A stretch of DNA of 64,000 nt from Rhodopirellula baltica SH 1 (lineage in GTDB: Bacteria > Planctomycetota > Planctomycetia > Pirellulales > Pirellulaceae), in the NCBI RefSeq assembly GCF_000196115.1, contig NC_005027.1, positions 930,001 to 994,000 of the forward strand, written 5' to 3'. Positions 1 to 64,000 of this stretch are shown here, in pieces. How positions within the stretch are numbered: position 1 is the stretch's first letter; the number at the start of each line of letters is the position of its first letter. The position numbers and the translations under genes were made by a program. Under the pieces are notes generated by a model. That model did no database searches and was not told the origin of the DNA. It was given only the letters and a program-made list of their open reading frames with translations.

Positions 1-413
1 TCGAATGGATGAAGACGCCAGGCCACCGACGTGCCGCACCGCCGGATGACTTGGAGGTGGTCTCGATGCGAGATGGCGATCGTTTCTTTTGGTGGATGGA
101 ATGGGACGAGATGCTTCCAGGCTTGTCCGTCAATCCATTTCTTTGGGATGAGGTGGAGCGTTTAAAAGCAGCTCCCGTGAAGGCTCGGGTGATGGCCAAT
201 AACGAAGTCATCATCACGCAGGCTCCTTCCAATGCTTTCAAGATTTGGTTGTATCCACAGATGCCATTGGATTTCAACGAACCTATCTCGGTCCGCTACC
301 GTTCCCGTCGCAAGGATTTCACGTTCGATCAGTCTGTCGGCGTGATGCTGGAGGACGTTCGAGTTCGAGCGGATCGTGAACGCCCGTTTTGGGGAGTGGT
401 TCAGATTCCCTGA
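1..413 (+). CDS. C-terminal part of a hydrolase/peptidase-like protein (partial)
   Basis: The reading frame is open from the window edge and stops at 411-413, so the start lies upstream. The visible 136 or so residues end with a beta-rich stretch (VMANNEVIITQ, IWLYPQMPLDFNEPISVRYR) and a closing segment MLEDVRVRADRERPFWGVV. From memory this tail resembles the C-terminal region of planctomycete alpha/beta-hydrolase-type serine peptidases, but no catalytic motif lies inside the window. The call is therefore tentative. About 260 bp without a convincing gene separate it from moxR. Confidence 0.55.
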   Translation, partial: EWMKTPGHRRAAPPDDLEVVSMRDGDRFFWWMEWDEMLPGLSVNPFLWDEVERLKAAPVKARVMANNEVIITQAPSNAFKIWLYPQMPLDFNEPISVRYRSRRKDFTFDQSVGVMLEDVRVRADRERPFWGVVQIP

Positions 414-672
414 GGACACTTTTCTCAAGGTGTCCGGTGCGAACGAGCGATGCGGCAGCACAATGGCGGGCGGTCCGCCAAAGCTTCGCTCATGGGGGAG
501 TCGCTGGGCCATCCGCCCGCAATCAGTCGTCTAAAACAGATGACACCCCGCGATCATCTCTCGTAACAAGCGATTCAGGCACGATTGACCGGTCTACTCT
601 GGCACTGTCCAGTGGGCTACCTTGGTAGGACGTACTGGTGCGATTGGCCGCATGATCGTTGCCGCGTGATCT

Positions 673-1767
673 TTGGACAAAGAGAACTTGACTGAGACAT
701 CCTGGATGAATGCACCTGAATCGAATTCCGCTGCCATTGGCGAAGCGGACCTCAACCTGCTTCATGACGCTCGCCGGCGAGTGATAGAAGAGTTGGGCAA
801 GATCATTGTCGGCCAAGAAGAAGTCATCGACGAGATTCTGATTTGTTTGTTCAGCCGTGGCCACGTTTTGTTGGAAGGCGTGCCTGGTTTGGCAAAGACG
901 CTGATGATCAGCACGCTGGCGAAGACGCTGGATCTTTCGTTCAGTCGAATCCAATTCACACCTGACTTGATGCCTGCCGACGTGACCGGCACCGAGATCA
1001 TGGAAGAGGATCGTGCGACCGGGCATCGCGAATTGCGATTCATGCCTGGGCCATTGTTTGCCAATGTGGTGTTGGCCGATGAGATCAACCGGACGCCGCC
1101 TAAGACGCAAGCATCTCTGCTCGAAGCGATGCAAGAACGACAAGTCACGGCGGGGCGCGAGCGGCACCAACTCGATGACCCGTTCTTTGTGTTGGCAACC
1201 CAGAACCCGATTGAGCAAGAAGGCACTTACCCGCTGCCCGAAGCTCAGCAAGACCGGTTCATGTTCAAGATCTACGTCGATTACCCTTCGTTTGACGAAG
1301 AGTTCGAAGTGGCTCGGCGAACCACCGGAACCGCAACCGCCGAAGCGGAACCCGTTCTTCGCGGCGAAGAGATTTTGCGATTGCAGCAGCTCGTCCGACA
1401 GGTTCCCGTCAGCGACCACATCGTTCGATACGCGTTGTCGCTGGTCCGCCAAACCCGCGTTGGTGGTGAAGGTGTGCCGGACTTCGTGGAAGATCTGGTT
1501 GGCTGGGGTGCTGGGCCTCGAGCGGTTCAGTTTCTGATCCTTGGTGGCAAGGCTCGCGCGTTGTTGCAAGGTCGCCACCATGTGCAAGTCGAAGACATTC
1601 AAGCTCTCGCACCGCCCGTTCTGCGTCACCGGATGGTGGTGAACTTTGCCGCTGAAAGCGAAGGCATTACCAGCGACGAAGTGGTCGCCCGAATCATTGA
1701 TGCCACCCCGACGACCGAGGACGAATTGTCTCGCGATGCCCGATTCCAAAAGATATTTGCGTCCTGA
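673..1767 (+). CDS. MoxR-family AAA+ ATPase
   Basis: A MoxR-type AAA+ ATPase of 364 residues, a cytoplasmic chaperone-like ATPase usually encoded with VWA-domain proteins whose assembly or metal loading it is thought to assist. The Walker A motif is GVPGLAKT, Walker B is VVLADEINR, and the MoxR signatures [11 protein letters not shown] and [22 protein letters not shown] follow. The C-terminal lid domain contains [19 protein letters not shown]. The start given is a TTG at 673; an in-frame ATG at 706 removes 11 residues and is an equally good choice. The gene overlaps the DUF58 gene by 32 bp, the first step of a four-gene operon ending at 8212. Confidence 0.93.
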
Positions 1768-2638
1768 GGTCACCGCTCGCATTCGCCGATTGGAATTGAC
1801 TGCTCGGCGAGTGGTGGAGGGTTTTCTTTCAGGGATGCACCGAAGTCCTTACTTCGGTCAATCGATCGAATTTCTGCAACACCGCCAGTATGTCGCTGGC
1901 GATGAGTTGCGGCACATCGATTGGAAGGTGTACGCGCGTCAAGATCGGCTGCACATCAAACAGTACGAAGAAGAAACCAACTTGCGATTGCAGTTGTTGG
2001 TCGATTGCAGCGGCAGCATGTCGTACGGCGATGGTGACGAAAACAAGTTGGAATACGCAGCGTCACTCGCGGCGTCGTTGGCGTACCTCGCCCTTCGTCA
2101 AAAAGATGCTTGTGGGTTGTACACTTTTGACACGCAGCTTCGCGACAGCGTGCCTGCTAAGTCCAGTCAACATCAACTCAACCGCATGTTGACTTGTCTC
2201 GCATCGGCGGATCACGAGGGCGAGACAAAACTCGATCATGTCGCCAAGCAACTTGCATCGGCAATACCTCGAGCGGGCGTCGTGTGCGTGATCTCCGATT
2301 TGCTGGGTGTGGAAGAGTTGCAGGAAGGCCTGAGAGTCTTGCGTGCTCGCGGTCATGACGTGGCGTTGATACATGTTTTGCACGATGACGAAATGGATTT
2401 CGACTTCACCGGAGCAACCCGGTTTGAAGGACTGGAAGTCGAGTCTGCTCTGAATTGCAATCCGGCCGCGCTCCGCGAAGGCTATCTCGAAGCTTTGGAT
2501 GACTTCTTGGAAAAGACCCGGCGAGCTTGTGGCCGTTTGAAGATCGATTATTTGCAAGTCCGTACCAGCGAACCGCTCGACGCCGTGTTGGCACGGTTTC
2601 TGTCGGCGAGGCAAGCACTTCCCAAACTTCGTAATTGA
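1736..2638 (+). CDS. DUF58 domain protein (VWA-like)
   Basis: A 300-residue soluble DUF58 protein. The family signature appears as [22 protein letters not shown] near residues 58-78, and a VWA-like segment with [12 protein letters not shown] (DxSxS metal-site pattern) follows near residue 95. The ATG at 1736 was chosen because it overlaps the end of moxR in a different frame and gives the usual family length; the frame stays open further upstream, but that part reads as moxR shadow. MoxR plus DUF58 plus BatA-like proteins is a recurrent operon. The molecular substrate in planctomycetes is not known. Confidence 0.92.
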
Positions 2639-2678
2639 GCTGCTTTCATCCATCGAAAACAATTTGATCACTGGCCTA

Positions 2679-2718
2679 GGCTTCCCGCCGGTGGAATCGA
2701 AATTACAGGCGGGAAGCC
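2679..2718. repeat. 11-bp inverted repeat between DUF58 and BatA-like genes
   Basis: Arms GGCTTCCCGCC (2679-2689) and GGCGGGAAGCC (2708-2718) are perfectly complementary with an 18-nt loop. No T-tract follows, so a classical intrinsic terminator is doubtful. It may be an attenuator, an mRNA processing or stabilising hairpin, or one of the genome's dispersed palindromes. Confidence 0.6.
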
Positions 2719-2771
2719 GTTGCCACGCTCGTTTCCATTCCTCTGAGTCCAACCTTTAAAGCACCAACGTC

Positions 2772-5360
2772 TTGTTCCTTTATCCCGCCCTATCGATTGG
2801 TTTCGCGTTCGTCGCGGTGCCGCTCTTGGTCCACTTGATCAACTTGCTTCGGCATCGCCGAACCAAGTGGGCGGCGATGGAATTTTTGCTTGCCAGTTAT
2901 CGCAAGCAACGTCGTTGGATCGTTCTGCGACAACTGTTGTTGTTGCTGTCGCGTTTGGCTGTCGCGGCACTGCTGATCGCCTTGTTGGCCGGATTGGTTG
3001 GCGGACGCGAATGGATCGGGGCACTGGGAGGTCAGACGTCGCATCATGTGATCATTCTCGACGACAGCTACTCGATGCAGCAAATCGTTTCGCGTCGAGG
3101 TGCTGAAGAAGGCGGGGTGGACGCTGATGCAACCGGCGTCGTCGGAAACACCGCATACGACCGAGCGTTGGCGTCGGTGTCTGGGTTGGTCAAACGTTTG
3201 GCCGCCGATGGTGACAATCACACGTTGACAGTGATGCGTGCCAGTCGAGCCGCGATGGTATCGGCCGGCGAGAATGCATCTGCTGACGTGGCAGCTGACC
3301 TATCCGCACAGACGATTTCACCCGATGGAAGACAAGTCGATCGTTTGATGGCGACTCGAGCCTCTTCGCTGCGAACCGATTTGGTTCCCGCGATAGATTT
3401 GGCATCGGACTTGATCGCCGCCACGACCGCGGACACGCAAACGCTGTATGTCGTCAGTGATTTTTCCCAACGAGATTGGGCTGCACCCCGGCGCATGGCG
3501 GAGGCTCTGGAATCAGTCGATCAAGCGGGCGCAAAGATCCGCATGATCGACTGCGTTGAAAACCGAACCGGCAACACCACTCGCAACTTGGCAATCACGG
3601 ATTTGAGTCCGACGCCCGATGTTTGGGTCGCAGGCGTTCCCGTGGTCGTCAACGTCACGGTGAAGAACTATTCACCTCGTGAAGCGACAAACGTGGCATT
3701 GTCCGCCAGCGTCATCACGTACGGCGATCAAGTCAAAACGGCGGACCCGACGGTTACGGTCAGTGGCGAAATTCAAAATTTGCCAGTGATTTTGATCGAC
3801 TCGATTCCCGGCGGTCAGCAGCTGACCAAGTCGTTTCAGATCTTTGTCAATCAAGTTGGAACGCACGTCGTCAAAGTCGATTTGCCAGCTGATGCGTTGG
3901 AGATTGATAATTCACGAGTTTGCACAATTCCGTTGGTCGACGCTCAGCGAGTTTTGGTCATCGATGGTGGTGACTCAGACGAGATTGGCGCTTACCACGT
4001 CGCCTCAGTATTGGATCCCGGCAGCCAGGTTCGGATCGGTGCGATTCCGGAGGTTCAGCCTGTCACGATGTTGCGTGATGTGACGACGGAGCAGTTGTCG
4101 CGATACCGAGCGGTTTATTTGATCGATGTTCCCGAGCTTTCGAAGCGTGCGGTCGATGCTCTGAAGCAATACGTGAGTGATGGGGGTGGATTGGCGTGGT
4201 TCTTGGGCGACGACGTCGATGCTGACAACTACAACAACATGGTCGGCGGCAAAGCCGGTGGGCTTTTACCGTTTGACATCGCCCCGACCTTGGATCTCGG
4301 TGGCGAGGCCGGAGAATCGCCCAAGTTGGTGCTCGGCAAGAACGCTGATTTGCTGGGCCCGATCGCTTCGGCAGGCAACGGCATTTTTGGATTGGTCAGT
4401 ATTCGTCGGCAATGGGTGCCCGCGGTGTCTCCCGCCGAAGAACTCCGCGAAGAGTTGACGGGTGACGAAGCGGAAGTCGAGCTGACTCAGTCAAACGTTC
4501 AGACACTGTTGGCTCGAGCCGATGAAACCCCGGTCGCGACACTGCACGGGATGGGGCAGGGCCGAGTGGTGACGGTCACGACAGGACTGGATGGCAATTG
4601 GAACAACTGGCCGGGCGATCCAACGTTTGTGGTGTTCTTGCTGCAAAGCAACGCGATGTTGTTCAGCGGTTCGGCTCCACCGACCAGTCGAGTGGTCGAT
4701 TCGGTTGCTGAAATTGATGTGCCTAGTGAAAGCTATCTGCCGACGGTTGTGTTGTTGCCGCCCGCCAATGAACCGCCTCGGTTGGAAATCGAGTTGGAAG
4801 CCGAATCCAGTGAATCGACGATCAAGGTTTCGCCGCGCGAATTGATCGTCGCGGACCAAGCTGGTTTGGATGAGTTGCTGATGCCCGGCACGATCGAGTG
4901 GCAGCGTACCGGAACGGATGGGCAAACCAGCGTGATGCCGGTGGCGTCTGTGTTGAACGTCGGCGAGTCGGATTTGGCTCGGGTCACCAGCGCCGAAGTG
5001 ATTCGAGACTTGTTGCCTTTGGATGTCGAGTTTCTTTCGCCGGGCGACTGGGGAGGTTCGGGTGTTGGCGGCGGGATGTCAACTTTCCTGCTGATTTTGC
5101 TGATACTGCTGGTGTTGATGTTGGCAATCGAGCAAGCCCTCGCGGCTTGGGCTTCGTATCACGTTCGGCCAACGAGCGACGGTGCTATCGGAAGTCGAAG
5201 GAATCGCGGACGACGAACCAGTTCGGCATCGGAGTTGCCTCGTCCGGCGCCGCGAGGGCGTTCTCGAAAGCGGACGGTTGGAACATCCACTCATAGCGGA
5301 AATGGATCTGGCGACGCAGCGTCCAGTGCGAATTCATCCACGGCGGGAGCATCGCGATGA
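2772..5360 (+). CDS. BatA-like membrane protein with N-terminal double-TM domain
   Basis: A membrane protein of 862 residues. It begins with the BatA/aerotolerance-type N-terminal module: hydrophobic MFLYPALSIGFAFVAVPLLV, the sequence HLINLLRHRRTKWAAMEFLLAS, then a second helix LLLLLSRLAVAALLIALLAG. A VWA-like domain follows with IILDDSYSMQ (DxSxS), then Ig-like and glutamine-amidotransferase-like beta-rich stretches. A last helix FLLILLILLVLMLAI lies near residue 780, followed by a Ser/Arg-rich cytoplasmic tail. The start is TTG at 2772, immediately before the conserved N-terminal motif. The stop overlaps the next start as ATGA, which suggests translational coupling. Confidence 0.9.
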   Translation: MFLYPALSIGFAFVAVPLLVHLINLLRHRRTKWAAMEFLLASYRKQRRWIVLRQLLLLLSRLAVAALLIALLAGLVGGREWIGALGGQTSHHVIILDDSYSMQQIVSRRGAEEGGVDADATGVVGNTAYDRALASVSGLVKRLAADGDNHTLTVMRASRAAMVSAGENASADVAADLSAQTISPDGRQVDRLMATRASSLRTDLVPAIDLASDLIAATTADTQTLYVVSDFSQRDWAAPRRMAEALESVDQAGAKIRMIDCVENRTGNTTRNLAITDLSPTPDVWVAGVPVVVNVTVKNYSPREATNVALSASVITYGDQVKTADPTVTVSGEIQNLPVILIDSIPGGQQLTKSFQIFVNQVGTHVVKVDLPADALEIDNSRVCTIPLVDAQRVLVIDGGDSDEIGAYHVASVLDPGSQVRIGAIPEVQPVTMLRDVTTEQLSRYRAVYLIDVPELSKRAVDALKQYVSDGGGLAWFLGDDVDADNYNNMVGGKAGGLLPFDIAPTLDLGGEAGESPKLVLGKNADLLGPIASAGNGIFGLVSIRRQWVPAVSPAEELREELTGDEAEVELTQSNVQTLLARADETPVATLHGMGQGRVVTVTTGLDGNWNNWPGDPTFVVFLLQSNAMLFSGSAPPTSRVVDSVAEIDVPSESYLPTVVLLPPANEPPRLEIELEAESSESTIKVSPRELIVADQAGLDELLMPGTIEWQRTGTDGQTSVMPVASVLNVGESDLARVTSAEVIRDLLPLDVEFLSPGDWGGSGVGGGMSTFLLILLILLVLMLAIEQALAAWASYHVRPTSDGAIGSRRNRGRRTSSASELPRPAPRGRSRKRTVGTSTHSGNGSGDAASSANSSTAGASR

Positions 5361-8212
5361 ACCCTTCAGAACAAGTAGTCTACGAATTCGCGAGAGCGAC
5401 CAGCCTGGACGGATGGTGGGTCTGGGCCGCCGTGGTTTTGGGTTTGGCCGTCGCTTATTTAACATGCATTTTCTATTACAAGCGAGATGTTGGCGAGCTT
5501 CGTCGCCCGGTGCGATGGACGCTGATCGGTTTGCGTTTGGTTGCCATCACAGCTCTCGTGTTCTTGTTCTTTGATTTGGTTCGGCGTACCGAGCGGCGGG
5601 TGACGCGGCCGAGCGAAGTCATCGTGATGGTTGATACCAGTCAAAGCATGTCGCTGCCGTCCGGTGATTCGATTGAGGCTCCATCGCGAGTCGAGCGAGC
5701 ACGAGAATTGGTCGCTGATTCGGAGCTGGTTCAATCGTTCGCGAAAGAGCATCGGACGAGTGTCTATCTGTTCGATCAGGCGACCGAGCCTCGTTTGGTG
5801 CAAACCAAATTCGACCAAGAGGACACATCCGCCAACAAGCAATCCTTGAACGAAGAGGCATTTGCTGAACCGGTCAGTCCGTTCGTTTTGTTCGGCGGTT
5901 TTTGTTTGGTCATTTCCGCGATCGCGTCGTTGGTCGCTTTCTCGATGGGGATCTTCGGCATCGGCCAGTCAAAGAAATCCGGCAGGCGATTGACCAAAGC
6001 AACCAGTGCCGAGACGCCCGGATCGGCTTCCGCGATCGGTTGGTCTCTGTTGGCCGCCGCGATCACGCTGGTCATCGGCATCGTTTCGATTGGCGGGGTT
6101 TATGCCGTGCACACCGACCGTTCACTGGCTCAGCTTTTCGGTAGGGAATCCACCGCTGAATCGCAACCGGAAGAGATGGATTCGAAATCAAACGAGACCG
6201 GCGATGGCGCGGAGGAGGAATCCAATTCCCCGACGATGAAGGCCGTCGATTGGGACGAAGTCATTGTCGCCGGGGGTGCTCAAAGCCGGATTGGTGACGC
6301 GTTGCGATCAGTCTTGGTAGACCACGATCCAACAACACTCGCAGGCGTGATCGTGATCACGGATGGTCAGAATAACGGTGGTGCGACGCTTTCGTCGGCA
6401 CTGGCATTGGCACGCCGTGGTGAAGTGGCGGTTTATCCTGTTGGTTTGGGAAGCAGCCAGCCACCGACCAACATCCGTGTGGTTGATTTGGAAGTCCCAC
6501 GCCGTGTTTATCCGGGAGACAAATTTGTTGTTGCTTCTGTGTTGCAGGCAACCGGAACATCGCCTTTGGAGGTGGATGTCGAATTGGTCGATGCATTGGA
6601 CACAGGCGATGAAGGAGCCGCGGCCGATGCGGAAGGCAATCCGACGGACGCAGCGACTAGCTTGCCCGGCGGCGTGGTTTTGGAAACTCAACGAGTCAAG
6701 CTGGAGCCCGATGCGACGCTCACCGACATTCGGTTTGAAGTTGAACCTCAAACGGTCGGCCGGCGACGATTGGCCGTCCGTGTCGTGGCTCCCGTCGAGG
6801 ATCGCAATGCCACCGACAACATGCAGACGGCTCGCTACGAAGTGGTCGCTCGAAAGCTGCGTGTGTTGGCCATCGCCGGAGGACCGACCCGCGAATATCG
6901 CTTCGTTCGAAACTTGCTGTTCCGAGACGAATCGGTGCAACTCGACGTGTGGCTGCAGACCGGTATTCAGGGAATGAGCCAAGACGCGGACGAGTTGCTG
7001 GCTCGGTTCCCAGAGACCGCGGAAGAGTTGTTTGAATACGACGCGGTGGTGATGTTCGATCCTGATTGGTCAGCGATCGATTCGGCATCGCTTGACTTGA
7101 TGGATCGCTTCATGACTCAGCAAGCCGGTGGTTTGGTGTTGGTGGCTGGTCCGGTTTTCCATCCGAAGATCTCGGGAGATCGTGCCGATCCGCGATCCAG
7201 TCAGATCGCTGCGTTCTTTCCAGTGAATCTGGCGACGAGAGGACCTTTGCTGGGCGGTGGACGCCAGGGTGGGTCGGAAGCATGGCCATTGAAGTTCACG
7301 CCGGAAGCTTCTCAAGCAGAGTTCCTTTGGGTGGGTGATACTCCGGAGGACAGTTTTGAAGTCTGGCAAGAATTTGGCGGATTCTACGATTACGTTGGCG
7401 TCAAAAGTGCGAAGCCCGGTGCGAAGGTTTACGCGTATTTCTCGGACCCAACCACGGAAGTCAGCGGCAGTCTGCCGATCTTCATGGCGAGCCAGTTCTA
7501 CGGTGCGGGGCGCGTCTTCTTTCAAGGCAGTGGCGAAGTGTGGCGATTGCGTGCCGGTGGCGATCGATACTTCGACAGCTATTACACCAAATTGATTCGT
7601 TGGGTCAGCGAAGGTCGACTTCTGCGAGACAGCAATCGTGGCGTGCTGTTGGTTGATTCGGACCGAGCCATGGTGGGGCAAAACATCGCGTTGCGGGCGG
7701 TTTTGGTCGATGACCAATTTCAACCGCTGACGGAGCCTTCGGTAACTGCGAAGTTGTTGGCGCCCGATGGAAAAATTAAAGACCTCAAGCTCACCCCCGC
7801 GGCGGACTCGCCTCGTGGTGGGACTTACACGGGCAACTTTGTTGTCACCAAAAGTGGCGGCTATGAAATTCAACTCGCGGTGGGCGACGCACTCGACGAA
7901 CAGTTGCTTCGCCAAAGTGTGCAAGTTCGATTGCCCACCAGCGAACTCGAACGACCTCGTCGGGCCGATGATGAATTGTCGAACTTGGCTTCGACGACTC
8001 GCGGTGAATACGTTCCCGTCGACGAGTCGACTTCGATGAGCGAAGTGAAAGCCAAGTTGGCCGAAGCGATCGTTCCGCAGTCTCAGGTCACGTTGCTGGC
8101 CGGCACGCCGGATTCCGCGTTTACGCTGCGGCGGAATGCGGTGCTGATGTGGCTGATCGCATCCGTGCTGACTTTCGAATGGGTGACACGTCGTTTGCAT
8201 CGCTTGGCTTAG
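5357..8212 (+). CDS. VWA-domain membrane protein with an internal two-helix insertion
   Basis: A 951-residue protein, last gene of the moxR operon, starting inside the stop of the BatA-like gene (ATGA). Two N-terminal helices (about residues 20-41 and 52-75) precede a VWA domain with the MIDAS motif DTSQS at 93-97. The VWA fold seems interrupted: two more strongly hydrophobic segments at about 175-201 and 227-250 lie before the domain resumes near 298 with GVIVITDGQNNGG. An amidotransferase-like region (RVLAIAGGPTREYRFVRNLL, then VVMFDPDW) and beta-rich domains follow, with a final helix AVLMWLIASVLTFEWV at the C-terminus. It probably forms a membrane complex with the BatA-like protein. Confidence 0.88.
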   Translation: MNPSEQVVYEFARATSLDGWWVWAAVVLGLAVAYLTCIFYYKRDVGELRRPVRWTLIGLRLVAITALVFLFFDLVRRTERRVTRPSEVIVMVDTSQSMSLPSGDSIEAPSRVERARELVADSELVQSFAKEHRTSVYLFDQATEPRLVQTKFDQEDTSANKQSLNEEAFAEPVSPFVLFGGFCLVISAIASLVAFSMGIFGIGQSKKSGRRLTKATSAETPGSASAIGWSLLAAAITLVIGIVSIGGVYAVHTDRSLAQLFGRESTAESQPEEMDSKSNETGDGAEEESNSPTMKAVDWDEVIVAGGAQSRIGDALRSVLVDHDPTTLAGVIVITDGQNNGGATLSSALALARRGEVAVYPVGLGSSQPPTNIRVVDLEVPRRVYPGDKFVVASVLQATGTSPLEVDVELVDALDTGDEGAAADAEGNPTDAATSLPGGVVLETQRVKLEPDATLTDIRFEVEPQTVGRRRLAVRVVAPVEDRNATDNMQTARYEVVARKLRVLAIAGGPTREYRFVRNLLFRDESVQLDVWLQTGIQGMSQDADELLARFPETAEELFEYDAVVMFDPDWSAIDSASLDLMDRFMTQQAGGLVLVAGPVFHPKISGDRADPRSSQIAAFFPVNLATRGPLLGGGRQGGSEAWPLKFTPEASQAEFLWVGDTPEDSFEVWQEFGGFYDYVGVKSAKPGAKVYAYFSDPTTEVSGSLPIFMASQFYGAGRVFFQGSGEVWRLRAGGDRYFDSYYTKLIRWVSEGRLLRDSNRGVLLVDSDRAMVGQNIALRAVLVDDQFQPLTEPSVTAKLLAPDGKIKDLKLTPAADSPRGGTYTGNFVVTKSGGYEIQLAVGDALDEQLLRQSVQVRLPTSELERPRRADDELSNLASTTRGEYVPVDESTSMSEVKAKLAEAIVPQSQVTLLAGTPDSAFTLRRNAVLMWLIASVLTFEWVTRRLHRLA

Positions 8213-8234
8213 CCGTTGATTCGGTCATTCAGAG

Positions 8235-8375
8235 GCGAACAGTTGTCCTCAACCGTTTCGTGTCGAGGTGAATTCGTCGAGCAGCCTGACGCGATCGCGA
8301 GTGAAGTTGCGAAAGGGATGGCTTGGCGTTGGAGACTGGCCTGACGGAACAATGGAGACAATTGTTCTACTCTGG
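8235..8375. repeat. MITE-like palindromic element (copy 1, degenerate)
   Basis: The left end GAACAGTTGTCCTCAACCG and the right end GGAACAATGGAGACAATTGT followed by TCTACTCT match the two ends of similar segments at 30024-30170 and 36044-36182. Each end is itself a small palindrome, and the two ends are roughly inverted copies of each other. The right part of this copy lies in the first unit of the tandem array that follows. There is no coding capacity. Confidence 0.5.
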
Positions 8376-9017
8376 TGGGTCGACGGACTTGGAAGTCCAT
8401 CGTACGGGGCGTGAGATCTGGAGTGACCGTTCCGCTTGTGTGAGCCGATCGGCGTTAGCCGCGGTTGCCGCTCGCAGCGTTTCCGGCTACCGAGCAGCCT
8501 GATGCGATCGCGAGTGAAGTTGGCGAGGGGGATGGCTTGGTGTTGGAGACTGGCCTGACGGAACAATGGAGACAATTGTTCTATTCTGGTGGGTCGACGG
8601 ACTTGGAAGTCCATCGTACGGGGCGTGAGATCCGGGGTGACGGTTCCGCCTGTGTGAGCCGATCGGCGTTAGCCGCGGTTGCCGCTCGCAACGCTTCCGG
8701 CCACCGAGCAGCCTAACGTGATCGCATGTGAAGTTGGCGAAGGGGATGGCTTGGTGTTGGAGATTGGCCTGACGGAAGAATGGAGACAATCGTTCTGCTC
8801 TGGTGGGTCGACGGACTTGGAAGTCCATCGTACGGGGCGTGAGATCTGGGGTGACGGTTCCGCCTGTATGAGCCGATCGGCGTTGGCCGCGGTTTCCGCT
8901 CGCAATGCTTCCGGCTACCGAGCAGCCTGACGCGATCGCGAGTGAAGTTGGCGAAGGGGATGGCTTGGTGTTGGAGATTGGCCTGACGGAACAATGGAGA
9001 CAATTGTTCGACTCTGA
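8281..9017. repeat. Tandem array of ~214-bp units (about 3.4 copies)
   Basis: Units begin with GCAGCCTGACGCGATCGC or a close variant at 8281, 8494, 8708 and 8922, giving periods of 213, 214 and 214 bp; the fourth copy stops at about 9017. Each unit carries the right end of the MITE-like element (ACAATTGTTCTACTCTGG) and a palindrome GGACTTGGAAGTCC followed by ATCGTACGGGG. The copies differ at a modest number of positions. The period is not a multiple of three, so the short reading frames seen in each unit (for example 8465-8716 and 8679-8930) are by-products. The array fills most of the 887 bp between the VWA gene and the epimerase gene. Confidence 0.9.
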
Positions 9018-9099
9018 GGCTTCGTTCGTCACGCGTCGCGGGGAAGGCATCAAAAAGCTATGATTGGCGGGTGAGTTTCTCTTCTCTTTGATCAGCAAC

Positions 9100-10068
9100 A
9101 TGACGCAGTCGCAACGAAAAATCTTGATCACCGGCGGTGCCGGTAACGTGGGCGGATCGCTGGCGTGCCGTTTGGCCCAGTCGCCTGACAACGAAGTCGT
9201 CGTGGTGGACAATTTGGTCACCGGCGATCGATCTAAATTGCCACCCGCGTCCGCCGAGAACGTTCGGTTCATCAAGGCCGATGTGAACCGGATGGACGAT
9301 TTGTCGCCGATCATGACGGCAACGCGGTTTGATGCGGTCTTTCACTATGCGGCGTTGGTTGGAGTACAGCGTACGCTGGCCAATCCCGTTGCGGTGTTGG
9401 AAGACATCAATGGGATTCGAAACGTGTTGTCGCTTTCGAAGAACACCGGCGTCGGTCGAGTTTTCTATGCCAGCAGCAGCGAGGTGTATGGCGAACCGGT
9501 GGAAATGCCTCAGCACGAACAAACAACGCCGCTGAATTCGCGATTGCCTTATGCGATCATTAAGAACTTGGGCGAGTCTTACTTTCGGTCGTATCACCAA
9601 GAGTTTGGATTGCAGTTCAACGTTTTCCGTTTCTTCAACACATACGGGCCAAAGCAAACCACCGACTTCGTCGTTCCAAAGTTCATCGCCGCGGCGCTGG
9701 CGGGTGAGGACATCCCGGTCTATGGCGACGGAATGCAGACGCGAACGTTTTGCTTTGTTGATGACAACCTCGACACGACGACTCGAGTGTTGGATGATCC
9801 GAGTTGGGCTTGCGAAACGATCAACATCGGCAGCGACATTGAAATGACGATTAAATCGCTGGCGGAAACGGTGATCGAAATGACGGGCAGTTCGTCCAAG
9901 GTGGTGCATTTACCGCCGCTACCCGAAGGCGACATGACACGACGTTGTCCAGATATCACTAAGATGAAAAAGATTCTGGGCCGCGAACTCACGCCGCTGC
10001 GTGACGGTCTAGAAAAGCTGATCGACGCCGCGAAAAATCGTACTTCTTCTCAGGTCACAAACGGGTGA
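9100..10068 (+). CDS. NAD-dependent epimerase/dehydratase (UDP-glucose 4-epimerase-like)
   Basis: A short-chain, extended-type NAD(P)-dependent sugar-nucleotide epimerase/dehydratase of 322 residues. The Rossmann motif ITGGAGNVGGSLA is at the N-terminus, followed by VDNL, the substrate-side YASSSEVYGEP, the catalytic YAIIK (YxxxK) and FRFFNTYGP. The exact sugar cannot be told from sequence alone. The ATG at 9100 is preferred over the upstream TTG at 9064 because it puts the Rossmann motif at the normal distance. The TGA stop overlaps a GTG of the kinase frame by four bases, so epimerase and kinase may be co-transcribed. Confidence 0.9.
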   Translation: MTQSQRKILITGGAGNVGGSLACRLAQSPDNEVVVVDNLVTGDRSKLPPASAENVRFIKADVNRMDDLSPIMTATRFDAVFHYAALVGVQRTLANPVAVLEDINGIRNVLSLSKNTGVGRVFYASSSEVYGEPVEMPQHEQTTPLNSRLPYAIIKNLGESYFRSYHQEFGLQFNVFRFFNTYGPKQTTDFVVPKFIAAALAGEDIPVYGDGMQTRTFCFVDDNLDTTTRVLDDPSWACETINIGSDIEMTIKSLAETVIEMTGSSSKVVHLPPLPEGDMTRRCPDITKMKKILGRELTPLRDGLEKLIDAAKNRTSSQVTNG

Positions 10069-10070
10069 AC

Positions 10071-12473
10071 ATGCCGCCACCGTCTCCCGATTCGGAACCA
10101 CCTCGTCAACCCGAGGCTTCGCGGGAGCCGATGACCGAGTCGCAAACGATCGGTGGTCAGGCGGCCGCGCGTCGTTTGTCGTTGGGTGCGACGATGCCGC
10201 CCGCGGAAGTTCCCGGTGTCCGCCTGCAGCGTTTTCTGGGATCGGGCGCGTTTGGGCAGGTTTGGGTCGGTCGTGACATCAACACCGGTCGCGGCGTGGC
10301 GGTGAAGTTCTATTTGCACCGTGGTGGTGTGAACTGGTCTTTGCTTTCTCGTGAAGTGAAGAACTTGGTTCAGTTGTCAGCTGACCGACACGTGGTGCAA
10401 GTGCTCGAGGTCGGCTGGGATGCCGATCCGCCTTACTACGTGATGGAATTGATCGAAGGTGGTTCACTGGAGGACATGTTGGTCAAGCGTGGACGGTTGC
10501 CTGTCGCGGAAGCGGTCGACTTGTTCCGTAAAATCTTGATCGGCCTGAATCATTGTCACGGTAAAGGTGTCCTGCACTGCGACATCAAACCCGCCAACAT
10601 ACTTTTGGCTGCGGACAACGAACCTCGCTTGGCTGATTTTGGCCAAAGCCGAATGTCGCACGATCAGACGCCGGCGATGGGAACGCTGTTTTACATGGCT
10701 CCTGAGCAAGCCGATTTCCAATCGTCGCCCGATGCGCGGTGGGATGTTTACGCGGCGGGAGCGATCTTGTTTCGAATGTTGGCGGGGTCGGCACCGCATC
10801 GTGATCAGGCGTTGTTGTCGCAATTGGATACGGCGGGATCGCTGCCGGGCCGGTTGGCTCGGTATCGCGAAGCAATCGCTTTGGCGCCCCCGGCGTCCGA
10901 GCAATTGTCGCGACGTGACATTGATCGATCATTGCGAAAGATCATGCAGCGTTGCTTGGAAGTTGATCCTGAATCTCGGTACAGCAACGTTCAGCAGATC
11001 TTGGATGATTTGACCGTCCGCGACAAAACGCGTTCGCGGCGGCCATTGATGTTGTTGGGAATTGTTGGCCCGCTTTTGCTGTTGTTGGCGACCTGCTTCT
11101 TTGGTGCTCGCAGCATTGATTTAGCGACTCGGACGGCGACTCGCGAATTGCGGACCGAGGCGTTTGGAAGCAACCAATTCGCGGCCCGGTTGGCCGCCCA
11201 GACGCTCGAAACCGAGATACAACGCTACTTCGACTTGGTGCACGAAGAGGCCCAACGGGAAACGTTTGAAACGTTGCTGGCTGATTTGATTCAAGGCGAA
11301 ACGTCCAAGCCTGTTTTGGACCGCATCGCGTCTTCTTCGACGCCGGTCGATGCGCTTGTTCGTGAAGACGCTCTCGCCGCCCGGGACATCTTGTTGGAAC
11401 ATCCGGCGCAGTTGCGGCTGGATGAGTACTTGTCGGAGCGATTGGCTCAATATCGCCAGCCTTCCGAACCGGGCAAGCCTCGTCAGCGATTGGCGACGAT
11501 GTTCGTGACCGATGGTGCGGGAACGATCATGACGATCGTTTACGGGAAATCGGTTCCGAGGGCTCAAAACAGCGTGGGTCGAAACTTTGCGTACCGAACT
11601 TATTTCACCGGACGCAAAGATGATTACCCATCGACGATTCCGATGGATTCGGTGTCGCCGCTTCGCCACACCCACTTGAGTTCAGCGTTTCAAAGTACGG
11701 CGACCAAAATGTGGAAGGTCGCAATCAGCACTCCACTTTGGTTAGAAGAAAGCGGTGTGATCGTCAGTGGTCGTCGCGAGACACCCGACCGAGATCCGGA
11801 CGCGGTCTTTGTCGCGACCATCAATCTCGGTGATTTTCAATTGTTGCAGCGTTCGCGTTCTGGCAATGAATCGGACGCGGCCAATCCCAGTCAAGTGGCG
11901 GTGTTGGTGGAGGCTCGCGAAGGTGATCTTCGCGGGACCGTGTTGCAGCATCCGCTCATGGATCAGTTGCGAGAAGAAGGCCAGACCGTTTCGGACAAGA
12001 GCTATCAAGTCGACGGGGCGACGATGGACCGGTTGCTCGAAGGTGGTGATGTTGGATATCGCGACCCGATGGCCCTCGCATCGGAGGGGAACGGTTTTGG
12101 TGGTGAGTGGATCGCGGCAATGGAACCGGTCACTCTGCCACGGCCAACCAAGGCCGCTGGTGCGGCGGAGGTTGCGGACGATCATGGCGAAGATGTCGTA
12201 TCGGGTGGGCAGTTGCCGTTGTCTTCGGTCGAGCAAACCGATTTGCTTGTGTTGGTCCAGTATCGGCTCTCAGAAGTGCTCGGTCCGGTCGCGGAGCTTC
12301 GTCGTTCCCTGTTGTTCGAAGGTGCGTTTGCGATTGTATCTATTCTCGTCATGACATTGTTTCTTTGGTGGGTTGTGAGACGTGTGACAACCCAAGATGA
12401 GCGACGCGCGGCCAAGGAATCTCAGGCTCCGCCACCGCCGCAAGAACGCATCGAGACGATGACGTTGGGATAA
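10071..12473 (+). CDS. Receptor-like Ser/Thr protein kinase with extracytoplasmic domain
   Basis: A kinase of about 800 residues. The N-terminal kinase domain (residues about 50-310) has the glycine loop GSGAFGQVWVG, the VAVKF lysine, HCDIKPANILL, DFGQ and the MAPEQ of subdomain VIII. The usual HRD is HCD here, so the arginine that normally contacts the activation-loop phosphate is replaced. A helix LMLLGIVGPLLLLLATCFFGA follows, then about 400 residues that look extracytoplasmic and sensor-like (the segments FVTDGAGTIMTIVYG and GRNFAYRTYFTGR recall Cache domains), and a second helix FAIVSILVMTLFLWWVV near the end. ATG at 10071 is given; a GTG at 10065 would couple to the epimerase stop. Confidence 0.9.
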   Translation: MPPPSPDSEPPRQPEASREPMTESQTIGGQAAARRLSLGATMPPAEVPGVRLQRFLGSGAFGQVWVGRDINTGRGVAVKFYLHRGGVNWSLLSREVKNLVQLSADRHVVQVLEVGWDADPPYYVMELIEGGSLEDMLVKRGRLPVAEAVDLFRKILIGLNHCHGKGVLHCDIKPANILLAADNEPRLADFGQSRMSHDQTPAMGTLFYMAPEQADFQSSPDARWDVYAAGAILFRMLAGSAPHRDQALLSQLDTAGSLPGRLARYREAIALAPPASEQLSRRDIDRSLRKIMQRCLEVDPESRYSNVQQILDDLTVRDKTRSRRPLMLLGIVGPLLLLLATCFFGARSIDLATRTATRELRTEAFGSNQFAARLAAQTLETEIQRYFDLVHEEAQRETFETLLADLIQGETSKPVLDRIASSSTPVDALVREDALAARDILLEHPAQLRLDEYLSERLAQYRQPSEPGKPRQRLATMFVTDGAGTIMTIVYGKSVPRAQNSVGRNFAYRTYFTGRKDDYPSTIPMDSVSPLRHTHLSSAFQSTATKMWKVAISTPLWLEESGVIVSGRRETPDRDPDAVFVATINLGDFQLLQRSRSGNESDAANPSQVAVLVEAREGDLRGTVLQHPLMDQLREEGQTVSDKSYQVDGATMDRLLEGGDVGYRDPMALASEGNGFGGEWIAAMEPVTLPRPTKAAGAAEVADDHGEDVVSGGQLPLSSVEQTDLLVLVQYRLSEVLGPVAELRRSLLFEGAFAIVSILVMTLFLWWVVRRVTTQDERRAAKESQAPPPPQERIETMTLG

Positions 12474-12636
12474 CCTCCCAGTAATCAAAAAATTGGGGAA
12501 TCTCAAAACTGGGGCTGGATTGCACCATGGTTTTGGCAGGTGGCAGAGGACGGGTTACACTGTTGATCCCTCCTCGTTGATTCCACGAAGTGATTCAACG
12601 ACTCCCACCTGAACAGCCTTTCTTGGCAACTCGCCG

Positions 12637-13644
12637 ATGAAGAACAGCCCACCTGAAACCGCTGCAGAAGAGAAACTTCGGTCCGCTCAGCACGAGGCCA
12701 GCGAAGACGCCGTCGAGGGGGCCGCGAACGATTTTGGATTGGTGATGATCCTTCGCCTATCAGCGTTTCTGTGTTTCGCCGGTTGGGCTTGGGTGCATTA
12801 CTATTGGGAAGCTCCTTACGGGGTGCTGCTTTGGCAGGACGCGACGTATGAGTTCGCCGAATGGTTGGGTGTGAGCTGGGACGAGTTTGTGGGCACGGGA
12901 GCGGACGATGGTTGGCTGCAGACTTGGCTGTCGCGAATCACGTGGTTGTATGTTGGTTGCACCATTTTGACCCTGACCGTTCGGCGTCAATCCAAATTCC
13001 AAATGATCGCCTTGGTCGGCGGTTGCGGATTGTTGACCGTTTTGAGTTATGCGAAATACGTCGGTGCCCAGCGACAGTTGCCGATGTTTGTGGAGCACGG
13101 CGGTCAAATGTTAGCTCCGGTTTTGTTGGTGTTGGCGCTGAAGTTTGGTGCCCGCCATCGAGTGACGATGGTTGCGGCGATGGTTGCAATGATCATGACA
13201 TTTGCTGGCCATGGTTGTTATGCGATTGGATGGTGGCCAACCCCGTCGACTTTTTACGGAATGATTTCGGTTTCGCTGGGCGTCGAATATGAAACCGCGA
13301 ACACGATGTTGCGAACCGCCGGCGTGTTGGATTTCGCGGTCTGTTTTGCGATCTTCGTTCCGGCACTAAGGATTTGGGCGGCCGGGTACGCGACCGTTTG
13401 GGGATTCTTGACGGCCGCCGCTCGACCCGTCGCGGGCATGTCGATGAGTCTAAACTACTGGGGCGCGGACCAATTCCTCCACGAGGCGGTGTTGCGTGCG
13501 CCGCACTTTCTGATTCCTCTGTATTTGGTCGTTCTGTGGCACGGGCAAAAATCTGCCGCGCCTGCCGAATCGGCTGAGCCATCGAAACAACCCGCCACGA
13601 CATCCGCGGATCACGCGGCGTTGGCGATCGAATTCACCTCATGA
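12637..13644 (+). CDS. Polytopic membrane protein of unknown function
   Basis: 335 residues with a charged N-terminus of about 35 residues and then some seven hydrophobic segments, among them LRLSAFLCFAGWAWV, ITWLYVGCTILTLTV, MLAPVLLVLALKFG, VTMVAAMVAMIMTFAG and FLIPLYLVVLW. I do not recognise a family. Conserved-looking His/Trp/Tyr positions (WVHYYWE, GHGCYAIGWWP) could bind a cofactor, but that is speculation. It lies 31 bp upstream of the PhoD-like gene in the same direction. The 163-bp gap before it holds no clear feature. Confidence 0.75.
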   Translation: MKNSPPETAAEEKLRSAQHEASEDAVEGAANDFGLVMILRLSAFLCFAGWAWVHYYWEAPYGVLLWQDATYEFAEWLGVSWDEFVGTGADDGWLQTWLSRITWLYVGCTILTLTVRRQSKFQMIALVGGCGLLTVLSYAKYVGAQRQLPMFVEHGGQMLAPVLLVLALKFGARHRVTMVAAMVAMIMTFAGHGCYAIGWWPTPSTFYGMISVSLGVEYETANTMLRTAGVLDFAVCFAIFVPALRIWAAGYATVWGFLTAAARPVAGMSMSLNYWGADQFLHEAVLRAPHFLIPLYLVVLWHGQKSAAPAESAEPSKQPATTSADHAALAIEFTS

Positions 13645-13675
13645 AAAACAACTTGTTGCCCCTTTAGGAACCGTC

Positions 13676-15511
13676 ATGAAGTTATTGAAACCTTTGGCGT
13701 TGTGCTGCTTGGCACTGCTCGTCACTGCCGAATCCGTGTCCGCGCAACCCGGAGGACGTCGGCGAGCGGATTTGAGCATTCCCGATGTCGCGAAAAAGGA
13801 CGTCATTTGCTTTGCTCTGTACACGGTTCATGACAAAACGTTGAAGCTGACCGCGCAGCTGTATCCGCTATCGGGCAGCGATGCCAAGGTCGCGCGACTG
13901 GAAATCGAAAAGGACGGTCAGTGGACAGAGGTCGCTAAGTCGGATGTGATCGAAGCGGGATGGACAGTGCCATTTCGAGTCGAAAACTGGGACGATTCCA
14001 AGACCGTCAAGTATCGCGTCGCGCACGGTACCGAAGCGTTTTATGAAGGGACCATTCGCAAGAATCCGATCGACAAAGATGAGATTGTCGTTGCAGGGTT
14101 CACCGGCAACTCGATTCAGCCCGCTCACGGAGGTGACATTTCGCGTCAGGATTTGATCGACAACGTTAACAAAGTCGACGCGGATGTGTTGTTCTTTTCG
14201 GGGGATCAAGTCTACGACCACAATCGTCACTATGCCGCTTGGTTGAAGTTTGGCCGTGACTTTGGCGACATCATCAAGGATCGCCCGACGGTTTGCCTGC
14301 CCGACGATCACGATGTCGGCCAGCCCAATCTGTGGGGCGAAAGCGGAAAGATCTCGACGCTCAGCGGTGCCGCTGACGGTGGCTATTCGCAACCGGGCGT
14401 TTACGTTCAAGAAGTCGAGCGAGCGCAAACCAGCCATCTGCCTGATCCGGTGGACCCGCACAAAATCGGACAAGGCATCGGCGTCTACTTCACCAATTTG
14501 AACTGGGGAAACATTGACTTCGCGATTCTAGAAGATCGCAAGTTCAAGACCGGCCCGGCTGGTCGCGTGCCAAAGCAGGGGCCTCGTCCCGACCATATCC
14601 GCAACCCGGACTACGATCCTGCCAGTGTCGATGTCGATGGCGCGGTTCTGTTGGGCGAGCGACAATTGGACTTCATCGAAGATTGGGCCAAGGATTGGAG
14701 CGATGCTGATATGAAGGTCGCTTTGTCGCAAACGATTTTCTGCGGTGGGGCTCACATCCATGGAGCGGCCAACGGTCGTTTGCACGCTGACATGGACTCC
14801 AATGGTTGGCCGCAAACCGGACGCAACCGAGCCCTCGCTGCACTTCGGAAAGCATTCGCGTTTCACTACGCCGGTGACCAACACTTGGCGACGATCTTTC
14901 ATCACGGGATCGATGAATACCGTGATTCAATTTGGTCGTTCTGTGTGCCTTCGATTGCCAACTTGTATCTGCGTTGGTGGGAACCGGTTGAACCAGGTGA
15001 AAACCGCGAGCCGGGGGCTCCTGAATACACCGGCGACTCGTTGGATGGTTTTGCCAACAAAGTCACCAACTACGCCGCGGCCAATCCGGAGAAGAAACCC
15101 GCTGGCAATTTGTTGAACACCCGTGCCGCTGGATTTGGCATCGTTCGGCTCAACACCAAGACTCGTGACATCACGATGGAATGTTGGCCGCGAAATGTGG
15201 ATGTGACCGATCCTTCGGCGAAGCAATATCCCGGTTGGCCGCTGACGATTTCGCAGTTTGACAACTACAACCCACCTTCGTGGGGACAGCTCGGTGAAAT
15301 GACCTTCGACGTGGAAGATCCCGTTGTTCAATTGGTCGACTCATCGACAGGCGAGGTTCTCTATACAGTCCGTGTAGCGGGATCGAAGTTCACGCCAGGG
15401 GCTCCGAAGGGAAAAGCGTTCGTCGTGAAAGCTGGAAAGGACGCACCTGAAACGGTCGTTGCCAAGGCTGCAAAAGTGGGCGGCGAACCGGTCGAAGTCA
15501 AGCTTCACTGA
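13676..15511 (+). CDS. Secreted PhoD-like metallophosphatase
   Basis: A 611-residue exported protein with the signal peptide MKLLKPLALCCLALLVTAESVSA. The metallophosphatase motifs expected of the PhoD family can be seen: FFSGDQVYDH (GDxxYD type), CLPDDHDVGQPN (the DDHD metal motif) and, near residue 400, YAGDQHLATIFHHG (GDxH). A beta-rich N-terminal domain precedes the catalytic part, as in PhoD. The likely role is a phosphodiesterase or alkaline phosphatase outside the cytoplasm; the substrate is unknown. About 255 bp separate it from nqrA. Confidence 0.85.
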   Translation: MKLLKPLALCCLALLVTAESVSAQPGGRRRADLSIPDVAKKDVICFALYTVHDKTLKLTAQLYPLSGSDAKVARLEIEKDGQWTEVAKSDVIEAGWTVPFRVENWDDSKTVKYRVAHGTEAFYEGTIRKNPIDKDEIVVAGFTGNSIQPAHGGDISRQDLIDNVNKVDADVLFFSGDQVYDHNRHYAAWLKFGRDFGDIIKDRPTVCLPDDHDVGQPNLWGESGKISTLSGAADGGYSQPGVYVQEVERAQTSHLPDPVDPHKIGQGIGVYFTNLNWGNIDFAILEDRKFKTGPAGRVPKQGPRPDHIRNPDYDPASVDVDGAVLLGERQLDFIEDWAKDWSDADMKVALSQTIFCGGAHIHGAANGRLHADMDSNGWPQTGRNRALAALRKAFAFHYAGDQHLATIFHHGIDEYRDSIWSFCVPSIANLYLRWWEPVEPGENREPGAPEYTGDSLDGFANKVTNYAAANPEKKPAGNLLNTRAAGFGIVRLNTKTRDITMECWPRNVDVTDPSAKQYPGWPLTISQFDNYNPPSWGQLGEMTFDVEDPVVQLVDSSTGEVLYTVRVAGSKFTPGAPKGKAFVVKAGKDAPETVVAKAAKVGGEPVEVKLH

Positions 15512-15683
15512 GCCCCCGCCCACGACCATTTGTGCGCTCAATCATGCCCGCAAAGTCTGCCCCATTTGCTGGGGCGGACATGGTCGAACCAGGTGGCAGA
15601 TTTCCGATCACGAACGGTGATGATCTGCCGTTGTCAATCTTCTAACGCTATGCAATAGTGTCCACTTGCTTGGCCCGCGACAT

Positions 15684-15710
15684 TTTTTCCGGCCTTTTCT
15701 TTCGGAAAAA
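15684..15710. promoter_or_regulatory. Hairpin upstream of nqrA
   Basis: The 8-bp arms TTTTTCCG (15684-15691) and CGGAAAAA (15703-15710) pair around an 11-nt loop. The right arm is A-rich on the + strand, so it does not read as a + strand terminator. It lies 56 bp before nqrA and may sit in its leader; a weak TTGTCA at 15631 could be part of a promoter, but no convincing -10 box goes with it. Confidence 0.35.
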
Positions 15711-15766
15711 CGCTGCGGGCTTTGGCTCGAACCGACTTTGTTACAAATTTCACAAAGTGCCCATTC

Positions 15767-17137
15767 ATGGCAACGACTCAAAGCGTGACCCGGATCAAAA
15801 AGGGTCTCGATCTGCCCATCACGGGATGCCCCGAACAGCACATGGAAGCTGGCCCGGCGATTCGCCAAGTGGCTCTGTTGGGCGACGACTACATCGGAAT
15901 GAAGCCAACGATGTTGGTCTCTGCCGGCGACCGAGTCGTCTTGGGACAACCAGTTTTCGAAGACAAGAAAACGCCCGGCGTGATCTACACCGCTCCCGCA
16001 TCCGGCACAGTTGTCGATGTGGTTCGTGGTGCCAAACGCAAGTTCGAAGCGGTTGTGATCGACGTCGACAATGATTCGACCGAGACAACCACCATCGACG
16101 GAATCGCGGGATCGGATCCGATCTCAATCGCTCGCGAAAAACTGGTTGACGGATTGGTCCAAATTGGACTGTGGTCAGCGTTTCGGACTCGACCGTTTGG
16201 CAAGGTGCCGACGATCGAATCGAGGCCTCATTCGATCTTTGTCACCGCGATTGATACCAATCCTTTGGCAGCGGATCCCGCTGTTGTTTTGGCGGATCGA
16301 AAAGATCAATTCGTGATCGGCCTTCAAGCGTTGACTCGTTTGACCGACGGTGCCGTTCATCTGTGCCAAGCCGAGAAGGCATCGATTCCTGGCGGCGACG
16401 TGGCGGGGGTTCAGTCGGCATCTTTCGCCGGACCTCACCCTGCCGGATTGCCAGGAACGCACATTCACCACTTGGATCCCGTCAGTCTTAACAAAACAGT
16501 TTGGTACATCGGTTACCAAGACGTGATCGCCATCGGTTCTTTCTTGCAGACCGGCCAACTCGACACTCGACGAGTGATTTCGTTGGCGGGCCCGAAAGTC
16601 AACCAACCTCGTTTGATCGAGACTCGTCTGGGTGCATGCATCGATGAGTTGATTGACGGCGAAGTCGATACCTCGGTCAAGTTGCGTGTGATCTCCGGAT
16701 CGGTTCTCAACGGACACATCGCGACGGCCCCTCATCAGTTCCTGGGACGCTACGACAATCAAGTGTCGGTCATCGAAGAAGGCGACCACCGCGAATTTTT
16801 GGGTTGGCAGAAACCGGGCTTCGATAAGTTCTCCGTCAGCCGCATTTTTGCATCGGCGATGACACCGGATCGCAAGTTCGATTTCACATCGTCGACCGGC
16901 GGCAGTGAACGAGCGATGGTTCCACTGGGCACCTACGAAAAGGTGATGCCGATGGACATTTTGGCAACACAATTGTTGCGAGCTTTGATTGTTCGCGACA
17001 CCGATTCGGCTCAGCAGCTCGGCGTGCTGGAGCTGGAAGAAGAAGACTTGGCCCTGTGCACGTTCGTGTGCCCCGGTAAATACGAATATGGATCCTTGAT
17101 CCGAGAAAACCTGACAACCATTGAGCGTGAAGGTTAA
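15767..17137 (+). CDS. nqrA: Na+-translocating NADH:quinone reductase subunit A
   Basis: NqrA, 456 residues, a peripheral cytoplasmic subunit of the sodium-pumping NADH:ubiquinone oxidoreductase. Recognised by the N-terminal [52 protein letters not shown], and downstream [24 protein letters not shown] at 15767 was chosen over the upstream in-frame TTG at 15722 because it starts just before the conserved IKKGLDL motif. It is the first gene of nqrABCDEF, with five bases between its stop and nqrB. Confidence 0.97.
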
Positions 17138-17142
17138 GGAAT

Positions 17143-18402
17143 ATGAAAGCATTACGTGACGCATTTGACAGCGTCCACCCGTTCTTTGCCAAAGGCGGAC
17201 TGCTCGAGAAAGCGTACCCAATGTACGAAGCTCTCGACACGTTCTTGTTCACGCCAGGCGAGACGGCTCACGGACGCACGCACGTGCGCGACAACATTGA
17301 CCTGAAACGCATGATGATCACGGTCGTCTTCGCGTTGATTCCGGTCACGTTGTTCGGCATGTGGAACACCGGGTACCAAGCCAACACGGCCATCCAAAAG
17401 ATGACCGAAGCCAACGTTGACGTCGACTTCGATTGGCACCACACCGTTCACACCGCAGTCGGTTTCGGACACGATCCAGCCAACCACGTCGACAACTTCA
17501 TCTACGGGGCGATCTTTTTCATCCCGATCTATGTCGTTTGTATGTTCGTCGGTGGGCACATCGAATTGGTCTTCAGTGTTCTGCGAGGGCACGAGATCAA
17601 CGAAGGATTTCTGGTGACCGGATTGCTATTCCCGCTCACATTGCCCGCCTCCATTCCGCTCTGGCAGGTTGCCGTGGGAATCGCATTTGGGGTGATCGTT
17701 GCCAAGGAAGTCTTTGGCGGAACGGGACGTAACTTCCTCAACGTCGCTCTGACTTCGCGAGCGTTCTTGTACTTCGCATACGCTGGTCAAATCAGCGGTG
17801 ACAAAGTCTGGACCGCCGTCGATGGCTTCTCCGGTGCAACCGCACTCGGACAAATGGCCAACGCCAGCGAAGATGCCGTCGGATCGCTCAGTGCAGTTCA
17901 GTACGTCTGGGGTGCCGAAGAGCCAATCACGTGGATGAGCGCCTTCATCGGAACAATTCAAGGATGCGTTGGCGAAACCAGTGCTCTGCTTTGTTTGGTT
18001 GGTGCTTTGATCCTAATCGCCACCGGCATCGGATCGTGGAAGATCATGGCTGGCGTGATCGCTGGTGTGACTGGCACCGCCTTGTTGCTGAACGTTGCGG
18101 GCAGTGAAACCAACGCCATGTTCGCCGTGCCGTTCTACTGGCACCTGGTCATCGGCGGAGTCGCCTTTGGTTTGGTGTTCATGGCGACTGACCCAGTCAG
18201 TGCCTCGATGACTGAAATGGGCAAATGGATCTATGGAATCCTGATCGGGTTCATGACAGTCTTGATTCGCGTCATCAACCCTGCTTTCCCAGAAGGCATC
18301 ATGCTGGCGATCTTGTTCGGCAACGTGTTCGCACCGTTGATCGATTGGGGCGTCGTCCAACTCAACATCCGCCGGAGGGCCGCACGCTATGTCACAGCCT
18401 GA
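17143..18402 (+). CDS. nqrB: Na+-NQR subunit B
   Basis: NqrB, 419 residues, an integral membrane subunit that carries riboflavin and a covalently bound FMN. The FMN attachment motif SGAT is in [13 protein letters not shown], the threonine being the expected site for ApbE-catalysed flavinylation. Helices include [35 protein letters not shown] and a C-terminal series after [13 protein letters not shown]. The end overlaps nqrC by 14 bp. Confidence 0.97.
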
Positions 18403-19300
18403 TTCCACTTTGAAAACGATCGTGACCGCGACAATTCTGTGCGTGGTCTGTTCGTTCGCCGTCAGTGCCGCCGCGGTGGCCCTGCGACCGATGCAAGAAG
18501 AAAACAAAGTTCTCGACCGCCAACGCAACATTTTGGATGCGGCCGGTTTGTCGATGGGCGAATTTGGAAAGCCAGCCGCTGAGCTGGACAAAGAACAAAT
18601 CGAAACACTGTGGGCCTGGGTCAGCCCAGAACTGGTTGACCTGGAAACCGGGGAAGTCAACACGGACTTCGTTGGCGAGGAAGCTGAAAAGTACGACCCT
18701 CGTGAAGCTGCCAAGAAAAAAGACGACAGCATCGAGATCACCGATCCTCAATTTGACATAGGCGTTCCTCGTCGTGAAAAGATCGCTCGCGTTTACTACG
18801 TGAAGAAGCCTGGTAGCGAGAAGGTCGAGATGGTCGTTCTGCCCGTCTACGGCAAAGGCCTTTGGTCAACGCTGTATGGCTACATGGCTTTGAAGAACGA
18901 TCTGGAAACCATCGCTGGTTTGACTTTCTATGAGCACGCGGAAACACCTGGACTGGGTGGCGAAGTGGACAACACGAAATGGAAGGCCCAGTGGGTCGGC
19001 AACAAGCTGTACGACACGGATGGCAACCCAGCCGCTCGTGTCGCAAAAGGGCCCGCCCCTGATGGCGACGAGTTCGCTGTTGATGGGTTGTCCGGTGCCA
19101 CGATCACTTGTCGTGGTGTGACCAATTTGGTTCGTTACTGGGCCGGTCCCAATGGATATGGTCCGTTTCTGGACAAAGTGAAGCAACGACTTACCGGTGA
19201 CGCATCCGCGGAAGCCGATCAACCTGAATCCTCCGTCGAAAGCGGTGTCGAACAATACGACATCGACAACGTCGGTCCCAAAGAACCGGTGGGAGAGTAA
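18389..19300 (+). CDS. nqrC: Na+-NQR subunit C
   Basis: NqrC, 303 residues, with one N-terminal helix ([23 protein letters not shown]) and a periplasmic FMN domain. The flavinylation motif is [13 protein letters not shown]. The conserved [12 protein letters not shown] and the segment [12 protein letters not shown] match the FMN domain. The last 35 residues or so form a charged extension beyond the usual end. It overlaps nqrB by 14 bp and lies three bases before nqrD. Confidence 0.96.
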
Positions 19301-19303
19301 ACC

Positions 19304-19930
19304 ATGGCTGCCCCCAAAGTCGGCAAGGTCCTGTTTGGACCTGTCATCGACAACAACCCAATCGCGTTGCAGATCCTGGGCATTTGTAGTGCTCTGGCTG
19401 TGACGACCAGCATCCAAGTCTCGATCGTCATGGCTCTGGCCGTGATCGCGGTGACCGGGTGTTCCAATGCGGCGGTCTCGTCCATTCGTCACTACATTCC
19501 CGGCAGCATCCGGATCATCGTTCAGATGACCGTGATCGCGTCGTTGGTGATCGTCGTTGACCAAGTGTTGAAGGCGTACATGTACGAAATCAGCAAGCAG
19601 CTTTCGGTCTTCGTGGGTTTGATCATCACCAACTGTATCGTCATGGGACGTGCGGAAGGTTTCGCTATGAAGAATGGCGTGTGGATCAGCTTCCTCGACG
19701 GAATCGGAAACGGACTGGGATACGGATTGGTCCTGATCGTCGTCGCGTTCTTCCGCGAATTGTTCGGCAGCGGTTCGCTGTTGGGCTTCGAGCTCTTTCA
19801 ACTGGACCGCAACGGCGGCTGGTACAACCCGAACAACTTGATGCTGTTGCCGCCCAGTGCGTTCTTCATCATCGGGTTCATGATTTGGGTCATTCGTTTG
19901 AACAAACCCGAACAAATCGAAGAGGCCTAA
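19304..19930 (+). CDS. nqrD: Na+-NQR subunit D
   Basis: NqrD, 208 residues, about six transmembrane helices. Conserved half-helix cysteines are visible in [12 protein letters not shown] and [16 protein letters not shown]; together with those of NqrE they hold the intramembrane iron or iron-sulfur centre known from NQR structures. It is translated between nqrC and nqrE with only three bases on either side. Confidence 0.97.
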
Positions 19931-19933
19931 GTC

Positions 19934-20575
19934 ATGGTCGAACAATACCTCAGCGTCTTTTTGAAGGCGGTCTTCGTCGAGAACCTTGCACTCGCATTCT
20001 TTCTTGGAATGTGCACCTTCTTGGCTGTCAGTAAAAACGTCAAAACGGCAATCGGCTTGGGCATCGCGGTCATCGCGATTGAAACCATCACCGTGCCTGC
20101 CAACCAATTGATTTACAGCCTGTTGCTGAAGAAAGGTGCGTTGACCTGGGTCAATGATTACCTGATCAGCACTGACACGTACAACTTCGCGGAGGTCGAC
20201 CTGACCTTCCTCGGGTTCATCAGTTACATCGGTGTGATTGCCGCCATGGTTCAGATCTTGGAAATGTTCCTCGATCGATTCATGCCCAGCCTTTACAACG
20301 CCCTGGGGATCTTCCTTCCCCTGATCACGGTGAACTGTGCCATCCTGGGTGCGTCGCTGTTCATGGAGCAACGCGAGTATCCGTTCGGCGAATCGGTCGT
20401 CTTCGGATTCGGATGTGGTGTCGGTTGGGCTTTGGCGATCATGGCTTTGGCCGGTATTCGCGAAAAATTGAAGTACAGCGACGTTCCTCCGCCACTTCGC
20501 GGTTTGGGAATCACGTTTATCACGGTTGGATTGATGTCCCTGGCATTCATGTCGTTTAGCGGCATCCAGCTGTAA
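19934..20575 (+). CDS. nqrE: Na+-NQR subunit E
   Basis: NqrE, 213 residues, six helices, homologous to NqrD in inverted topology. The cysteines of the shared metal site are in [14 protein letters not shown] and [18 protein letters not shown]. It ends 135 bp before nqrF, the only large gap within the operon; that gap holds a hairpin. Confidence 0.97.
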
Positions 20576-20601
20576 CGGATCTGATCCGTCGCAAAGACGT
20601 G

Positions 20602-20652
20602 CGTCAGCCGCTTGGCTGGCATCAGTGAGTTTGTCAGCCCCAGCGGCTGACG
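20602..20652. repeat. 11-bp inverted repeat between nqrE and nqrF
   Basis: Arms CGTCAGCCGCT (20602-20612) and AGCGGCTGACG (20642-20652) are perfectly complementary around a 29-nt loop. The same GCGGCTGA core recurs near 37945-38275 and 53005, so it belongs to a dispersed repeat family. In this position it could alter the nqrF transcript level. Confidence 0.65.
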
Positions 20653-20710
20653 TGAGTTTTGACTGTCAGGCTGAATCGCCTCGCGTGCACCCCTCAACTT
20701 TTGATTTAAA

Positions 20711-21970
20711 ATGCTCTCCCTTCCTCTGATGATTGCGGCCTCCGCCAGCACGGTCGTCATTCTCGGCGTCGTCATGTTCACCGTTGTGGTGATCGCATTG
20801 GTGCTGCTGATTCTGGCCGCCAAGAGCCAATTGGTTGCTTCCGGTCCGGTCAAAATCATGATCAACGGCCAAAAAGAAATTTCCGTCCCCGCCGGCGGAA
20901 AGCTGCTTGGTGCTCTCGCTGATGCGGGCATCTTTGTCAGCAGTGCGTGCGGCGGCGGTGGTACCTGTGCTCAGTGCAAGGTCAAGGTTTCTGAAGGCGG
21001 CGGTGACTTGTTGGCGACCGAAGCTGGTCACATCAACAAGAAAGAAGCCGCCGAGGGCGAACGTTTGTCATGCCAAGTCGCGGTGAAAACCGACATGGTC
21101 GTGGAAGTTCCACCAGAAGCGTTCGACACCCAGAAATGGGAGTGCACGGTCAAGAGCAACGACAACGTTGCAACGTTCATCAAAGAGTTCGTGCTTCAGC
21201 TTCCTGAAGGCGCCGAAGTCGATTTCCGTGCGGGTGGCTACATTCAAATCGAATGCCCGCCTCACGAGATCCATTACAAAGATTTCGACATCGCCGAAGA
21301 GTATCACCCCGATTGGGACCAGTACAACATTTGGCGATATGTGTCGAAGGTGGAAGAGCCCGTTGTGCGGGCGTATTCGATGGCCAACTACCCCGGCGAA
21401 AAGGGCATCATCATGCTCAACATCCGGGTCGCTTCGCCACCGCCACGTGCACCCGAGGGAACTCCTCCGGGGAAGATGAGCAGTTACATCTTCTCGCTCA
21501 AACCAGGTGACAAAGCCACGATCAGCGGTCCGTACGGTGAGTTCTTCATCAAGGACAGCGACGCAGAGATGGTTTACATCGGTGGTGGTGCTGGTATGGC
21601 ACCGCTTCGAAGTCACATCTTTGAGTTGTTCAAACGTCAAAAGACGGATCGCAAGGTCAGCTACTGGTACGGTGGTCGTAGTCTACGTGAGTTGTTCTAC
21701 ATCGAACACTTCCGTGAGATCGAGAAGGACTTCCCGAACTTCAAGTTCAACATCGCGTTGTCCGAACCACAGCCGGAAGACAACTGGGATGGCTACGTCG
21801 GATTCATTCACCAAGTCTTGTTGGACAATTACCTCAGCAAGCACCCCGCACCGGAAGACATCGAATACTACATCTGTGGTCCACCGATGATGAACGCCGC
21901 TGTGTTCCGCATGTTGGATGATTTGGGTGTGGAACCCGAAAACATCGCGTACGATGACTTCGGTGGCTGA
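20711..21970 (+). CDS. nqrF: Na+-NQR subunit F (NADH dehydrogenase, FAD, [2Fe-2S])
   Basis: NqrF, 419 residues, the NADH-oxidising subunit. It has an N-terminal helix ([23 protein letters not shown]), a ferredoxin-like domain with cysteines in [17 protein letters not shown] and ERLSCQV, an FAD-binding domain with RAYSMANYP, and a NADH domain with [15 protein letters not shown] and the C-terminal YYICGPPMM. All residues needed for the FAD and [2Fe-2S] centres appear present. ATG at 20711 follows a dispersed hairpin. Confidence 0.97.
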
Positions 21971-22035
21971 TGAGACGGTGATTGGTTGCCGTTGCAAACC
22001 AATCTGAAAGCAATTGAGGGTTGCGAGTTCGTAGG

Positions 22036-22233
22036 CAACCGAGGCCCTCGGTTGTCGTCCAGTTTGAATGCAACTGAGAGCCTCAGTTGCTTACGAGATT
22101 GATGCGACTGAGAGCCTCAGTCGCCTACGAGTGAGCCACCGTCCGAGTCTCTCGGTTTCGATGCATTTATGTGGACAACCGAGGCCCTCGGTTGTCAGGT
22201 TTCACGTCGGCAACCGAGGCCCTTTCGGTTGCC
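22036..22233. repeat. Array of six covarying short palindromes
   Basis: Six hairpin units lie between nqrF and apbE. Unit 22036-22054 has CAACCGAG/CTCGGTTG, 22070-22090 has GCAACTGAG/CTCAGTTGC, 22104-22124 has GCGACTGAG/CTCAGTCGC, 22143-22155 has CCGAG/CTCGG, 22174-22196 has GACAACCGAG/CTCGGTTGTC, and 22209-22233 has GGCAACCGA/TCGGTTGCC. The first five have 3-nt loops. Differences between units are paired so that the stem stays intact. Distances between units are irregular, which argues against CRISPR. The rest of the 400-bp gap has no visible gene. Confidence 0.85.
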
Positions 22234-22370
22234 TTCCTGATTGCCAGTGCAAACGATTGCATTCGGGATGGTCACTGATCTCGTTGGCAGAACCGCTCAC
22301 GCAACACGGACTGATCGCCGAACGGATTCTTCGCTCAGGACTCCAGCTCCAACCCAATGCGAATCTTTCG

Positions 22371-23690
22371 ATGAGAATTCATTCCAGCGTTGTCGCTTTC
22401 TTTGGAAGTTGGTTCCTCGCAGCGTGTTGTTGGGCGGCGACCGCACATGCCGCCGATCCATTGACCTTTCGCGGTGCGACGATGGGCACGACTTACATGG
22501 TCAAAGTCCACTCACCGCCTGAGCAACCCGAATGGGCGTCTGAGACTGAGACGGCAATCGATCGAGAGTTACGCTTAGTAAACGATCAAATGTCGACGTA
22601 TTTGAAGTCGTCTGAACTGAGCCAGTTCAATGCGTCTGAATCCACGGATTGGTTTGACGTCAGCGCCGACACCGCTCGTGTTGTCGCCGCAGCATTGCAA
22701 CTTTCAGAAAAAACTGATGGGGCGTTTGACGTCACGGTAGGACCGTTGGTGGATCGATGGAGTTTTGGTGCCGGAGAACGCAAGAACGATGTTCCCAGCG
22801 AATCGGAGTTGGATGAGCTGAAGAAGAGCGTTGGCTACCAACATCTAGAAGCACGTTTGGATCCACCGGCATTGAAGAAGGACATCGCGAATTTGCGTGT
22901 CGATCTTTCTTCGATCGCGAAGGGGCATGGCGTGGATCGGATCGTTGATTTGTTGGCTGGTCGTGATGCAGAGAACGTGTTTGTCGAGATTGGTGGCGAG
23001 GTTCGTGTGACCGGCGACAAGTCGGGTAAATCGTGGAAGGTTGGGATTCAGCGACCCGACGCGGGTGGGCAAGAATTGATGGTTGCTCACAAAATTCGTG
23101 ATGCTGCGATGGCTACCTCCGGCGACTATCGAAACTTCTTTGAGGTCGATCAGCAGCGTTACTCTCATACCATTGATCCACGGACCGGACGTCCCGTCAC
23201 CAATGGACTGGCGTCAGTCAGCGTGATCACGGATAGCTGTATGCTGGCCGATGGTTGGGCGACGGCGCTGAATGTTGTCGGACGCGAAGAAGCGATGCGT
23301 TTGGCTAGTGAGAACGACCTCAGCGTGTTGATCGTGCAGCGATTGAGCGACCGCTTAGTCTCCAGTGGGACGGGCGAGTTGGCTGAATACGCCGATGTTG
23401 ATGTTCCGAGTGATGTTTCCGTCGCGGATGACGCTGCCAAGAAGTCCGAGAAGGCCGAGGCGAAAACGTTCGCTCAGCGAATGGCACCAGTGCTGTTGAT
23501 GACCGGGATCACATTTGGTGCGGTGTTATTGGCGATGGCGGTCGGAGTGATCTTTGGCCGGCAAGCGATCAGTGGGTCGTGCGGCGGTTTGAATGCCAAG
23601 GTTGACGAAGACGGCGTTTCTCGCTGCACGATGTGCAGCACCCCTTCGGAAGCCTGCCAAGAACTTCGGGACAAGATGGCTGAGCAGTAG
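22371..23690 (+). CDS. apbE: ApbE FAD:protein FMN transferase fused to an NqrM-like domain
   Basis: 439 residues. Residues 1-28 are a signal sequence that also contains LAAC, a possible lipobox. The ApbE catalytic domain follows: TFRGATMGTTYMV, DLSSIAKGHGVDRI, VEIGGEVRVTG, SGDYRNFFEV, YSHTIDPRTGRPV and ADGWATALNV. ApbE moves FMN from FAD to threonine in S/TGAT motifs, here of NqrB and NqrC. The last 69 residues are different: a helix (about 376-395) with AMAVGVIFGR, then SGSCGGL and cysteines at 404, 419, 422 and 429. This matches the small NQR maturation protein NqrM. The ATG at 22371 begins the signal peptide; upstream in-frame codons read through the palindrome array. Confidence 0.92.
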   Translation: MRIHSSVVAFFGSWFLAACCWAATAHAADPLTFRGATMGTTYMVKVHSPPEQPEWASETETAIDRELRLVNDQMSTYLKSSELSQFNASESTDWFDVSADTARVVAAALQLSEKTDGAFDVTVGPLVDRWSFGAGERKNDVPSESELDELKKSVGYQHLEARLDPPALKKDIANLRVDLSSIAKGHGVDRIVDLLAGRDAENVFVEIGGEVRVTGDKSGKSWKVGIQRPDAGGQELMVAHKIRDAAMATSGDYRNFFEVDQQRYSHTIDPRTGRPVTNGLASVSVITDSCMLADGWATALNVVGREEAMRLASENDLSVLIVQRLSDRLVSSGTGELAEYADVDVPSDVSVADDAAKKSEKAEAKTFAQRMAPVLLMTGITFGAVLLAMAVGVIFGRQAISGSCGGLNAKVDEDGVSRCTMCSTPSEACQELRDKMAEQ

Positions 23691-23800
23691 GATGGCTGAG
23701 AAGTAGGTCGAATTGGCTTCCAGCCATGGTGGAAGTCTGCTGAGTTCGTGTCTTGGTCGCGGGAGTGATGCCGGTGCCACGGCTGTTCGCCGAACTCAAG

Positions 23801-24622
23801 CTAACAGTCTTGCATTCGTTTTCGGAAATCGGAGAGTTCGATCTTGGGAACGATATCGCTGGTTTTGGTGCCGAGCGCGACCGCGGCGATGTAACCTTGC
23901 CGTGGAATCACGTTGCGGATCTGCCAATGACGACCTTGCGCGAGCGATTCGTCTTTTAGAATCAAGCGAGGTGAGTTGGAGGCCGCGTTCTCAAACGCGA
24001 ATTGGTCCAGCGGTGTGTTCAGACCGGTACCGATGGCTTTGATGAACGCTTCTTTGAGCGTCCAGATTTTCAGGAACAAAGCTTGTTTCGTGTCGTCATT
24101 CTTGACTCGGTCGAGCTGCTCAATTTCTTCTGGGGCAAAGTACCGTTGGGCAAGTCCGGGATCGGTCTTTCGGTCCAGGCCTTCGATGTCGACTCCGAGC
24201 CATTCGTCCGCTGCTTCGGCTCCGATTCCGCAAATCACCAGGCCCTTTGTGTGGGCGATATTGAATGGCCGACGTAATTGCTCGGGTGTTTCCACGATGG
24301 GTTTGCCATGATCCAGGTTTCTGAATTGGATCTGATGTGGGGCGGTATTCGTGTCCGCGATCAAAAAACGAGCCATGCCCCGGCCGATCACGTGTTGGTG
24401 CCGTGCCGATGCGACTCGGAATTTGGCGGCCGATTGATGTTCTTCCTGCGGCAGCCACCTCATGCAAAACGACTCGATTTTGCCGGGGGTGTCCTGGGCC
24501 GCCGAGGCGTACCAAAGCTGGATGGGCGATTGTTTGGTCAGCGGGCGATTCTGCGCAACGGAAGGCTGTTGCGAGTCGGCGGCGTTCGATTGTACGGGGG
24601 GCGTTTTCGTCATGGCTGCCAT
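23801..24622 (-). CDS. 4'-phosphopantetheinyl transferase (Sfp type)
   Basis: A 273-residue Sfp-type phosphopantetheinyl transferase, which moves the phosphopantetheine arm of CoA to carrier proteins. The two family motifs are WLGVDIEGLDR (GVDIE, magnesium site) and FLKIWTLKEAFIKAIGTGL (WxxKEAxxKA type). N-terminal FNIAHTKGLVICGIG matches the (F)NxSHxx substrate region, here with Ala before His. The start could be ATG 24622, ATG 24613 or GTG 24643; none has a clear ribosome site. It converges on apbE. No carrier protein gene is nearby. Confidence 0.87.
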   Translation of the reverse strand: MAAMTKTPPVQSNAADSQQPSVAQNRPLTKQSPIQLWYASAAQDTPGKIESFCMRWLPQEEHQSAAKFRVASARHQHVIGRGMARFLIADTNTAPHQIQFRNLDHGKPIVETPEQLRRPFNIAHTKGLVICGIGAEAADEWLGVDIEGLDRKTDPGLAQRYFAPEEIEQLDRVKNDDTKQALFLKIWTLKEAFIKAIGTGLNTPLDQFAFENAASNSPRLILKDESLAQGRHWQIRNVIPRQGYIAAVALGTKTSDIVPKIELSDFRKRMQDC

Positions 24623-24714
24623 GATCGACAAAACTGGGCCCACCCGTCAATCACGCTGACGGGGATCGCCAGAATCGTTGTTCGCAAGTGCGGCGATCAC
24701 ACGATGAGAACGAT

Positions 24715-25110
24715 ATGATCCGCCATCCATTTTCAGTGCCGTGTTTTCTCGCCGAAGACGCTCTCGAAGCGATCTCGTTTGACCGTGGGACGCTGTGGTT
24801 GGTCGCAGGTTTTTTGCTGCTGGGTTGGGTTTTGGCGAGAATGACGATTTCTCGCAAGAAGAAGGCCATTCAGCAGCGGGGTGAGAGCCGCGAAACCCAG
24901 CGGCGTTTGGATTCCCAGGTCAAAACCGCTCTCCCGCTCAGTGACGCTCCGATCGAAACGCAGCGATGGCAGGTCGCCATGTTCGATTTGCAACGCGAGT
25001 TGACCGGCGATCTGGATACCCGCATCGCGGTCGTTCAGAACTTGATCCGACAAGCCGACCAAAGAATCGCAGTGTTGCAGGAGTTGGAGCGGCGCCAGCA
25101 AGCAGGTTGA
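24715..25110 (+). CDS. Small single-helix membrane protein, unknown function
   Basis: 131 residues starting at ATG 24715; GAGAAC just upstream may serve as a ribosome site. One helix LWLVAGFLLLGWVLARMTI is followed by a basic stretch SRKKKAIQQR and a helical, probably coiled-coil C-terminal half (LQRELTGDLDTRIAVVQNLIRQADQRIAVLQELERRQ). I do not recognise a family. It is divergent from the phosphopantetheinyl transferase gene. Confidence 0.7.
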   Translation: MIRHPFSVPCFLAEDALEAISFDRGTLWLVAGFLLLGWVLARMTISRKKKAIQQRGESRETQRRLDSQVKTALPLSDAPIETQRWQVAMFDLQRELTGDLDTRIAVVQNLIRQADQRIAVLQELERRQQAG

Positions 25111-25211
25111 ACGTCGCACATTCGCGGCGTGTAACCGATAGACTGGAAGCAAGAGCCTTCGCCAATCCGGTGGCGTCGGCCTGAACCTGTCGCTGCTCGC
25201 GGAGGCCTCTC

Positions 25212-25595
25212 TTGTTTCGCTTCAGTCTTGCCACGCTGATCGCTTTGCCGATCGTGGTAGCGTCGTTTGATCTGGCGGTGGTTCATCCGGTGGTCGCGAC
25301 CGTTCTTTACTTCTCACTCGCGGCGGTTTTGGTCCTGTATGGGCTGACGGCCAAAGCGGCGGGAACTCGATTGAATGTGGAGTCCCGCCCGGGGTTGGTC
25401 TACGGCGTAGGTTGCCTGATCGCTTGCGTGGTGATTTTGCTTTGTGTGCGAACTCTTCAAATAAGTTCGTGGCGATTCCGTGAATGGTCGACGCAGCACC
25501 GTTTGAAACGGACTGGTTACAAAATAGTTTTGGAAGAGCCAACCTACGGGAAGAACGGGCAAGTGATCTCGCAGGGGTATCGCTGGGAACGGTAG
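25212..25595 (+). CDS. Small membrane protein, unknown function
   Basis: 127 residues with a TTG start at 25212; GGAGG lies about 7 bases upstream and supports it. Three hydrophobic segments are visible: FSLATLIALPIVVASFDLAVV, VVATVLYFSLAAVLVLYGL and GVGCLIACVVILLCV. The C-terminus WRFREWSTQHRLKRTGYKIV is charged. No family recognised. It is followed after 24 bp by another small membrane protein gene, so the two may be co-transcribed. Confidence 0.65.
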   Translation: MFRFSLATLIALPIVVASFDLAVVHPVVATVLYFSLAAVLVLYGLTAKAAGTRLNVESRPGLVYGVGCLIACVVILLCVRTLQISSWRFREWSTQHRLKRTGYKIVLEEPTYGKNGQVISQGYRWER

Positions 25596-25619
25596 CGTTC
25601 GGAGAGGCGGAGGGCAGCA

Positions 25620-26096
25620 ATGACGAATCCATATGAGACTCAGTCGCTGATCGAAGAACGCTATCAGGTGGATGTCGTTCGCACCCATGCAACCTATGGC
25701 CAAGCGTTGCTGGTCGGCTTCGGCGTTGCGATGATCTGTCCGGTCTATCTGGCCGTGACCTGGCACGTTCGATCAGGAACCCTTTGGGTTTCCAACCTGA
25801 TATTTTTGTTTCGCGAGTTCGCGATCCCGGCGACCGTCGGAATCGCGGTTGCGTTGGCGGCAGCTTGGTTTGTGCCATCGCGTTTCACCGGATGGCTGAC
25901 GATCGACCGCCTCTTGGTTCCAATCATCGTAAACACGGCACTGTTCTCAACCATGTTCACGATGCTGGGGTACGGGTATCTCGGCCAAACGATTCAGGTG
26001 GGCAGCTATCAGCTGACGTCGCTGGCGGCGTTCCATGCGGTGATTGTCGGCGTGGCGGTGTTTTTGCACATCGCAAGCCGGCCGCGCGGGACATGA
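25620..26096 (+). CDS. Small polytopic membrane protein, unknown function
   Basis: 158 residues beginning at ATG 25620, preceded by GGAGGCGGAGGG. The first 30 residues are polar (NPYETQSLIEERYQVDVVRT), then four hydrophobic segments follow: ALLVGFGVAMICPVYLAVTW, FAIPATVGIAVALAAAWFV, LLVPIIVNTALFSTMFTML and LAAFHAVIVGVAVFLHIA. No recognised domain. Confidence 0.7.
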   Translation: MTNPYETQSLIEERYQVDVVRTHATYGQALLVGFGVAMICPVYLAVTWHVRSGTLWVSNLIFLFREFAIPATVGIAVALAAAWFVPSRFTGWLTIDRLLVPIIVNTALFSTMFTMLGYGYLGQTIQVGSYQLTSLAAFHAVIVGVAVFLHIASRPRGT

Positions 26097-26202
26097 CATA
26101 CGGAGCAGGTTAGAACTGTCGGCGCCAACTGCTTGGGTGGCGGCTTCGGGGCGTTGGGCGAATGGACGTGAATACGTGGCTTCACGTCTCGCTTTGTTCC
26201 AA

Positions 26203-26245
26203 AGCATCGGCTTGATCGCCAGGTACAACCTGGCCTACCGATGCT
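26203..26245. repeat. Nested palindrome of the CCAGGT family
   Basis: Outer arms AGCATCGG (26203-26210) and CCGATGCT (26238-26245) enclose an inner hairpin GCCAGGT-aca-ACCTGGC (26218-26234). The preceding GCTTTG-ttc-CAAAGC is another palindrome with a 3-nt loop. The same set recurs at 30190-30517. Confidence 0.75.
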
Positions 26246-26275
26246 GTGTCGATTTTGCGTGCTGCAAACTGTGGG

Positions 26276-29054
<2,779 letters not shown>

Positions 29055-29078
29055 TCTCGCTTGACAGCGTTTCCGTAG

Positions 29079-29164
29079 GATGGTCTTCCAAGACCGTCCT
29101 GCACATTCCGCAAGTCGATCTTCCAGAACGCCCATGTCGAACGCGACGGTCTTGGAAGACCATC
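29079..29164. repeat. Pair of opposed 20-bp palindromic repeats
   Basis: A 20-nt word beginning GATGGTCTTCCAAGACC at 29079-29098 recurs as its exact reverse complement at 29145-29164. Each word is itself a near-palindrome (GGTCTT/AAGACC). The right copy continues with ATCGTACGGG, the same sequence that follows GGACTTGGAAGTCC in the 8281-9017 array. It lies in the hemB-methyltransferase gap. Confidence 0.8.
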
Positions 29165-29220
29165 GTACGGGCGACAAAACACTTCTCTTTTCATTCGAAC
29201 TTTCGCAAACACAATTCAGC

Positions 29221-29874
29221 ATGGCCGATTCACTCTCATTCGCTTGGCATTGGGAAGACACCTTGATCGCCGGCCAGGAGCGACCTTTGGCAGTGGCTTC
29301 GGATCCGGACGCGATGCTGATCGAAGCGTGCGAGCGACAAGACGCTGGCGAAGAAGGCGTGATCGATCCTTTTTGGGCGACGACATGGCGAGCGGCCTCG
29401 GGGTTGGATCGATTTTTGGATCGAGTTCCCATTCACAATCAAGACGTCCTGGAAGTTGGCTGCGGAACGGGGCACGCGGGCATCGCCGCCCTGCTGCGTG
29501 GGGCTCGCGTGACATTGACCGATGGCGTGGAAGACCCGCTGCAATTGGTGCGACTCAGTTTGTCTCGATTGGGTTTGCATGCGGACGTGCAAGTCTTCCG
29601 GCTGGGCGAGGATTCACTGGCCCCGAAGAAGTTCCCATTCATCTTAGGAAGTGACGTTACCTATTTGAGAACGCTGTGGCCGGAGCTATTGCAATCGGCC
29701 GCGGAGCATTTGACGGAGGATGGGCAGCTGATCTTGAGTGACCCTCAGCGATTGATTGCGACGGAGTTTTCTCAGTGGGTGAAAGACAAACCATGGGACT
29801 ACACCGAGCACACGGTGGAAATGGACGACGATCCCGAGCACCCCATCCGCATCATGGTTTTGACGCAAGGGTAG
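29221..29874 (+). CDS. SAM-dependent methyltransferase (lysine/nicotinamide N-methyltransferase-like)
   Basis: 217 residues with a class I SAM methyltransferase fold. Motif I is DVLEVGCGTGHAGIAALLRGARVTLTDG, and a post-I acidic position and FILGSDVTYLRTLWPELLQSA follow as in the METTL21/nicotinamide N-methyltransferase-like group, whose members often methylate protein lysines. FWATTWRAASGL before motif I fits that group. The ATG at 29221 was chosen because the longer frame upstream runs through the palindromic repeats. Substrate unknown. Confidence 0.82.
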   Translation: MADSLSFAWHWEDTLIAGQERPLAVASDPDAMLIEACERQDAGEEGVIDPFWATTWRAASGLDRFLDRVPIHNQDVLEVGCGTGHAGIAALLRGARVTLTDGVEDPLQLVRLSLSRLGLHADVQVFRLGEDSLAPKKFPFILGSDVTYLRTLWPELLQSAAEHLTEDGQLILSDPQRLIATEFSQWVKDKPWDYTEHTVEMDDDPEHPIRIMVLTQG

Positions 29875-29897
29875 GGTGCCATGCCCTCGTCGTCGTA

Positions 29898-29982
29898 GTA
29901 GCCGGATTCGCCAGAATTCGGAGTCACCAAGTTGTCGGATTTTGCGAGTCGTTTAGATCCGAATTCTGGCGAATCCGGCTAC
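29898..29982. repeat. Perfect 25-bp inverted repeat with 35-nt loop
   Basis: The left arm 29898-29922 begins GTAGCCGGATTCGCC, and the right arm 29958-29982 ends GGCGAATCCGGCTAC. All 25 positions are complementary. It begins 24 bp after the methyltransferase stop. No T-tract is present, so it may be an insertion remnant or a dispersed hairpin and not a simple terminator. Confidence 0.85.
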
Positions 29983-30023
29983 GAAGAATCGAGCAACGTC
30001 CTGCGTTTTTCTCCAAAGCAACA

Positions 30024-30170
30024 GAGTAGAACAGTTGTCCCCAACTGTTTGCGTGTCAGGGATGGAAGCATCGAGTCACGCGAAGCGAACGCGGTGAATC
30101 TTCGAAGTGGGGTGTGGTCCCACGATGTCATCCTTCGCGGCGGAACAATTGGGGGCAATTGTTCTACTCT
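30024..30170. repeat. MITE-like palindromic element (copy 2)
   Basis: The left end is AGAGTAGAACAGTTG with the hairpin AACAGTTG/CAACTGTT (30030-30049). The right end has GAACAATTG/CAATTGTTC (30143-30164) followed by TACTCT. The outer 15 bases of the two ends are inverted copies with one difference. About 95 bp lie between the end hairpins and encode nothing obvious. Confidence 0.65.
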
Positions 30171-30189
30171 GGTGAAGGCTCGTGCTTGC

Positions 30190-30517
30190 CTCGCTTTGTT
30201 CCAAAGCATCGGCTCGAGCGTCAGGTACAACCTGACCTACGCGGTGACTCACGCTCCCAAGCAAAGTAGACCAGGTTCCACCTGGCGGAGGTTGCTGGAC
30301 GGTTAGCTTTGCACTCGCGCCAAGACTGCTTTCCGCCTCGCTTTGTTCCAAAGCATCGGCTTGAGCGTCAGGTACAACCTGACCTACGCTTCCAAACCAG
30401 CAGGCCAGGTTCCACCTGGCGGTGGTGGCTGGATGGTTAACATTGCACTCGCGTCAAGACTGCTTCTCGCCTCGCTTTGTTCCAAAGCATCGGCGTGGCC
30501 GCCAGGTACAACCTGGC
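30190..30517. repeat. Cluster of CCAGGT/TCAGGT palindromes
   Basis: Three copies of the word GCTTTGTTCCAAAGCATCGG lie near 30193, 30341 and 30474. Hairpins with 3-nt loops are at 30220-30236 and 30367-30383 (GTCAGGT-aca-ACCTGAC), 30271-30285 (CCAGGT-tcc-ACCTGG), 30404-30420 (GCCAGGT-tcc-ACCTGGC) and 30501-30517 (GCCAGGT-aca-ACCTGGC). The stem difference T-A versus C-G is paired. The segment between the methyltransferase and GntR genes is otherwise empty. Confidence 0.85.
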
Positions 30518-30556
30518 CTCCGGGTTGTCCGGCGAAAAAAACTTCGAAGAAATCGC

Positions 30557-30609
30557 TTGACCCCACCACCTACCTGCTGTACCGTTTAACCAGTACACCA
30601 GTTAACCAG
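30557..30609 (+). promoter_or_regulatory. Putative promoter and operator of the GntR-ABC operon
   Basis: TTGACC (30557-30562) and TACCGT (30580-30585) are spaced by 17 bp, a fair sigma70-like pair. Directly behind lie three 8-bp tandem words, TTAACCAG, TACACCAG and TTAACCAG (30586-30609), ending 20 bp before the regulator's ATG. This position suits an operator bound by the GntR protein itself. Inference from position and repeat structure only. Confidence 0.5.
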
Positions 30610-30629
30610 CTTTGGGCATCGGTGCGAAC

Positions 30630-31037
30630 ATGTTCTTTACAGTCGACCCTTCCAACGGCGTTCCGATCTATTCTCAGATCGTTCGCCAAGTGAAATTCGC
30701 CGTCGCGGAGCAAACCTTGCGTCCGGGGCAACTTCTTCCCAGCGTTCGGCAACTCAGCCAGCAATTGGCTGTCAACCCGAACACGGTGGCTCGGGCGTTC
30801 CAGGACCTGCAATCCGAGGGCGTGATCGAAACGCTTCGTGGACGCGGCGTTGTGGTTTGCAAGGGCGCCGTCGAGCGTTGCCGAAAACAGCGACGATCGA
30901 TTCTCGCTGAACGCTTGTCGGCGGTGCTGACCGAAGCCCTGCAGGCTGGGCTGTCAGCCAAGGAGGTCCGCAAACTCGTCGACGAGCAATTGCGGACCCT
31001 CGACGGAACCATCGAAGCGATTGCCGAGTTGCAATGA
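30630..31037 (+). CDS. GntR-family transcriptional regulator (YtrA-like)
   Basis: 135 residues, the short YtrA-like form of GntR regulators with a winged helix and a short C-terminal dimerisation helix but no ligand domain. The N-terminal sequence VPIYSQIVRQVKFAVAEQTLRPGQLLPSVRQLSQQLAVNPNTVARAFQDLQSEGVIETLRGRG is typical. ATG 30630 is preferred over TTG 30612 because it starts just before the conserved VPIYSQI. YtrA-like regulators usually repress the ABC transporter genes next to them, and here an ATPase and a permease gene follow. Confidence 0.92.
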   Translation: MFFTVDPSNGVPIYSQIVRQVKFAVAEQTLRPGQLLPSVRQLSQQLAVNPNTVARAFQDLQSEGVIETLRGRGVVVCKGAVERCRKQRRSILAERLSAVLTEALQAGLSAKEVRKLVDEQLRTLDGTIEAIAELQ

Positions 31038-31123
31038 GCTTGCCGTGCGGGCGAGCACAACTGCTCGAACGCGTTTGATTCGACGCACACTGACCACCAT
31101 CTCATCGAAGCAGGATCGTCATC

Positions 31124-32131
31124 ATGAACCCCGTCATCTCGACCGATCAACTGACCATGCGTTTTCGAGGCTGCGACGCACTGCTGGGCGTGGATCTCAA
31201 CATCCTGCCCGGAACCGTGTTTGCGTTGCTGGGCGAAAACGGAGCCGGCAAGACGACTCTGATTCGAATCCTCACCGGGTTCCAGAAACCGACGTCTGGT
31301 TCGGCCTCCGTTTGCGATTTCGATCCGCTGAAACAACCACTGGAAGTCCGTCGCCGGGTCGGTTACGTCTCAGACAATCCCGCCCTGTACGACTGGATGA
31401 CGGTCGGTCAAATCGGCTGGTTCACGGCCTCGTTCTACCCGGATGGGTTCTACGAAGCCTACCGCGAATCGGTTGCGAAGTACGAGATCCCCGAGGACCG
31501 CAAAATTCGGGTGCTCAGCAAAGGCCAACGAGCCAAGATCGCTTTGTCGTTGGCTCTGGCGCACGATCCCGAACTTTTGATCCTGGACGAACCGACGTCT
31601 GGTTTGGACCCAATGGTTCGTCGTGAGTTCCTGGAAAGCATGATTGGTCGGGCCGCGTCGGGCCGAACCGTGTTCCTTTCCAGTCATCAAATCAACGAAG
31701 TCGAACGGGTCGCCGACACGATCGGAATCCTGCACAACGGCAAACTTCAAGCCTGCGAACCACTCAACGATCTGAAGGGATCGATGACCGAACTGACCGT
31801 CTCGCTGGACGATCCGTTGGTGGAACTCCCGACGCTTCCCGAGCCAGCCCAAACGCTACTGGAAGAAAACCAAGGTCGCCAACGCCGGGTGCTGGTTCGC
31901 CACTTCGACCCATCCATGATCCCGCACATCGAATCAGCCGAAGGAGTCACCGGGGTCCGCGAGCGAGCGATGTCACTGGAGGAGATCTTCATCGCCCACA
32001 CTCGAAAAGGTTTCTTCCGGCCGGCGGATCCGCCGGAGGGGTCCCATGTGTCATCTCGCCAGTCAGATGATCCCGAGGGCGGCGGTTCGCAGTCCGATTC
32101 GGAAGTGCTCAGTACGGGAGAGCGATCATGA
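31124..32131 (+). CDS. ABC transporter ATP-binding protein
   Basis: 335 residues. Walker A is GENGAGKTT, the signature is LSKGQRAKI, Walker B is LLILDEPTSGLD and the switch histidine region is VFLSSHQINEVERVADTI. The CcmA/YtrB-like type with a C-terminal extension (about residues 215-335) ends in a Ser/Gly-rich tail. It overlaps the permease gene as ATGA, so the two are probably translationally coupled and form one exporter. Confidence 0.94.
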   Translation: MNPVISTDQLTMRFRGCDALLGVDLNILPGTVFALLGENGAGKTTLIRILTGFQKPTSGSASVCDFDPLKQPLEVRRRVGYVSDNPALYDWMTVGQIGWFTASFYPDGFYEAYRESVAKYEIPEDRKIRVLSKGQRAKIALSLALAHDPELLILDEPTSGLDPMVRREFLESMIGRAASGRTVFLSSHQINEVERVADTIGILHNGKLQACEPLNDLKGSMTELTVSLDDPLVELPTLPEPAQTLLEENQGRQRRVLVRHFDPSMIPHIESAEGVTGVRERAMSLEEIFIAHTRKGFFRPADPPEGSHVSSRQSDDPEGGGSQSDSEVLSTGERS

Positions 32132-34635
32132 ACAAAACACGAATCTGGCAAGGACTGTTTTGGAAGGAGGCGAAGCAGATCATTCCGCTGATTGGAATGC
32201 TGTTCGCGGTTTCTGCCTTCCTGATCTTCATTTGGGCGTCTACCTCCCAGCAACTGAACATCACACTTCGTGCCGCAGGCGACATTGTCCCGATGATCAT
32301 GCCCGCGTTGTTTGCCGCGGGAGCCGGTGCGATTCTGATCAGCCACGAAAAGGAAACGCGTTCACTGCGTTGGCTGGCGTCGCTTCCGATTCCAACGCGG
32401 CCGATTGTCATGACGAAATTGGCGGTCGCTTTCGCGGGACTGATTGCAATGTGGCTTGGTTGCGGCCTCCTGAGCTTGGTCGCCGGGCTGGACAGCGGTG
32501 GTGTGGGTGAACTGTCAGAGTGGCGACAAATCCATCCTGCCTTTTGGTTTCTTCATTCGGTTTATGTGCTGCTTTGTGGTTTTTACACGGCGTGGCGAAA
32601 CAAGAATGCGTTCCCAGCATTGGTGTGGATCATTCCGCTGGCTCTGCTGCCGTTTCTATTCGCCGAGATCTGGTTCGCGCTGCCGCATTCTTCGTCCATT
32701 CAGTACACCAACGTGACACAGAAGACCTGGGTGATGAGCCTGGTGACGTTGGCAGCGATTCCGATCATAGGTTGGTTCGCCTACCGAGCAGGGCTCAGGG
32801 ATTTGCAAGCCGATGAGCCGGAGGTTCTCCCCACTCGAAACACATTGTCCTCGGCAGACGCTTGGCGACCACCGGATGCCCCGGTACCAACAGCGATGCC
32901 TTTTCGCGATTCGCTTGCTTCGCTGGTTTGGCAAAACGTTCACGGTTCGCCTTGGATGTCGATTGGGTTGAGCATCCCATTGCTGGCTGGTGCGATGGCA
33001 TGGTTGGTCCTGACGAATCACATCGGCACGCCATCCGATTGGACCATGGTGTTGATTCAGGTTTCCATTGGGTTGGCGTTGCTAGCGGTGTCTTGGTTGG
33101 GGGTCGCGGTCTTTGCGGGCGACGGCTCCGCGACACGACTGAAGTTTTTGGCGGATCGGGGTGTCGCTCCCTGGCGGGCTTGGGTGGGCAGGCACTGGTT
33201 TGCGGTCAGCTTGCTCTCGGCAATCACGCTGTTGATCGTGGGCATCCAGTCCTTTTTGGGGACACCGCAAAGCTATCATTCAAACGAACAGCCTTTGATG
33301 TTTGAGGTGTCTTTGTTCACGCTATTGGCAGTGTTTGCCATCGTGTATGGCGTGTCACAATGGACCAGCCAAGTCGTGCCGATGTTGGCGGCGTCTGCGT
33401 TCCTGGCTCCGGTGCTATCACTGCTCGCGCTACTGATGCTATCCATCGCGGGGGTGGGCAACGGCGTTCGGCTGGGGTGGTTGCTCCTGATCACGACGCT
33501 TCCATTTGTGGCCACCTGGTGGACGATGCGAGACTTTATGGATGGAAGACGAGGTTGGAAGTACTGGTCGACGATGGTGGTCGCAGCCTTGCTATTCTCC
33601 ATCTTGCCAAGCATCCCCGTCTGGATTGCGAAATCACAGTTCCCGGGCATGCCCGAAGAACGCGTCGCGGAACTGTTGCCGGAAGCAAGAAGGCTTAGCA
33701 AAGGGAACTCCACGAACTTTGCCTCGATGCGGATGGGCGATCTTGATCTTCGCGACGACTTCTCAAGCGCGCTGGGAGATGTGGATGGCGAAACCGCAGT
33801 GCAACGGTTCCATCAGCGAGACTACACGTCGCCGGACACCTGGATGGTGATCGGAAATCAAGACGACATACCGCTGAGGGCCGACACCTGGATCATTCAA
33901 AACAGCTTGGAGATGGCTTCACTCGCCAAGCTGCGATGGAAGCAGAATCCAAATGAGACTTCAAAAGAGCAGTTCGCCGCTTTCGTTGATCGATTGACCA
34001 CGGCCGCCCAACGGTTGCGACTGAGCGGCCGCTGGTTCGACCAAGAGATGGCCGACTATGTGGAAGAGTGGCTGGTCACCAATCTATCGGGCGAAGCCAT
34101 GCAGCCGCTTCAGTCGGAGCCGTTTTTTCAGCGGGCGGCGGAACAAGTCGCAGCGTTTGACGACCGACAATCGGCTCGCCGGCGGGCATTGCTGGTGAGC
34201 TGGCACCTGGATCTCGAACTGTCGGAACCCGGCCAATGGTATGGCGTGAGTGCAAATGACGATTGGTTTGCTCGTGTTCCAGCGAATTGGCGAGCGGCCA
34301 TTGTGCAAAAAGGTTTCGGCGCAGTGGTGGATCAGTGCTTGCAAATTTTGGAGAAGCAAAAGGTCGGCGGCGATCTGGAACCCGAGTTCCGAGCACTGCA
34401 TGAATTGCTGGGGCGGCCCGGTGGCGACTTTGAAACCGGGCCCTACAGCGACAATGCGAGCTCCGCGAAAAACACTCTGCATCCTCGTCGGTTCTATGGT
34501 TATCCCGCGGTCAGCTGGTTTGAACCCTGGGAGACGGAAGGGCAGGAAATTTGGCAGCGTTCGCAAGCCAAAACACAGGGCGAGATCGAGACAGATTCCG
34601 AATTGAATGTCCCCACTGAGGAGGAAGTCCAATGA
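32128..34635 (+). CDS. Large ABC transporter permease with C-terminal soluble region
   Basis: 835 residues. The first 500 residues or so are hydrophobic in an ABC-2 style, with many helices such as IPLIGMLFAVSAFLIFIWA, IVPMIMPALFAAGAGAILI, LPIPTRPIVMTKLAVAFAGLIAMWLG and MLAASAFLAPVLSLLALLMLSIAGV. The EKETRSLRWLASLPI segment is the kind of cytoplasmic coupling sequence seen in ABC-2 exporters. The remaining 330 residues are hydrophilic and not recognised. Starts inside the ATPase stop and ends inside the next start (ATGA), so three genes are coupled. Confidence 0.85.
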   Translation: MNKTRIWQGLFWKEAKQIIPLIGMLFAVSAFLIFIWASTSQQLNITLRAAGDIVPMIMPALFAAGAGAILISHEKETRSLRWLASLPIPTRPIVMTKLAVAFAGLIAMWLGCGLLSLVAGLDSGGVGELSEWRQIHPAFWFLHSVYVLLCGFYTAWRNKNAFPALVWIIPLALLPFLFAEIWFALPHSSSIQYTNVTQKTWVMSLVTLAAIPIIGWFAYRAGLRDLQADEPEVLPTRNTLSSADAWRPPDAPVPTAMPFRDSLASLVWQNVHGSPWMSIGLSIPLLAGAMAWLVLTNHIGTPSDWTMVLIQVSIGLALLAVSWLGVAVFAGDGSATRLKFLADRGVAPWRAWVGRHWFAVSLLSAITLLIVGIQSFLGTPQSYHSNEQPLMFEVSLFTLLAVFAIVYGVSQWTSQVVPMLAASAFLAPVLSLLALLMLSIAGVGNGVRLGWLLLITTLPFVATWWTMRDFMDGRRGWKYWSTMVVAALLFSILPSIPVWIAKSQFPGMPEERVAELLPEARRLSKGNSTNFASMRMGDLDLRDDFSSALGDVDGETAVQRFHQRDYTSPDTWMVIGNQDDIPLRADTWIIQNSLEMASLAKLRWKQNPNETSKEQFAAFVDRLTTAAQRLRLSGRWFDQEMADYVEEWLVTNLSGEAMQPLQSEPFFQRAAEQVAAFDDRQSARRRALLVSWHLDLELSEPGQWYGVSANDDWFARVPANWRAAIVQKGFGAVVDQCLQILEKQKVGGDLEPEFRALHELLGRPGGDFETGPYSDNASSAKNTLHPRRFYGYPAVSWFEPWETEGQEIWQRSQAKTQGEIETDSELNVPTEEEVQ

Positions 34636-36032
34636 GCCAACGAGCATCTGATTTTCGATATCGCCTCTGGATGTGGTGCCCACCGATCCTAGTTGTCCTG
34701 GCGATCGCCTGGGGTGTGGGGCGAGAGTACTGGGCCAAGGGCGAATACCGTTCCGTGGTCAACGAAATGGCCGACAGCGGTGTCCCCATCACCACCACCC
34801 AAATTTACGATCGGTACACCGCCGCAGAAACAGACGAGCAATCAGCGGAATGGACCGAGCTATTTGATGCCGTGACTGCATTGCGAGAAATGTCGCGTGA
34901 CTCGGTGGAAGGACTGGATGACCTCGTACCGCCAGATGAATCCTGGCCAGCCGAACCGTTCGCTGCACTGATGAGCAAAGAAGCTCAGCCGCTCATTCAA
35001 AAGCTCGAAGACCTGCTGAAAAGTGACGCTCCAATCCCCGGCGAAGTAACGTTTTCTTCGCGTCGCCTGTGGATGTCAGGCAGCAACTACGGCGCCATCC
35101 CGGAGCTCCTGGAGGACGAGTTTCAAATGGCATATCACTCCGGCGACACGGAACGTGCCATTACGCTGGTGCGACAATGGAGCCAGTTCATTGAACTGCT
35201 TGGGCAATCGAACGGGTTCCAGGCCTGGTCGCAATGGAGTTTGTCGAAGCGTTGGCTTCGCCTGGTTCGCCAATCGGTCACTCATGCATTCTGGAATGAG
35301 GAACAACTCACTGAACTCGTTGCTTTGACGAACGAAATCCGGGGCCCCGATCTCGACGAATGGAATGAATCTCTGTTGTCGGGCTTTGTGGCTTGGGATC
35401 CGCTGCAGGATAAGGGGTCCTGGGTTCGATTCACCGATCCTGACCTGCGATCTATACAACCGTTCGGAGCATCGGCGATTCATGCGATGGCGGCTCTGGA
35501 ATGGATGCAGCCGCGCGACGCCACTGAATCCGATCGTGGCGGACGACGTGATCGCAATAGCGCTCAACAGAAACGAAAGACGGAACAAGCAATCATCGAT
35601 GGGTCACGTAGCTTCGTATCCGTGCCCTTCGCAACGCTGAATCGCTGGATGCGACAGGACTGGGATATCTCGAGCGCATACGGAATTCAGCAGAATGACA
35701 ATTTTCGCGATTCCACCAAATGGACGCTGACGGCTATCTATATGCGGAAATACCAAGTTGAGAACGGACGTTTTCCTCGATCGTTGGACTCGTTGCGATC
35801 GGCGGGAGCGGACGATCGTGATTGGACACTCAGCACCGGAGAACGCCTAGGATACCGAGCCGATGATGGATCGCAGGAAGAGGATCAAGCTATCGCGGTC
35901 TTATGGACCGACGATAAAATGGACCAAGGCGAGTTCAGTGAACCCGGGGTTGGACGCATTCCCTATAGCGAGCGGAAGTGGGGGGCCGGTCGCGCGGAAA
36001 ATTATGAGATCTGGTTTGACCGAAACATGTAG
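34632..36032 (+). CDS. Membrane-anchored protein of unknown function linked to ABC genes
   Basis: 466 residues with one N-terminal helix (LWMWCPPILVVLAIAWGVG) and a long soluble, alpha-helical region. Its C-terminal part GYRADDGSQEEDQAIAVLW and the earlier TLTAIYMRKYQVENGRFPRSLDSL resemble the solvent-exposed pseudopilin-like ends of some planctomycete proteins, but no named domain is clear. ATGA overlap with the permease gene suggests it is a partner of the transporter. Confidence 0.72.
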   Translation: MSQRASDFRYRLWMWCPPILVVLAIAWGVGREYWAKGEYRSVVNEMADSGVPITTTQIYDRYTAAETDEQSAEWTELFDAVTALREMSRDSVEGLDDLVPPDESWPAEPFAALMSKEAQPLIQKLEDLLKSDAPIPGEVTFSSRRLWMSGSNYGAIPELLEDEFQMAYHSGDTERAITLVRQWSQFIELLGQSNGFQAWSQWSLSKRWLRLVRQSVTHAFWNEEQLTELVALTNEIRGPDLDEWNESLLSGFVAWDPLQDKGSWVRFTDPDLRSIQPFGASAIHAMAALEWMQPRDATESDRGGRRDRNSAQQKRKTEQAIIDGSRSFVSVPFATLNRWMRQDWDISSAYGIQQNDNFRDSTKWTLTAIYMRKYQVENGRFPRSLDSLRSAGADDRDWTLSTGERLGYRADDGSQEEDQAIAVLWTDDKMDQGEFSEPGVGRIPYSERKWGAGRAENYEIWFDRNM

Positions 36033-36043
36033 ACAGGCTCAGC

Positions 36044-36182
36044 ATAGAACAGTTGTTCCCAACTGTTTACGCGGTGGGCGAAACCATTCGGCGGTTAGGT
36101 GCGGGTGGGAGAGAAGGTTGGGGGTGGAGGACTGCTCGGCGGTGCGTCGTGCTCAGACGGAACAATTAGGGACAGTTGTTCG
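36044..36182. repeat. MITE-like palindromic element (copy 3)
   Basis: The left hairpin AACAGTTG-ttcc-CAACTGTT lies at 36048-36067. The right end reads GGAACAATTAGGGACAGTTG then TTC, a degenerate form of the same end seen at 30143-30164. It fills the gap between the ABC partner gene and folK. Confidence 0.6.
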
Positions 36183-36193
36183 GCACTGGTGAC

Positions 36194-37177
36194 TCACCAC
36201 CAGCGGCCGTCGTCCGTGGTGGGGTGGATCTCGCATCGCATGGAATCCATCGCGGAGGCGAGCTCGCCGATGGCCCAATCCAGGTCGTCAACTTCCAATC
36301 GGTATTCGGGCCACTTCCATCCGGCGGGCCAAATTTGATGCGGTGCCGGCCATCGATCTTTCTCGGTTGTGTGCTGGATTCGAGCGAGCAACCTGGGCAG
36401 ACACTGCGACGTCGGCGAAGTGTCTTGGTCAATCTCCTTGGAATCACGCAGTGCCAATGGCGGATCGGCCGCGACCCATTGCTGCAAACCCTTTGCCGCA
36501 TCGGGGCGATTTGGATCGATGACCGCGATTCCGTGTTCGGAAGACAAACGCTGGCAAATGATTTGTCGAAGCTTTGAATCTCCGCCCACCAAAGCGATGG
36601 ATGGCACGTCCGCAGCGATATGATCTCGCAGGTCCCGAATTGTCCAACCAAAACGCGGGTCGCAGAAGTCGGCGGCGACATCGCAAGCCGGTTCCAAGAC
36701 GAATCGTCGGGCGGTGTATCGAGGATGCGGAACGACCAATGCTTTCGCCGAACCGGCCGGCCCGCGACCGCCGATCAGACCGCGGCGCCCAGCTGTGCTG
36801 GCGGAACCTGCTAGGCGACCGTGAAGGACAACGTCCAAGTCGATCACGCGGGCGCCCCAGCGAATCAAACGCTTGCGGCCCAGGTCGATCTCGAGATGTT
36901 GCAGCACGTCCAAGACTTCCGCCGCAGACGCTTCTGTCGCAAACGCGGCGACCGCGTTCAGAAACGGTGATTGACCGCCGGGGCCGCCGATTGGTGGGGT
37001 TTCGAATAGCCGGCTGGTTCGAAGTCGTTGAACAGGTTCTTCGGCGGAACCGCCAGAAAGATCTGTACAAGGTTCGGCGATGACACCCGACTCAGCCACC
37101 CGACGTGCCGCTTCGGCGATCACGACGCGGCGGTCACCCAGGTTCGATCCGAAGCTGATGAGGCACTGCGTGGGCAT
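36194..37177 (-). CDS. folK: FolK-like hydroxymethyldihydropterin pyrophosphokinase with C-terminal extension
   Basis: 327 residues. The N-terminal 190 or so match HPPK (FolK), which transfers pyrophosphate from ATP to 6-hydroxymethyl-dihydropterin in folate synthesis: ISFGSNLGDR, FLNAVAAF, RWGARVIDLDVVLHG and VVPHPRYTARRFVLEP. An insertion of Gly/Arg-rich residues (LAGSASTAGRRGLIGGRGPAG) precedes the HPR motif. The final 140 residues are not part of HPPK; SIALVGGDSKLRQIICQRL looks like the beginning of a nucleotide-fold domain without a P-loop. ATG 37177. Confidence 0.88.
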   Translation of the reverse strand: MPTQCLISFGSNLGDRRVVIAEAARRVAESGVIAEPCTDLSGGSAEEPVQRLRTSRLFETPPIGGPGGQSPFLNAVAAFATEASAAEVLDVLQHLEIDLGRKRLIRWGARVIDLDVVLHGRLAGSASTAGRRGLIGGRGPAGSAKALVVPHPRYTARRFVLEPACDVAADFCDPRFGWTIRDLRDHIAADVPSIALVGGDSKLRQIICQRLSSEHGIAVIDPNRPDAAKGLQQWVAADPPLALRDSKEIDQDTSPTSQCLPRLLARIQHTTEKDRWPAPHQIWPAGWKWPEYRLEVDDLDWAIGELASAMDSMRCEIHPTTDDGRWW

Positions 37178-37291
37178 GAACGATTCAGCGAATATGCGAG
37201 GCGAGGAAGAGAATGCTCGCGAATGATAGCTGGAACCCGCTCAGACACCAACGATGGCGATACGCCACATTGGATCGATCGTACGGCGATG

Positions 37292-37732
37292 TCAGCGTTG
37301 CATCGGGACCGCGGTGGTCCATTCGGGAAGTTCAGTCGCTTCGGAGGTGATGCCCAGCACGATCGTTGAAGAGTGCTGCGATGCTTTGCCGATCAGCAGA
37401 CACTGCGAAAGCTGAACGCAATCGGTCAATCGTTCTCGCTGAAGTGTCCGTTCGCAACGACGAACGTGCCATTTGTTTTGCAAGGTGCTCCACCCAACGC
37501 CCTTCGCCGGTGCACACCAATCCACACGCAGACGAGGCATCGCGGATCGCTCGCCCGATTCCGATTGATGTGACGCGTTGGCTTCTCGCCAAGCATGACC
37601 CAACGCCACAAAGAAGGCCGGCTGAAGTCGCAGTTCGTCTGGCGTGACCAAGACCAACGTCTTGCCGTATCGAACGGCTTGTTCAACGGTTCGATGGAGC
37701 AAAGTTCGCAAAGTTTGATCCGGTTTGAACAT
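37292..37732 (-). CDS. Hypothetical protein
   Basis: 146 residues, ATG at 37732, on the same strand as folK and 114 bp upstream of it. The N-terminus TLRTLLHRTVEQAVRYGKTLVLVTPDELRLQPAFFVALGHAWREAN looks protein-like, and the middle has VDWCAPAKGVGWS. No family is recognised. It could be a real small gene or a decaying one. Confidence 0.4.
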   Translation of the reverse strand: MFKPDQTLRTLLHRTVEQAVRYGKTLVLVTPDELRLQPAFFVALGHAWREANASHQSESGERSAMPRLRVDWCAPAKGVGWSTLQNKWHVRRCERTLQRERLTDCVQLSQCLLIGKASQHSSTIVLGITSEATELPEWTTAVPMQR

Positions 37733-38008
37733 TGACCACGTTGGGATTCAAAGCCCGAGAAATGATTCAAGCTTGATCAACAAACCGCGTTGGATTCGAG
37801 ACGGATCTCGTTGCCATCGCGGTGAAATTAGACGACTCGGGAATGCGAGTCGTCGACATTGGATGAGTGGGTGGGGTGACGAGGCAGGTGCGATCGTCGT
37901 GGGGTTTATTTGGGCCGGCGGTGGTTCAGTGGTGTCGGAACCGGGGCTGACGTGCGTCGGCTAGTGCGATGTTGTGTTTAATCGGGGCTAACGCCAATTG
38001 GCACTTAC

Positions 38009-38119
38009 TTCACCCTCCCTCAGGGAGGGTCGCCCGCTTCGGGCCGGGGAGGGCGAACCTAAAACCCGGTGTGCAGCCCTCCCCTCGCTTCGCTCGACCC
38101 TCCCAGGGGGAGGGTGAAT
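38009..38119. repeat. 110-bp palindromic element with TTCACCCTCCC ends
   Basis: The left end TTCACCCTCCCT and the right end GGGAGGGTGAA are inverted copies. Internal hairpins are ACCCTCCCT/AGGGAGGGT (38012-38030), GCCCG-ctt-CGGGC (38032-38044) and ACCCTCCC-agg-GGGAGGGT (38097-38115). Together with the flanking CGGCTGAT words it fills the 560-bp gap at 37733-38292. No gene is visible there. Confidence 0.75.
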
Positions 38120-38238
38120 TTGTAAAGTAATTGCCATTGGGCTAAGGCCCGTCGGCTGATGTGGTGACTCATTCACCGCGGCTAACGCCGGGCGGCTGAT
38201 ATAGGGTCGGTTCAACCGTGGGTTTGCCGGGTGGCGTA

Positions 38239-38274
38239 TGCATCAGCCGTGGCTCAGGCTGGACGGCTGATGCA
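38239..38274 (-). terminator. 12-bp hairpin behind the ExeA-like gene
   Basis: Arms TGCATCAGCCGT (38239-38250) and ACGGCTGATGCA (38263-38274) are perfectly complementary with a 12-nt loop, starting 18 bp behind the ExeA-like stop on the minus strand. A T-tract is missing, so its function as a terminator is an inference from position; the GCGGCTGA/ACGGCTGA core is shared with repeats elsewhere in the window. Confidence 0.45.
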
Positions 38275-38292
38275 ATCAATACATTCGGGTGA

Positions 38293-40143
38293 TCAAGATT
38301 GTGGCGAACGCATCTTGGCCAACATCGCTTGGAAGTCGACGGCAACAGGACGTCCGGCGGACAAGTCCGCGGATTCGTTGTGTAGTGCTGCCGTTTCGAC
38401 TTGCACGTCGTCTTCGATGACCAGCATGTCTCGGTCGTCATGGTTGACGGCAATGTCATCGCCATCTTCTTCCATCCATAACACGGGAGCCGAGGCTGCC
38501 ATGGCGGATTGGTTTTGCATGGCACCCATGTCTTCCTCGTCGCAGATCTCGTCTGAGCAGTTGGCTTCATCGCCGACCAACGCCAGTGGCGAGTTGGCTG
38601 CACCACGCATGCTAAGGATCTCCTCATGCAGCGAGGTTTCCAGGTCGGAGGCCACTTCGTCATGCTCGGCGATTGACTCGGCCGTTGCGGTCAACGAATC
38701 AGCGGTGGGTTTGATTTCTTCTTCGTCATCAAACTCGCCAAACAATTGATCCGCCGTTGGCGTGGCTGCGATTGGTGTCTCGACCAGTTCTTCCGCGTCG
38801 CTTGTTTCAGGCAATTCAGCGGCCAGAGCCGAACCGATCACGTCGGAGACCATTTCGTAGTCACCTTCGTAGGACTGGCAGTCGATGCTCAACGAACCAA
38901 ATTCAATATCGCCAGCGGATGCGTCGCACTGCGCGGTGGCTTCTTCGCAAACGAGTTGCTCGTCGATCATTTGCTCGTTCGATTCAGCAGATTTGAGCTC
39001 GTTTAGTTCGGCTTCCGCCTTCTCGCTTTGGCACTGGCCAGTGCTTTGGCAGGCTTGGTCTTCGCACTCGGATGTGCTGCAAGCTTGGATGTCGCACTGG
39101 GGGGCCGCCGTCGCGACGGGAGTTTCGTCTTCTTCTGGCAAAGGCTGGTCGTTCCAGCGGCGGCCGTGGTCGTTGGATTCTTCGAACTCGAACGACGCGG
39201 TGGCTGGTTGGTCTTCCGAAGCGGAGTCATTCCACGTCGAATCGTCGAGAGCACCAAATTCAACGTTGGATACTTCCGCACTTGGAGCAGCCATTTCTGG
39301 TTCTTCCATGACGGGGCTGGGCAGTTGTTGCAACATCGCCCAAGCGCGATCGACGATTTTGTTGTCGATGATGCTTTGATTGAGTGATGCGGCACAGTCG
39401 ATCGCCGCGGTCATCATTTGGTTGATCAAGCGAGGCGTTCCGCTGCAAGCCTGGTGGATCGCACGAATCGCTTCGTTGGTGATCGCTTCGCTCGGGTTCG
39501 ATCCGCAGTTTTCGATGACGCGGCGCACATAGGTTTGTGCTTCGTCGCCATTGAGCGGGTGCAGGTAGCATCGAGTCGCGACGCGTTGCACGAGAGCTTC
39601 CAGCGATGGCAATGCCAGGGTCTCGTCCAACTTTGGACCGCCCATCAGAACAGCGCTGACGCGAGGTTGGCCTTCGCTCATCGTGTTGGTGATGATGCGG
39701 ATGGTTTCCAGGACTTCCGGCGTCAACGCTTGAGCTTCATCAACCAGCAACAACAAGCCGGGGAATTCCGAGGTGCTGCGAGCAAGTCGCTCGACCAAGG
39801 CAAACTGAGGGTCTTCGTTGGGCGCCAGCGGCGTCGAGTGAATTCCCTGAACCCGGTTGAGGCGAGTCAGCAGGTGTCGTTGGAACAACAGTGGGTTGTC
39901 CAGCATCGCGTCGCCAAACACCACGACTTCGCGGCGACCGGAGAATTGCTTGAGCAACAGTTGGCACAGCATCGATTTGCCGACACCGGGCGGGCCGATG
40001 ACCAGCGAAATTGCTTCCCAGGCTTCAATTGCACGTTGGATTCGCTGCAGTGCCTCGTCCTGCGAGCCAACTGGAACGTATCGCTCCGCGCTGGGGAAGG
40101 GTGGGAATGGAGGCACGTGAAAAGAGTGTTCAACCGAAGACAT
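38293..40143 (-). CDS. ExeA/GspA-like AAA ATPase with long acidic tail
   Basis: 616 residues. Residues 1-285 are an ExeA/TniB-like AAA ATPase: Walker A GPPGVGKS, Walker B LLLLVDEAQAL, sensor region SAVLMGGPKL, then RVATRCYLHPLNGDEAQTYVRRVIENCG and SGTPRLINQMM. From about residue 290 a low-complexity tail of more than 300 residues rich in Glu, Asp, Ala and Ser follows, with many scattered cysteines (CDIQACSTSECEDQACQ). No secretion or transposition genes are next to it, so its partner is unknown. ATG 40143. Confidence 0.87.
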   Translation of the reverse strand: MSSVEHSFHVPPFPPFPSAERYVPVGSQDEALQRIQRAIEAWEAISLVIGPPGVGKSMLCQLLLKQFSGRREVVVFGDAMLDNPLLFQRHLLTRLNRVQGIHSTPLAPNEDPQFALVERLARSTSEFPGLLLLVDEAQALTPEVLETIRIITNTMSEGQPRVSAVLMGGPKLDETLALPSLEALVQRVATRCYLHPLNGDEAQTYVRRVIENCGSNPSEAITNEAIRAIHQACSGTPRLINQMMTAAIDCAASLNQSIIDNKIVDRAWAMLQQLPSPVMEEPEMAAPSAEVSNVEFGALDDSTWNDSASEDQPATASFEFEESNDHGRRWNDQPLPEEDETPVATAAPQCDIQACSTSECEDQACQSTGQCQSEKAEAELNELKSAESNEQMIDEQLVCEEATAQCDASAGDIEFGSLSIDCQSYEGDYEMVSDVIGSALAAELPETSDAEELVETPIAATPTADQLFGEFDDEEEIKPTADSLTATAESIAEHDEVASDLETSLHEEILSMRGAANSPLALVGDEANCSDEICDEEDMGAMQNQSAMAASAPVLWMEEDGDDIAVNHDDRDMLVIEDDVQVETAALHNESADLSAGRPVAVDFQAMLAKMRSPQS

Positions 40144-40283
40144 GGTCGAAGTTTCCTTGGCGGAACAAGTGGGAGAATGCGGACAAGCCGTCTAATCGTT
40201 ACAGTCGTCACCCAGACCGCAGGGTCTGAAGAAAATTTCATCCATCTCTGACGAATTCACCTCATGCCCCCTCGATTCGCCCC

Positions 40284-41165
40284 GTGACAAAGAGCACCGA
40301 ATCCCCACGTTCGCCGAAGAAAAACTCAGTGAAGAGCAATTCCGCGAAAGAGACTCGAGCGTCAAAGGCACGAAAGCCTGCCTCGACCGCGACGATCGAT
40401 TGGTACGACCGTCCTCAGTACTTTGACATGGTGTTTCGTGACGAAACGGCAATCGAAATGGCATTCCTTGACGAAGCGTACCAGCGATACGCGACCGGAA
40501 CCGTTTCGCGAGTGTATGAACCCGGATGTGGCAGCGGTCGTTTGGTGGCCGCCTCAGCAGCCCGCGGGTATGACGTCGTCGGTTTGGATAACAACGACGC
40601 AATGCTCGCCTATCTGCGGCGTCGATTGCAACGTCGAAAATTGTCTGCCGAGCTCATCAACGGTGACATGACCACGCATGTTTGTTCGCCCGCTGTGGAT
40701 GCCGCGTTTTGCACGTTCAACACGTTTCGACACATGATGGACGAAGCGTCGGCGACCGCTCATTTGCGATCCGTCGCGGAATCGTTGCGTGATGGTGGGA
40801 TCTATGTGCTCGGGTTTCACTGCATTCCTTTGGACGCCGACCCGGACTGCATCGAACGATGGAAAGCTTCCCACGGCGGGACCAACATCAGCGTCACACT
40901 GAAGGTCATTGATTTTCAAAGACAAAAGCGGCGTGAAACTCTTCGGGTGTCTATCAAGGCAACTCGAAAGAACGGAACCGTCGAGCGAGTTCGCAGCGAG
41001 TTCCCGTTGCGGCTTTACACTCCCGCCCAAGCCTTCAAAATGCTGGAGTCCGTCAGCGACGTGTTTGAAATCGTCGGCGTCCATGACTTTGATTACGAGA
41101 TCAAAGAGCAGCGAGAAATGGATGACGACCTGACCGACGCTCTGTTTGTGCTTCGAAAACGATAG
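40284..41165 (+). CDS. Class I SAM-dependent methyltransferase
   Basis: 293 residues with a GTG start at 40284. The first 40 residues are basic and Ser/Lys-rich. Motif I is VYEPGCGSGRLVAASAARGYDVVGLDNNDAMLAYLRRRL, motif II FCTFNTFRHM, and a LxxGGxxxLGxH segment SLRDGGIYVLGFHCIPL. The substrate cannot be told. 15 to 21 bases separate it from the aldehyde dehydrogenase gene, so the two may be co-transcribed. Confidence 0.85.
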   Translation: MTKSTESPRSPKKNSVKSNSAKETRASKARKPASTATIDWYDRPQYFDMVFRDETAIEMAFLDEAYQRYATGTVSRVYEPGCGSGRLVAASAARGYDVVGLDNNDAMLAYLRRRLQRRKLSAELINGDMTTHVCSPAVDAAFCTFNTFRHMMDEASATAHLRSVAESLRDGGIYVLGFHCIPLDADPDCIERWKASHGGTNISVTLKVIDFQRQKRRETLRVSIKATRKNGTVERVRSEFPLRLYTPAQAFKMLESVSDVFEIVGVHDFDYEIKEQREMDDDLTDALFVLRKR

Positions 41166-41186
41166 CCTTCTTTAACGAATGTGATC

Positions 41187-42647
41187 ATGGATTGTTTCCA
41201 AGCCACCTGTGCCGCGAACGGCGAGCTGCTTCCTGGCGAATTTGCGGAGGCGCCTGCGAACCAAATTGACGCCGCGTGCGAGCGTGCCGCGGACGCCGCG
41301 TTGGAACTTCGCGAATTGTCGCCTGAACAGCTGAGTGAGTTTCTGTCGGCGGTGGCGGCGGAAGTTCGATCACGCCGATCAGAGATCGTCGCTCGTTGCG
41401 AGCTGGAGACGGGCTACATCAACGCTCGCGTGGAAGGCGAGTTTGATCGAGCGACCGGGCAATTGGATTTGTTTGCTCGATTGGCAGTGGAGCGTCCTTG
41501 GGATCGAGTGACATCCGAGCCCGCGGATCCGGCTCGAAAACCGTTTCCCAAACCACGGATGACACGGCGATTTGTCCCCGTGGGACCAATCGCCGTGTTT
41601 GGTGCCTGCAACTTCCCACTGGCGATCTCAGTCGTCGGGAACGATTTCGTTTCTGCGATCGCGACTGGCAATCCGGTGATCGTGAAATCTCACCCCAGCC
41701 ACCCGGGCACCTGCGAGTTGCTGGGTGACACGGTCAAAGAGGTGGTGAAGCGGATGGGGTTCCCCGCGGGGACGTTTGATCTTTTTCACGGGAGGAGTCC
41801 GGAAACGTCGATCCGCTTGATTTCGCATCCCGCCATTTCCGCGGTCGGTTTCACCGGCAGTCCACAAGGCGGGCGGGCTCTCGCCAAGGCGGTCTTGGAA
41901 CGCGAAAACCCCATTCCCATTTTCGCAGAACTCGGCAGCACCAACCCGGTGTTCATTGGCCGAGATGCGATGGCCGCACGGGTTGGAACGATCGCCGAAG
42001 GTTTTGCTGCTTCGCTGAGGTTTGGCAACGGTCACATGTGCACCAAACCGGGTGTGGTGATTGTTCATGAGGCGGATGCCGACGCGTTCGTCGAGGCGAC
42101 TTGCAAGACATTCGCCAAACAACCGAACTTGCCCATGCTGAGCGGTCCCGTGGCGGATGCATTTGACCGCGGTATTGAGCAGCTGCAATCCGCCGCCGAC
42201 GTGGAACAGTTGTTTGTTGCGGAAGGATTGGATGGCGAAGGCCCGTGGCATCGCGGGGCTCACTGGTTTGCAATGAGCGCTGAAACAGCGATTCGCGACG
42301 GTTGGCTGCACAGCGAAACGTTCGGCCCGGTTTCGGTCTTGGTGCGGTGTCCAGACGAAGAGACAATGTTGCGGGTTGCGGGCGAATTTCATGGGTCGTT
42401 GACCACGACGTTGCACACCGAAACGTCTGATAATGATTTCGCAATCGACTGGCTCAAGGTATCCGAGCGTTTTGCCGGCCGAATCATTCTCAATGGCTGG
42501 CCGACCGGAATGGAGATTGGGGCAGCGACGCAGCACGGTGGTCCGTTTCCTGCCAGTCTTGACGGTCGCAGCACATCGGTCGGTCATGCCAGTTTGGATC
42601 GTTTTGTGCGCCCGATTTGCTACCAGAATTGGCCCGAAAGTCTGTGA
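41187..42647 (+). CDS. Aldehyde dehydrogenase (alpha-ketoglutaric semialdehyde dehydrogenase-like)
   Basis: 486 residues. Motifs are FGACNFPLAISVVGNDFVSAIATGNPVIVKSHPSHPG, GFTGSPQGGRAL, the base EL in IFAELGSTNPVF and the catalytic cysteine in GNGHMCTKPG. The FPLA and SHPSHPGT signatures resemble ketoglutarate-semialdehyde dehydrogenases that act at the end of sugar-acid pathways (D-glucarate, L-arabinose, hydroxyproline). Exact substrate unproven. ATG 41187 is preferred; GTG 41181 is two codons upstream. Confidence 0.9.
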   Translation: MDCFQATCAANGELLPGEFAEAPANQIDAACERAADAALELRELSPEQLSEFLSAVAAEVRSRRSEIVARCELETGYINARVEGEFDRATGQLDLFARLAVERPWDRVTSEPADPARKPFPKPRMTRRFVPVGPIAVFGACNFPLAISVVGNDFVSAIATGNPVIVKSHPSHPGTCELLGDTVKEVVKRMGFPAGTFDLFHGRSPETSIRLISHPAISAVGFTGSPQGGRALAKAVLERENPIPIFAELGSTNPVFIGRDAMAARVGTIAEGFAASLRFGNGHMCTKPGVVIVHEADADAFVEATCKTFAKQPNLPMLSGPVADAFDRGIEQLQSAADVEQLFVAEGLDGEGPWHRGAHWFAMSAETAIRDGWLHSETFGPVSVLVRCPDEETMLRVAGEFHGSLTTTLHTETSDNDFAIDWLKVSERFAGRIILNGWPTGMEIGAATQHGGPFPASLDGRSTSVGHASLDRFVRPICYQNWPESL

Positions 42648-42882
42648 CGTTGCGATCGCCGTTTTCGCCTGCACTCCAATTGTCGCCCTTTCCAACCCTA
42701 TAGATACCGTGGTCGACAGTGGGTGAGCCGGATTCCGAGCGTTTGGTAAATCGGAATCGTAGAACTGCCTCGAACGAGGCTGCTTTCTCGGCGAAAACCT
42801 GGTGAACAGACTAGGATGCGATGCGACGTTTGATACCATTGTTGCTGCTTCCCATTCGAGTCTTTGACTGGCTCCAAAATTC

Positions 42883-45800
42883 GTGCCACGCCCCAACGAA
42901 GATCCAACCGAAGTTCGTTCTTCGATCTCCGCTGAAATCGTTGCCAAACACATCGGCGACTATCAAATCGTCCGAACGCTCGGCACCGGCGGGATGGGCG
43001 AAGTCTATTTGGCTCGGCACACAGAAACGCATCAGGAAGTCGCACTGAAGGTGTTGCGACACCATGTAGCGGACAACCCACGTTTTCGACGTCGGTTTGA
43101 ACGTGAAGCAAATCTGATCCAAACGTTGGACCATGATCACATCGTGCCGCTATTGGATGCCGGTGACGACAATGGCTCGCCCTATTTGGCGATGCGGTTT
43201 GTCGACGGTCAGACCCTCGCGGATTTGATTCTCGAACAGCGTGGAATCGATGATGCGGAACGCTCAGGAGTTGATTCTCAGACCGACACGGCCATTCTCT
43301 CGCATGCATTGGTAACGCCCGATGACAGCGGGAAATCATACGAGTTCATTGCAAACGCCATCGCTGATGTTGCTGAGGCGTTGCACAGTGCTCACGCAAA
43401 CAAGGTGATTCATCGCGATGTGAAGCCGTCGAACTTGATCATCGATCGCGATGGCAAGTTGTGGTTGATGGACTTTGGGTTGGCGTTTTTGGAAGACGAT
43501 CAAACCGCATTGACGATGACCGGTGATCTGGTTGGAACGCCGGCTTACATGAGCCCCGAGCAGACCATTGGATCTCACTCCGAGGTGACGCGTCGATCGG
43601 ACGTCTACAGTTTGGGAGCGACCCTTTACGAATGGGCAACGTTGCATCGTCCGTTCAGTGGCAACCGGGAACAGGTGTTGGTCAACGTCGCAAACGGAAG
43701 TTTGGCGACGCCTCGCAGTCTGCGCAATGATTTGCCCGTCGCATTGGAAGCGGTCATTTGCAAAGCGATGGCACGCTCGCCCGAAGGCCGATATCCGACC
43801 GCGGCGGATTTCGCCGAAGACCTGCGACGTTTCGCGGCTGGCAAGACCGTCAATGCGAGAATGCCACGTTGGAGCGAACGTTTGTTCCGATGGAGCCAGC
43901 GAAATCCGATGGTTGCGTTGGCGTCCTTCATCGGTGTGGTCGCCACGATTGTCGCTGTCTTGAGCATGCAAGCGATTTACTCGGGCCAATTGGTTCTGAT
44001 CAATGAACAACTTGAAAAGAGCAACGATGATCTGATCGCTTCGAATTTGCAGTTGGAAGCCCGCGAGGCGGAGCTGAGCAATCAGCTATTTATCTCGGAC
44101 ATGTCGCTCGCGTTCAACGCTTTTTCGGCCAACAACCTTTTCACAACCAAGCAGTTGGTTGATAAGCACCGGACGCAAGCATCTCCTTTTGGGACCAATC
44201 GATTTGCGTTTGAACTTTTAAATTACCTCGCCTCTCCGCCATCTTCGACCTTGCTGACTCAGCATGATTCGCCGGCCACCGGGATAGCTGTTTCCAATGA
44301 TGGGAAGCTGCTGGTGTCTGCTGGTGAAGACGGCTCAGTTCACGTGGTGGACCTGCAGACAAACCAACGATTGCACCAGTACCAATTGCCGGGGCGGCTC
44401 GATTGCATTGCCATCAGCCCTGACAATCAGTTCTTTCTAACTGGGCTGAACGAGTCCATTGGGTTTTGTCCAATCAAGGTCTACCGAATTGATACCGGCG
44501 AGGAGGTCTTGGGGTTACTGGGACACTGGCATTCGATGGAGTCGGGAACCTTTTCATCGGATGGCAAATTGATCGCGACGGCGGATCGATATCGACAGGT
44601 GCAGGTCCACGATATGGACGGCAAGGTTGTCAAATCACTGGACGCGACGACTCGGAATGAATCTTTGGCATTCCTCGAAGATAGCCATCGGTTGGTTTAT
44701 GTGTATGAACGCGAACCGCAACGTGAACTGCGCGTGTTGGATTTGGAAACCGGCGAGCACACTGTCATTCCCACCGACGTGACGGTGGCGCAATTCGCTT
44801 TCTCTCAGCCGCAAGGGAAGGAGAAAGCTTTCCGAATTGTGGCACAAGGGTATGGTGCTCTTTCTGTTTCTGACTTTGGGCAGTCAGCTCCGTTTGTCGA
44901 ATTAGATTCGTTCAGTGCCACGTTCCGTTGCGTTGCAATCAGCGGTGATGGGAGCTTGGTCTATTCAGGAACCGATGAAGGGTCGGTCTATGTTTGGCGG
45001 TTGAGAGACCGAGACCATGCCAACCAGTTGTTCCGACCATTGGTTGTTCCTGCCGCGAACGGCCGGATCTACGACATCGTCGCTTTGCCGGAGCAAGCGA
45101 CGACGCCGCGTTTTGTCACTGCGGCCGAAGATGGCAAGGTGGTTCTTTGGGAAACCGAAGAGAAAATGCCGATTCGGCCAAGCCATCAGGATGTTGCATA
45201 CCGGAACACACGAACCATGGCGATTGCGACGCCTCACCAAGGTTCATCGGACGTGTTTCTTGCACTCACAAGTGGGAGAATCGGTCACTACAATCCGCGG
45301 ATAAATTTGCATGGTATGTCGGTTATCACGCAATTCTCTCGAAAAGAATCGATTGAGCTTGCTGTCAATGAAGACGCTTCGGTGATCGCGTTATGCTCGG
45401 ATAAAGAACTGAAGATCTACGACGTCAAGTCGACCAGGCTTGTGAAGACCGTCCCCAGTCCTGATCTGGAACGGTCCTGCCGCGGCATGCAGTACCAGGA
45501 AGATCGACTTTACGTTGTCTACACGGATGAAGTGATTGTCTACAAGGTTCCAGACTATTCATTGGCTGGTGTGATCAAACTTCCGTCTGACAATGCCAAA
45601 GCGATCCTTCCGATGCCAATGGATCATTCGCTTTTGGTCGTGACGGACAGGGCACTTTGTCAAATTGAGGGAATGTCTGCGAGCCTTTACGAAGAAGCTC
45701 AAACCGCAGCGGACCACTATCATCGCGTCGCGATTGATTCGCGTGGCAAGCAAATGGCGATCATTCGAGCCAATCGATTGATCGAGGTCCGTTCGATTCC

Positions 45801-46134
45801 TGAAGGGGAAACGATCGCCGTGTTGCGAGGCCACGTTCAAAGGCCGAGCGATTGTCAGTTCCTAGACAATGACCAGACGGTCGCCACGACTAGCGAAGAA
45901 GGGCTCATTCGATTCTGGGACATCGCCAGCGAACGCGAAATGGGAGCCATCGTCGCGGGCAAAAGTTCACACAATCGGCTTCACTATTTCAAAGACTTCG
46001 ACATGTTGCTTTCGACTTCGCCCGATACTCCAATTGATCTTTGGGTGACCAATCGAAGTCAAACAAGTCTCGCCTCCGAGGAGCTGACGGAGAAAAAAGG
46101 AGCGAATGAAAAAGACATTGGTCTTGTGAGATAA
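42883..46134 (+). CDS. Ser/Thr kinase with WD40-like repeats, paralogue A
   Basis: 1083 residues. The kinase domain (about residues 27-325) has LGTGGMGEVYLA, VALKVL, HRDVKPSNLI, MDFGLA and GTPAYMSPEQ. One helix (MVALASFIGVVATIVAVLSM) follows, then a coiled coil (INEQLEKSNDDLIASNLQLEAREAELSNQL), a linker FISDMSLAFNAFSANN, and about 600 residues of beta-propeller-like repeats (VSNDGKLLVSAGEDGSVHVVDL, ISGDGSLVYSGTDEGSVYVWRL, FWDIASEREMG). The kinase is cytoplasmic and the repeat domain probably extracytoplasmic. GTG start at 42883. First of three tandem paralogues; the 235-bp gap before it holds nothing obvious. Confidence 0.93.
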   Translation: MPRPNEDPTEVRSSISAEIVAKHIGDYQIVRTLGTGGMGEVYLARHTETHQEVALKVLRHHVADNPRFRRRFEREANLIQTLDHDHIVPLLDAGDDNGSPYLAMRFVDGQTLADLILEQRGIDDAERSGVDSQTDTAILSHALVTPDDSGKSYEFIANAIADVAEALHSAHANKVIHRDVKPSNLIIDRDGKLWLMDFGLAFLEDDQTALTMTGDLVGTPAYMSPEQTIGSHSEVTRRSDVYSLGATLYEWATLHRPFSGNREQVLVNVANGSLATPRSLRNDLPVALEAVICKAMARSPEGRYPTAADFAEDLRRFAAGKTVNARMPRWSERLFRWSQRNPMVALASFIGVVATIVAVLSMQAIYSGQLVLINEQLEKSNDDLIASNLQLEAREAELSNQLFISDMSLAFNAFSANNLFTTKQLVDKHRTQASPFGTNRFAFELLNYLASPPSSTLLTQHDSPATGIAVSNDGKLLVSAGEDGSVHVVDLQTNQRLHQYQLPGRLDCIAISPDNQFFLTGLNESIGFCPIKVYRIDTGEEVLGLLGHWHSMESGTFSSDGKLIATADRYRQVQVHDMDGKVVKSLDATTRNESLAFLEDSHRLVYVYEREPQRELRVLDLETGEHTVIPTDVTVAQFAFSQPQGKEKAFRIVAQGYGALSVSDFGQSAPFVELDSFSATFRCVAISGDGSLVYSGTDEGSVYVWRLRDRDHANQLFRPLVVPAANGRIYDIVALPEQATTPRFVTAAEDGKVVLWETEEKMPIRPSHQDVAYRNTRTMAIATPHQGSSDVFLALTSGRIGHYNPRINLHGMSVITQFSRKESIELAVNEDASVIALCSDKELKIYDVKSTRLVKTVPSPDLERSCRGMQYQEDRLYVVYTDEVIVYKVPDYSLAGVIKLPSDNAKAILPMPMDHSLLVVTDRALCQIEGMSASLYEEAQTAADHYHRVAIDSRGKQMAIIRANRLIEVRSIPEGETIAVLRGHVQRPSDCQFLDNDQTVATTSEEGLIRFWDIASEREMGAIVAGKSSHNRLHYFKDFDMLLSTSPDTPIDLWVTNRSQTSLASEELTEKKGANEKDIGLVR

Positions 46135-46340
46135 TTCATTCGCGATTGGAGTATCTTAGAGGTCCGGGACGATCAAACGTTTCGCGTCAACCTTCGCTCG
46201 CACGGAGGTGCCGTTTGTTGAGTTGAGCAATCGGCATCGACAATCCCGGCCGTGTTGTCCGCCCGGTGTTCAATGTTTGTGCAATGAACCATTGGTTATC
46301 AAGCACTCCCAAGCCTTTGATTCATTGAGTTCAGCACGAC

Positions 46341-49300
46341 GTGAGTTCCCGAAACGATGCCCCCACGGAAGCCGTCCGCGTCGAGGACGATCAGGCAGAC
46401 TCGTCGTCCCAACACTTTGGTCGCTATCGGGTCGTTCGGACGCTCGGCACCGGTGGCATGGGCGAGGTTTATTTGGCGGAGGATGCTGCGACGGGCCAGC
46501 AGGTCGCCCTGAAGTTGTTGCAACATCGGGTTTCGAAACAGTCCCGGATGCGGCGACGTTTCGAACGCGAAGCCAACCTGATTCAAGAACTTCGGCACGA
46601 TCACATCGTTCCGCTGATGGAATCCGGTGTCGAGGAAGGCACGCAGTACTTGGTCATGCGCTACATCGATGGGCCGACGCTCGCCGATCGCATTTTGAAA
46701 GCCAATGGCGACCATGATTCCGGTGAGTTCTCGGTCGACGCCGGACACGGTGGCGGATCGCATGATGCTAAAGAAGATGACGTTGCGATAGCGGCAGATT
46801 CTTTTGAGCTGATCGCTCGATCAATCGCCGACATCGCTGATGCCTTGCAGGTTGCTCATGACGAACGAGTGATTCACCGAGATATCAAACCATCGAACTT
46901 GATTTTTGACCGAGATGGCAAGATTTGGTTGACTGATTTTGGGTTGGCACTGATCGAGGATCAAAACACGGCGCTCACGCTGACCGGTGATATTCTCGGC
47001 ACGCCGGCTTACATGAGTCCTGAGCAGACGATCGGATCGCAAACTGATATCACCCGTCGGTCCGATATCTACAGTCTTGGAGCGACGTTGTACGAATGGG
47101 CGACGCTGCAACGCCCCTTTCAAGGCAATCGTGATCAAATCTTGGCCAACGTTGCCAACGGAAGCCTTGCGACGCCAAGAAACGTTCGCAGCGATCTGCC
47201 GCGGCCACTCGAAGCTGTCATTTGCAAAGCAATGTCGCGTTCGCCCGACGCCCGTTACTCCACCGCGGCGGAGTTCGCACAGGATCTCCGCAGGTTTGCC
47301 GAGGGCAAGTCGGTTCATGCAAAAATGCCGGGCTGGCCCGAACGTTTGGTGCGGTGGAGCCGTCGCAACCCATTGGTCACCTTGGCAACCTTGATCGGTG
47401 TGATCTCTCTTGTCATGACCGTGTTGGGGATGCAGGCCATGCATTCGGAGCAACTCACGCGAGTGAACGAAAAACTCGCGGAGAGCAACGATGAGCTGAT
47501 CGAGACCAACCTGGAACTCGAATCTCGCGAAGCACAGTTGCGAGAACAACTGTATGTGTCGGACATGTCGTTGGCATTCCAGGCTTACAACGGACACAAC
47601 CTGAAGGCCACCAAGGAACTGCTTGACAAGCATCGCCCGAAACCTGAGGAACGCGGTTCAAACCGATTGGCTTTTGAAATCCTCGATTACCTAATCACTC
47701 CTCCGCCATCGAAACTTCTGACCCAGCACAACTCGCCGGCGACTGAGGTCGCCCTTTCGCGGAATGGGCAAATTGCGATTTCGGTCAGCAAAGACGGCGA
47801 GGTCCATGTGGTCGATTTGCAATCGGAAAAACTCACCCATCGCTACAAGCTGTCCGGACGTCTCGACGCGATCGCGATCAGTTCTGACAACAAACATTTT
47901 CTGACTGGTCTGAACGGCGACGTCGGATTCAACTCGATCACGCTTCGTGAGATCGCAACAGGAACCGAGACGCTTGGATTGCTCGGGCATTGGCACAACA
48001 TCGAGTCCGCCGCGTTCTCATCCGATGGAACACTTTTCGCGACGGCGGGCCGCTATCGCGATGTTCAGGTTCATCGTTTCGATGGGACGGCGGTAAAAAC
48101 GGTTTACGGCGGCTCACGCAATGAATCACTGCATTTCGCGGGCGAAGGACATACGCTCGCCTACGTGAAAGAGGTTGGCAAGCAGCGTTTGCTGCATGCC
48201 GTCGACCTCGATACCGATCAGGAAACTCGCGTTCCGGTTGAAGGTGAAACCACTCATTTTTCCATCGTGCAGCCAGCCGGTAATCCCTATCGCACGGTGG
48301 CTTTTGGCGAAAAGTATATCAAGGTCGCAGATTCCACCAACGAAAGACATTTCGCACAAGCCATTGCGTTCGATGCGCCAATTCGCTGTGTCGCCATTTC
48401 TGCTGATGGTGAAGACGTCTATGCCGGAACCGATGATGGGGTGGTCTACGCGTGGACGCTGACCAACCGAACTGAGTTTGGCAATTTGCCGCCGCCGATG
48501 ATCTTTCAAGCGGCGGAAGGTCAAGTCACCAGCATTCAGGTGGTCCCCACGAGCGACGAATCGGTACGGATCGTGACAACCGCAGAGGATGGCCAGGTTC
48601 GGATTTGGGATTTGACCGACAAGTTGCCGGTTCGTCCAAACCCTATGGGACGCACGTTTGTGACGGCTCAAGTCATCAATTTGTATTCTCATCACGAGCG
48701 ACCATTCGATGTCTTCCTGAAGTTGGAGGACAATAGTGTTTGGCATTACGACCCCAGACGCGATTTGAACCGAATGCTGCCGATCAAGTGCGAATTGAAA
48801 GAATGGGGATTTCAGTTTGGCTGCGATTCGGATGCGTCAAAAATCGCCATCGCAAATATCGAGGAAGTCGAAGTCCGCGACGTGGCGTCGTCTGAGTTGC
48901 TTGCTCGGATCACTCCACCGTACGAAAATGAACCGATCAGCGATGTGAAGTTCGTCGAGGGAAAACTATGTGTCTTGTTGACCAAACAGTTGTTGGTTTA
49001 CGACACGTTGGACTATTCGCTGATTGAAACCCACGATCTTCCGAGCGACAACAACAGTCTGTTGCTGAATATTCCGAACAGCGACGCGTTGATGATCCAA
49101 GCATCCAACATGCTTTGCACCTACGAGGATTCGATTGTCTCCGTTTTCGAAAAAGCATCCACGACAGCGGTGCGATACGTGCGAGTTGATTTTGATGCCC
49201 TCGCCAGCCGGGTTGCGGTGGTCTTTGATAATCGATTGGTGGAGGTTCGCAGTTATCCTCAGAACGAGACGGTCTCGGTGCTGCGAGGGTATTCCAAACC

Positions 49301-49562
49301 GATCGCTGACAGCGTCTTTCTAGACCGCGGACGAACGCTCGCCACAACCGGTGAAGAGGGATTGATTCGGTTCTGGGATTTGTCGAGCGAACGCGAAATG
49401 GGAATGCTTCCGACTGGGCAGCACTTGGGAAACGATCTGCACCTTTTGGGTGACACCGATCTCTTGATGGTCACCTCGAAACAATCACCTGCGGAACTGT
49501 TACTTACCAAACAGTCTCGGGCTAGACTGGCCGAACAACGGCGGGCGATAGGATTGGATTGA
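46341..49562 (+). CDS. Ser/Thr kinase with WD40-like repeats, paralogue B
   Basis: 1073 residues with the same layout as paralogue A: glycine loop LGTGGMGEVYLA, HRDIKPSNLI, TDFGLA, GTPAYMSPEQTIGS, helix LVTLATLIGVISLVMTVLGM, coiled coil (VNEKLAESNDELIETNLELESREAQLREQL), then repeats such as RNGQIAISVSKDGEVHVVDL and the ending EEGLIRFWDLSSEREMGML. The GTG start at 46341 lies in CAGCACGACGTGAG, nearly identical to the start region of paralogue C. All catalytic residues are present. Confidence 0.93.
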   Translation: MSSRNDAPTEAVRVEDDQADSSSQHFGRYRVVRTLGTGGMGEVYLAEDAATGQQVALKLLQHRVSKQSRMRRRFEREANLIQELRHDHIVPLMESGVEEGTQYLVMRYIDGPTLADRILKANGDHDSGEFSVDAGHGGGSHDAKEDDVAIAADSFELIARSIADIADALQVAHDERVIHRDIKPSNLIFDRDGKIWLTDFGLALIEDQNTALTLTGDILGTPAYMSPEQTIGSQTDITRRSDIYSLGATLYEWATLQRPFQGNRDQILANVANGSLATPRNVRSDLPRPLEAVICKAMSRSPDARYSTAAEFAQDLRRFAEGKSVHAKMPGWPERLVRWSRRNPLVTLATLIGVISLVMTVLGMQAMHSEQLTRVNEKLAESNDELIETNLELESREAQLREQLYVSDMSLAFQAYNGHNLKATKELLDKHRPKPEERGSNRLAFEILDYLITPPPSKLLTQHNSPATEVALSRNGQIAISVSKDGEVHVVDLQSEKLTHRYKLSGRLDAIAISSDNKHFLTGLNGDVGFNSITLREIATGTETLGLLGHWHNIESAAFSSDGTLFATAGRYRDVQVHRFDGTAVKTVYGGSRNESLHFAGEGHTLAYVKEVGKQRLLHAVDLDTDQETRVPVEGETTHFSIVQPAGNPYRTVAFGEKYIKVADSTNERHFAQAIAFDAPIRCVAISADGEDVYAGTDDGVVYAWTLTNRTEFGNLPPPMIFQAAEGQVTSIQVVPTSDESVRIVTTAEDGQVRIWDLTDKLPVRPNPMGRTFVTAQVINLYSHHERPFDVFLKLEDNSVWHYDPRRDLNRMLPIKCELKEWGFQFGCDSDASKIAIANIEEVEVRDVASSELLARITPPYENEPISDVKFVEGKLCVLLTKQLLVYDTLDYSLIETHDLPSDNNSLLLNIPNSDALMIQASNMLCTYEDSIVSVFEKASTTAVRYVRVDFDALASRVAVVFDNRLVEVRSYPQNETVSVLRGYSKPIADSVFLDRGRTLATTGEEGLIRFWDLSSEREMGMLPTGQHLGNDLHLLGDTDLLMVTSKQSPAELLLTKQSRARLAEQRRAIGLD

Positions 49563-49701
49563 TCCAACGGGTTCGCCGAAGCCGTTGAGATCAACCTAAG
49601 TTTTTCTCTGCTCACAACGGTTTGTCCATCGTTGAATTTTGGATCGACCAAACGCCCTTCTTCCGCTCACACTTTGTTTCGCACTGATGGTTCAGCACGA
49701 C

Positions 49702-52700
49702 GTGAACTTTCCACCTGATGATCCAACGGAAGCTGTCACGACGGGAGTCGATGACCAAGACGGTCAACGACACTTTGGCAAGTACCGCCTGCTCAGCACG
49801 CTGGGAACCGGAGGGATGGGCGAGGTTTATTTGGCCGAAGATGTGGAATCGGGCAATCAAGTCGCGTTGAAGTTGCTCCGCCAACAAGCGTCGAGTCGAC
49901 TTCGTTTGCGCCGACGTTTCGAACGCGAATCGGTTGTCGTCCAAGAATTGGAACACGATCACATCGTGCCGTTGCTCGATTCAGGGATCGAAGACGGTAC
50001 GCAATACTTGGTCATGCGGTACATCGACGGTGTGACGCTGGCAGACCGGATCTCTCATTTGAGTGGCGAGAACATTAACGACACGGCTTCGTTCTCTTCT
50101 GGCATGCTGAACGGAACGACTGATCGTCCAGCAGGCGACGACATTGCCGGTCTCGAATCTGATTCGTTCGAGTTCATTGCTAACTCCATCGCTGATATCG
50201 CCGATGCTTTGCAAGAAGCCCACAACAATGGCGTGATTCACAGAGACGTGAAGCCGTCCAACTTGTTGTTCAGTAGCGATGACAGAATCTGGCTGACGGA
50301 TTTCGGATTGGCATTCACGGATGACGAAAAGACTGCGTTGACGGTCACCGGCGACATTCTCGGCACGCCCGCCTACATGAGTCCTGAGCAGACGTCGGGT
50401 GTATCATCCAACGTCACCGCACAAGCCGATATCTACAGTTTGGGTGTGACACTCTACGAATGGGCGACACTTCAACGAGCGTTCAGCGGTACGCGGGAGC
50501 AGATCCTCAATCAGGTCGCTCTGGGCAGTCATACTCCTGCGGGCAAGTGCAGGACTGATTTGCCGAAACCGTTGCAGGCGATCATTGGGAAGGCGATGGC
50601 GGTTTCACCAGAACGTCGTTACGCGACGGCGTCTGAACTCGCTAGCGATTTGCGTCGGTTTGCCAACCACCAAACGGTGTCGGCGAAGCTGCCCGGGTGG
50701 AGTGAGCGATTGTTTCGTTGGAGCGAACGCAATCCGATGGTAGCGCTGGCGTCTTTGATCGGAATGGTGACCACAATCATCGCGGTGATTGCCACAATCT
50801 CGATCTATTCCGGTCGTTTGATGAGCATCAACACAGCTCTCGACGCCACCAACGAAGAACTTTCGCGAACCAACGTCGAACTTGCCACCAGTGAAGAAGA
50901 ACTGCGGCAATACTTGTACGTGGCGGACATGACGTTGGCCTATCAAGCTTATGCGTCGCACAATTTTGTCGAGGCCAGAAAGTTACTTCAGAAGTATGCC
51001 CCGAAGAAGGACTCCTCCCGCGATGAGTCGATGGCGCACGCGAAGCCGCATTTCGCTTGGCAATTGCTCGATCGACTGACAAAAGAACAGCCATCTGCTT
51101 TGCTCACGACGCATGATGGCAAAGCGAATGAGGTGGCCGTTTCCAACGATGGGAAGCTGGTTCTTTCCGTCGGCGAAGAAGGGCAGCTACATGTGATTGA
51201 CCTCGAAAAGCAAAAGGTCCTGCATCGTCATCAAGTCGGCAATCAACTCAATGCCGTCGCGCTCAGTCCTGACAATCAGCGTTTTGTCACGGGGCTCAAC
51301 GGCAGCCTTGGTTACAACTTGGTCGTGGTGGGCGACGTGCAAACTGGTGAGGTGGTGGAGTCGATGGTTGGGCACCAGAACACGATTGAGTCCGTGGCGT
51401 ATTCGCTAGATGGCCAATACGTTGCCTCTGCAGAACGATATCGCAGCGTGCAGATTCACAACATCGAGGGTGAATTGGTTGAACGCTACGAAAGTGACAC
51501 TCGAAATGAATGCCTGGAATTTATCGGGGACCACTGGAACGTCGCTTTGCTCGAAAACCCAGAGGACACTGAAGCGCGAGTGTTTGTTTGGGACAAAGAT
51601 ACGGAGAAGACCTATTCGTTGCCAACCATCGTAGCGCCCTCTTCGTTTGCCTTTTCACGACCGTTACGCGAAAGCGGTGAGCTGCGTTTGGTCACCTGCA
51701 ATTCCGACATGGTTCAGGTGGTTGACGGCAAAGAACGTGAGTTGGTTGCGTATTTCGAAGATATTCCAGGCCGGATCCGCTGCGTCGATATCACGGATGA
51801 CGGTCGTTATGTCTGCGCAGGAGTGGATGAAGGAATGATCCTCCTGTGGGATCTCTACCAAAGAACTAATGGGAAGAGACTCATTCATACCCATGTGATT
51901 CAGGCGAGCGAGAAGGGGATCTCGAGCATCAAGTTCGTGGCGAGCGATCAGGGTGTCCCGCGAATCATCACATCGAGTTTGGATGGGACAGTGCGTTTGT
52001 GGGACGCATCGGACCTCATTTGGAAGACGCCAGGCAGCGATCTTTTCGCGAGCGAACAGTATCGGCTGCACAATACTTACACACCAAGTCAAGGCGATTC
52101 CAATGTGTATGTTCGATTCCGTGGCGGCATTGTCGGGCACTACAGTCATCAGTCCGGCGTCGACGACATGCGACGCATCGGAAACTACCCTTGCGAAGCT
52201 GGACTCGCGATCGCTCTCGCTCCTGACGGGCGGCGGATGGCAATTGGCAGTTCGAACGGGGTTGTGATTGCGGATTCGATCACGGGCGAAGTTGAGACGA
52301 CGATTGCCCCGCCTGAAGCAGAGAAAACCTGCCGAGGTTTACTCTTCTTCGACGATTTGCTCGTCACGCTTTTCAACGATCGAATGCTCCTGCATCTCGC
52401 CGACGACTTATCCTTTGTGGACGAGTTCGATACGGAGGACGGGAATTTATTGGAGCTTTGTCGCGTTCCCAATGAAGATACCTTGATCGTCATGGGGGCA
52501 AGCCATCTCTACCGTTTCGCCGATCAGAAGTTGTCGTTGTTGGAACGTGTGGATGAGTCCGAAGCGTACGCGGGAATTTGCTTTGATTCCAAGGGGAAGC
52601 AATTGTTGACGTCACATCACAACCGCGTCATCCGAATTCGGTCCTATCCAGAGCTCGAGCCCATCGCAACTTTAAAAGGGCACCGTCACAACGCGATCGA

Positions 52701-52911
52701 CCATTTGTTTTTGGATGACGACCAGACGGTTGTGACATCGATGGTTGACTCGACGATCCGGTTTTGGGATTTGAAAACTGAAAGACAGTTCGGGAACGTT
52801 GGCCTTGGGAAACCTGCTTTTCATAACCTTCAATTCATCAAAGAGAAAAACGCGATCTTCGCTGGTCATACGGATTCACCCGCCATCGTGTTGAGTGCAT
52901 CGGCGGAATAG
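49702..52911 (+). CDS. Ser/Thr kinase with WD40-like repeats, paralogue C
   Basis: 1069 residues from the GTG at 49702; a longer frame starts at TTG 49639, but the GTG is chosen because it is aligned with the start of paralogue B in the shared sequence TTCAGCACGACGTGA. Kinase motifs LGTGGMGEVYLA, HRDVKPSNLL, TDFGLA and GTPAYMSPEQTSG, helix MVALASLIGMVTTIIAVIA, coiled coil with TNEELSRTNVELATSEEELRQYL, then repeats ending in VDSTIRFWDLKTERQFG. It is the most diverged of the three, with TSGV in place of TIGS after SPEQ. Confidence 0.93.
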   Translation: MNFPPDDPTEAVTTGVDDQDGQRHFGKYRLLSTLGTGGMGEVYLAEDVESGNQVALKLLRQQASSRLRLRRRFERESVVVQELEHDHIVPLLDSGIEDGTQYLVMRYIDGVTLADRISHLSGENINDTASFSSGMLNGTTDRPAGDDIAGLESDSFEFIANSIADIADALQEAHNNGVIHRDVKPSNLLFSSDDRIWLTDFGLAFTDDEKTALTVTGDILGTPAYMSPEQTSGVSSNVTAQADIYSLGVTLYEWATLQRAFSGTREQILNQVALGSHTPAGKCRTDLPKPLQAIIGKAMAVSPERRYATASELASDLRRFANHQTVSAKLPGWSERLFRWSERNPMVALASLIGMVTTIIAVIATISIYSGRLMSINTALDATNEELSRTNVELATSEEELRQYLYVADMTLAYQAYASHNFVEARKLLQKYAPKKDSSRDESMAHAKPHFAWQLLDRLTKEQPSALLTTHDGKANEVAVSNDGKLVLSVGEEGQLHVIDLEKQKVLHRHQVGNQLNAVALSPDNQRFVTGLNGSLGYNLVVVGDVQTGEVVESMVGHQNTIESVAYSLDGQYVASAERYRSVQIHNIEGELVERYESDTRNECLEFIGDHWNVALLENPEDTEARVFVWDKDTEKTYSLPTIVAPSSFAFSRPLRESGELRLVTCNSDMVQVVDGKERELVAYFEDIPGRIRCVDITDDGRYVCAGVDEGMILLWDLYQRTNGKRLIHTHVIQASEKGISSIKFVASDQGVPRIITSSLDGTVRLWDASDLIWKTPGSDLFASEQYRLHNTYTPSQGDSNVYVRFRGGIVGHYSHQSGVDDMRRIGNYPCEAGLAIALAPDGRRMAIGSSNGVVIADSITGEVETTIAPPEAEKTCRGLLFFDDLLVTLFNDRMLLHLADDLSFVDEFDTEDGNLLELCRVPNEDTLIVMGASHLYRFADQKLSLLERVDESEAYAGICFDSKGKQLLTSHHNRVIRIRSYPELEPIATLKGHRHNAIDHLFLDDDQTVVTSMVDSTIRFWDLKTERQFGNVGLGKPAFHNLQFIKEKNAIFAGHTDSPAIVLSASAE

Positions 52912-53054
52912 CTTTGTTGACGCACCGGGCGGCTTGCGCCGCTCTGCTAAGAACTGGGACACGATTCGTTCGGTAAAGTGCTGGTGAACCGGGAACTAAC
53001 GATAGGCGGCTGATTAAATTCGCTGCGTGATGAACATGTGAACGATGCGGCGGT

Positions 53055-55259
53055 TCAGTGGCCGTCGAGAGTGAACACGCTGTGGTACGCTCCGGCGTCT
53101 TCGAAGTAGCCAAACAGTTCGGAATAGAATTCGTGGTTGCAGAGTGTAGCACTGTCGCCAACCACAATCAGTTTTCGTTTGGCTCGTGTGAGTGCCACGT
53201 TGCTGCGGCGTTGGTCGGACAGGAACCCGATTTCGCCGTCTGGGTTGCTGCGAGTCATGGTGATCAGCACAACTTCTTTTTCGCGTCCTTGGAATCCATC
53301 GACCGTATCGATTTCGATCCCGTCGAGGTCCAATCGCATGCGGAGGTTGCGCACTTGGGCAGCGTAGGGAGCGATCACCGCGATTTGATCGCCGGTGACA
53401 CCGAGGTCGGCGAGTTGTTTAACGAGTTGCAGGATGACTTTGGCTTCGCCGTGATTCAGTTTGCTTTGCCCGTCAGGTTCCAATTCTTCTTCGTATCCGG
53501 CACCGGCGGTGTCGATCAGAAGCAACGGTTCGCTGGTGAAATCGTTCTCTTCGACGTTGGGTAGGTCGCACAACAAATGACGTTTCACGGACGCGTCAGC
53601 GATCAAGGTTCCGTCGTAGAAGTGATCGCTGCTGAACCGCATGATCGATTCGTTCATGCGGTACTGAACCGTCAGTCGGCGATAGATTTTTTCACCGTAT
53701 CGATGTACCAAACGCTGCATCAATGAATCTCGCATGCCAATTCGAGCGGCATCATCGGACAGGACGGTTGGTGGCAATTGACAATGGTCGCCGGCCAAGA
53801 TCAACCGATCAGCTCGGAGGATCGCTTGCCACATGCCCGGTTCGGTGCACTGACATGATTCGTCAACGACGACCAAGTCGAACGATTGATCGCTGAGCAG
53901 TTCTTCGTCGATGGTTGTTGTGGTGCAGATCACATCGGCTCGGTCGATCACCGCACGAACGATGCTGCGTTCTTGAGACCGAATCATGCCGCGAAGACGC
54001 CCGGCTTCATTGAACAGCTCGGCGCGTTGTTTTCGTTCTCGACCGCCGCCCTCGCGGATCGGCCGGTTGGCTTCTCGCAGGATTTGATCGAGCTCGCGAC
54101 GGAGGTCTTTGATGACGGTGCTGGTCGGGTCCGATTCCACCAATGCATCGAGCGTGTGCTCTTGCAACGACTCAAAGACGCGAGCTGGGTGACCGACACG
54201 AACCACGTTGGGCATCAAACGAACGAGACGTTCCAGTAAATTGTCGACCGCCGTGTTGCTAGCCGCACACGCGAGGACTCGTTCACCACGTTCGACCGAC
54301 TGAGCGATGATTTCGGCAATGGTGGTCGTTTTGCCGGTGCCCGGAGGACCATGAATGATCGCGACGTCATCAGCCATCATTGCGAATGCGACTGCATCAC
54401 GCTGTGGCGGATTGAGCTCGGTCCGAAAGTCGATGTCATTGAGTTCGAACTGAAAGCTCTCTGGATCGATGTCGTGTGTATCGATCGGATTACCATCGAC
54501 GCGTGGTGTTTTGATTCCGAGCAACACATCACGCAGTTTTCCCGAGCGGCCGCGAATTTCTTGGGCCTTGGCCATCGCGGCGAGTTGCCGAAGTCGAGTC
54601 GTTTCGTCCGGCGACATGTCCAATCGGAACCGGTCGGAGACGACGGCGGGACGTTGGCCGGACTTCCCGTGTTTGCCCACGCCCTTCTTCTTCAGATCGT
54701 CTTGATCTCGGATTGGAAAGGAATCGGTCGCGATTTGAATTGAGTGATTCTTTCGACGGCTGACGACTCCCGCGATGCCCTCGTCCGACGGATCGTCGTC
54801 CATCGATAGCACGACCGGTGATCCGACTTTCAAACGGTTCATCGGCAGGTCTTTGCCGCCGGGTTTGGCCAAGTCGAGCAGATAGCGTCCCGCCAATCCG
54901 GTGTGGTAGTCGACCATGTCGAGTCCCACGATGGCTTGTCCGGTGCTTTCGACATCACGCTGCGACCGGATTTGACGCAGTTTGGCCAAGCGGGCTCGTT
55001 CGGCTTCGGCTTCTAGATCCAGCCAAATGGCGAGTTGTTCGAAGTAGTCTTCGGGATCGAGCGGGCGGTCGGTTGGCAAACCGGCGGGATAGGGGACGTT
55101 TAGATTTTCCAAGCCAACTTTGGACGGGCCGGCACCGTTTTTCTTGCCGCCGGACAGAATTCCATCGCCAAAGGAGCCGGCATCGGAGTTTTTGAACGCG
55201 GTTTTGCCTTCTCTTTGGGACTTGGCTTTCGAGCGGGCTTTGCGCGAACGTGATGACAT
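53055..55259 (-). CDS. SF1B DNA/RNA helicase (IGHMBP2/Dna2-Nam7-like)
   Basis: 734 residues. Helicase motifs: I GPPGTGKTTTIAEII, II VVVDESCQCTEP (DESC), III LAGDHCQLPPTV, IV VQYRMNESIM, V VDGFQGREKEVVLITMTRSN, VI RRSNVALTRAKRKLIVVGD. A basic, Gly/Ser/Lys-rich N-terminus and a beta-barrel-like 1B region (GSPVVLSMDDDPSDEGIAGVVSRRKNHSIQIAT) follow the family pattern. A role in unwinding DNA or RNA is likely; no direct partner is nearby. ATG 55259 is the best start because the 29 residues upstream look like intergenic sequence. Confidence 0.93.
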   Translation of the reverse strand: MSSRSRKARSKAKSQREGKTAFKNSDAGSFGDGILSGGKKNGAGPSKVGLENLNVPYPAGLPTDRPLDPEDYFEQLAIWLDLEAEAERARLAKLRQIRSQRDVESTGQAIVGLDMVDYHTGLAGRYLLDLAKPGGKDLPMNRLKVGSPVVLSMDDDPSDEGIAGVVSRRKNHSIQIATDSFPIRDQDDLKKKGVGKHGKSGQRPAVVSDRFRLDMSPDETTRLRQLAAMAKAQEIRGRSGKLRDVLLGIKTPRVDGNPIDTHDIDPESFQFELNDIDFRTELNPPQRDAVAFAMMADDVAIIHGPPGTGKTTTIAEIIAQSVERGERVLACAASNTAVDNLLERLVRLMPNVVRVGHPARVFESLQEHTLDALVESDPTSTVIKDLRRELDQILREANRPIREGGGRERKQRAELFNEAGRLRGMIRSQERSIVRAVIDRADVICTTTTIDEELLSDQSFDLVVVDESCQCTEPGMWQAILRADRLILAGDHCQLPPTVLSDDAARIGMRDSLMQRLVHRYGEKIYRRLTVQYRMNESIMRFSSDHFYDGTLIADASVKRHLLCDLPNVEENDFTSEPLLLIDTAGAGYEEELEPDGQSKLNHGEAKVILQLVKQLADLGVTGDQIAVIAPYAAQVRNLRMRLDLDGIEIDTVDGFQGREKEVVLITMTRSNPDGEIGFLSDQRRSNVALTRAKRKLIVVGDSATLCNHEFYSELFGYFEDAGAYHSVFTLDGH

Positions 55260-55333
55260 GCGAAGAACAATCTTAAGAACGAACCCGCGGCAAGATGCAA
55301 CGGGAATGGAACACGCCTTCGGAGAAACGGTCC

Positions 55334-55615
55334 GTGACGCTCGCACTCATCATCGCCGCTGAGACGTTTTTTGCCAGTGTGTTGACCGCGGTTTTGTATT
55401 GGAAGGACAAACGGGCGGCTCGGGAAAAAGCTCGGCGGATCCCGGAGAAGACGCTGTTGCTGGCCAGCGTGCTGGGCGGTTGGCCCGGAGGCTACCTCGC
55501 TGGCCAGAAGCTAAGACACAAAACGTCGAAGCTTTCGTACCGGATCCAGTTTGTCATCGCGGCGGTCATCCACGTCATTTCAGTCGCCGGAATACTGTGG
55601 TGGGGGTTGCGCTGA
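55334..55615 (+). CDS. DUF1294 family membrane protein
   Basis: About 93 residues, three helices. The DUF1294 signature RRIPEKTLLLASVLGGWPGGYLAGQKLRHKTSK is clear. The GTG at 55334 has GGAG nine bases upstream and begins directly with the first helix; an in-frame ATG at 55295 would add 13 residues. Divergent from the helicase gene with a short gap. Confidence 0.82.
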   Translation: MTLALIIAAETFFASVLTAVLYWKDKRAAREKARRIPEKTLLLASVLGGWPGGYLAGQKLRHKTSKLSYRIQFVIAAVIHVISVAGILWWGLR

Positions 55616-55742
55616 AAACAGCGACCGCTGACAGAATCGAACAATAGACGCTCGCTCAGTTGCTCGCCCTGGAATTTTATGTAGCGGGACTTCCAATTAG
55701 CGGGAACGCCATCTCATCGCGAATGCCGTGGACGCCGAGCGA

Positions 55743-56414
55743 TCATTCGTCCAATTGTTTTTCTTCGTTCTCTTCTCTTTCCGCGTCTGCGGCCTCGGTT
55801 CGCTGGCCATATCGCAACTCGCTGACTTTCATCAGCAATTGCAGTTGATGTCGGAGTGCCGGACGGACCCGGTCGGTCACCTTCACTCGCTGCGATCCAT
55901 CGGCGGGGCCAACCGTACCGCTCGTCAATTCCATGTCGATCAAAGCCGGTCGAACACGTTGATAGTGCGGGTCAGAGAATTCCAAACGGACGACCATGGG
56001 CGACTGTTCTGGTTCACTGTCTTGGTTTTGCATTGCAGGAACCTCTGCTGCCAACGCTTCGACTGAATCTTTCTCGACCGTCGTCCATTGGTAGTGGCTT
56101 TGTTCCAACAACGCTTTGCGAAGGTGTCCCAGTCCAGGAAACGCGGTCAATTCGACTTGCTTGAAATTTGCACCGGGACCGGGAATCAACTCCACATGAT
56201 CACCCAACTGGATCGCAGTGATGACGTCCGGTCCCCAAAATTCGGTTGTCTTTTCCAGTTTGGTCCGGCGAGCCGCGATGCTGACGACAGCGGCGATCGC
56301 GCCAATCACAACGATCGCCACCAATGCCAACACTTGGTATCGCGTGACGACGACTCGCGGATCGTTGTACTTGTCCGCATGAGGGTCGACGGCGGGCGAT
56401 TCGTTTTCGTTCAT
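55743..56414 (-). CDS. Single-helix membrane protein of unknown function
   Basis: 223 residues with a 30-residue polar N-terminus, one helix (VLALVAIVVIGAIAAVVSIAA) and a soluble C-terminal domain of 160 residues (FWGPDVITAIQLGDHVELIP, FPGLGHLRKALLEQSHYQW). The end is Glu-rich. No family recognised. ATG 56414 is preferred; an earlier ATG at 56441 is possible. It is divergent from aroB. Confidence 0.7.
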   Translation of the reverse strand: MNENESPAVDPHADKYNDPRVVVTRYQVLALVAIVVIGAIAAVVSIAARRTKLEKTTEFWGPDVITAIQLGDHVELIPGPGANFKQVELTAFPGLGHLRKALLEQSHYQWTTVEKDSVEALAAEVPAMQNQDSEPEQSPMVVRLEFSDPHYQRVRPALIDMELTSGTVGPADGSQRVKVTDRVRPALRHQLQLLMKVSELRYGQRTEAADAEREENEEKQLDE

Positions 56415-56587
56415 CAAAGAAACACTGTTTGGAAGTGGCAAAAGTGCGGTGGTTAGATCGAAACGCCGGACTCGATTGGGTTTCGCTGGACCGCGGCCGG
56501 GTGGGCCACCGAGGCATGCCGCAAAAACAGGCCAACGGCTACACTATCCTAACCGTGCAACCAACTTTGCCCCAACCCATCGACCTC

Positions 56588-57715
56588 ATGACCGAACCGA
56601 TTGAATCAATCGAAGTCTCACTTGGTGATCGCAGCTATCCGATTTGGATCTCCACTGGATTGACCGAATCCGCCGAGCAACCTCATTTCGCGAAACACTT
56701 TCAAGCTGCCGTTGGCGACTGCACTCACGTCGTGCTAATACACGATGCCGCGGTGTCAAATACGATCGCTAGCCGAGTGGAAAAACAACTCGAGCAGGCC
56801 GGCATTCGCATCACCAGCATCTCGATTCCTTCGGGGGAAACGAGCAAATCGGTTTCAAAACTCGAGTCGATTTGGAACGTGATGTTGGAATCGGGGACAG
56901 ATCGTCGCAGCGTCGTCGTCGCGGTCGGTGGCGGAGTCGTGGGTGACTTGGCCGGGTTCGCCGCGGCATCCTTCACACGTGGATTGAGGTTCGTGCAGGT
57001 TCCCACCACTTTACTTTCGATGGTTGACAGCAGCGTCGGTGGCAAGACGGGAATCAACCTGCCCGGCGGCAAGAACATGGTTGGCAGTTTCTGGCAGCCT
57101 CAGATGGTTTGGATCGACACGCAGTCGCTTTCGACGTTGCCCGATCGCGATTTTATCAGCGGCATGGCGGAAGTGATCAAGTACGGCGTGATCGAAGACG
57201 CCGAGTTCTTCTGCTGGTTGCAAGACAAAGCCGCCAGGTTGATTGAGAAGGATCCTGAAACTCTTCGGTACGCGATTCGAAAAAGTTGTGAATCGAAAGC
57301 TCGTGTTGTCGCCGAGGATGAGCGTGAAACATCAGGGCGTCGAGCGATCCTGAATTATGGTCACACGTTCGCTCACGCAATCGAAGCGACCGCAGGATAT
57401 GGAGTTTGTCTGCACGGTGAGGCGGTGTCGATCGGAATGCAGATGGCGGCTCATTTGGCCATCGACATGGAACTGTGCGACCGATCTTTGCTAGAAGAAC
57501 AAACCGCGGTGCTGTCCGCCGCGAAATTGCCGCTGGCATGGAAGGATGCGGATCCCGAAAAGATGCTTCCTGTCATGTCGCACGACAAAAAAGTTTCACA
57601 CGGGAAGCTGAGGTTTGTGTTGCCCGACCGAATCGGACACGTTGCCATGGTTGGTGATGTTCCCTCCGAGAAAGTCATTGCGGCGATCCTTGCCTGCCGC
57701 GACGAGCCCAACTGA
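56588..57715 (+). CDS. aroB: 3-dehydroquinate synthase
   Basis: AroB, 375 residues, converts DAHP to 3-dehydroquinate with NAD and a divalent metal in the shikimate pathway. Recognised by IPSGETSKSV, VAVGGGVVGDLAGFAAASF, RFVQVPTTLLSMVDSSVGGKTGINLPGGKNMVGSFWQP, MAEVIKYGVI, ILNYGHTFAHAIE and HGEAVSIGMQ; the metal ligands Glu and the two His of those motifs are present. ATG 56588 gives the normal length; upstream in-frame codons extend into the divergent gene's region. Confidence 0.96.
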   Translation: MTEPIESIEVSLGDRSYPIWISTGLTESAEQPHFAKHFQAAVGDCTHVVLIHDAAVSNTIASRVEKQLEQAGIRITSISIPSGETSKSVSKLESIWNVMLESGTDRRSVVVAVGGGVVGDLAGFAAASFTRGLRFVQVPTTLLSMVDSSVGGKTGINLPGGKNMVGSFWQPQMVWIDTQSLSTLPDRDFISGMAEVIKYGVIEDAEFFCWLQDKAARLIEKDPETLRYAIRKSCESKARVVAEDERETSGRRAILNYGHTFAHAIEATAGYGVCLHGEAVSIGMQMAAHLAIDMELCDRSLLEEQTAVLSAAKLPLAWKDADPEKMLPVMSHDKKVSHGKLRFVLPDRIGHVAMVGDVPSEKVIAAILACRDEPN

Positions 57716-57819
57716 TAGGGTGCAGTTCGCTTGGTTTTGTAAGCAGCATTGCTTTTGATTGATCACTCTCGACGCACTCACAACGGTTCATCTCTGACTC
57801 CACGGACGCTGTCTCTTCG

Positions 57820-58374
57820 ATGCCCATTCTGCCTTTTGAACCCGACTGCTACCCGGACGATCTGATCGACCAGGAAGAATCCCTCGATTCGCCGTGGTGG
57901 TTGCTGTACACCAAATCTCGGCAAGAGAAGGCGGTGATTCGTAAACTGCGCGACGCCGGTGTGCCGCATTACGCACCGATGGTCAAGCAGCGTTTTCGAT
58001 CGCCGGCCGGAAGGATGCGAGAATCGTTCGTGCCGTTGTTCTCGACCTACGTCTTTCTTCGAGGCGACGATCAAGCACGTTACGAAGCGATCTGCACGGG
58101 CTCGGTTTTGAAGGCGTCGGAGATTGTGCAGGTTCCCGATTTGATCGAGGACCTGCAGCAAATTCGTAGTTTGATCGTGATGGGCGTGCCCTTGACGATC
58201 GAAAGTCAACTGCAGCCTGGCGAGCATGTTCGAGTGAAGAACGGGACCTTCGCGGGTTACGAAGGCACGGTCATCCGCCGTGAAAACGAAACTCGCTTGC
58301 TCGTGTTTGTTCGATTCATGGAACAAGGCGTCAGTGTGAAACTCGAAGATTGCCAGCTCGAGAAAATTGACTGA
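57820..58374 (+). CDS. NusG-family antitermination factor paralogue (RfaH/UpxY-like)
   Basis: 184 residues. An N-terminal NGN domain (WWLLYTKSRQEKAVIRKLRDAGVPHYAPMVKQRF, VPLFSTYVFLRG) is followed by a KOW domain (PGEHVRVKNGTFAGYEGTVIRRENETRLLVFV). The sequence is typical of specialised NusG paralogues such as RfaH or the Bacteroides UpxY group, which act on chosen operons; the core NusG would be encoded elsewhere with secE. The PS-type operon it may serve is not in the window. ATG 57820, 105 bp behind aroB. Confidence 0.85.
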   Translation: MPILPFEPDCYPDDLIDQEESLDSPWWLLYTKSRQEKAVIRKLRDAGVPHYAPMVKQRFRSPAGRMRESFVPLFSTYVFLRGDDQARYEAICTGSVLKASEIVQVPDLIEDLQQIRSLIVMGVPLTIESQLQPGEHVRVKNGTFAGYEGTVIRRENETRLLVFVRFMEQGVSVKLEDCQLEKID

Positions 58375-58562
58375 ACAGGTGATCGTGCTCGAAACGATCA
58401 GCGTCGGCTGTGACTTTCACTTGCCTCGTTGGATGCTCGGCTGGAAGGTCGCTTAAACGCCGGGCACGGATGCTTGCTTGCTAGGCATGCATCTGCCTCT
58501 CTTTTCAACGGCAGAATCCGCTCCGCCGTCATACGCGAAAGATGCGCCATCATCCATCGCCC

Positions 58563-58591
58563 CGAAAGATGCCCAAAGTGTGCATCTTTCG
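58563..58591. repeat. 10-bp hairpin in the NusG-oxidoreductase gap
   Basis: Arms CGAAAGATGC (58563-58572 with one base offset) and GCATCTTTCG (58582-58591) surround a 9-nt loop. The word GAAAGATGC also occurs at about 58537. The gap of 392 bp has no other clear feature, and a 134-codon frame within it (58429-58833) has no protein-like composition. Confidence 0.5.
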
Positions 58592-58766
58592 AGGGATGCG
58601 CACCCTTAGAGCGGCGATGGGGCCATTCCGAGCGTTCTGGCACGCATTCGGGCGGACATTGGAATGGTGTGTGCTTTGACTCGCCGACCAGTCCTGTTCC
58701 GATCGCTCGTTCGACCGAGTGCTGCGTGAACTGCCTGTTTCACGTTCGCACGCCGCTTGTCTGTCT

Positions 58767-60776
58767 ATGCAAGGTGCTCCTCAACTCGCCGCTCCTTCCG
58801 TCGTCGATGTTCCATCGGCGAAGCGGTTGGTGATTGTCGGGGGCGGGATGGCCGCACACGGTTTTTGCAAACGAGTCATCGGCAGCACCCAGCGTTCGCG
58901 ATTCGCGATCTCGGTCTACGGCGAAGAACCACGTCCCGCGTACGATCGGGTGAACCTTTCATCCTTGTTGTCGGGGCGTCCCGAATCGGATTTGTTGCTC
59001 TCGCCCAGAGAATGGTACGAAGCCAACGACATCGATCTGCACACGGGACGTCGCATCACGCGAATCGATCTCCAGCGCCAACAGATTCACGATGATCAGG
59101 GAGGCGTCCAATCGTACGACCACCTTGTGCTGGCGACTGGATCTTATCCGTGGGTGCCACCCATTTCGGGTTCCGACAGTCCCGGAGTGTTCGTCTATCG
59201 CACGATTGATGATTTGGAAGCGATTCAGCGGTACGTTCGCGAACACGGTGCCAAGACATCGGCTGTCATCGGTGGTGGATTGCTGGGTTTGGAAGCTGCG
59301 AAGGTGATCACGGATCTTGGACTGGCGACCACCATTTTGGAGGTTGCTCCCGGATTGATGCCACGGCAGTTGGATGCACAAGCCGCGAAGGTATTGCGAG
59401 AAAAGGTTGAGTCTTTGGGCGTGGATGTTCACGTCACACGACGCACGAAAGCGATCGAACCGCGAGACGGAAGACTGACGCTGCAGTTTGAAAACGCAGA
59501 ACCGAGCCAAGTCGATATCGTTTTGGTCGCCGCGGGGATCCGTCCTCGCGACGAACTGGCTCGTGACGCTGGTTTGGAACTCGGTCCGCGAGGTGGCATT
59601 GCGGTGAACCGGAGATTGGAAACCAGCGACCCTCATGTTTTTGCAATTGGGGAATGCGCCGCTGTTGATGGCCACATCCACGGTTTGGTGGCTCCTTGTT
59701 ATCGGATGGCTGATGTTCTGGCCGCGCGTTTGGCCGGCGAGCAAACTGAGTTCGTTGACAGTGAAGAGGCCGTCGAACTGAAGTTGCTCGGCGTTCCGGT
59801 CATCACGCTCGGCAAGGCCATCGGCGAGTCGACGTCGGGAGTTGTCGTCACCCACGACGGCAAAAACGGCTATCGAAAATTGATTTTGGAACAGGGCCGT
59901 GTTGTTGGCGCAGCATCGGTCGGCGAGTGGGACGACGTGAATCTGATTCGCATGTCCGTCGCTCAACACAAACGGTTGTGGCCAACCCAACGTGTTCGTT
60001 TCCAACGGACGGGGATGCCCTATGCCGGTGGCACCGGACTTCAGATCCATCAGTGGCCAGGACACGCGACGGTGTGTTCCTGCATGGGAATCACGCGACA
60101 TCAACTCGGGATGGCGATTGCCGATGGACACGGCACTGCGGCGCAGTTATCCGCTGCGACTGGAGCCGGCACGGCCTGTGGAACCTGCACGAATTTGCTG
60201 TGCGAATTGGTTGGCGAAGGACCCGAGCAAGTCAACGTCCGAGGCAGCAAAGTCGTATTGGTCACCTCGGTTCTGGCTGCATGCTTAGCGTTGGCTCTGT
60301 TTTTGACGCCTCCGCTTCCGTTCGCCACCAGTGTCCAAGATTCTTGGCGGAAGATTGACTTGTTTTGGCGTGATGGCTTTATCAAACAAGTCACCGGGTT
60401 CTCGCTGTTGTTTTTGATGTTGGCTGCGCTTGTTTTTTCGCTACGAAAACGAGTCAAGCGAATCAGCTTTGGTGAATATGGATGGTGGCGGGCAGCTCAC
60501 GCAGCGATTGGAACGGCGATGCTGTTTGGACTGATTGTCCACACCGGTGTTCGAATGGGGAGCAATCTGAATTTTGTTCTCAGTCTCACGTTCATGCTGC
60601 TTGCCCTGGTTGGTGGTTTGGCCGGCATTGCTTCATCGCTCGAATCAAAACTGTCAGGCGATTCCGCCATGTTCATGCGTGCTTGGCGACCCAAGTTGAC
60701 TTGGATCCACATCGCGTTGTTTGTACCGCTGCCAGCGTTGTTGGCCGGTCACGTCTTTAGCGTGTATTGGTACTGA
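58767..60776 (+). CDS. FAD/NAD(P) oxidoreductase fused to BFD-type [2Fe-2S] and cytochrome b-like membrane domain
   Basis: 669 residues. Residues about 20-400 are a nitrite reductase-like, pyridine nucleotide-disulfide oxidoreductase domain with FAD motif VIVGGGMAAHGF, NAD motif SAVIGGGLLGLEAAKV and AIGECA. Residues about 432-480 form a BFD-like [2Fe-2S] domain with C437-x-C439 and C471-x-x-C474. The last 180 residues hold about five helices. Two of them carry histidine pairs spaced by 14 residues (H578/H592, H648/H662), a pattern seen in di-heme cytochromes b. Electrons could therefore run from NAD(P)H over FAD and [2Fe-2S] into the membrane. ATG 58767 is chosen; the cytochrome gene begins one base after the stop. 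Confidence 0.87.
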   Translation: MQGAPQLAAPSVVDVPSAKRLVIVGGGMAAHGFCKRVIGSTQRSRFAISVYGEEPRPAYDRVNLSSLLSGRPESDLLLSPREWYEANDIDLHTGRRITRIDLQRQQIHDDQGGVQSYDHLVLATGSYPWVPPISGSDSPGVFVYRTIDDLEAIQRYVREHGAKTSAVIGGGLLGLEAAKVITDLGLATTILEVAPGLMPRQLDAQAAKVLREKVESLGVDVHVTRRTKAIEPRDGRLTLQFENAEPSQVDIVLVAAGIRPRDELARDAGLELGPRGGIAVNRRLETSDPHVFAIGECAAVDGHIHGLVAPCYRMADVLAARLAGEQTEFVDSEEAVELKLLGVPVITLGKAIGESTSGVVVTHDGKNGYRKLILEQGRVVGAASVGEWDDVNLIRMSVAQHKRLWPTQRVRFQRTGMPYAGGTGLQIHQWPGHATVCSCMGITRHQLGMAIADGHGTAAQLSAATGAGTACGTCTNLLCELVGEGPEQVNVRGSKVVLVTSVLAACLALALFLTPPLPFATSVQDSWRKIDLFWRDGFIKQVTGFSLLFLMLAALVFSLRKRVKRISFGEYGWWRAAHAAIGTAMLFGLIVHTGVRMGSNLNFVLSLTFMLLALVGGLAGIASSLESKLSGDSAMFMRAWRPKLTWIHIALFVPLPALLAGHVFSVYWY

Positions 60777-60777
60777 C

Positions 60778-62163
60778 ATGACAACGGCCAAACAATTGTG
60801 GTTGAGTTTGATCCTCGTCAATGTGTTGGTGATCGGAGGCATCGCGTACTCGGCATTCGCGCCCGGGGCATCGACCAAGACGATGTCGTTGCCCGGCAAG
60901 ACATCGCACGGACACTATCAGATCGAAATGCGATGCGACCTGTGTCACACCGAGGGCAACGGACTGCGCGAAGATGCTTGCACCAGTTGCCATGAGGAAG
61001 AATTGCGATTGGCCAAGGACACACATCCGGCCAGCAAATTCAATGATCCGACCAATGCTGAGTTGTTGTCTGTTTTGGATGCCACCAATTGTGTTACCTG
61101 CCACCGAGAGCATGTCGCCGAACAGACGTTGCCGATGGGGCTGACGATGCCGTCGGACTACTGCTATCACTGCCATCAAGAGACGCTTGAGACACGCGCC
61201 AGTCACGCGGATTTTAAGTTTGACTCTTGTGCGACGGCCGGTTGTCACAACTATCACGACAACCGTGCACTCTACGAAAACTTCCTACTGAAGCACGTCG
61301 ATGAAAACGATTTTCTCGACGAGATGGTCGGGCTGACTCGCGAGCCCATGTCGATTGAATCTGAAACATCTTTGTCGGTAGCGGATGCCGATGCACCCGG
61401 CGAATGGTCAGGCACCGCTTTCGATGACTTGGAACTCCTGAATGACTGGGCCAGCACGGCTCACGCCTCGGCCGGTGTGAATTGCAGCGGTTGCCATCTG
61501 GAGTCGCCCGGCGCAGAGACGGAGGCTGTTTCCACAGGCGACCAAGCTTGGAACCTTGAAGTGTCCGTGCAGACGTGTGGCGCTTGCCATACGGGACAGA
61601 TGGAAACGTTTTTTCAAGGTCATCATGGAATGCGTTTGGCGGCGGATCTGCCGCCGATGACACCGGGTGATGCTCGGATCTCAATGCATGCCGATTCATC
61701 GCACCGTCAGCTTGAATGCAACGCGTGTCATTCTGGACATCGATTCGACACGGCGTATGCATCCGTCGATGCTTGCTTGAAGTGTCATGCCGACGAACAT
61801 AGTCAGGCGTTTCTGACGACCAGCCACTATGCCGCATGGCAGAACGAGATTTCCGGGACGGCACCGGCGGGCAGTGGTGTTTCGTGCGCGACTTGTCACA
61901 TGCCGCGATTGGAAGACGACGACGGAAACGTTTGGGCCAATCACAATCAAAACGACAATCTTCGGCCCAATGAAAAGATGATCCGTGATGTATGCATGCA
62001 GTGTCATGGAGTTGGCTTTTCGATTGATGCGTTGGCGGATGAACATCTGATTCAGAACTGCTTCGCCGACGCACCATCTGTACATGTTGAAAGTATTGAC
62101 CTCGTGAAAGCGAGATTCGAAGAAAGACAACGCAAGAAGGAGGCTCGTTCGAAGAAGAAGTGA
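60778..62163 (+). CDS. Multiheme cytochrome c (11 heme-binding motifs)
   Basis: 461 residues, an N-terminal membrane anchor or signal sequence (LWLSLILVNVLVIGGIAYSAF) and an extracytoplasmic multiheme domain. Ten CxxCH motifs are visible (CDLCH, CTSCH, CVTCH, CYHCH, CSGCH, CGACH, CNACH, CLKCH, CATCH, CMQCH) plus one CX4CH (CATAGCH at residues 151-157). Many extra histidines could serve as distal ligands. The C-terminus is basic (RQRKKEARSKKK). Separated from the oxidoreductase gene by one base, so it is almost surely its electron partner. It is probably a cytochrome c3-like or NrfB/Tsd-type family member. Confidence 0.92.
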   Translation: MTTAKQLWLSLILVNVLVIGGIAYSAFAPGASTKTMSLPGKTSHGHYQIEMRCDLCHTEGNGLREDACTSCHEEELRLAKDTHPASKFNDPTNAELLSVLDATNCVTCHREHVAEQTLPMGLTMPSDYCYHCHQETLETRASHADFKFDSCATAGCHNYHDNRALYENFLLKHVDENDFLDEMVGLTREPMSIESETSLSVADADAPGEWSGTAFDDLELLNDWASTAHASAGVNCSGCHLESPGAETEAVSTGDQAWNLEVSVQTCGACHTGQMETFFQGHHGMRLAADLPPMTPGDARISMHADSSHRQLECNACHSGHRFDTAYASVDACLKCHADEHSQAFLTTSHYAAWQNEISGTAPAGSGVSCATCHMPRLEDDDGNVWANHNQNDNLRPNEKMIRDVCMQCHGVGFSIDALADEHLIQNCFADAPSVHVESIDLVKARFEERQRKKEARSKKK

Positions 62164-62276
62164 CTCAAACAATCGATCCGTCAAATGGCGATCGTTGTCG
62201 CCTGATTTTCCGCGACGTTCTACTCGGCCGTTTCTTTCGGCCTATTCCAAGGCACGCCCAACCCTAGGACCTTTTT

Positions 62277-62900
62277 ATGTTTTTCAGATTCAAACCCAAC
62301 GCTTTCCTTTTCAGTCTGCTTTGCCTGCTCATCGCGACCTCCACCGGATGCGGCAGTGGTGCAAACGCTTCGGCAACACCATCGGAGCCAGCCGAACCGG
62401 GCATCCCGTACAAGAAGTTTGCCGATGCGGTGCATGCGGTGATGATGGCCGATCGCACGGTTTATGCATCAAAGGTGGTCACGCGGTTGAAAAAGCAAGA
62501 TGCCCCGGTGACGCCCAGTGAGTACTGGGAGGACGAAGAGCACACGATTCCATTGCCGGCACAAATGTTTCGAATGGGGTCGGAGTTAGTGTTCGACAAT
62601 CCCGAGGCCGGATTCACTTATGCACTCAAAAGCAAATGGCCTCTCAACGAACAGAACAAACCAAAGAGCGAACTCGAGATCACCGCGTTGGACTTCATCG
62701 CTGAGAATCCAACCGAAAACTTCTACGGCGAAGAAGAACTGGGTGGTGAGAAGTACTTCGTCGCCGCCTATGCCGACAAAGCCGTCGCGGAAGCATGTTG
62801 GAGTTGCCACAACGATCACCCCAATCGAGGCGATGACTATCCGGAGTTTGTCAAAGACGATGTCATGGGCGGCGTCATTGTTCGAGTGCCCATGAAGTAG
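62277..62900 (+). CDS. Lipoprotein with Tll0287-like (DUF3365) single-heme domain
   Basis: 207 residues. The signal LFSLLCLLIATSTGC ends in a lipobox with the lipidated Cys. The body resembles the DUF3365/Tll0287-like heme domain (YKKFADAVHAVMMADRTVYASKVV, FVAAYADKAVAEACWSCHNDHPN) with one CxxCH (CWSCH) near the C-terminus. Such domains are haem sensors or small electron carriers. It lies 113 bp downstream of the multiheme cytochrome. Confidence 0.85.
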   Translation: MFFRFKPNAFLFSLLCLLIATSTGCGSGANASATPSEPAEPGIPYKKFADAVHAVMMADRTVYASKVVTRLKKQDAPVTPSEYWEDEEHTIPLPAQMFRMGSELVFDNPEAGFTYALKSKWPLNEQNKPKSELEITALDFIAENPTENFYGEEELGGEKYFVAAYADKAVAEACWSCHNDHPNRGDDYPEFVKDDVMGGVIVRVPMK

Positions 62901-63017
62901 CAGTCATTCATCGGCACGGCGCCCATGCCGTGATTGGATGAAACGAACCAGATCATTCTCGTGGGAATCTCGTTCCCAATTCATTTCAAAATCACTGATT
63001 CAAAGAGCACACTCGAC

Positions 63018-63434
63018 ATGACTCCAGAACAAGTCACTCTCGTCAAAGAAAGTTGGGAAAAGGTCAAGCCGATTTCAGAGCAGGCCGCGGAGCTGTTTTA
63101 CGGAAGGTTGTTCACGCTCGATCCGAGCCTCCGGTCCTTGTTCAAAGGCGACATGAGCGAACAAGGCAAGAAGCTGATGAGCACGATCACGCTGGCGGTG
63201 ACTTCACTCGATCGACTCGAAACGATTTTGCCGACCGTTCAAGCATTGGGTCGGAAGCACGCGGTCGAATACGAGGTGCCTGATTCCAGCTATGCAACGG
63301 TCGGCGAAGCATTGATTTGGACGCTCGGGCAAGGCCTCGGTGACGACTTTACCGAGGACGTGAAGGAGGCTTGGTTGTTGACCTACACCACACTATCGGG
63401 CGCGATGCTGAGCGGCAAATCCACGGCGGCATAA
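63018..63434 (+). CDS. Single-domain bacterial globin
   Basis: 138 residues, without the reductase domain of flavohemoglobins. Matches the bacterial globin pattern MTPEQVTLVKESWEKVKPISEQAAELFYGRLFTLDPSLRSLFKGDMSEQGKKLM, with Tyr in the B10 region (LFYGRLF), Gln in the distal region (SEQGKKL) and the proximal His in LGRKHAVEYEV. A role in O2 or NO chemistry is expected for the family. ATG 63018 gives the normal N-terminus; upstream in-frame codons are not protein-like. It is the last gene of the redox cluster. Confidence 0.92.
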   Translation: MTPEQVTLVKESWEKVKPISEQAAELFYGRLFTLDPSLRSLFKGDMSEQGKKLMSTITLAVTSLDRLETILPTVQALGRKHAVEYEVPDSSYATVGEALIWTLGQGLGDDFTEDVKEAWLLTYTTLSGAMLSGKSTAA

Positions 63435-63467
63435 GCCATCTGGCTCCCAACCCAAATCCGACAAGGC

Positions 63468-63486
63468 CGCGTCACCTGGTGACGCG
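63468..63486. repeat. 19-bp palindrome behind the globin gene
   Basis: CGCGTCACC (63468-63476) and GGTGACGCG (63478-63486) pair around one base, or as 8-bp arms with a 3-nt loop. It lies 34 bp behind the globin stop; no T-tract. About 345 bp between globin and the gene at the right edge hold nothing else visible. Confidence 0.55.
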
Positions 63487-63779
63487 TTGCTTTGCAGTAG
63501 TAGCAAACATGGGATTCGGGCTTCAGACTTTGATCGCTTTTGTATTGTCGCCAATTTCTGGCTTGCTGGTGCAAATTTGGAATCGCTGACTACGCGTTGG
63601 CAGCGGATGCCGTGGATGGATCCATGGCTGTCGCCAAAACGGCCGATGCGATTTGAAATGCAATGAATCGTGGCGAATCCCCTGCGATGTGGCACAGTCC
63701 CACTTGGGAATCCTTCGAGGGGCTTGCGTTTGGTTGTTATTTCCGAAACCTGAGTCGGAACCAACGCGAAGTGTCTCGG

Positions 63780-64000
63780 TCAACGGGTGAGCACGATCGT
63801 GAATCGATATTGATCGGAACCGGTGGAAACGTCGTTCAAGTTTACGATGACTTGCCCATCCTCGTTTCGTTCCAACGCGACCAAGCCTCGACCTCTCAAC
63901 TTCTGCAGCTGTGGCATTTGTAGAGAGGTTTCAACCGGCATGAAGCGAGTGACGCCGCTGTTTCGAAAGTAGGGCACATCACCTGGGATCCACGGCTCGT
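63780..64000 (-). CDS. C-terminal part of an unidentified protein (partial)
   Basis: The minus-strand frame is open from the window edge to a stop at 63780 and reads EPWIPGDVPYFRNSGVTRFMPV and, at its end, SDQYRFTIVLTR. The composition is protein-like, but 73 residues are too few to identify it. The start lies outside the window. Confidence 0.45.
   Translation of the reverse strand, partial: EPWIPGDVPYFRNSGVTRFMPVETSLQMPQLQKLRGRGLVALERNEDGQVIVNLNDVSTGSDQYRFTIVLTR

Follow-up and report, generated by a model that had tools for sequence, protein, structure and literature searches.

A conserved bacterial gene set with a predicted electron route from NAD(P)H across the membrane to an 11-heme cytochrome c

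We describe a conserved and apparently undescribed bacterial gene set found in Rhodopirellula baltica SH 1 (GCF_000196115.1, NC_005027.1). The window, which is the whole stretch of DNA that was analyzed, comprises 64,000 nt (positions 930,001-994,000 of the forward strand). A route from NAD(P)H through FAD, a [2Fe-2S] cluster and two b hemes to 11 c hemes is well supported by conserved sequence features, which are found for every element and across phyla. On balance, we favor the interpretation that the set encodes an NADH-driven transmembrane electron exporter for nitric oxide (NO) or nitrite handling linked to nitrate use. A preliminary description of this DNA knew of no named complex with this order of parts, and no description was found in the literature searched.

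All four genes lie on the + strand. Gene 1 (58719..60776, 685 aa) starts at either GTG 58719 or ATG 58767 (669 aa in the latter case). Its product combines an FAD/NAD(P)H domain of the NirB type with a BFD [2Fe-2S] domain and a five-helix, diheme-b-like membrane domain. Gene 2 (60778..62163, 461 aa) begins with an ATG and encodes an 11-heme cytochrome c, whose N terminus is predicted to form an anchor helix. It is followed by gene 3 (62277..62900, 207 aa), for a Tll0287-like (sCache_heme) c-heme protein, and gene 4 (62934..63434; likely start ATG 63018), for a single-domain globin. The fusion of the three gene 1 domains in one chain was proposed in the preliminary description and agrees with the Pfam domains and the structural model. 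That description also placed an 11-heme cytochrome one base past the end of gene 1, and gene 2, which starts there, does have 11 heme sites (10 CXXCH and one CX4CH). As an account of the unit, that description was correct for genes 1 and 2, but it left out the c-heme protein and the globin.

Relatives of gene 2 number 292 in one species-level genome collection, and the best 80 were examined. These loci represent several phyla. Every one of them carries the membrane part of gene 1 together with genes 2 and 3 on one strand, in the same order as in the window at 74 loci and with gene 3 first at six. The FAD part is present at 78 loci and was not found at L092, where the contig ends, or at L109. 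This linkage exceeds chance. A globin of the gene 4 kind occurs at 53/80 loci and a truncated globin at five that lack gene 4, so that 58/80 carry a globin of either kind. Single-protein queries, which detect close relatives only, found no relatives in viral contigs, and none were found in plasmids; carriage by viruses or plasmids was rejected on these grounds.

The soluble part of gene 1 matches Pyr_redox_2 (residues 36-317), Rubredoxin_C (353-414) and Fer2_BFD (451-497; 60069..60209, + strand). In an alignment of full gene 1 proteins (74 rows, the window plus 73 loci that passed a length and two-module filter), BFD cysteines C453, C455, C487 and C490 are kept in every row, and the GGGLLG dinucleotide motif is almost invariant. 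By column counts, the acidic residue of the NAD motif, E208, is present in 49 rows. Chains of 1252-1297 aa from Polyangium contain both modules, separated, as judged by eye, only by a long low-complexity linker. The order of an FAD/NAD domain and then BFD is shared with the N-terminal part of NirB (TIGR02374) and with NasB/NorW-type flavoproteins. However, the score against TIGR02374 (432.9 bits) is below the cut-off of 578.35, and only profile positions 1-465 of 794 are matched. A domain profile scan did not find NIR_SIR, the siroheme/4Fe-4S nitrite reductase half, in the gene 1 chain, whose five-helix membrane domain stands in its place. Without the siroheme half, a role for gene 1 as a nitrite reductase was ruled out.

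The membrane domain (60228..60773, + strand) carries two pairs of histidines, each with a spacing of 14, as the preliminary description reported. The residues numbered H578/H592 and H648/H662 there, with 58767 as the start, become H594/H608 and H664/H678 when counting begins at 58719. In 80 aligned rows (the window and 79 of the 80 loci; the fragment at L092 was excluded), H594, H608 and H664 are invariant, and H678 is replaced only by Arg in L106. A model built from 80 sequences (pLDDT 94.8) has five long helices and a short one within a loop. The histidine pairs sit in the third and fifth long helices, the latter being interrupted between its two histidines. Histidines placed apart or outside the membrane, or missing from homologues, would have refuted the original proposal; instead, all four lie in modeled helices and are retained. 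The five helices are predicted to span the membrane, a reading made from the sequence, and an Arg-Lys-Arg stretch after helix 2 (78, 78 and 79 of 80 rows) is consistent with an inside loop. The four conserved histidines are predicted to ligate two b hemes, although heme binding itself is inferred.

The fold of this domain is less easily assigned. Weak profile matches were obtained to Ni_hydr_CYTB (34/80 members, best 1.5e-6; the window domain reaches only E 0.15), DUF4405 (46/80, best 3.2e-5; the window domain is not listed) and Ferric_reduct (9/80, best E 0.021), and its likeness to prokaryotic cytochrome b561/DUF4405 rests on such matches. VIA gave Z values of 10.4 (5oc0), 9.4 (2e74), 8.4 (4o6y) and 7.3 (NOX5), with talin bundles reaching 11.9. 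The Z values obtained with this model do not discriminate between the cytochrome b6, b561, superoxide oxidase and NOX folds. Foldseek alone returned nothing at E 0.001 for the membrane-domain model or the gene 2 model. In manner of working, the predicted route resembles the NOX/FRE transmembrane flavocytochromes, which combine cytoplasmic NAD(P)H and flavin with two stacked b hemes and outward electron flow, and whose ligands are His pairs ∼14 residues apart in two helices. Gene 1 differs from these in its flavin domain, its added [2Fe-2S] cluster and its dedicated 11-heme acceptor.

The heme sites of gene 2 are invariant in all 81 rows of its alignment (the window and all 80 loci). The N-terminal half (60931..61257, + strand; about residues 52-160) holds hemes 1-5, with heme 5 bound at the CX4CH site. 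The C-terminal half (61384..62073, + strand; about residues 203-432) holds six hemes and shares its fold and heme order with hydroxylamine oxidoreductase (HAO), octaheme nitrite reductase (ONR) and NrfA. It aligns with HAO in hhalign at 99.4% (E 1.2e-21, 192 columns). Under the filter applied, 13/30 NrfA and 13/30 HAO loci yielded no usable ORF. VIA returned 28 rows for this half, of which 25 are named HAO or HAO-like, HDH, ONR or NrfA; these and one "hypothetical multiheme protein" have middling Z values of 7.0 to 5.0. Superposition on 4n4m gave 3.9 Å over 194 residues. The remaining rows are an Mtr complex (Z 3.7) and 6qvm (Z 3.6). The latter, the Carboxydothermus S-layer undecaheme cytochrome, has 11 hemes by its title and ranks last, under every listed HAO/ONR/NrfA chain.

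Despite this kinship, nothing in the C-terminal half corresponds to HAO hemes 1 and 4 in the HAO alignment, where heme 4 falls in a gap, and five more hemes precede this half in gene 2. The CXXCK heme of the NrfA/ONR type is likewise absent from the window protein, and exactly 10 CXXCH motifs are found at 80/80 loci. Heme 4 is the catalytic heme of HAO. An HAO-type half without it resembles a wire, and gene 2 as a whole looks like an electron wire judged by these features; a role as an NrfA/HAO-type enzyme was dismissed because the catalytic heme is missing. The same absence counts against a reverse periplasmic oxidase, in which the HAO-type half would oxidize a nitrogen compound and pass electrons inward to NAD+. 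The HAO fold is what recommends this scheme, but electrons moving inward to NAD+ would have to climb both a redox and an electrical gradient, and we regard the scheme as highly improbable. As a separate observation, a weak alternative alignment places heme 9 of gene 2 near the ONR catalytic heme.

A multiheme wire could also serve a general overflow of reductant, in which an NADH-driven conduit would supply periplasmic or outer-membrane acceptors (oxygen, metals or cytochrome oxidase) without any particular connection to nitrogen oxides. Clusters of a small cytochrome c (near 16/80 loci) or of Alginate_exp type (near 17/80) would fit such a function. However, nitrate-transporter, ANTAR, NsrR-like and globin genes recur as partners beside the loci, and no porin-cytochrome partner was seen by eye among the ORFs around the unit. 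We consider this explanation unlikely. An 11-heme cytochrome, of no established homology to gene 2, is also part of the Uet undecaheme pathway of Tenderiales and Gallionella, which, in the portion of the source available, includes a porin, tetraheme and triheme cytochromes, NHL-repeat proteins and a peptidylprolyl isomerase (PMC10734462). Genes of this type (porin, triheme, NHL, PPI) were not seen around the unit by eye, without profile searches.

Genes 3 and 4, together with the genomic context, point to nitrogen oxides. Gene 3 scores 61.2 bits against sCache_heme (Tll0287, PF11845; cut-off 24.1), its CXXCH is present in 80 of 81 aligned rows, and its N terminus appears lipoprotein-like by eye. 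A preprint on this family attributes a redox function, not NO sensing, to stand-alone members; a Pseudomonas putida example released NO fast, and tight NO binding was seen only in a signaling member. Gene 4 matches globin PF00042 (52.7 bits). Its Y56, Q77 and H109 and a Phe are conserved in all 54 rows of the globin alignment, and we take the Tyr, Gln, Phe and His to be B10, E7, CD1 and F8 by analogy with Hmp. These are features of globins of the flavohemoglobin (NO dioxygenase) type.

Genes of nitrate-assimilation type flank 31/80 loci (29 if a lone CysJ-like gene is not counted, 27 by nitrate-transporter genes alone); at the other 49, none lies within the stretch examined. Within the family Pirellulaceae, an NrtB-like permease is encoded by 18/19 carriers of the module and 24/130 non-carriers (Fisher 8e-11). 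Full flavohemoglobin (Hmp), which R. baltica also has, is found in 11/19 carriers and 25/130 non-carriers (Fisher 7e-4). These counts are uncorrected for relatedness, and score thresholds were chosen after the hits had been seen. Since full Hmp is commoner in carriers, a role of the module as its stand-in was rejected. A precedent for the combination of a single-domain globin and a flavoprotein linked to nitrate assimilation is the Bradyrhizobium narK-bjgb-flp-nasC operon, which serves NO defense (PMC4724949). In the part of the source available, neither a membrane domain nor a multiheme cytochrome, both features of the module, is mentioned for that operon.

The nitrate context also admits a different function, the supply of an assimilatory nitrate reductase. 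Gene 1 would then be a membrane-tethered, NasB-like FAD-BFD subunit feeding a cytoplasmic NasA, and the periplasmic hemes would provide a second source of electrons. In other bacteria, FAD-BFD proteins do work with assimilatory nitrate reductases, and the genes beside the 31 loci agree with this scheme. However, the genome's own nitrate-assimilation cluster is far from the window, with the NrtB-like permease at 186.6 kb and further ORFs at 188-198 kb. By eye, the latter encode a transporter ATPase, an Fe-S/membrane protein, a NasA-like protein (753 aa) and a CysJ-like flavoprotein; the nitrite reductase there is NIR_SIR by profile. In addition, electrons flowing inward from the periplasm would oppose the membrane potential, and 24/130 non-carriers have the permease without the module. 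We judge a NasA supply quite unlikely.

Upstream of gene 1 lies a perfect 10-bp palindrome, CGAAAGATGC-N9-GCATCTTTCG (58563..58591), whose left arm is repeated at 58536-58545. It is a candidate NsrR-type operator or RNA hairpin. Its core, AAGATGC-N9-GCATCTT, has a single mismatch-free occurrence in the 7.1-Mb genome, and two one-mismatch sites elsewhere are not beside NO genes as judged by eye. Compared with the NsrR operator gATGyAT-N5-ATrCATc, the outer half-sites and spacing agree, but three of four inner A/T positions do not. A symmetric change is present in R. europaea (L054). Among 76 other loci with at least 200 bases upstream of gene 1, the palindrome is perfect at one, has three mismatches at three and has four or more at 72; at the six gene-3-first loci, this region is not the start of the run. 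A general NsrR operator for the module was rejected on these counts. The genome encodes four Rrf2 proteins, and for one of them NsrR is the top equivalog model (91.3 bits; cut-off 182). Rrf2 regulators occur at 4/80 loci, and the one that was scanned is nearest to NsrR, below cut-off. Scans for promoters and terminators gave nothing beyond chance, and Rfam gave no match at gathering score.

For the exporter that we favor, the domains, ligands, linkage and nitrate context are established at the level of sequence. The unit would be a transmembrane NAD(P)H:multiheme cytochrome c oxidoreductase. NAD(P)H would be oxidized at the FAD of gene 1 on the cytoplasmic side, and the BFD [2Fe-2S] cluster would hand the electrons on to a stacked pair of b hemes held by helices 3 and 5, with H594/H664 near the inside and H608/H678 near the outside. 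The membrane-anchored, periplasm-facing cytochrome of gene 2 would then deliver them to periplasmic partners, namely the gene 3 c-heme protein and also a small cytochrome c in other species. The likely task would be reductive handling of NO or nitrite arising during nitrate use, with the cytoplasmic globin as an NO-binding arm that gene 1 may re-reduce. Electron flow, its direction, the acceptor and the NO role are inferences made without experiment or biochemistry. With catalytic heme 4 lacking from the HAO-type half of gene 2, no NO or nitrite enzyme has been identified in the set. It is possible, if doubtful, that the set forms a distinct and widely shared NADH-driven periplasmic NO (or nitrite) reductase complex, in which a degenerate HAO-type wire feeds a new active site, perhaps the gene 3 c heme, and the globin handles NO inside the cell.

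The gene set would represent a new route from cytoplasmic NADH to periplasmic hemes by means of one chain and one cytochrome. It is also widespread, given 292 gene 2 relatives in one species-level collection and the core set at all of the best 80. An HAO-type fold that lacks its catalytic heme and is retained as a wire bears on the evolution of the multiheme enzymes of the nitrogen cycle. If the link to nitrogen oxides holds, then many nitrate users own an unstudied means of handling NO or nitrite.

Gene 1 (58719 or 58767 to 60776, + strand) encodes a protein in which Pyr_redox_2, Rubredoxin_C, and Fer2_BFD domains precede a hydrophobic domain. When NCBIfam was searched, the NirB model covered this protein through profile positions 1–465 of 794 only. 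In a 74-row alignment of gene 1, the GGGLLG dinucleotide motif shows almost no variation, and the position that often favors NADH is occupied by Glu in 49 of these rows. All four BFD cysteines (453, 455, 487, and 490, counted from the GTG at 58719) are retained in 74 of 74 rows. Three Polyangium loci (L112, L115, and L123) encode chains of 1252–1297 amino acids, in which a long, low-complexity linker rich in Ser, Pro, and Arg, as judged by eye, separates the BFD domain from the membrane domain. At locus L075 of Planctomycetes bacterium SV_7m_r, there are two ORFs each for gene 1 and gene 3, reflecting either a decaying copy or sequencing errors.

The hydrophobic remainder of gene 1 is predicted to form five long helices and a short loop helix (model pLDDT 94.8). 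Pairs of histidines are located in the third and fifth long helices of this model. Among the 80 members of the membrane-domain alignment, H594, H608, and H664 are kept in every row and H678 in 79. These results, together with the profile matches and the BFD cysteines, uphold two proposals of the preliminary description: that FAD, BFD, and membrane domains are fused in one chain, and that four histidines lie in the helices of the membrane domain. An Arg-Lys-Arg sequence following the second long helix is also conserved (78, 78, and 79 of 80 rows), which suggests that this side is cytoplasmic and that H594 and H664 are near the inside, with H608 and H678 near the outside.

Assignment of the membrane domain to a family is less straightforward. 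DUF4405 and the prokaryotic cytochrome b561 profile are matched weakly by 46 and 34 of the 80 members, respectively, and the ferric reductase profile is matched, again weakly, by nine. Structural comparison returned superoxide oxidase (Z 10.4), cytochrome b6 (9.4), b561 (8.4), and NOX5 (7.3). Because soluble talin bundles outscore these heme proteins, reaching Z 11.9, a fold match alone says little. In cytochrome b and NOX proteins, two helices each carry two histidines spaced 14 residues apart, and the gene 1 domain has this same pattern. By analogy, the domain would work like cytochrome b and NOX; membership of any single family has not been shown.

Gene 2 starts one base beyond gene 1 and, as had been proposed, encodes an 11-heme cytochrome c; each of the 11 heme sites is kept in 81 of 81 rows. 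A helix predicted at residues 2–27 is taken as a putative membrane anchor. The closest named relative, from R. europaea, is 87% identical. Locus L086 (PPHI01000001.1), labeled Rhodopirellula baltica strain BR-MGV, has a gene 2 product only 53% identical to that of the window, and its label may be wrong. Ten further histidines (46, 112, 143, 160, 229, 283, 321, 341, 350, and 389) are invariant across the 81 rows, and three more are nearly so (H83 in 80, H173 in 77, and H44 in 74). These are sufficient to supply a second His to every heme. In the C-terminal half there are six histidines for six hemes, a balance that neither demands an open heme nor rules one out.

Searches of Pfam and NCBIfam gave only general multiheme matches for gene 2, and its structural model is of lower quality (pLDDT 79, with the N-terminal half weaker). 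Foldseek found no match to this model at E 0.001, the best being a hydroxylamine oxidoreductase (HAO) at 3.7e-3. In a second structural comparison, 25 of 28 rows covering residues ∼203–432 were HAO, HAO-like proteins, hydrazine dehydrogenase, octaheme nitrite reductase, or NrfA, with middling Z scores of 7.0 to 5.0. Profile–profile alignment makes the kinship of the C-terminal half with HAO clear: Against 17 HAO-type proteins it scored a probability of 99.4% and E 1.2e-21 over 192 columns, versus E 9.5e-7 over 48 columns for NrfA. For the N-terminal half, used as an internal control, the values were E 1.3e-7 (73 columns) against HAO and E 0.0024 against NrfA.

In this alignment, gene 2 hemes 6, 7, 8, 9, 10, and 11 pair with HAO hemes 2, 3, 5, 6, 7, and 8. 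Heme 4 of HAO, its catalytic heme, has no counterpart in the C-terminal half. In a weaker alternative alignment, gene 2 heme 9 falls close to the catalytic heme of octaheme nitrite reductase. Taking the HAO alignment as right, we read the C-terminal half as a wire, and a role as a nitrite or hydroxylamine enzyme was rejected on this basis. Elsewhere in the genome of strain SH 1 (C1:6059330-6060748, outside the window), there is a strong NrfA-type (PF02335) match with two in-frame stops; it may represent a cytochrome c nitrite reductase gene that is broken or frameshifted.

The unit is larger than the preliminary description reported, with gene 3 (62277–62900, + strand; a Tll0287-like c-heme protein) and gene 4 (62934–63434, + strand; a globin) added. 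Among 149 family genomes, the membrane domain is matched in 28 at E 0.001 and is full-length in 19, including the window's genome. Genes 1 and 2 are clustered at 19 of 19 of these carrier loci; 18 of them also have gene 3 and 14 the globin, although the clustering can overlook genes. A scan for gene 2 using one genome per species yielded 316 pattern hits and 292 relatives. At the best 80 of these 292 loci, gene 2, gene 3, and the membrane part of gene 1 are always present, the FAD part of gene 1 is found at 78, and a gene 4-type globin at 53. Genes 1, 2, and 3 share one strand at all 80 loci. At 74 loci their order is 1-2-3; at the other six (L059, L062, L065, L085, L102, and L107) it is 3-1-2, so the three have stayed together despite being rearranged. 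Among the hosts that the records name are Planctomycetes, Verrucomicrobia, Lentisphaerae, Poribacteria, Alpha-, Beta-, and Gammaproteobacteria, Polyangium, and a Dadabacteria MAG.

At L042 (6978–7466) and its L043 counterpart, the globin beside gene 3 is replaced by a small membrane protein of 162–164 amino acids with two hydrophobic stretches by eye. Two Pirellulaceae genomes carry a second, different conduit (L052:2288-9797 and L053:5759-10956). It consists of a 602/616 amino acid protein with cyclic-nucleotide-binding-like and 4Fe-4S parts (by eye), a diheme-b-like membrane protein of 286/296 amino acids (weak membrane-domain match), and a 10-CXXCH cytochrome of 807/809 amino acids. At L052, an NAD/flavin-2Fe-2S reductase and a tetraheme protein lie ahead of it (by eye).

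A link to nitric oxide is raised by genes 3 and 4. The globin residues Tyr56, Gln77, Phe70, and His109, which we take to be flavohemoglobin B10, E7, CD1, and F8, are kept in 54 of 54 rows, and the solved structures that the globin matches best are 3s1i and 3ubc, each a "hemoglobin-like flavoprotein." In Bradyrhizobium, a single-domain globin and a flavoprotein in a nitrate-assimilation operon guard against assimilation-derived NO (PMC4724949). At 22 of the 80 loci neither globin kind occurs in the flank examined, and a larger share of carriers (11/19) than of non-carriers (25/130) has a full flavohemoglobin. A role simply as an NO dioxygenase is made less likely by both observations. A preprint describes the gene 3 family as Cache domains with a c heme, in which a signaling member binds NO tightly and a stand-alone member, with Cys/His ligation, lets NO go quickly (PMC12889525). 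Gene 3 has no conserved Cys in its domain apart from CXXCH (81 rows), and its second heme ligand therefore probably differs from that of the stand-alone example. The conclusion drawn in the preprint is thus not directly transferable in either direction.

Upstream of gene 1 (58563–58591), two 10-bp arms set 9 bases apart form a perfect palindrome, whose core, AAGATGC-N9-GCATCTT, occurs with zero mismatches at only this place in the genome. When the window alone was shuffled, 23 of 100 shuffles contained one or more matches with no more than two mismatches. Relative to the published NsrR motif gATGyAT-N5-ATrCATc (PMC1274295), the outer half-sites and spacing fit, but only one of the four inner A/T positions does. 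A matched change preserves the palindrome in R. europaea, where G-C has become A-T in each arm at the second pair counted from the outer ends. The perfect palindrome is absent at 75 of the 76 loci scanned upstream of gene 1. For one of the four Rrf2 proteins in the genome, the best specific model is NsrR, with a score below cut-off. Possible NsrR-type control of the unit is counted as a lead. Directly upstream of the unit (57820–58374) is an RfaH/UpxY-like NusG paralogue (NF033644, 80 bits, below the cut-off of 100).

Neighbors of the 80 loci were clustered, and one representative of each main cluster was scanned against profiles. Recurrent neighbors include an NMT1_2 substrate-binding protein of the NrtA kind (24 loci), an NtrB-like permease below cut-off (20), an NtrCD ATPase over cut-off (13), and an ANTAR regulator that is NasT-like by position (11). 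Also present are an Alginate_exp-type outer-membrane-type cluster (17 loci; one member scanned), perhaps an uptake channel for nitrate, as well as a small cytochrome c (16), a truncated globin (five), and an Rrf2 regulator (four; the one scanned is nearest NsrR but below cut-off). Within the flanks examined, 31 of the 80 loci have one or more genes of nitrate-assimilation type (transporter, ANTAR, NIR_SIR, extra NirB-type, or CysJ-like), and the other 49 have none. The count falls to 29 without the CysJ-like gene and to 27 by transporter genes alone. Since flanks extend at most 7 kb, 31 is a lower bound. Four family genomes (G086, G114, G129, and G148) have an NrtB-like permease no more than ∼10 kb from the module.

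Across the 149 family genomes, NrtB-like permeases scoring 115 bits or more occur in 18/19 carriers versus 24/130 non-carriers (Fisher 8e-11). The corresponding counts are 17/19 versus 19/130 at 140 bits and 18/19 versus 29/130 at 100 bits. These thresholds were chosen after the hits were seen, the counts are uncorrected for relatedness, and the family's own permease cut-off is passed by only two of 149 genomes.

A word-match search of titles and abstract openings in open-access literature found no description of this gene set and, within that scope, the earlier statement that no named complex has this arrangement stands. We rate the parts as known families, and the combination with a putative HAO-type wire as matching no named system that could be tested. 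The domains, conserved ligands, constant partners, and nitrate context of the module are supported at the level of sequence. From established knowledge, NAD(P)H would deliver a hydride to the FAD of gene 1, and the [2Fe-2S] cluster would hand on single electrons. These would cross the membrane via the two predicted b hemes and be accepted outside by the multiheme c of gene 2. Flow outward from NADH is downhill in both redox and electrical terms. With less confidence, we infer that gene 3 or the small cytochrome c takes electrons after gene 2, and that the sink is NO or nitrite. As judged from gene content, the module appears to go with nitrate users, yet some nitrate users do without it.
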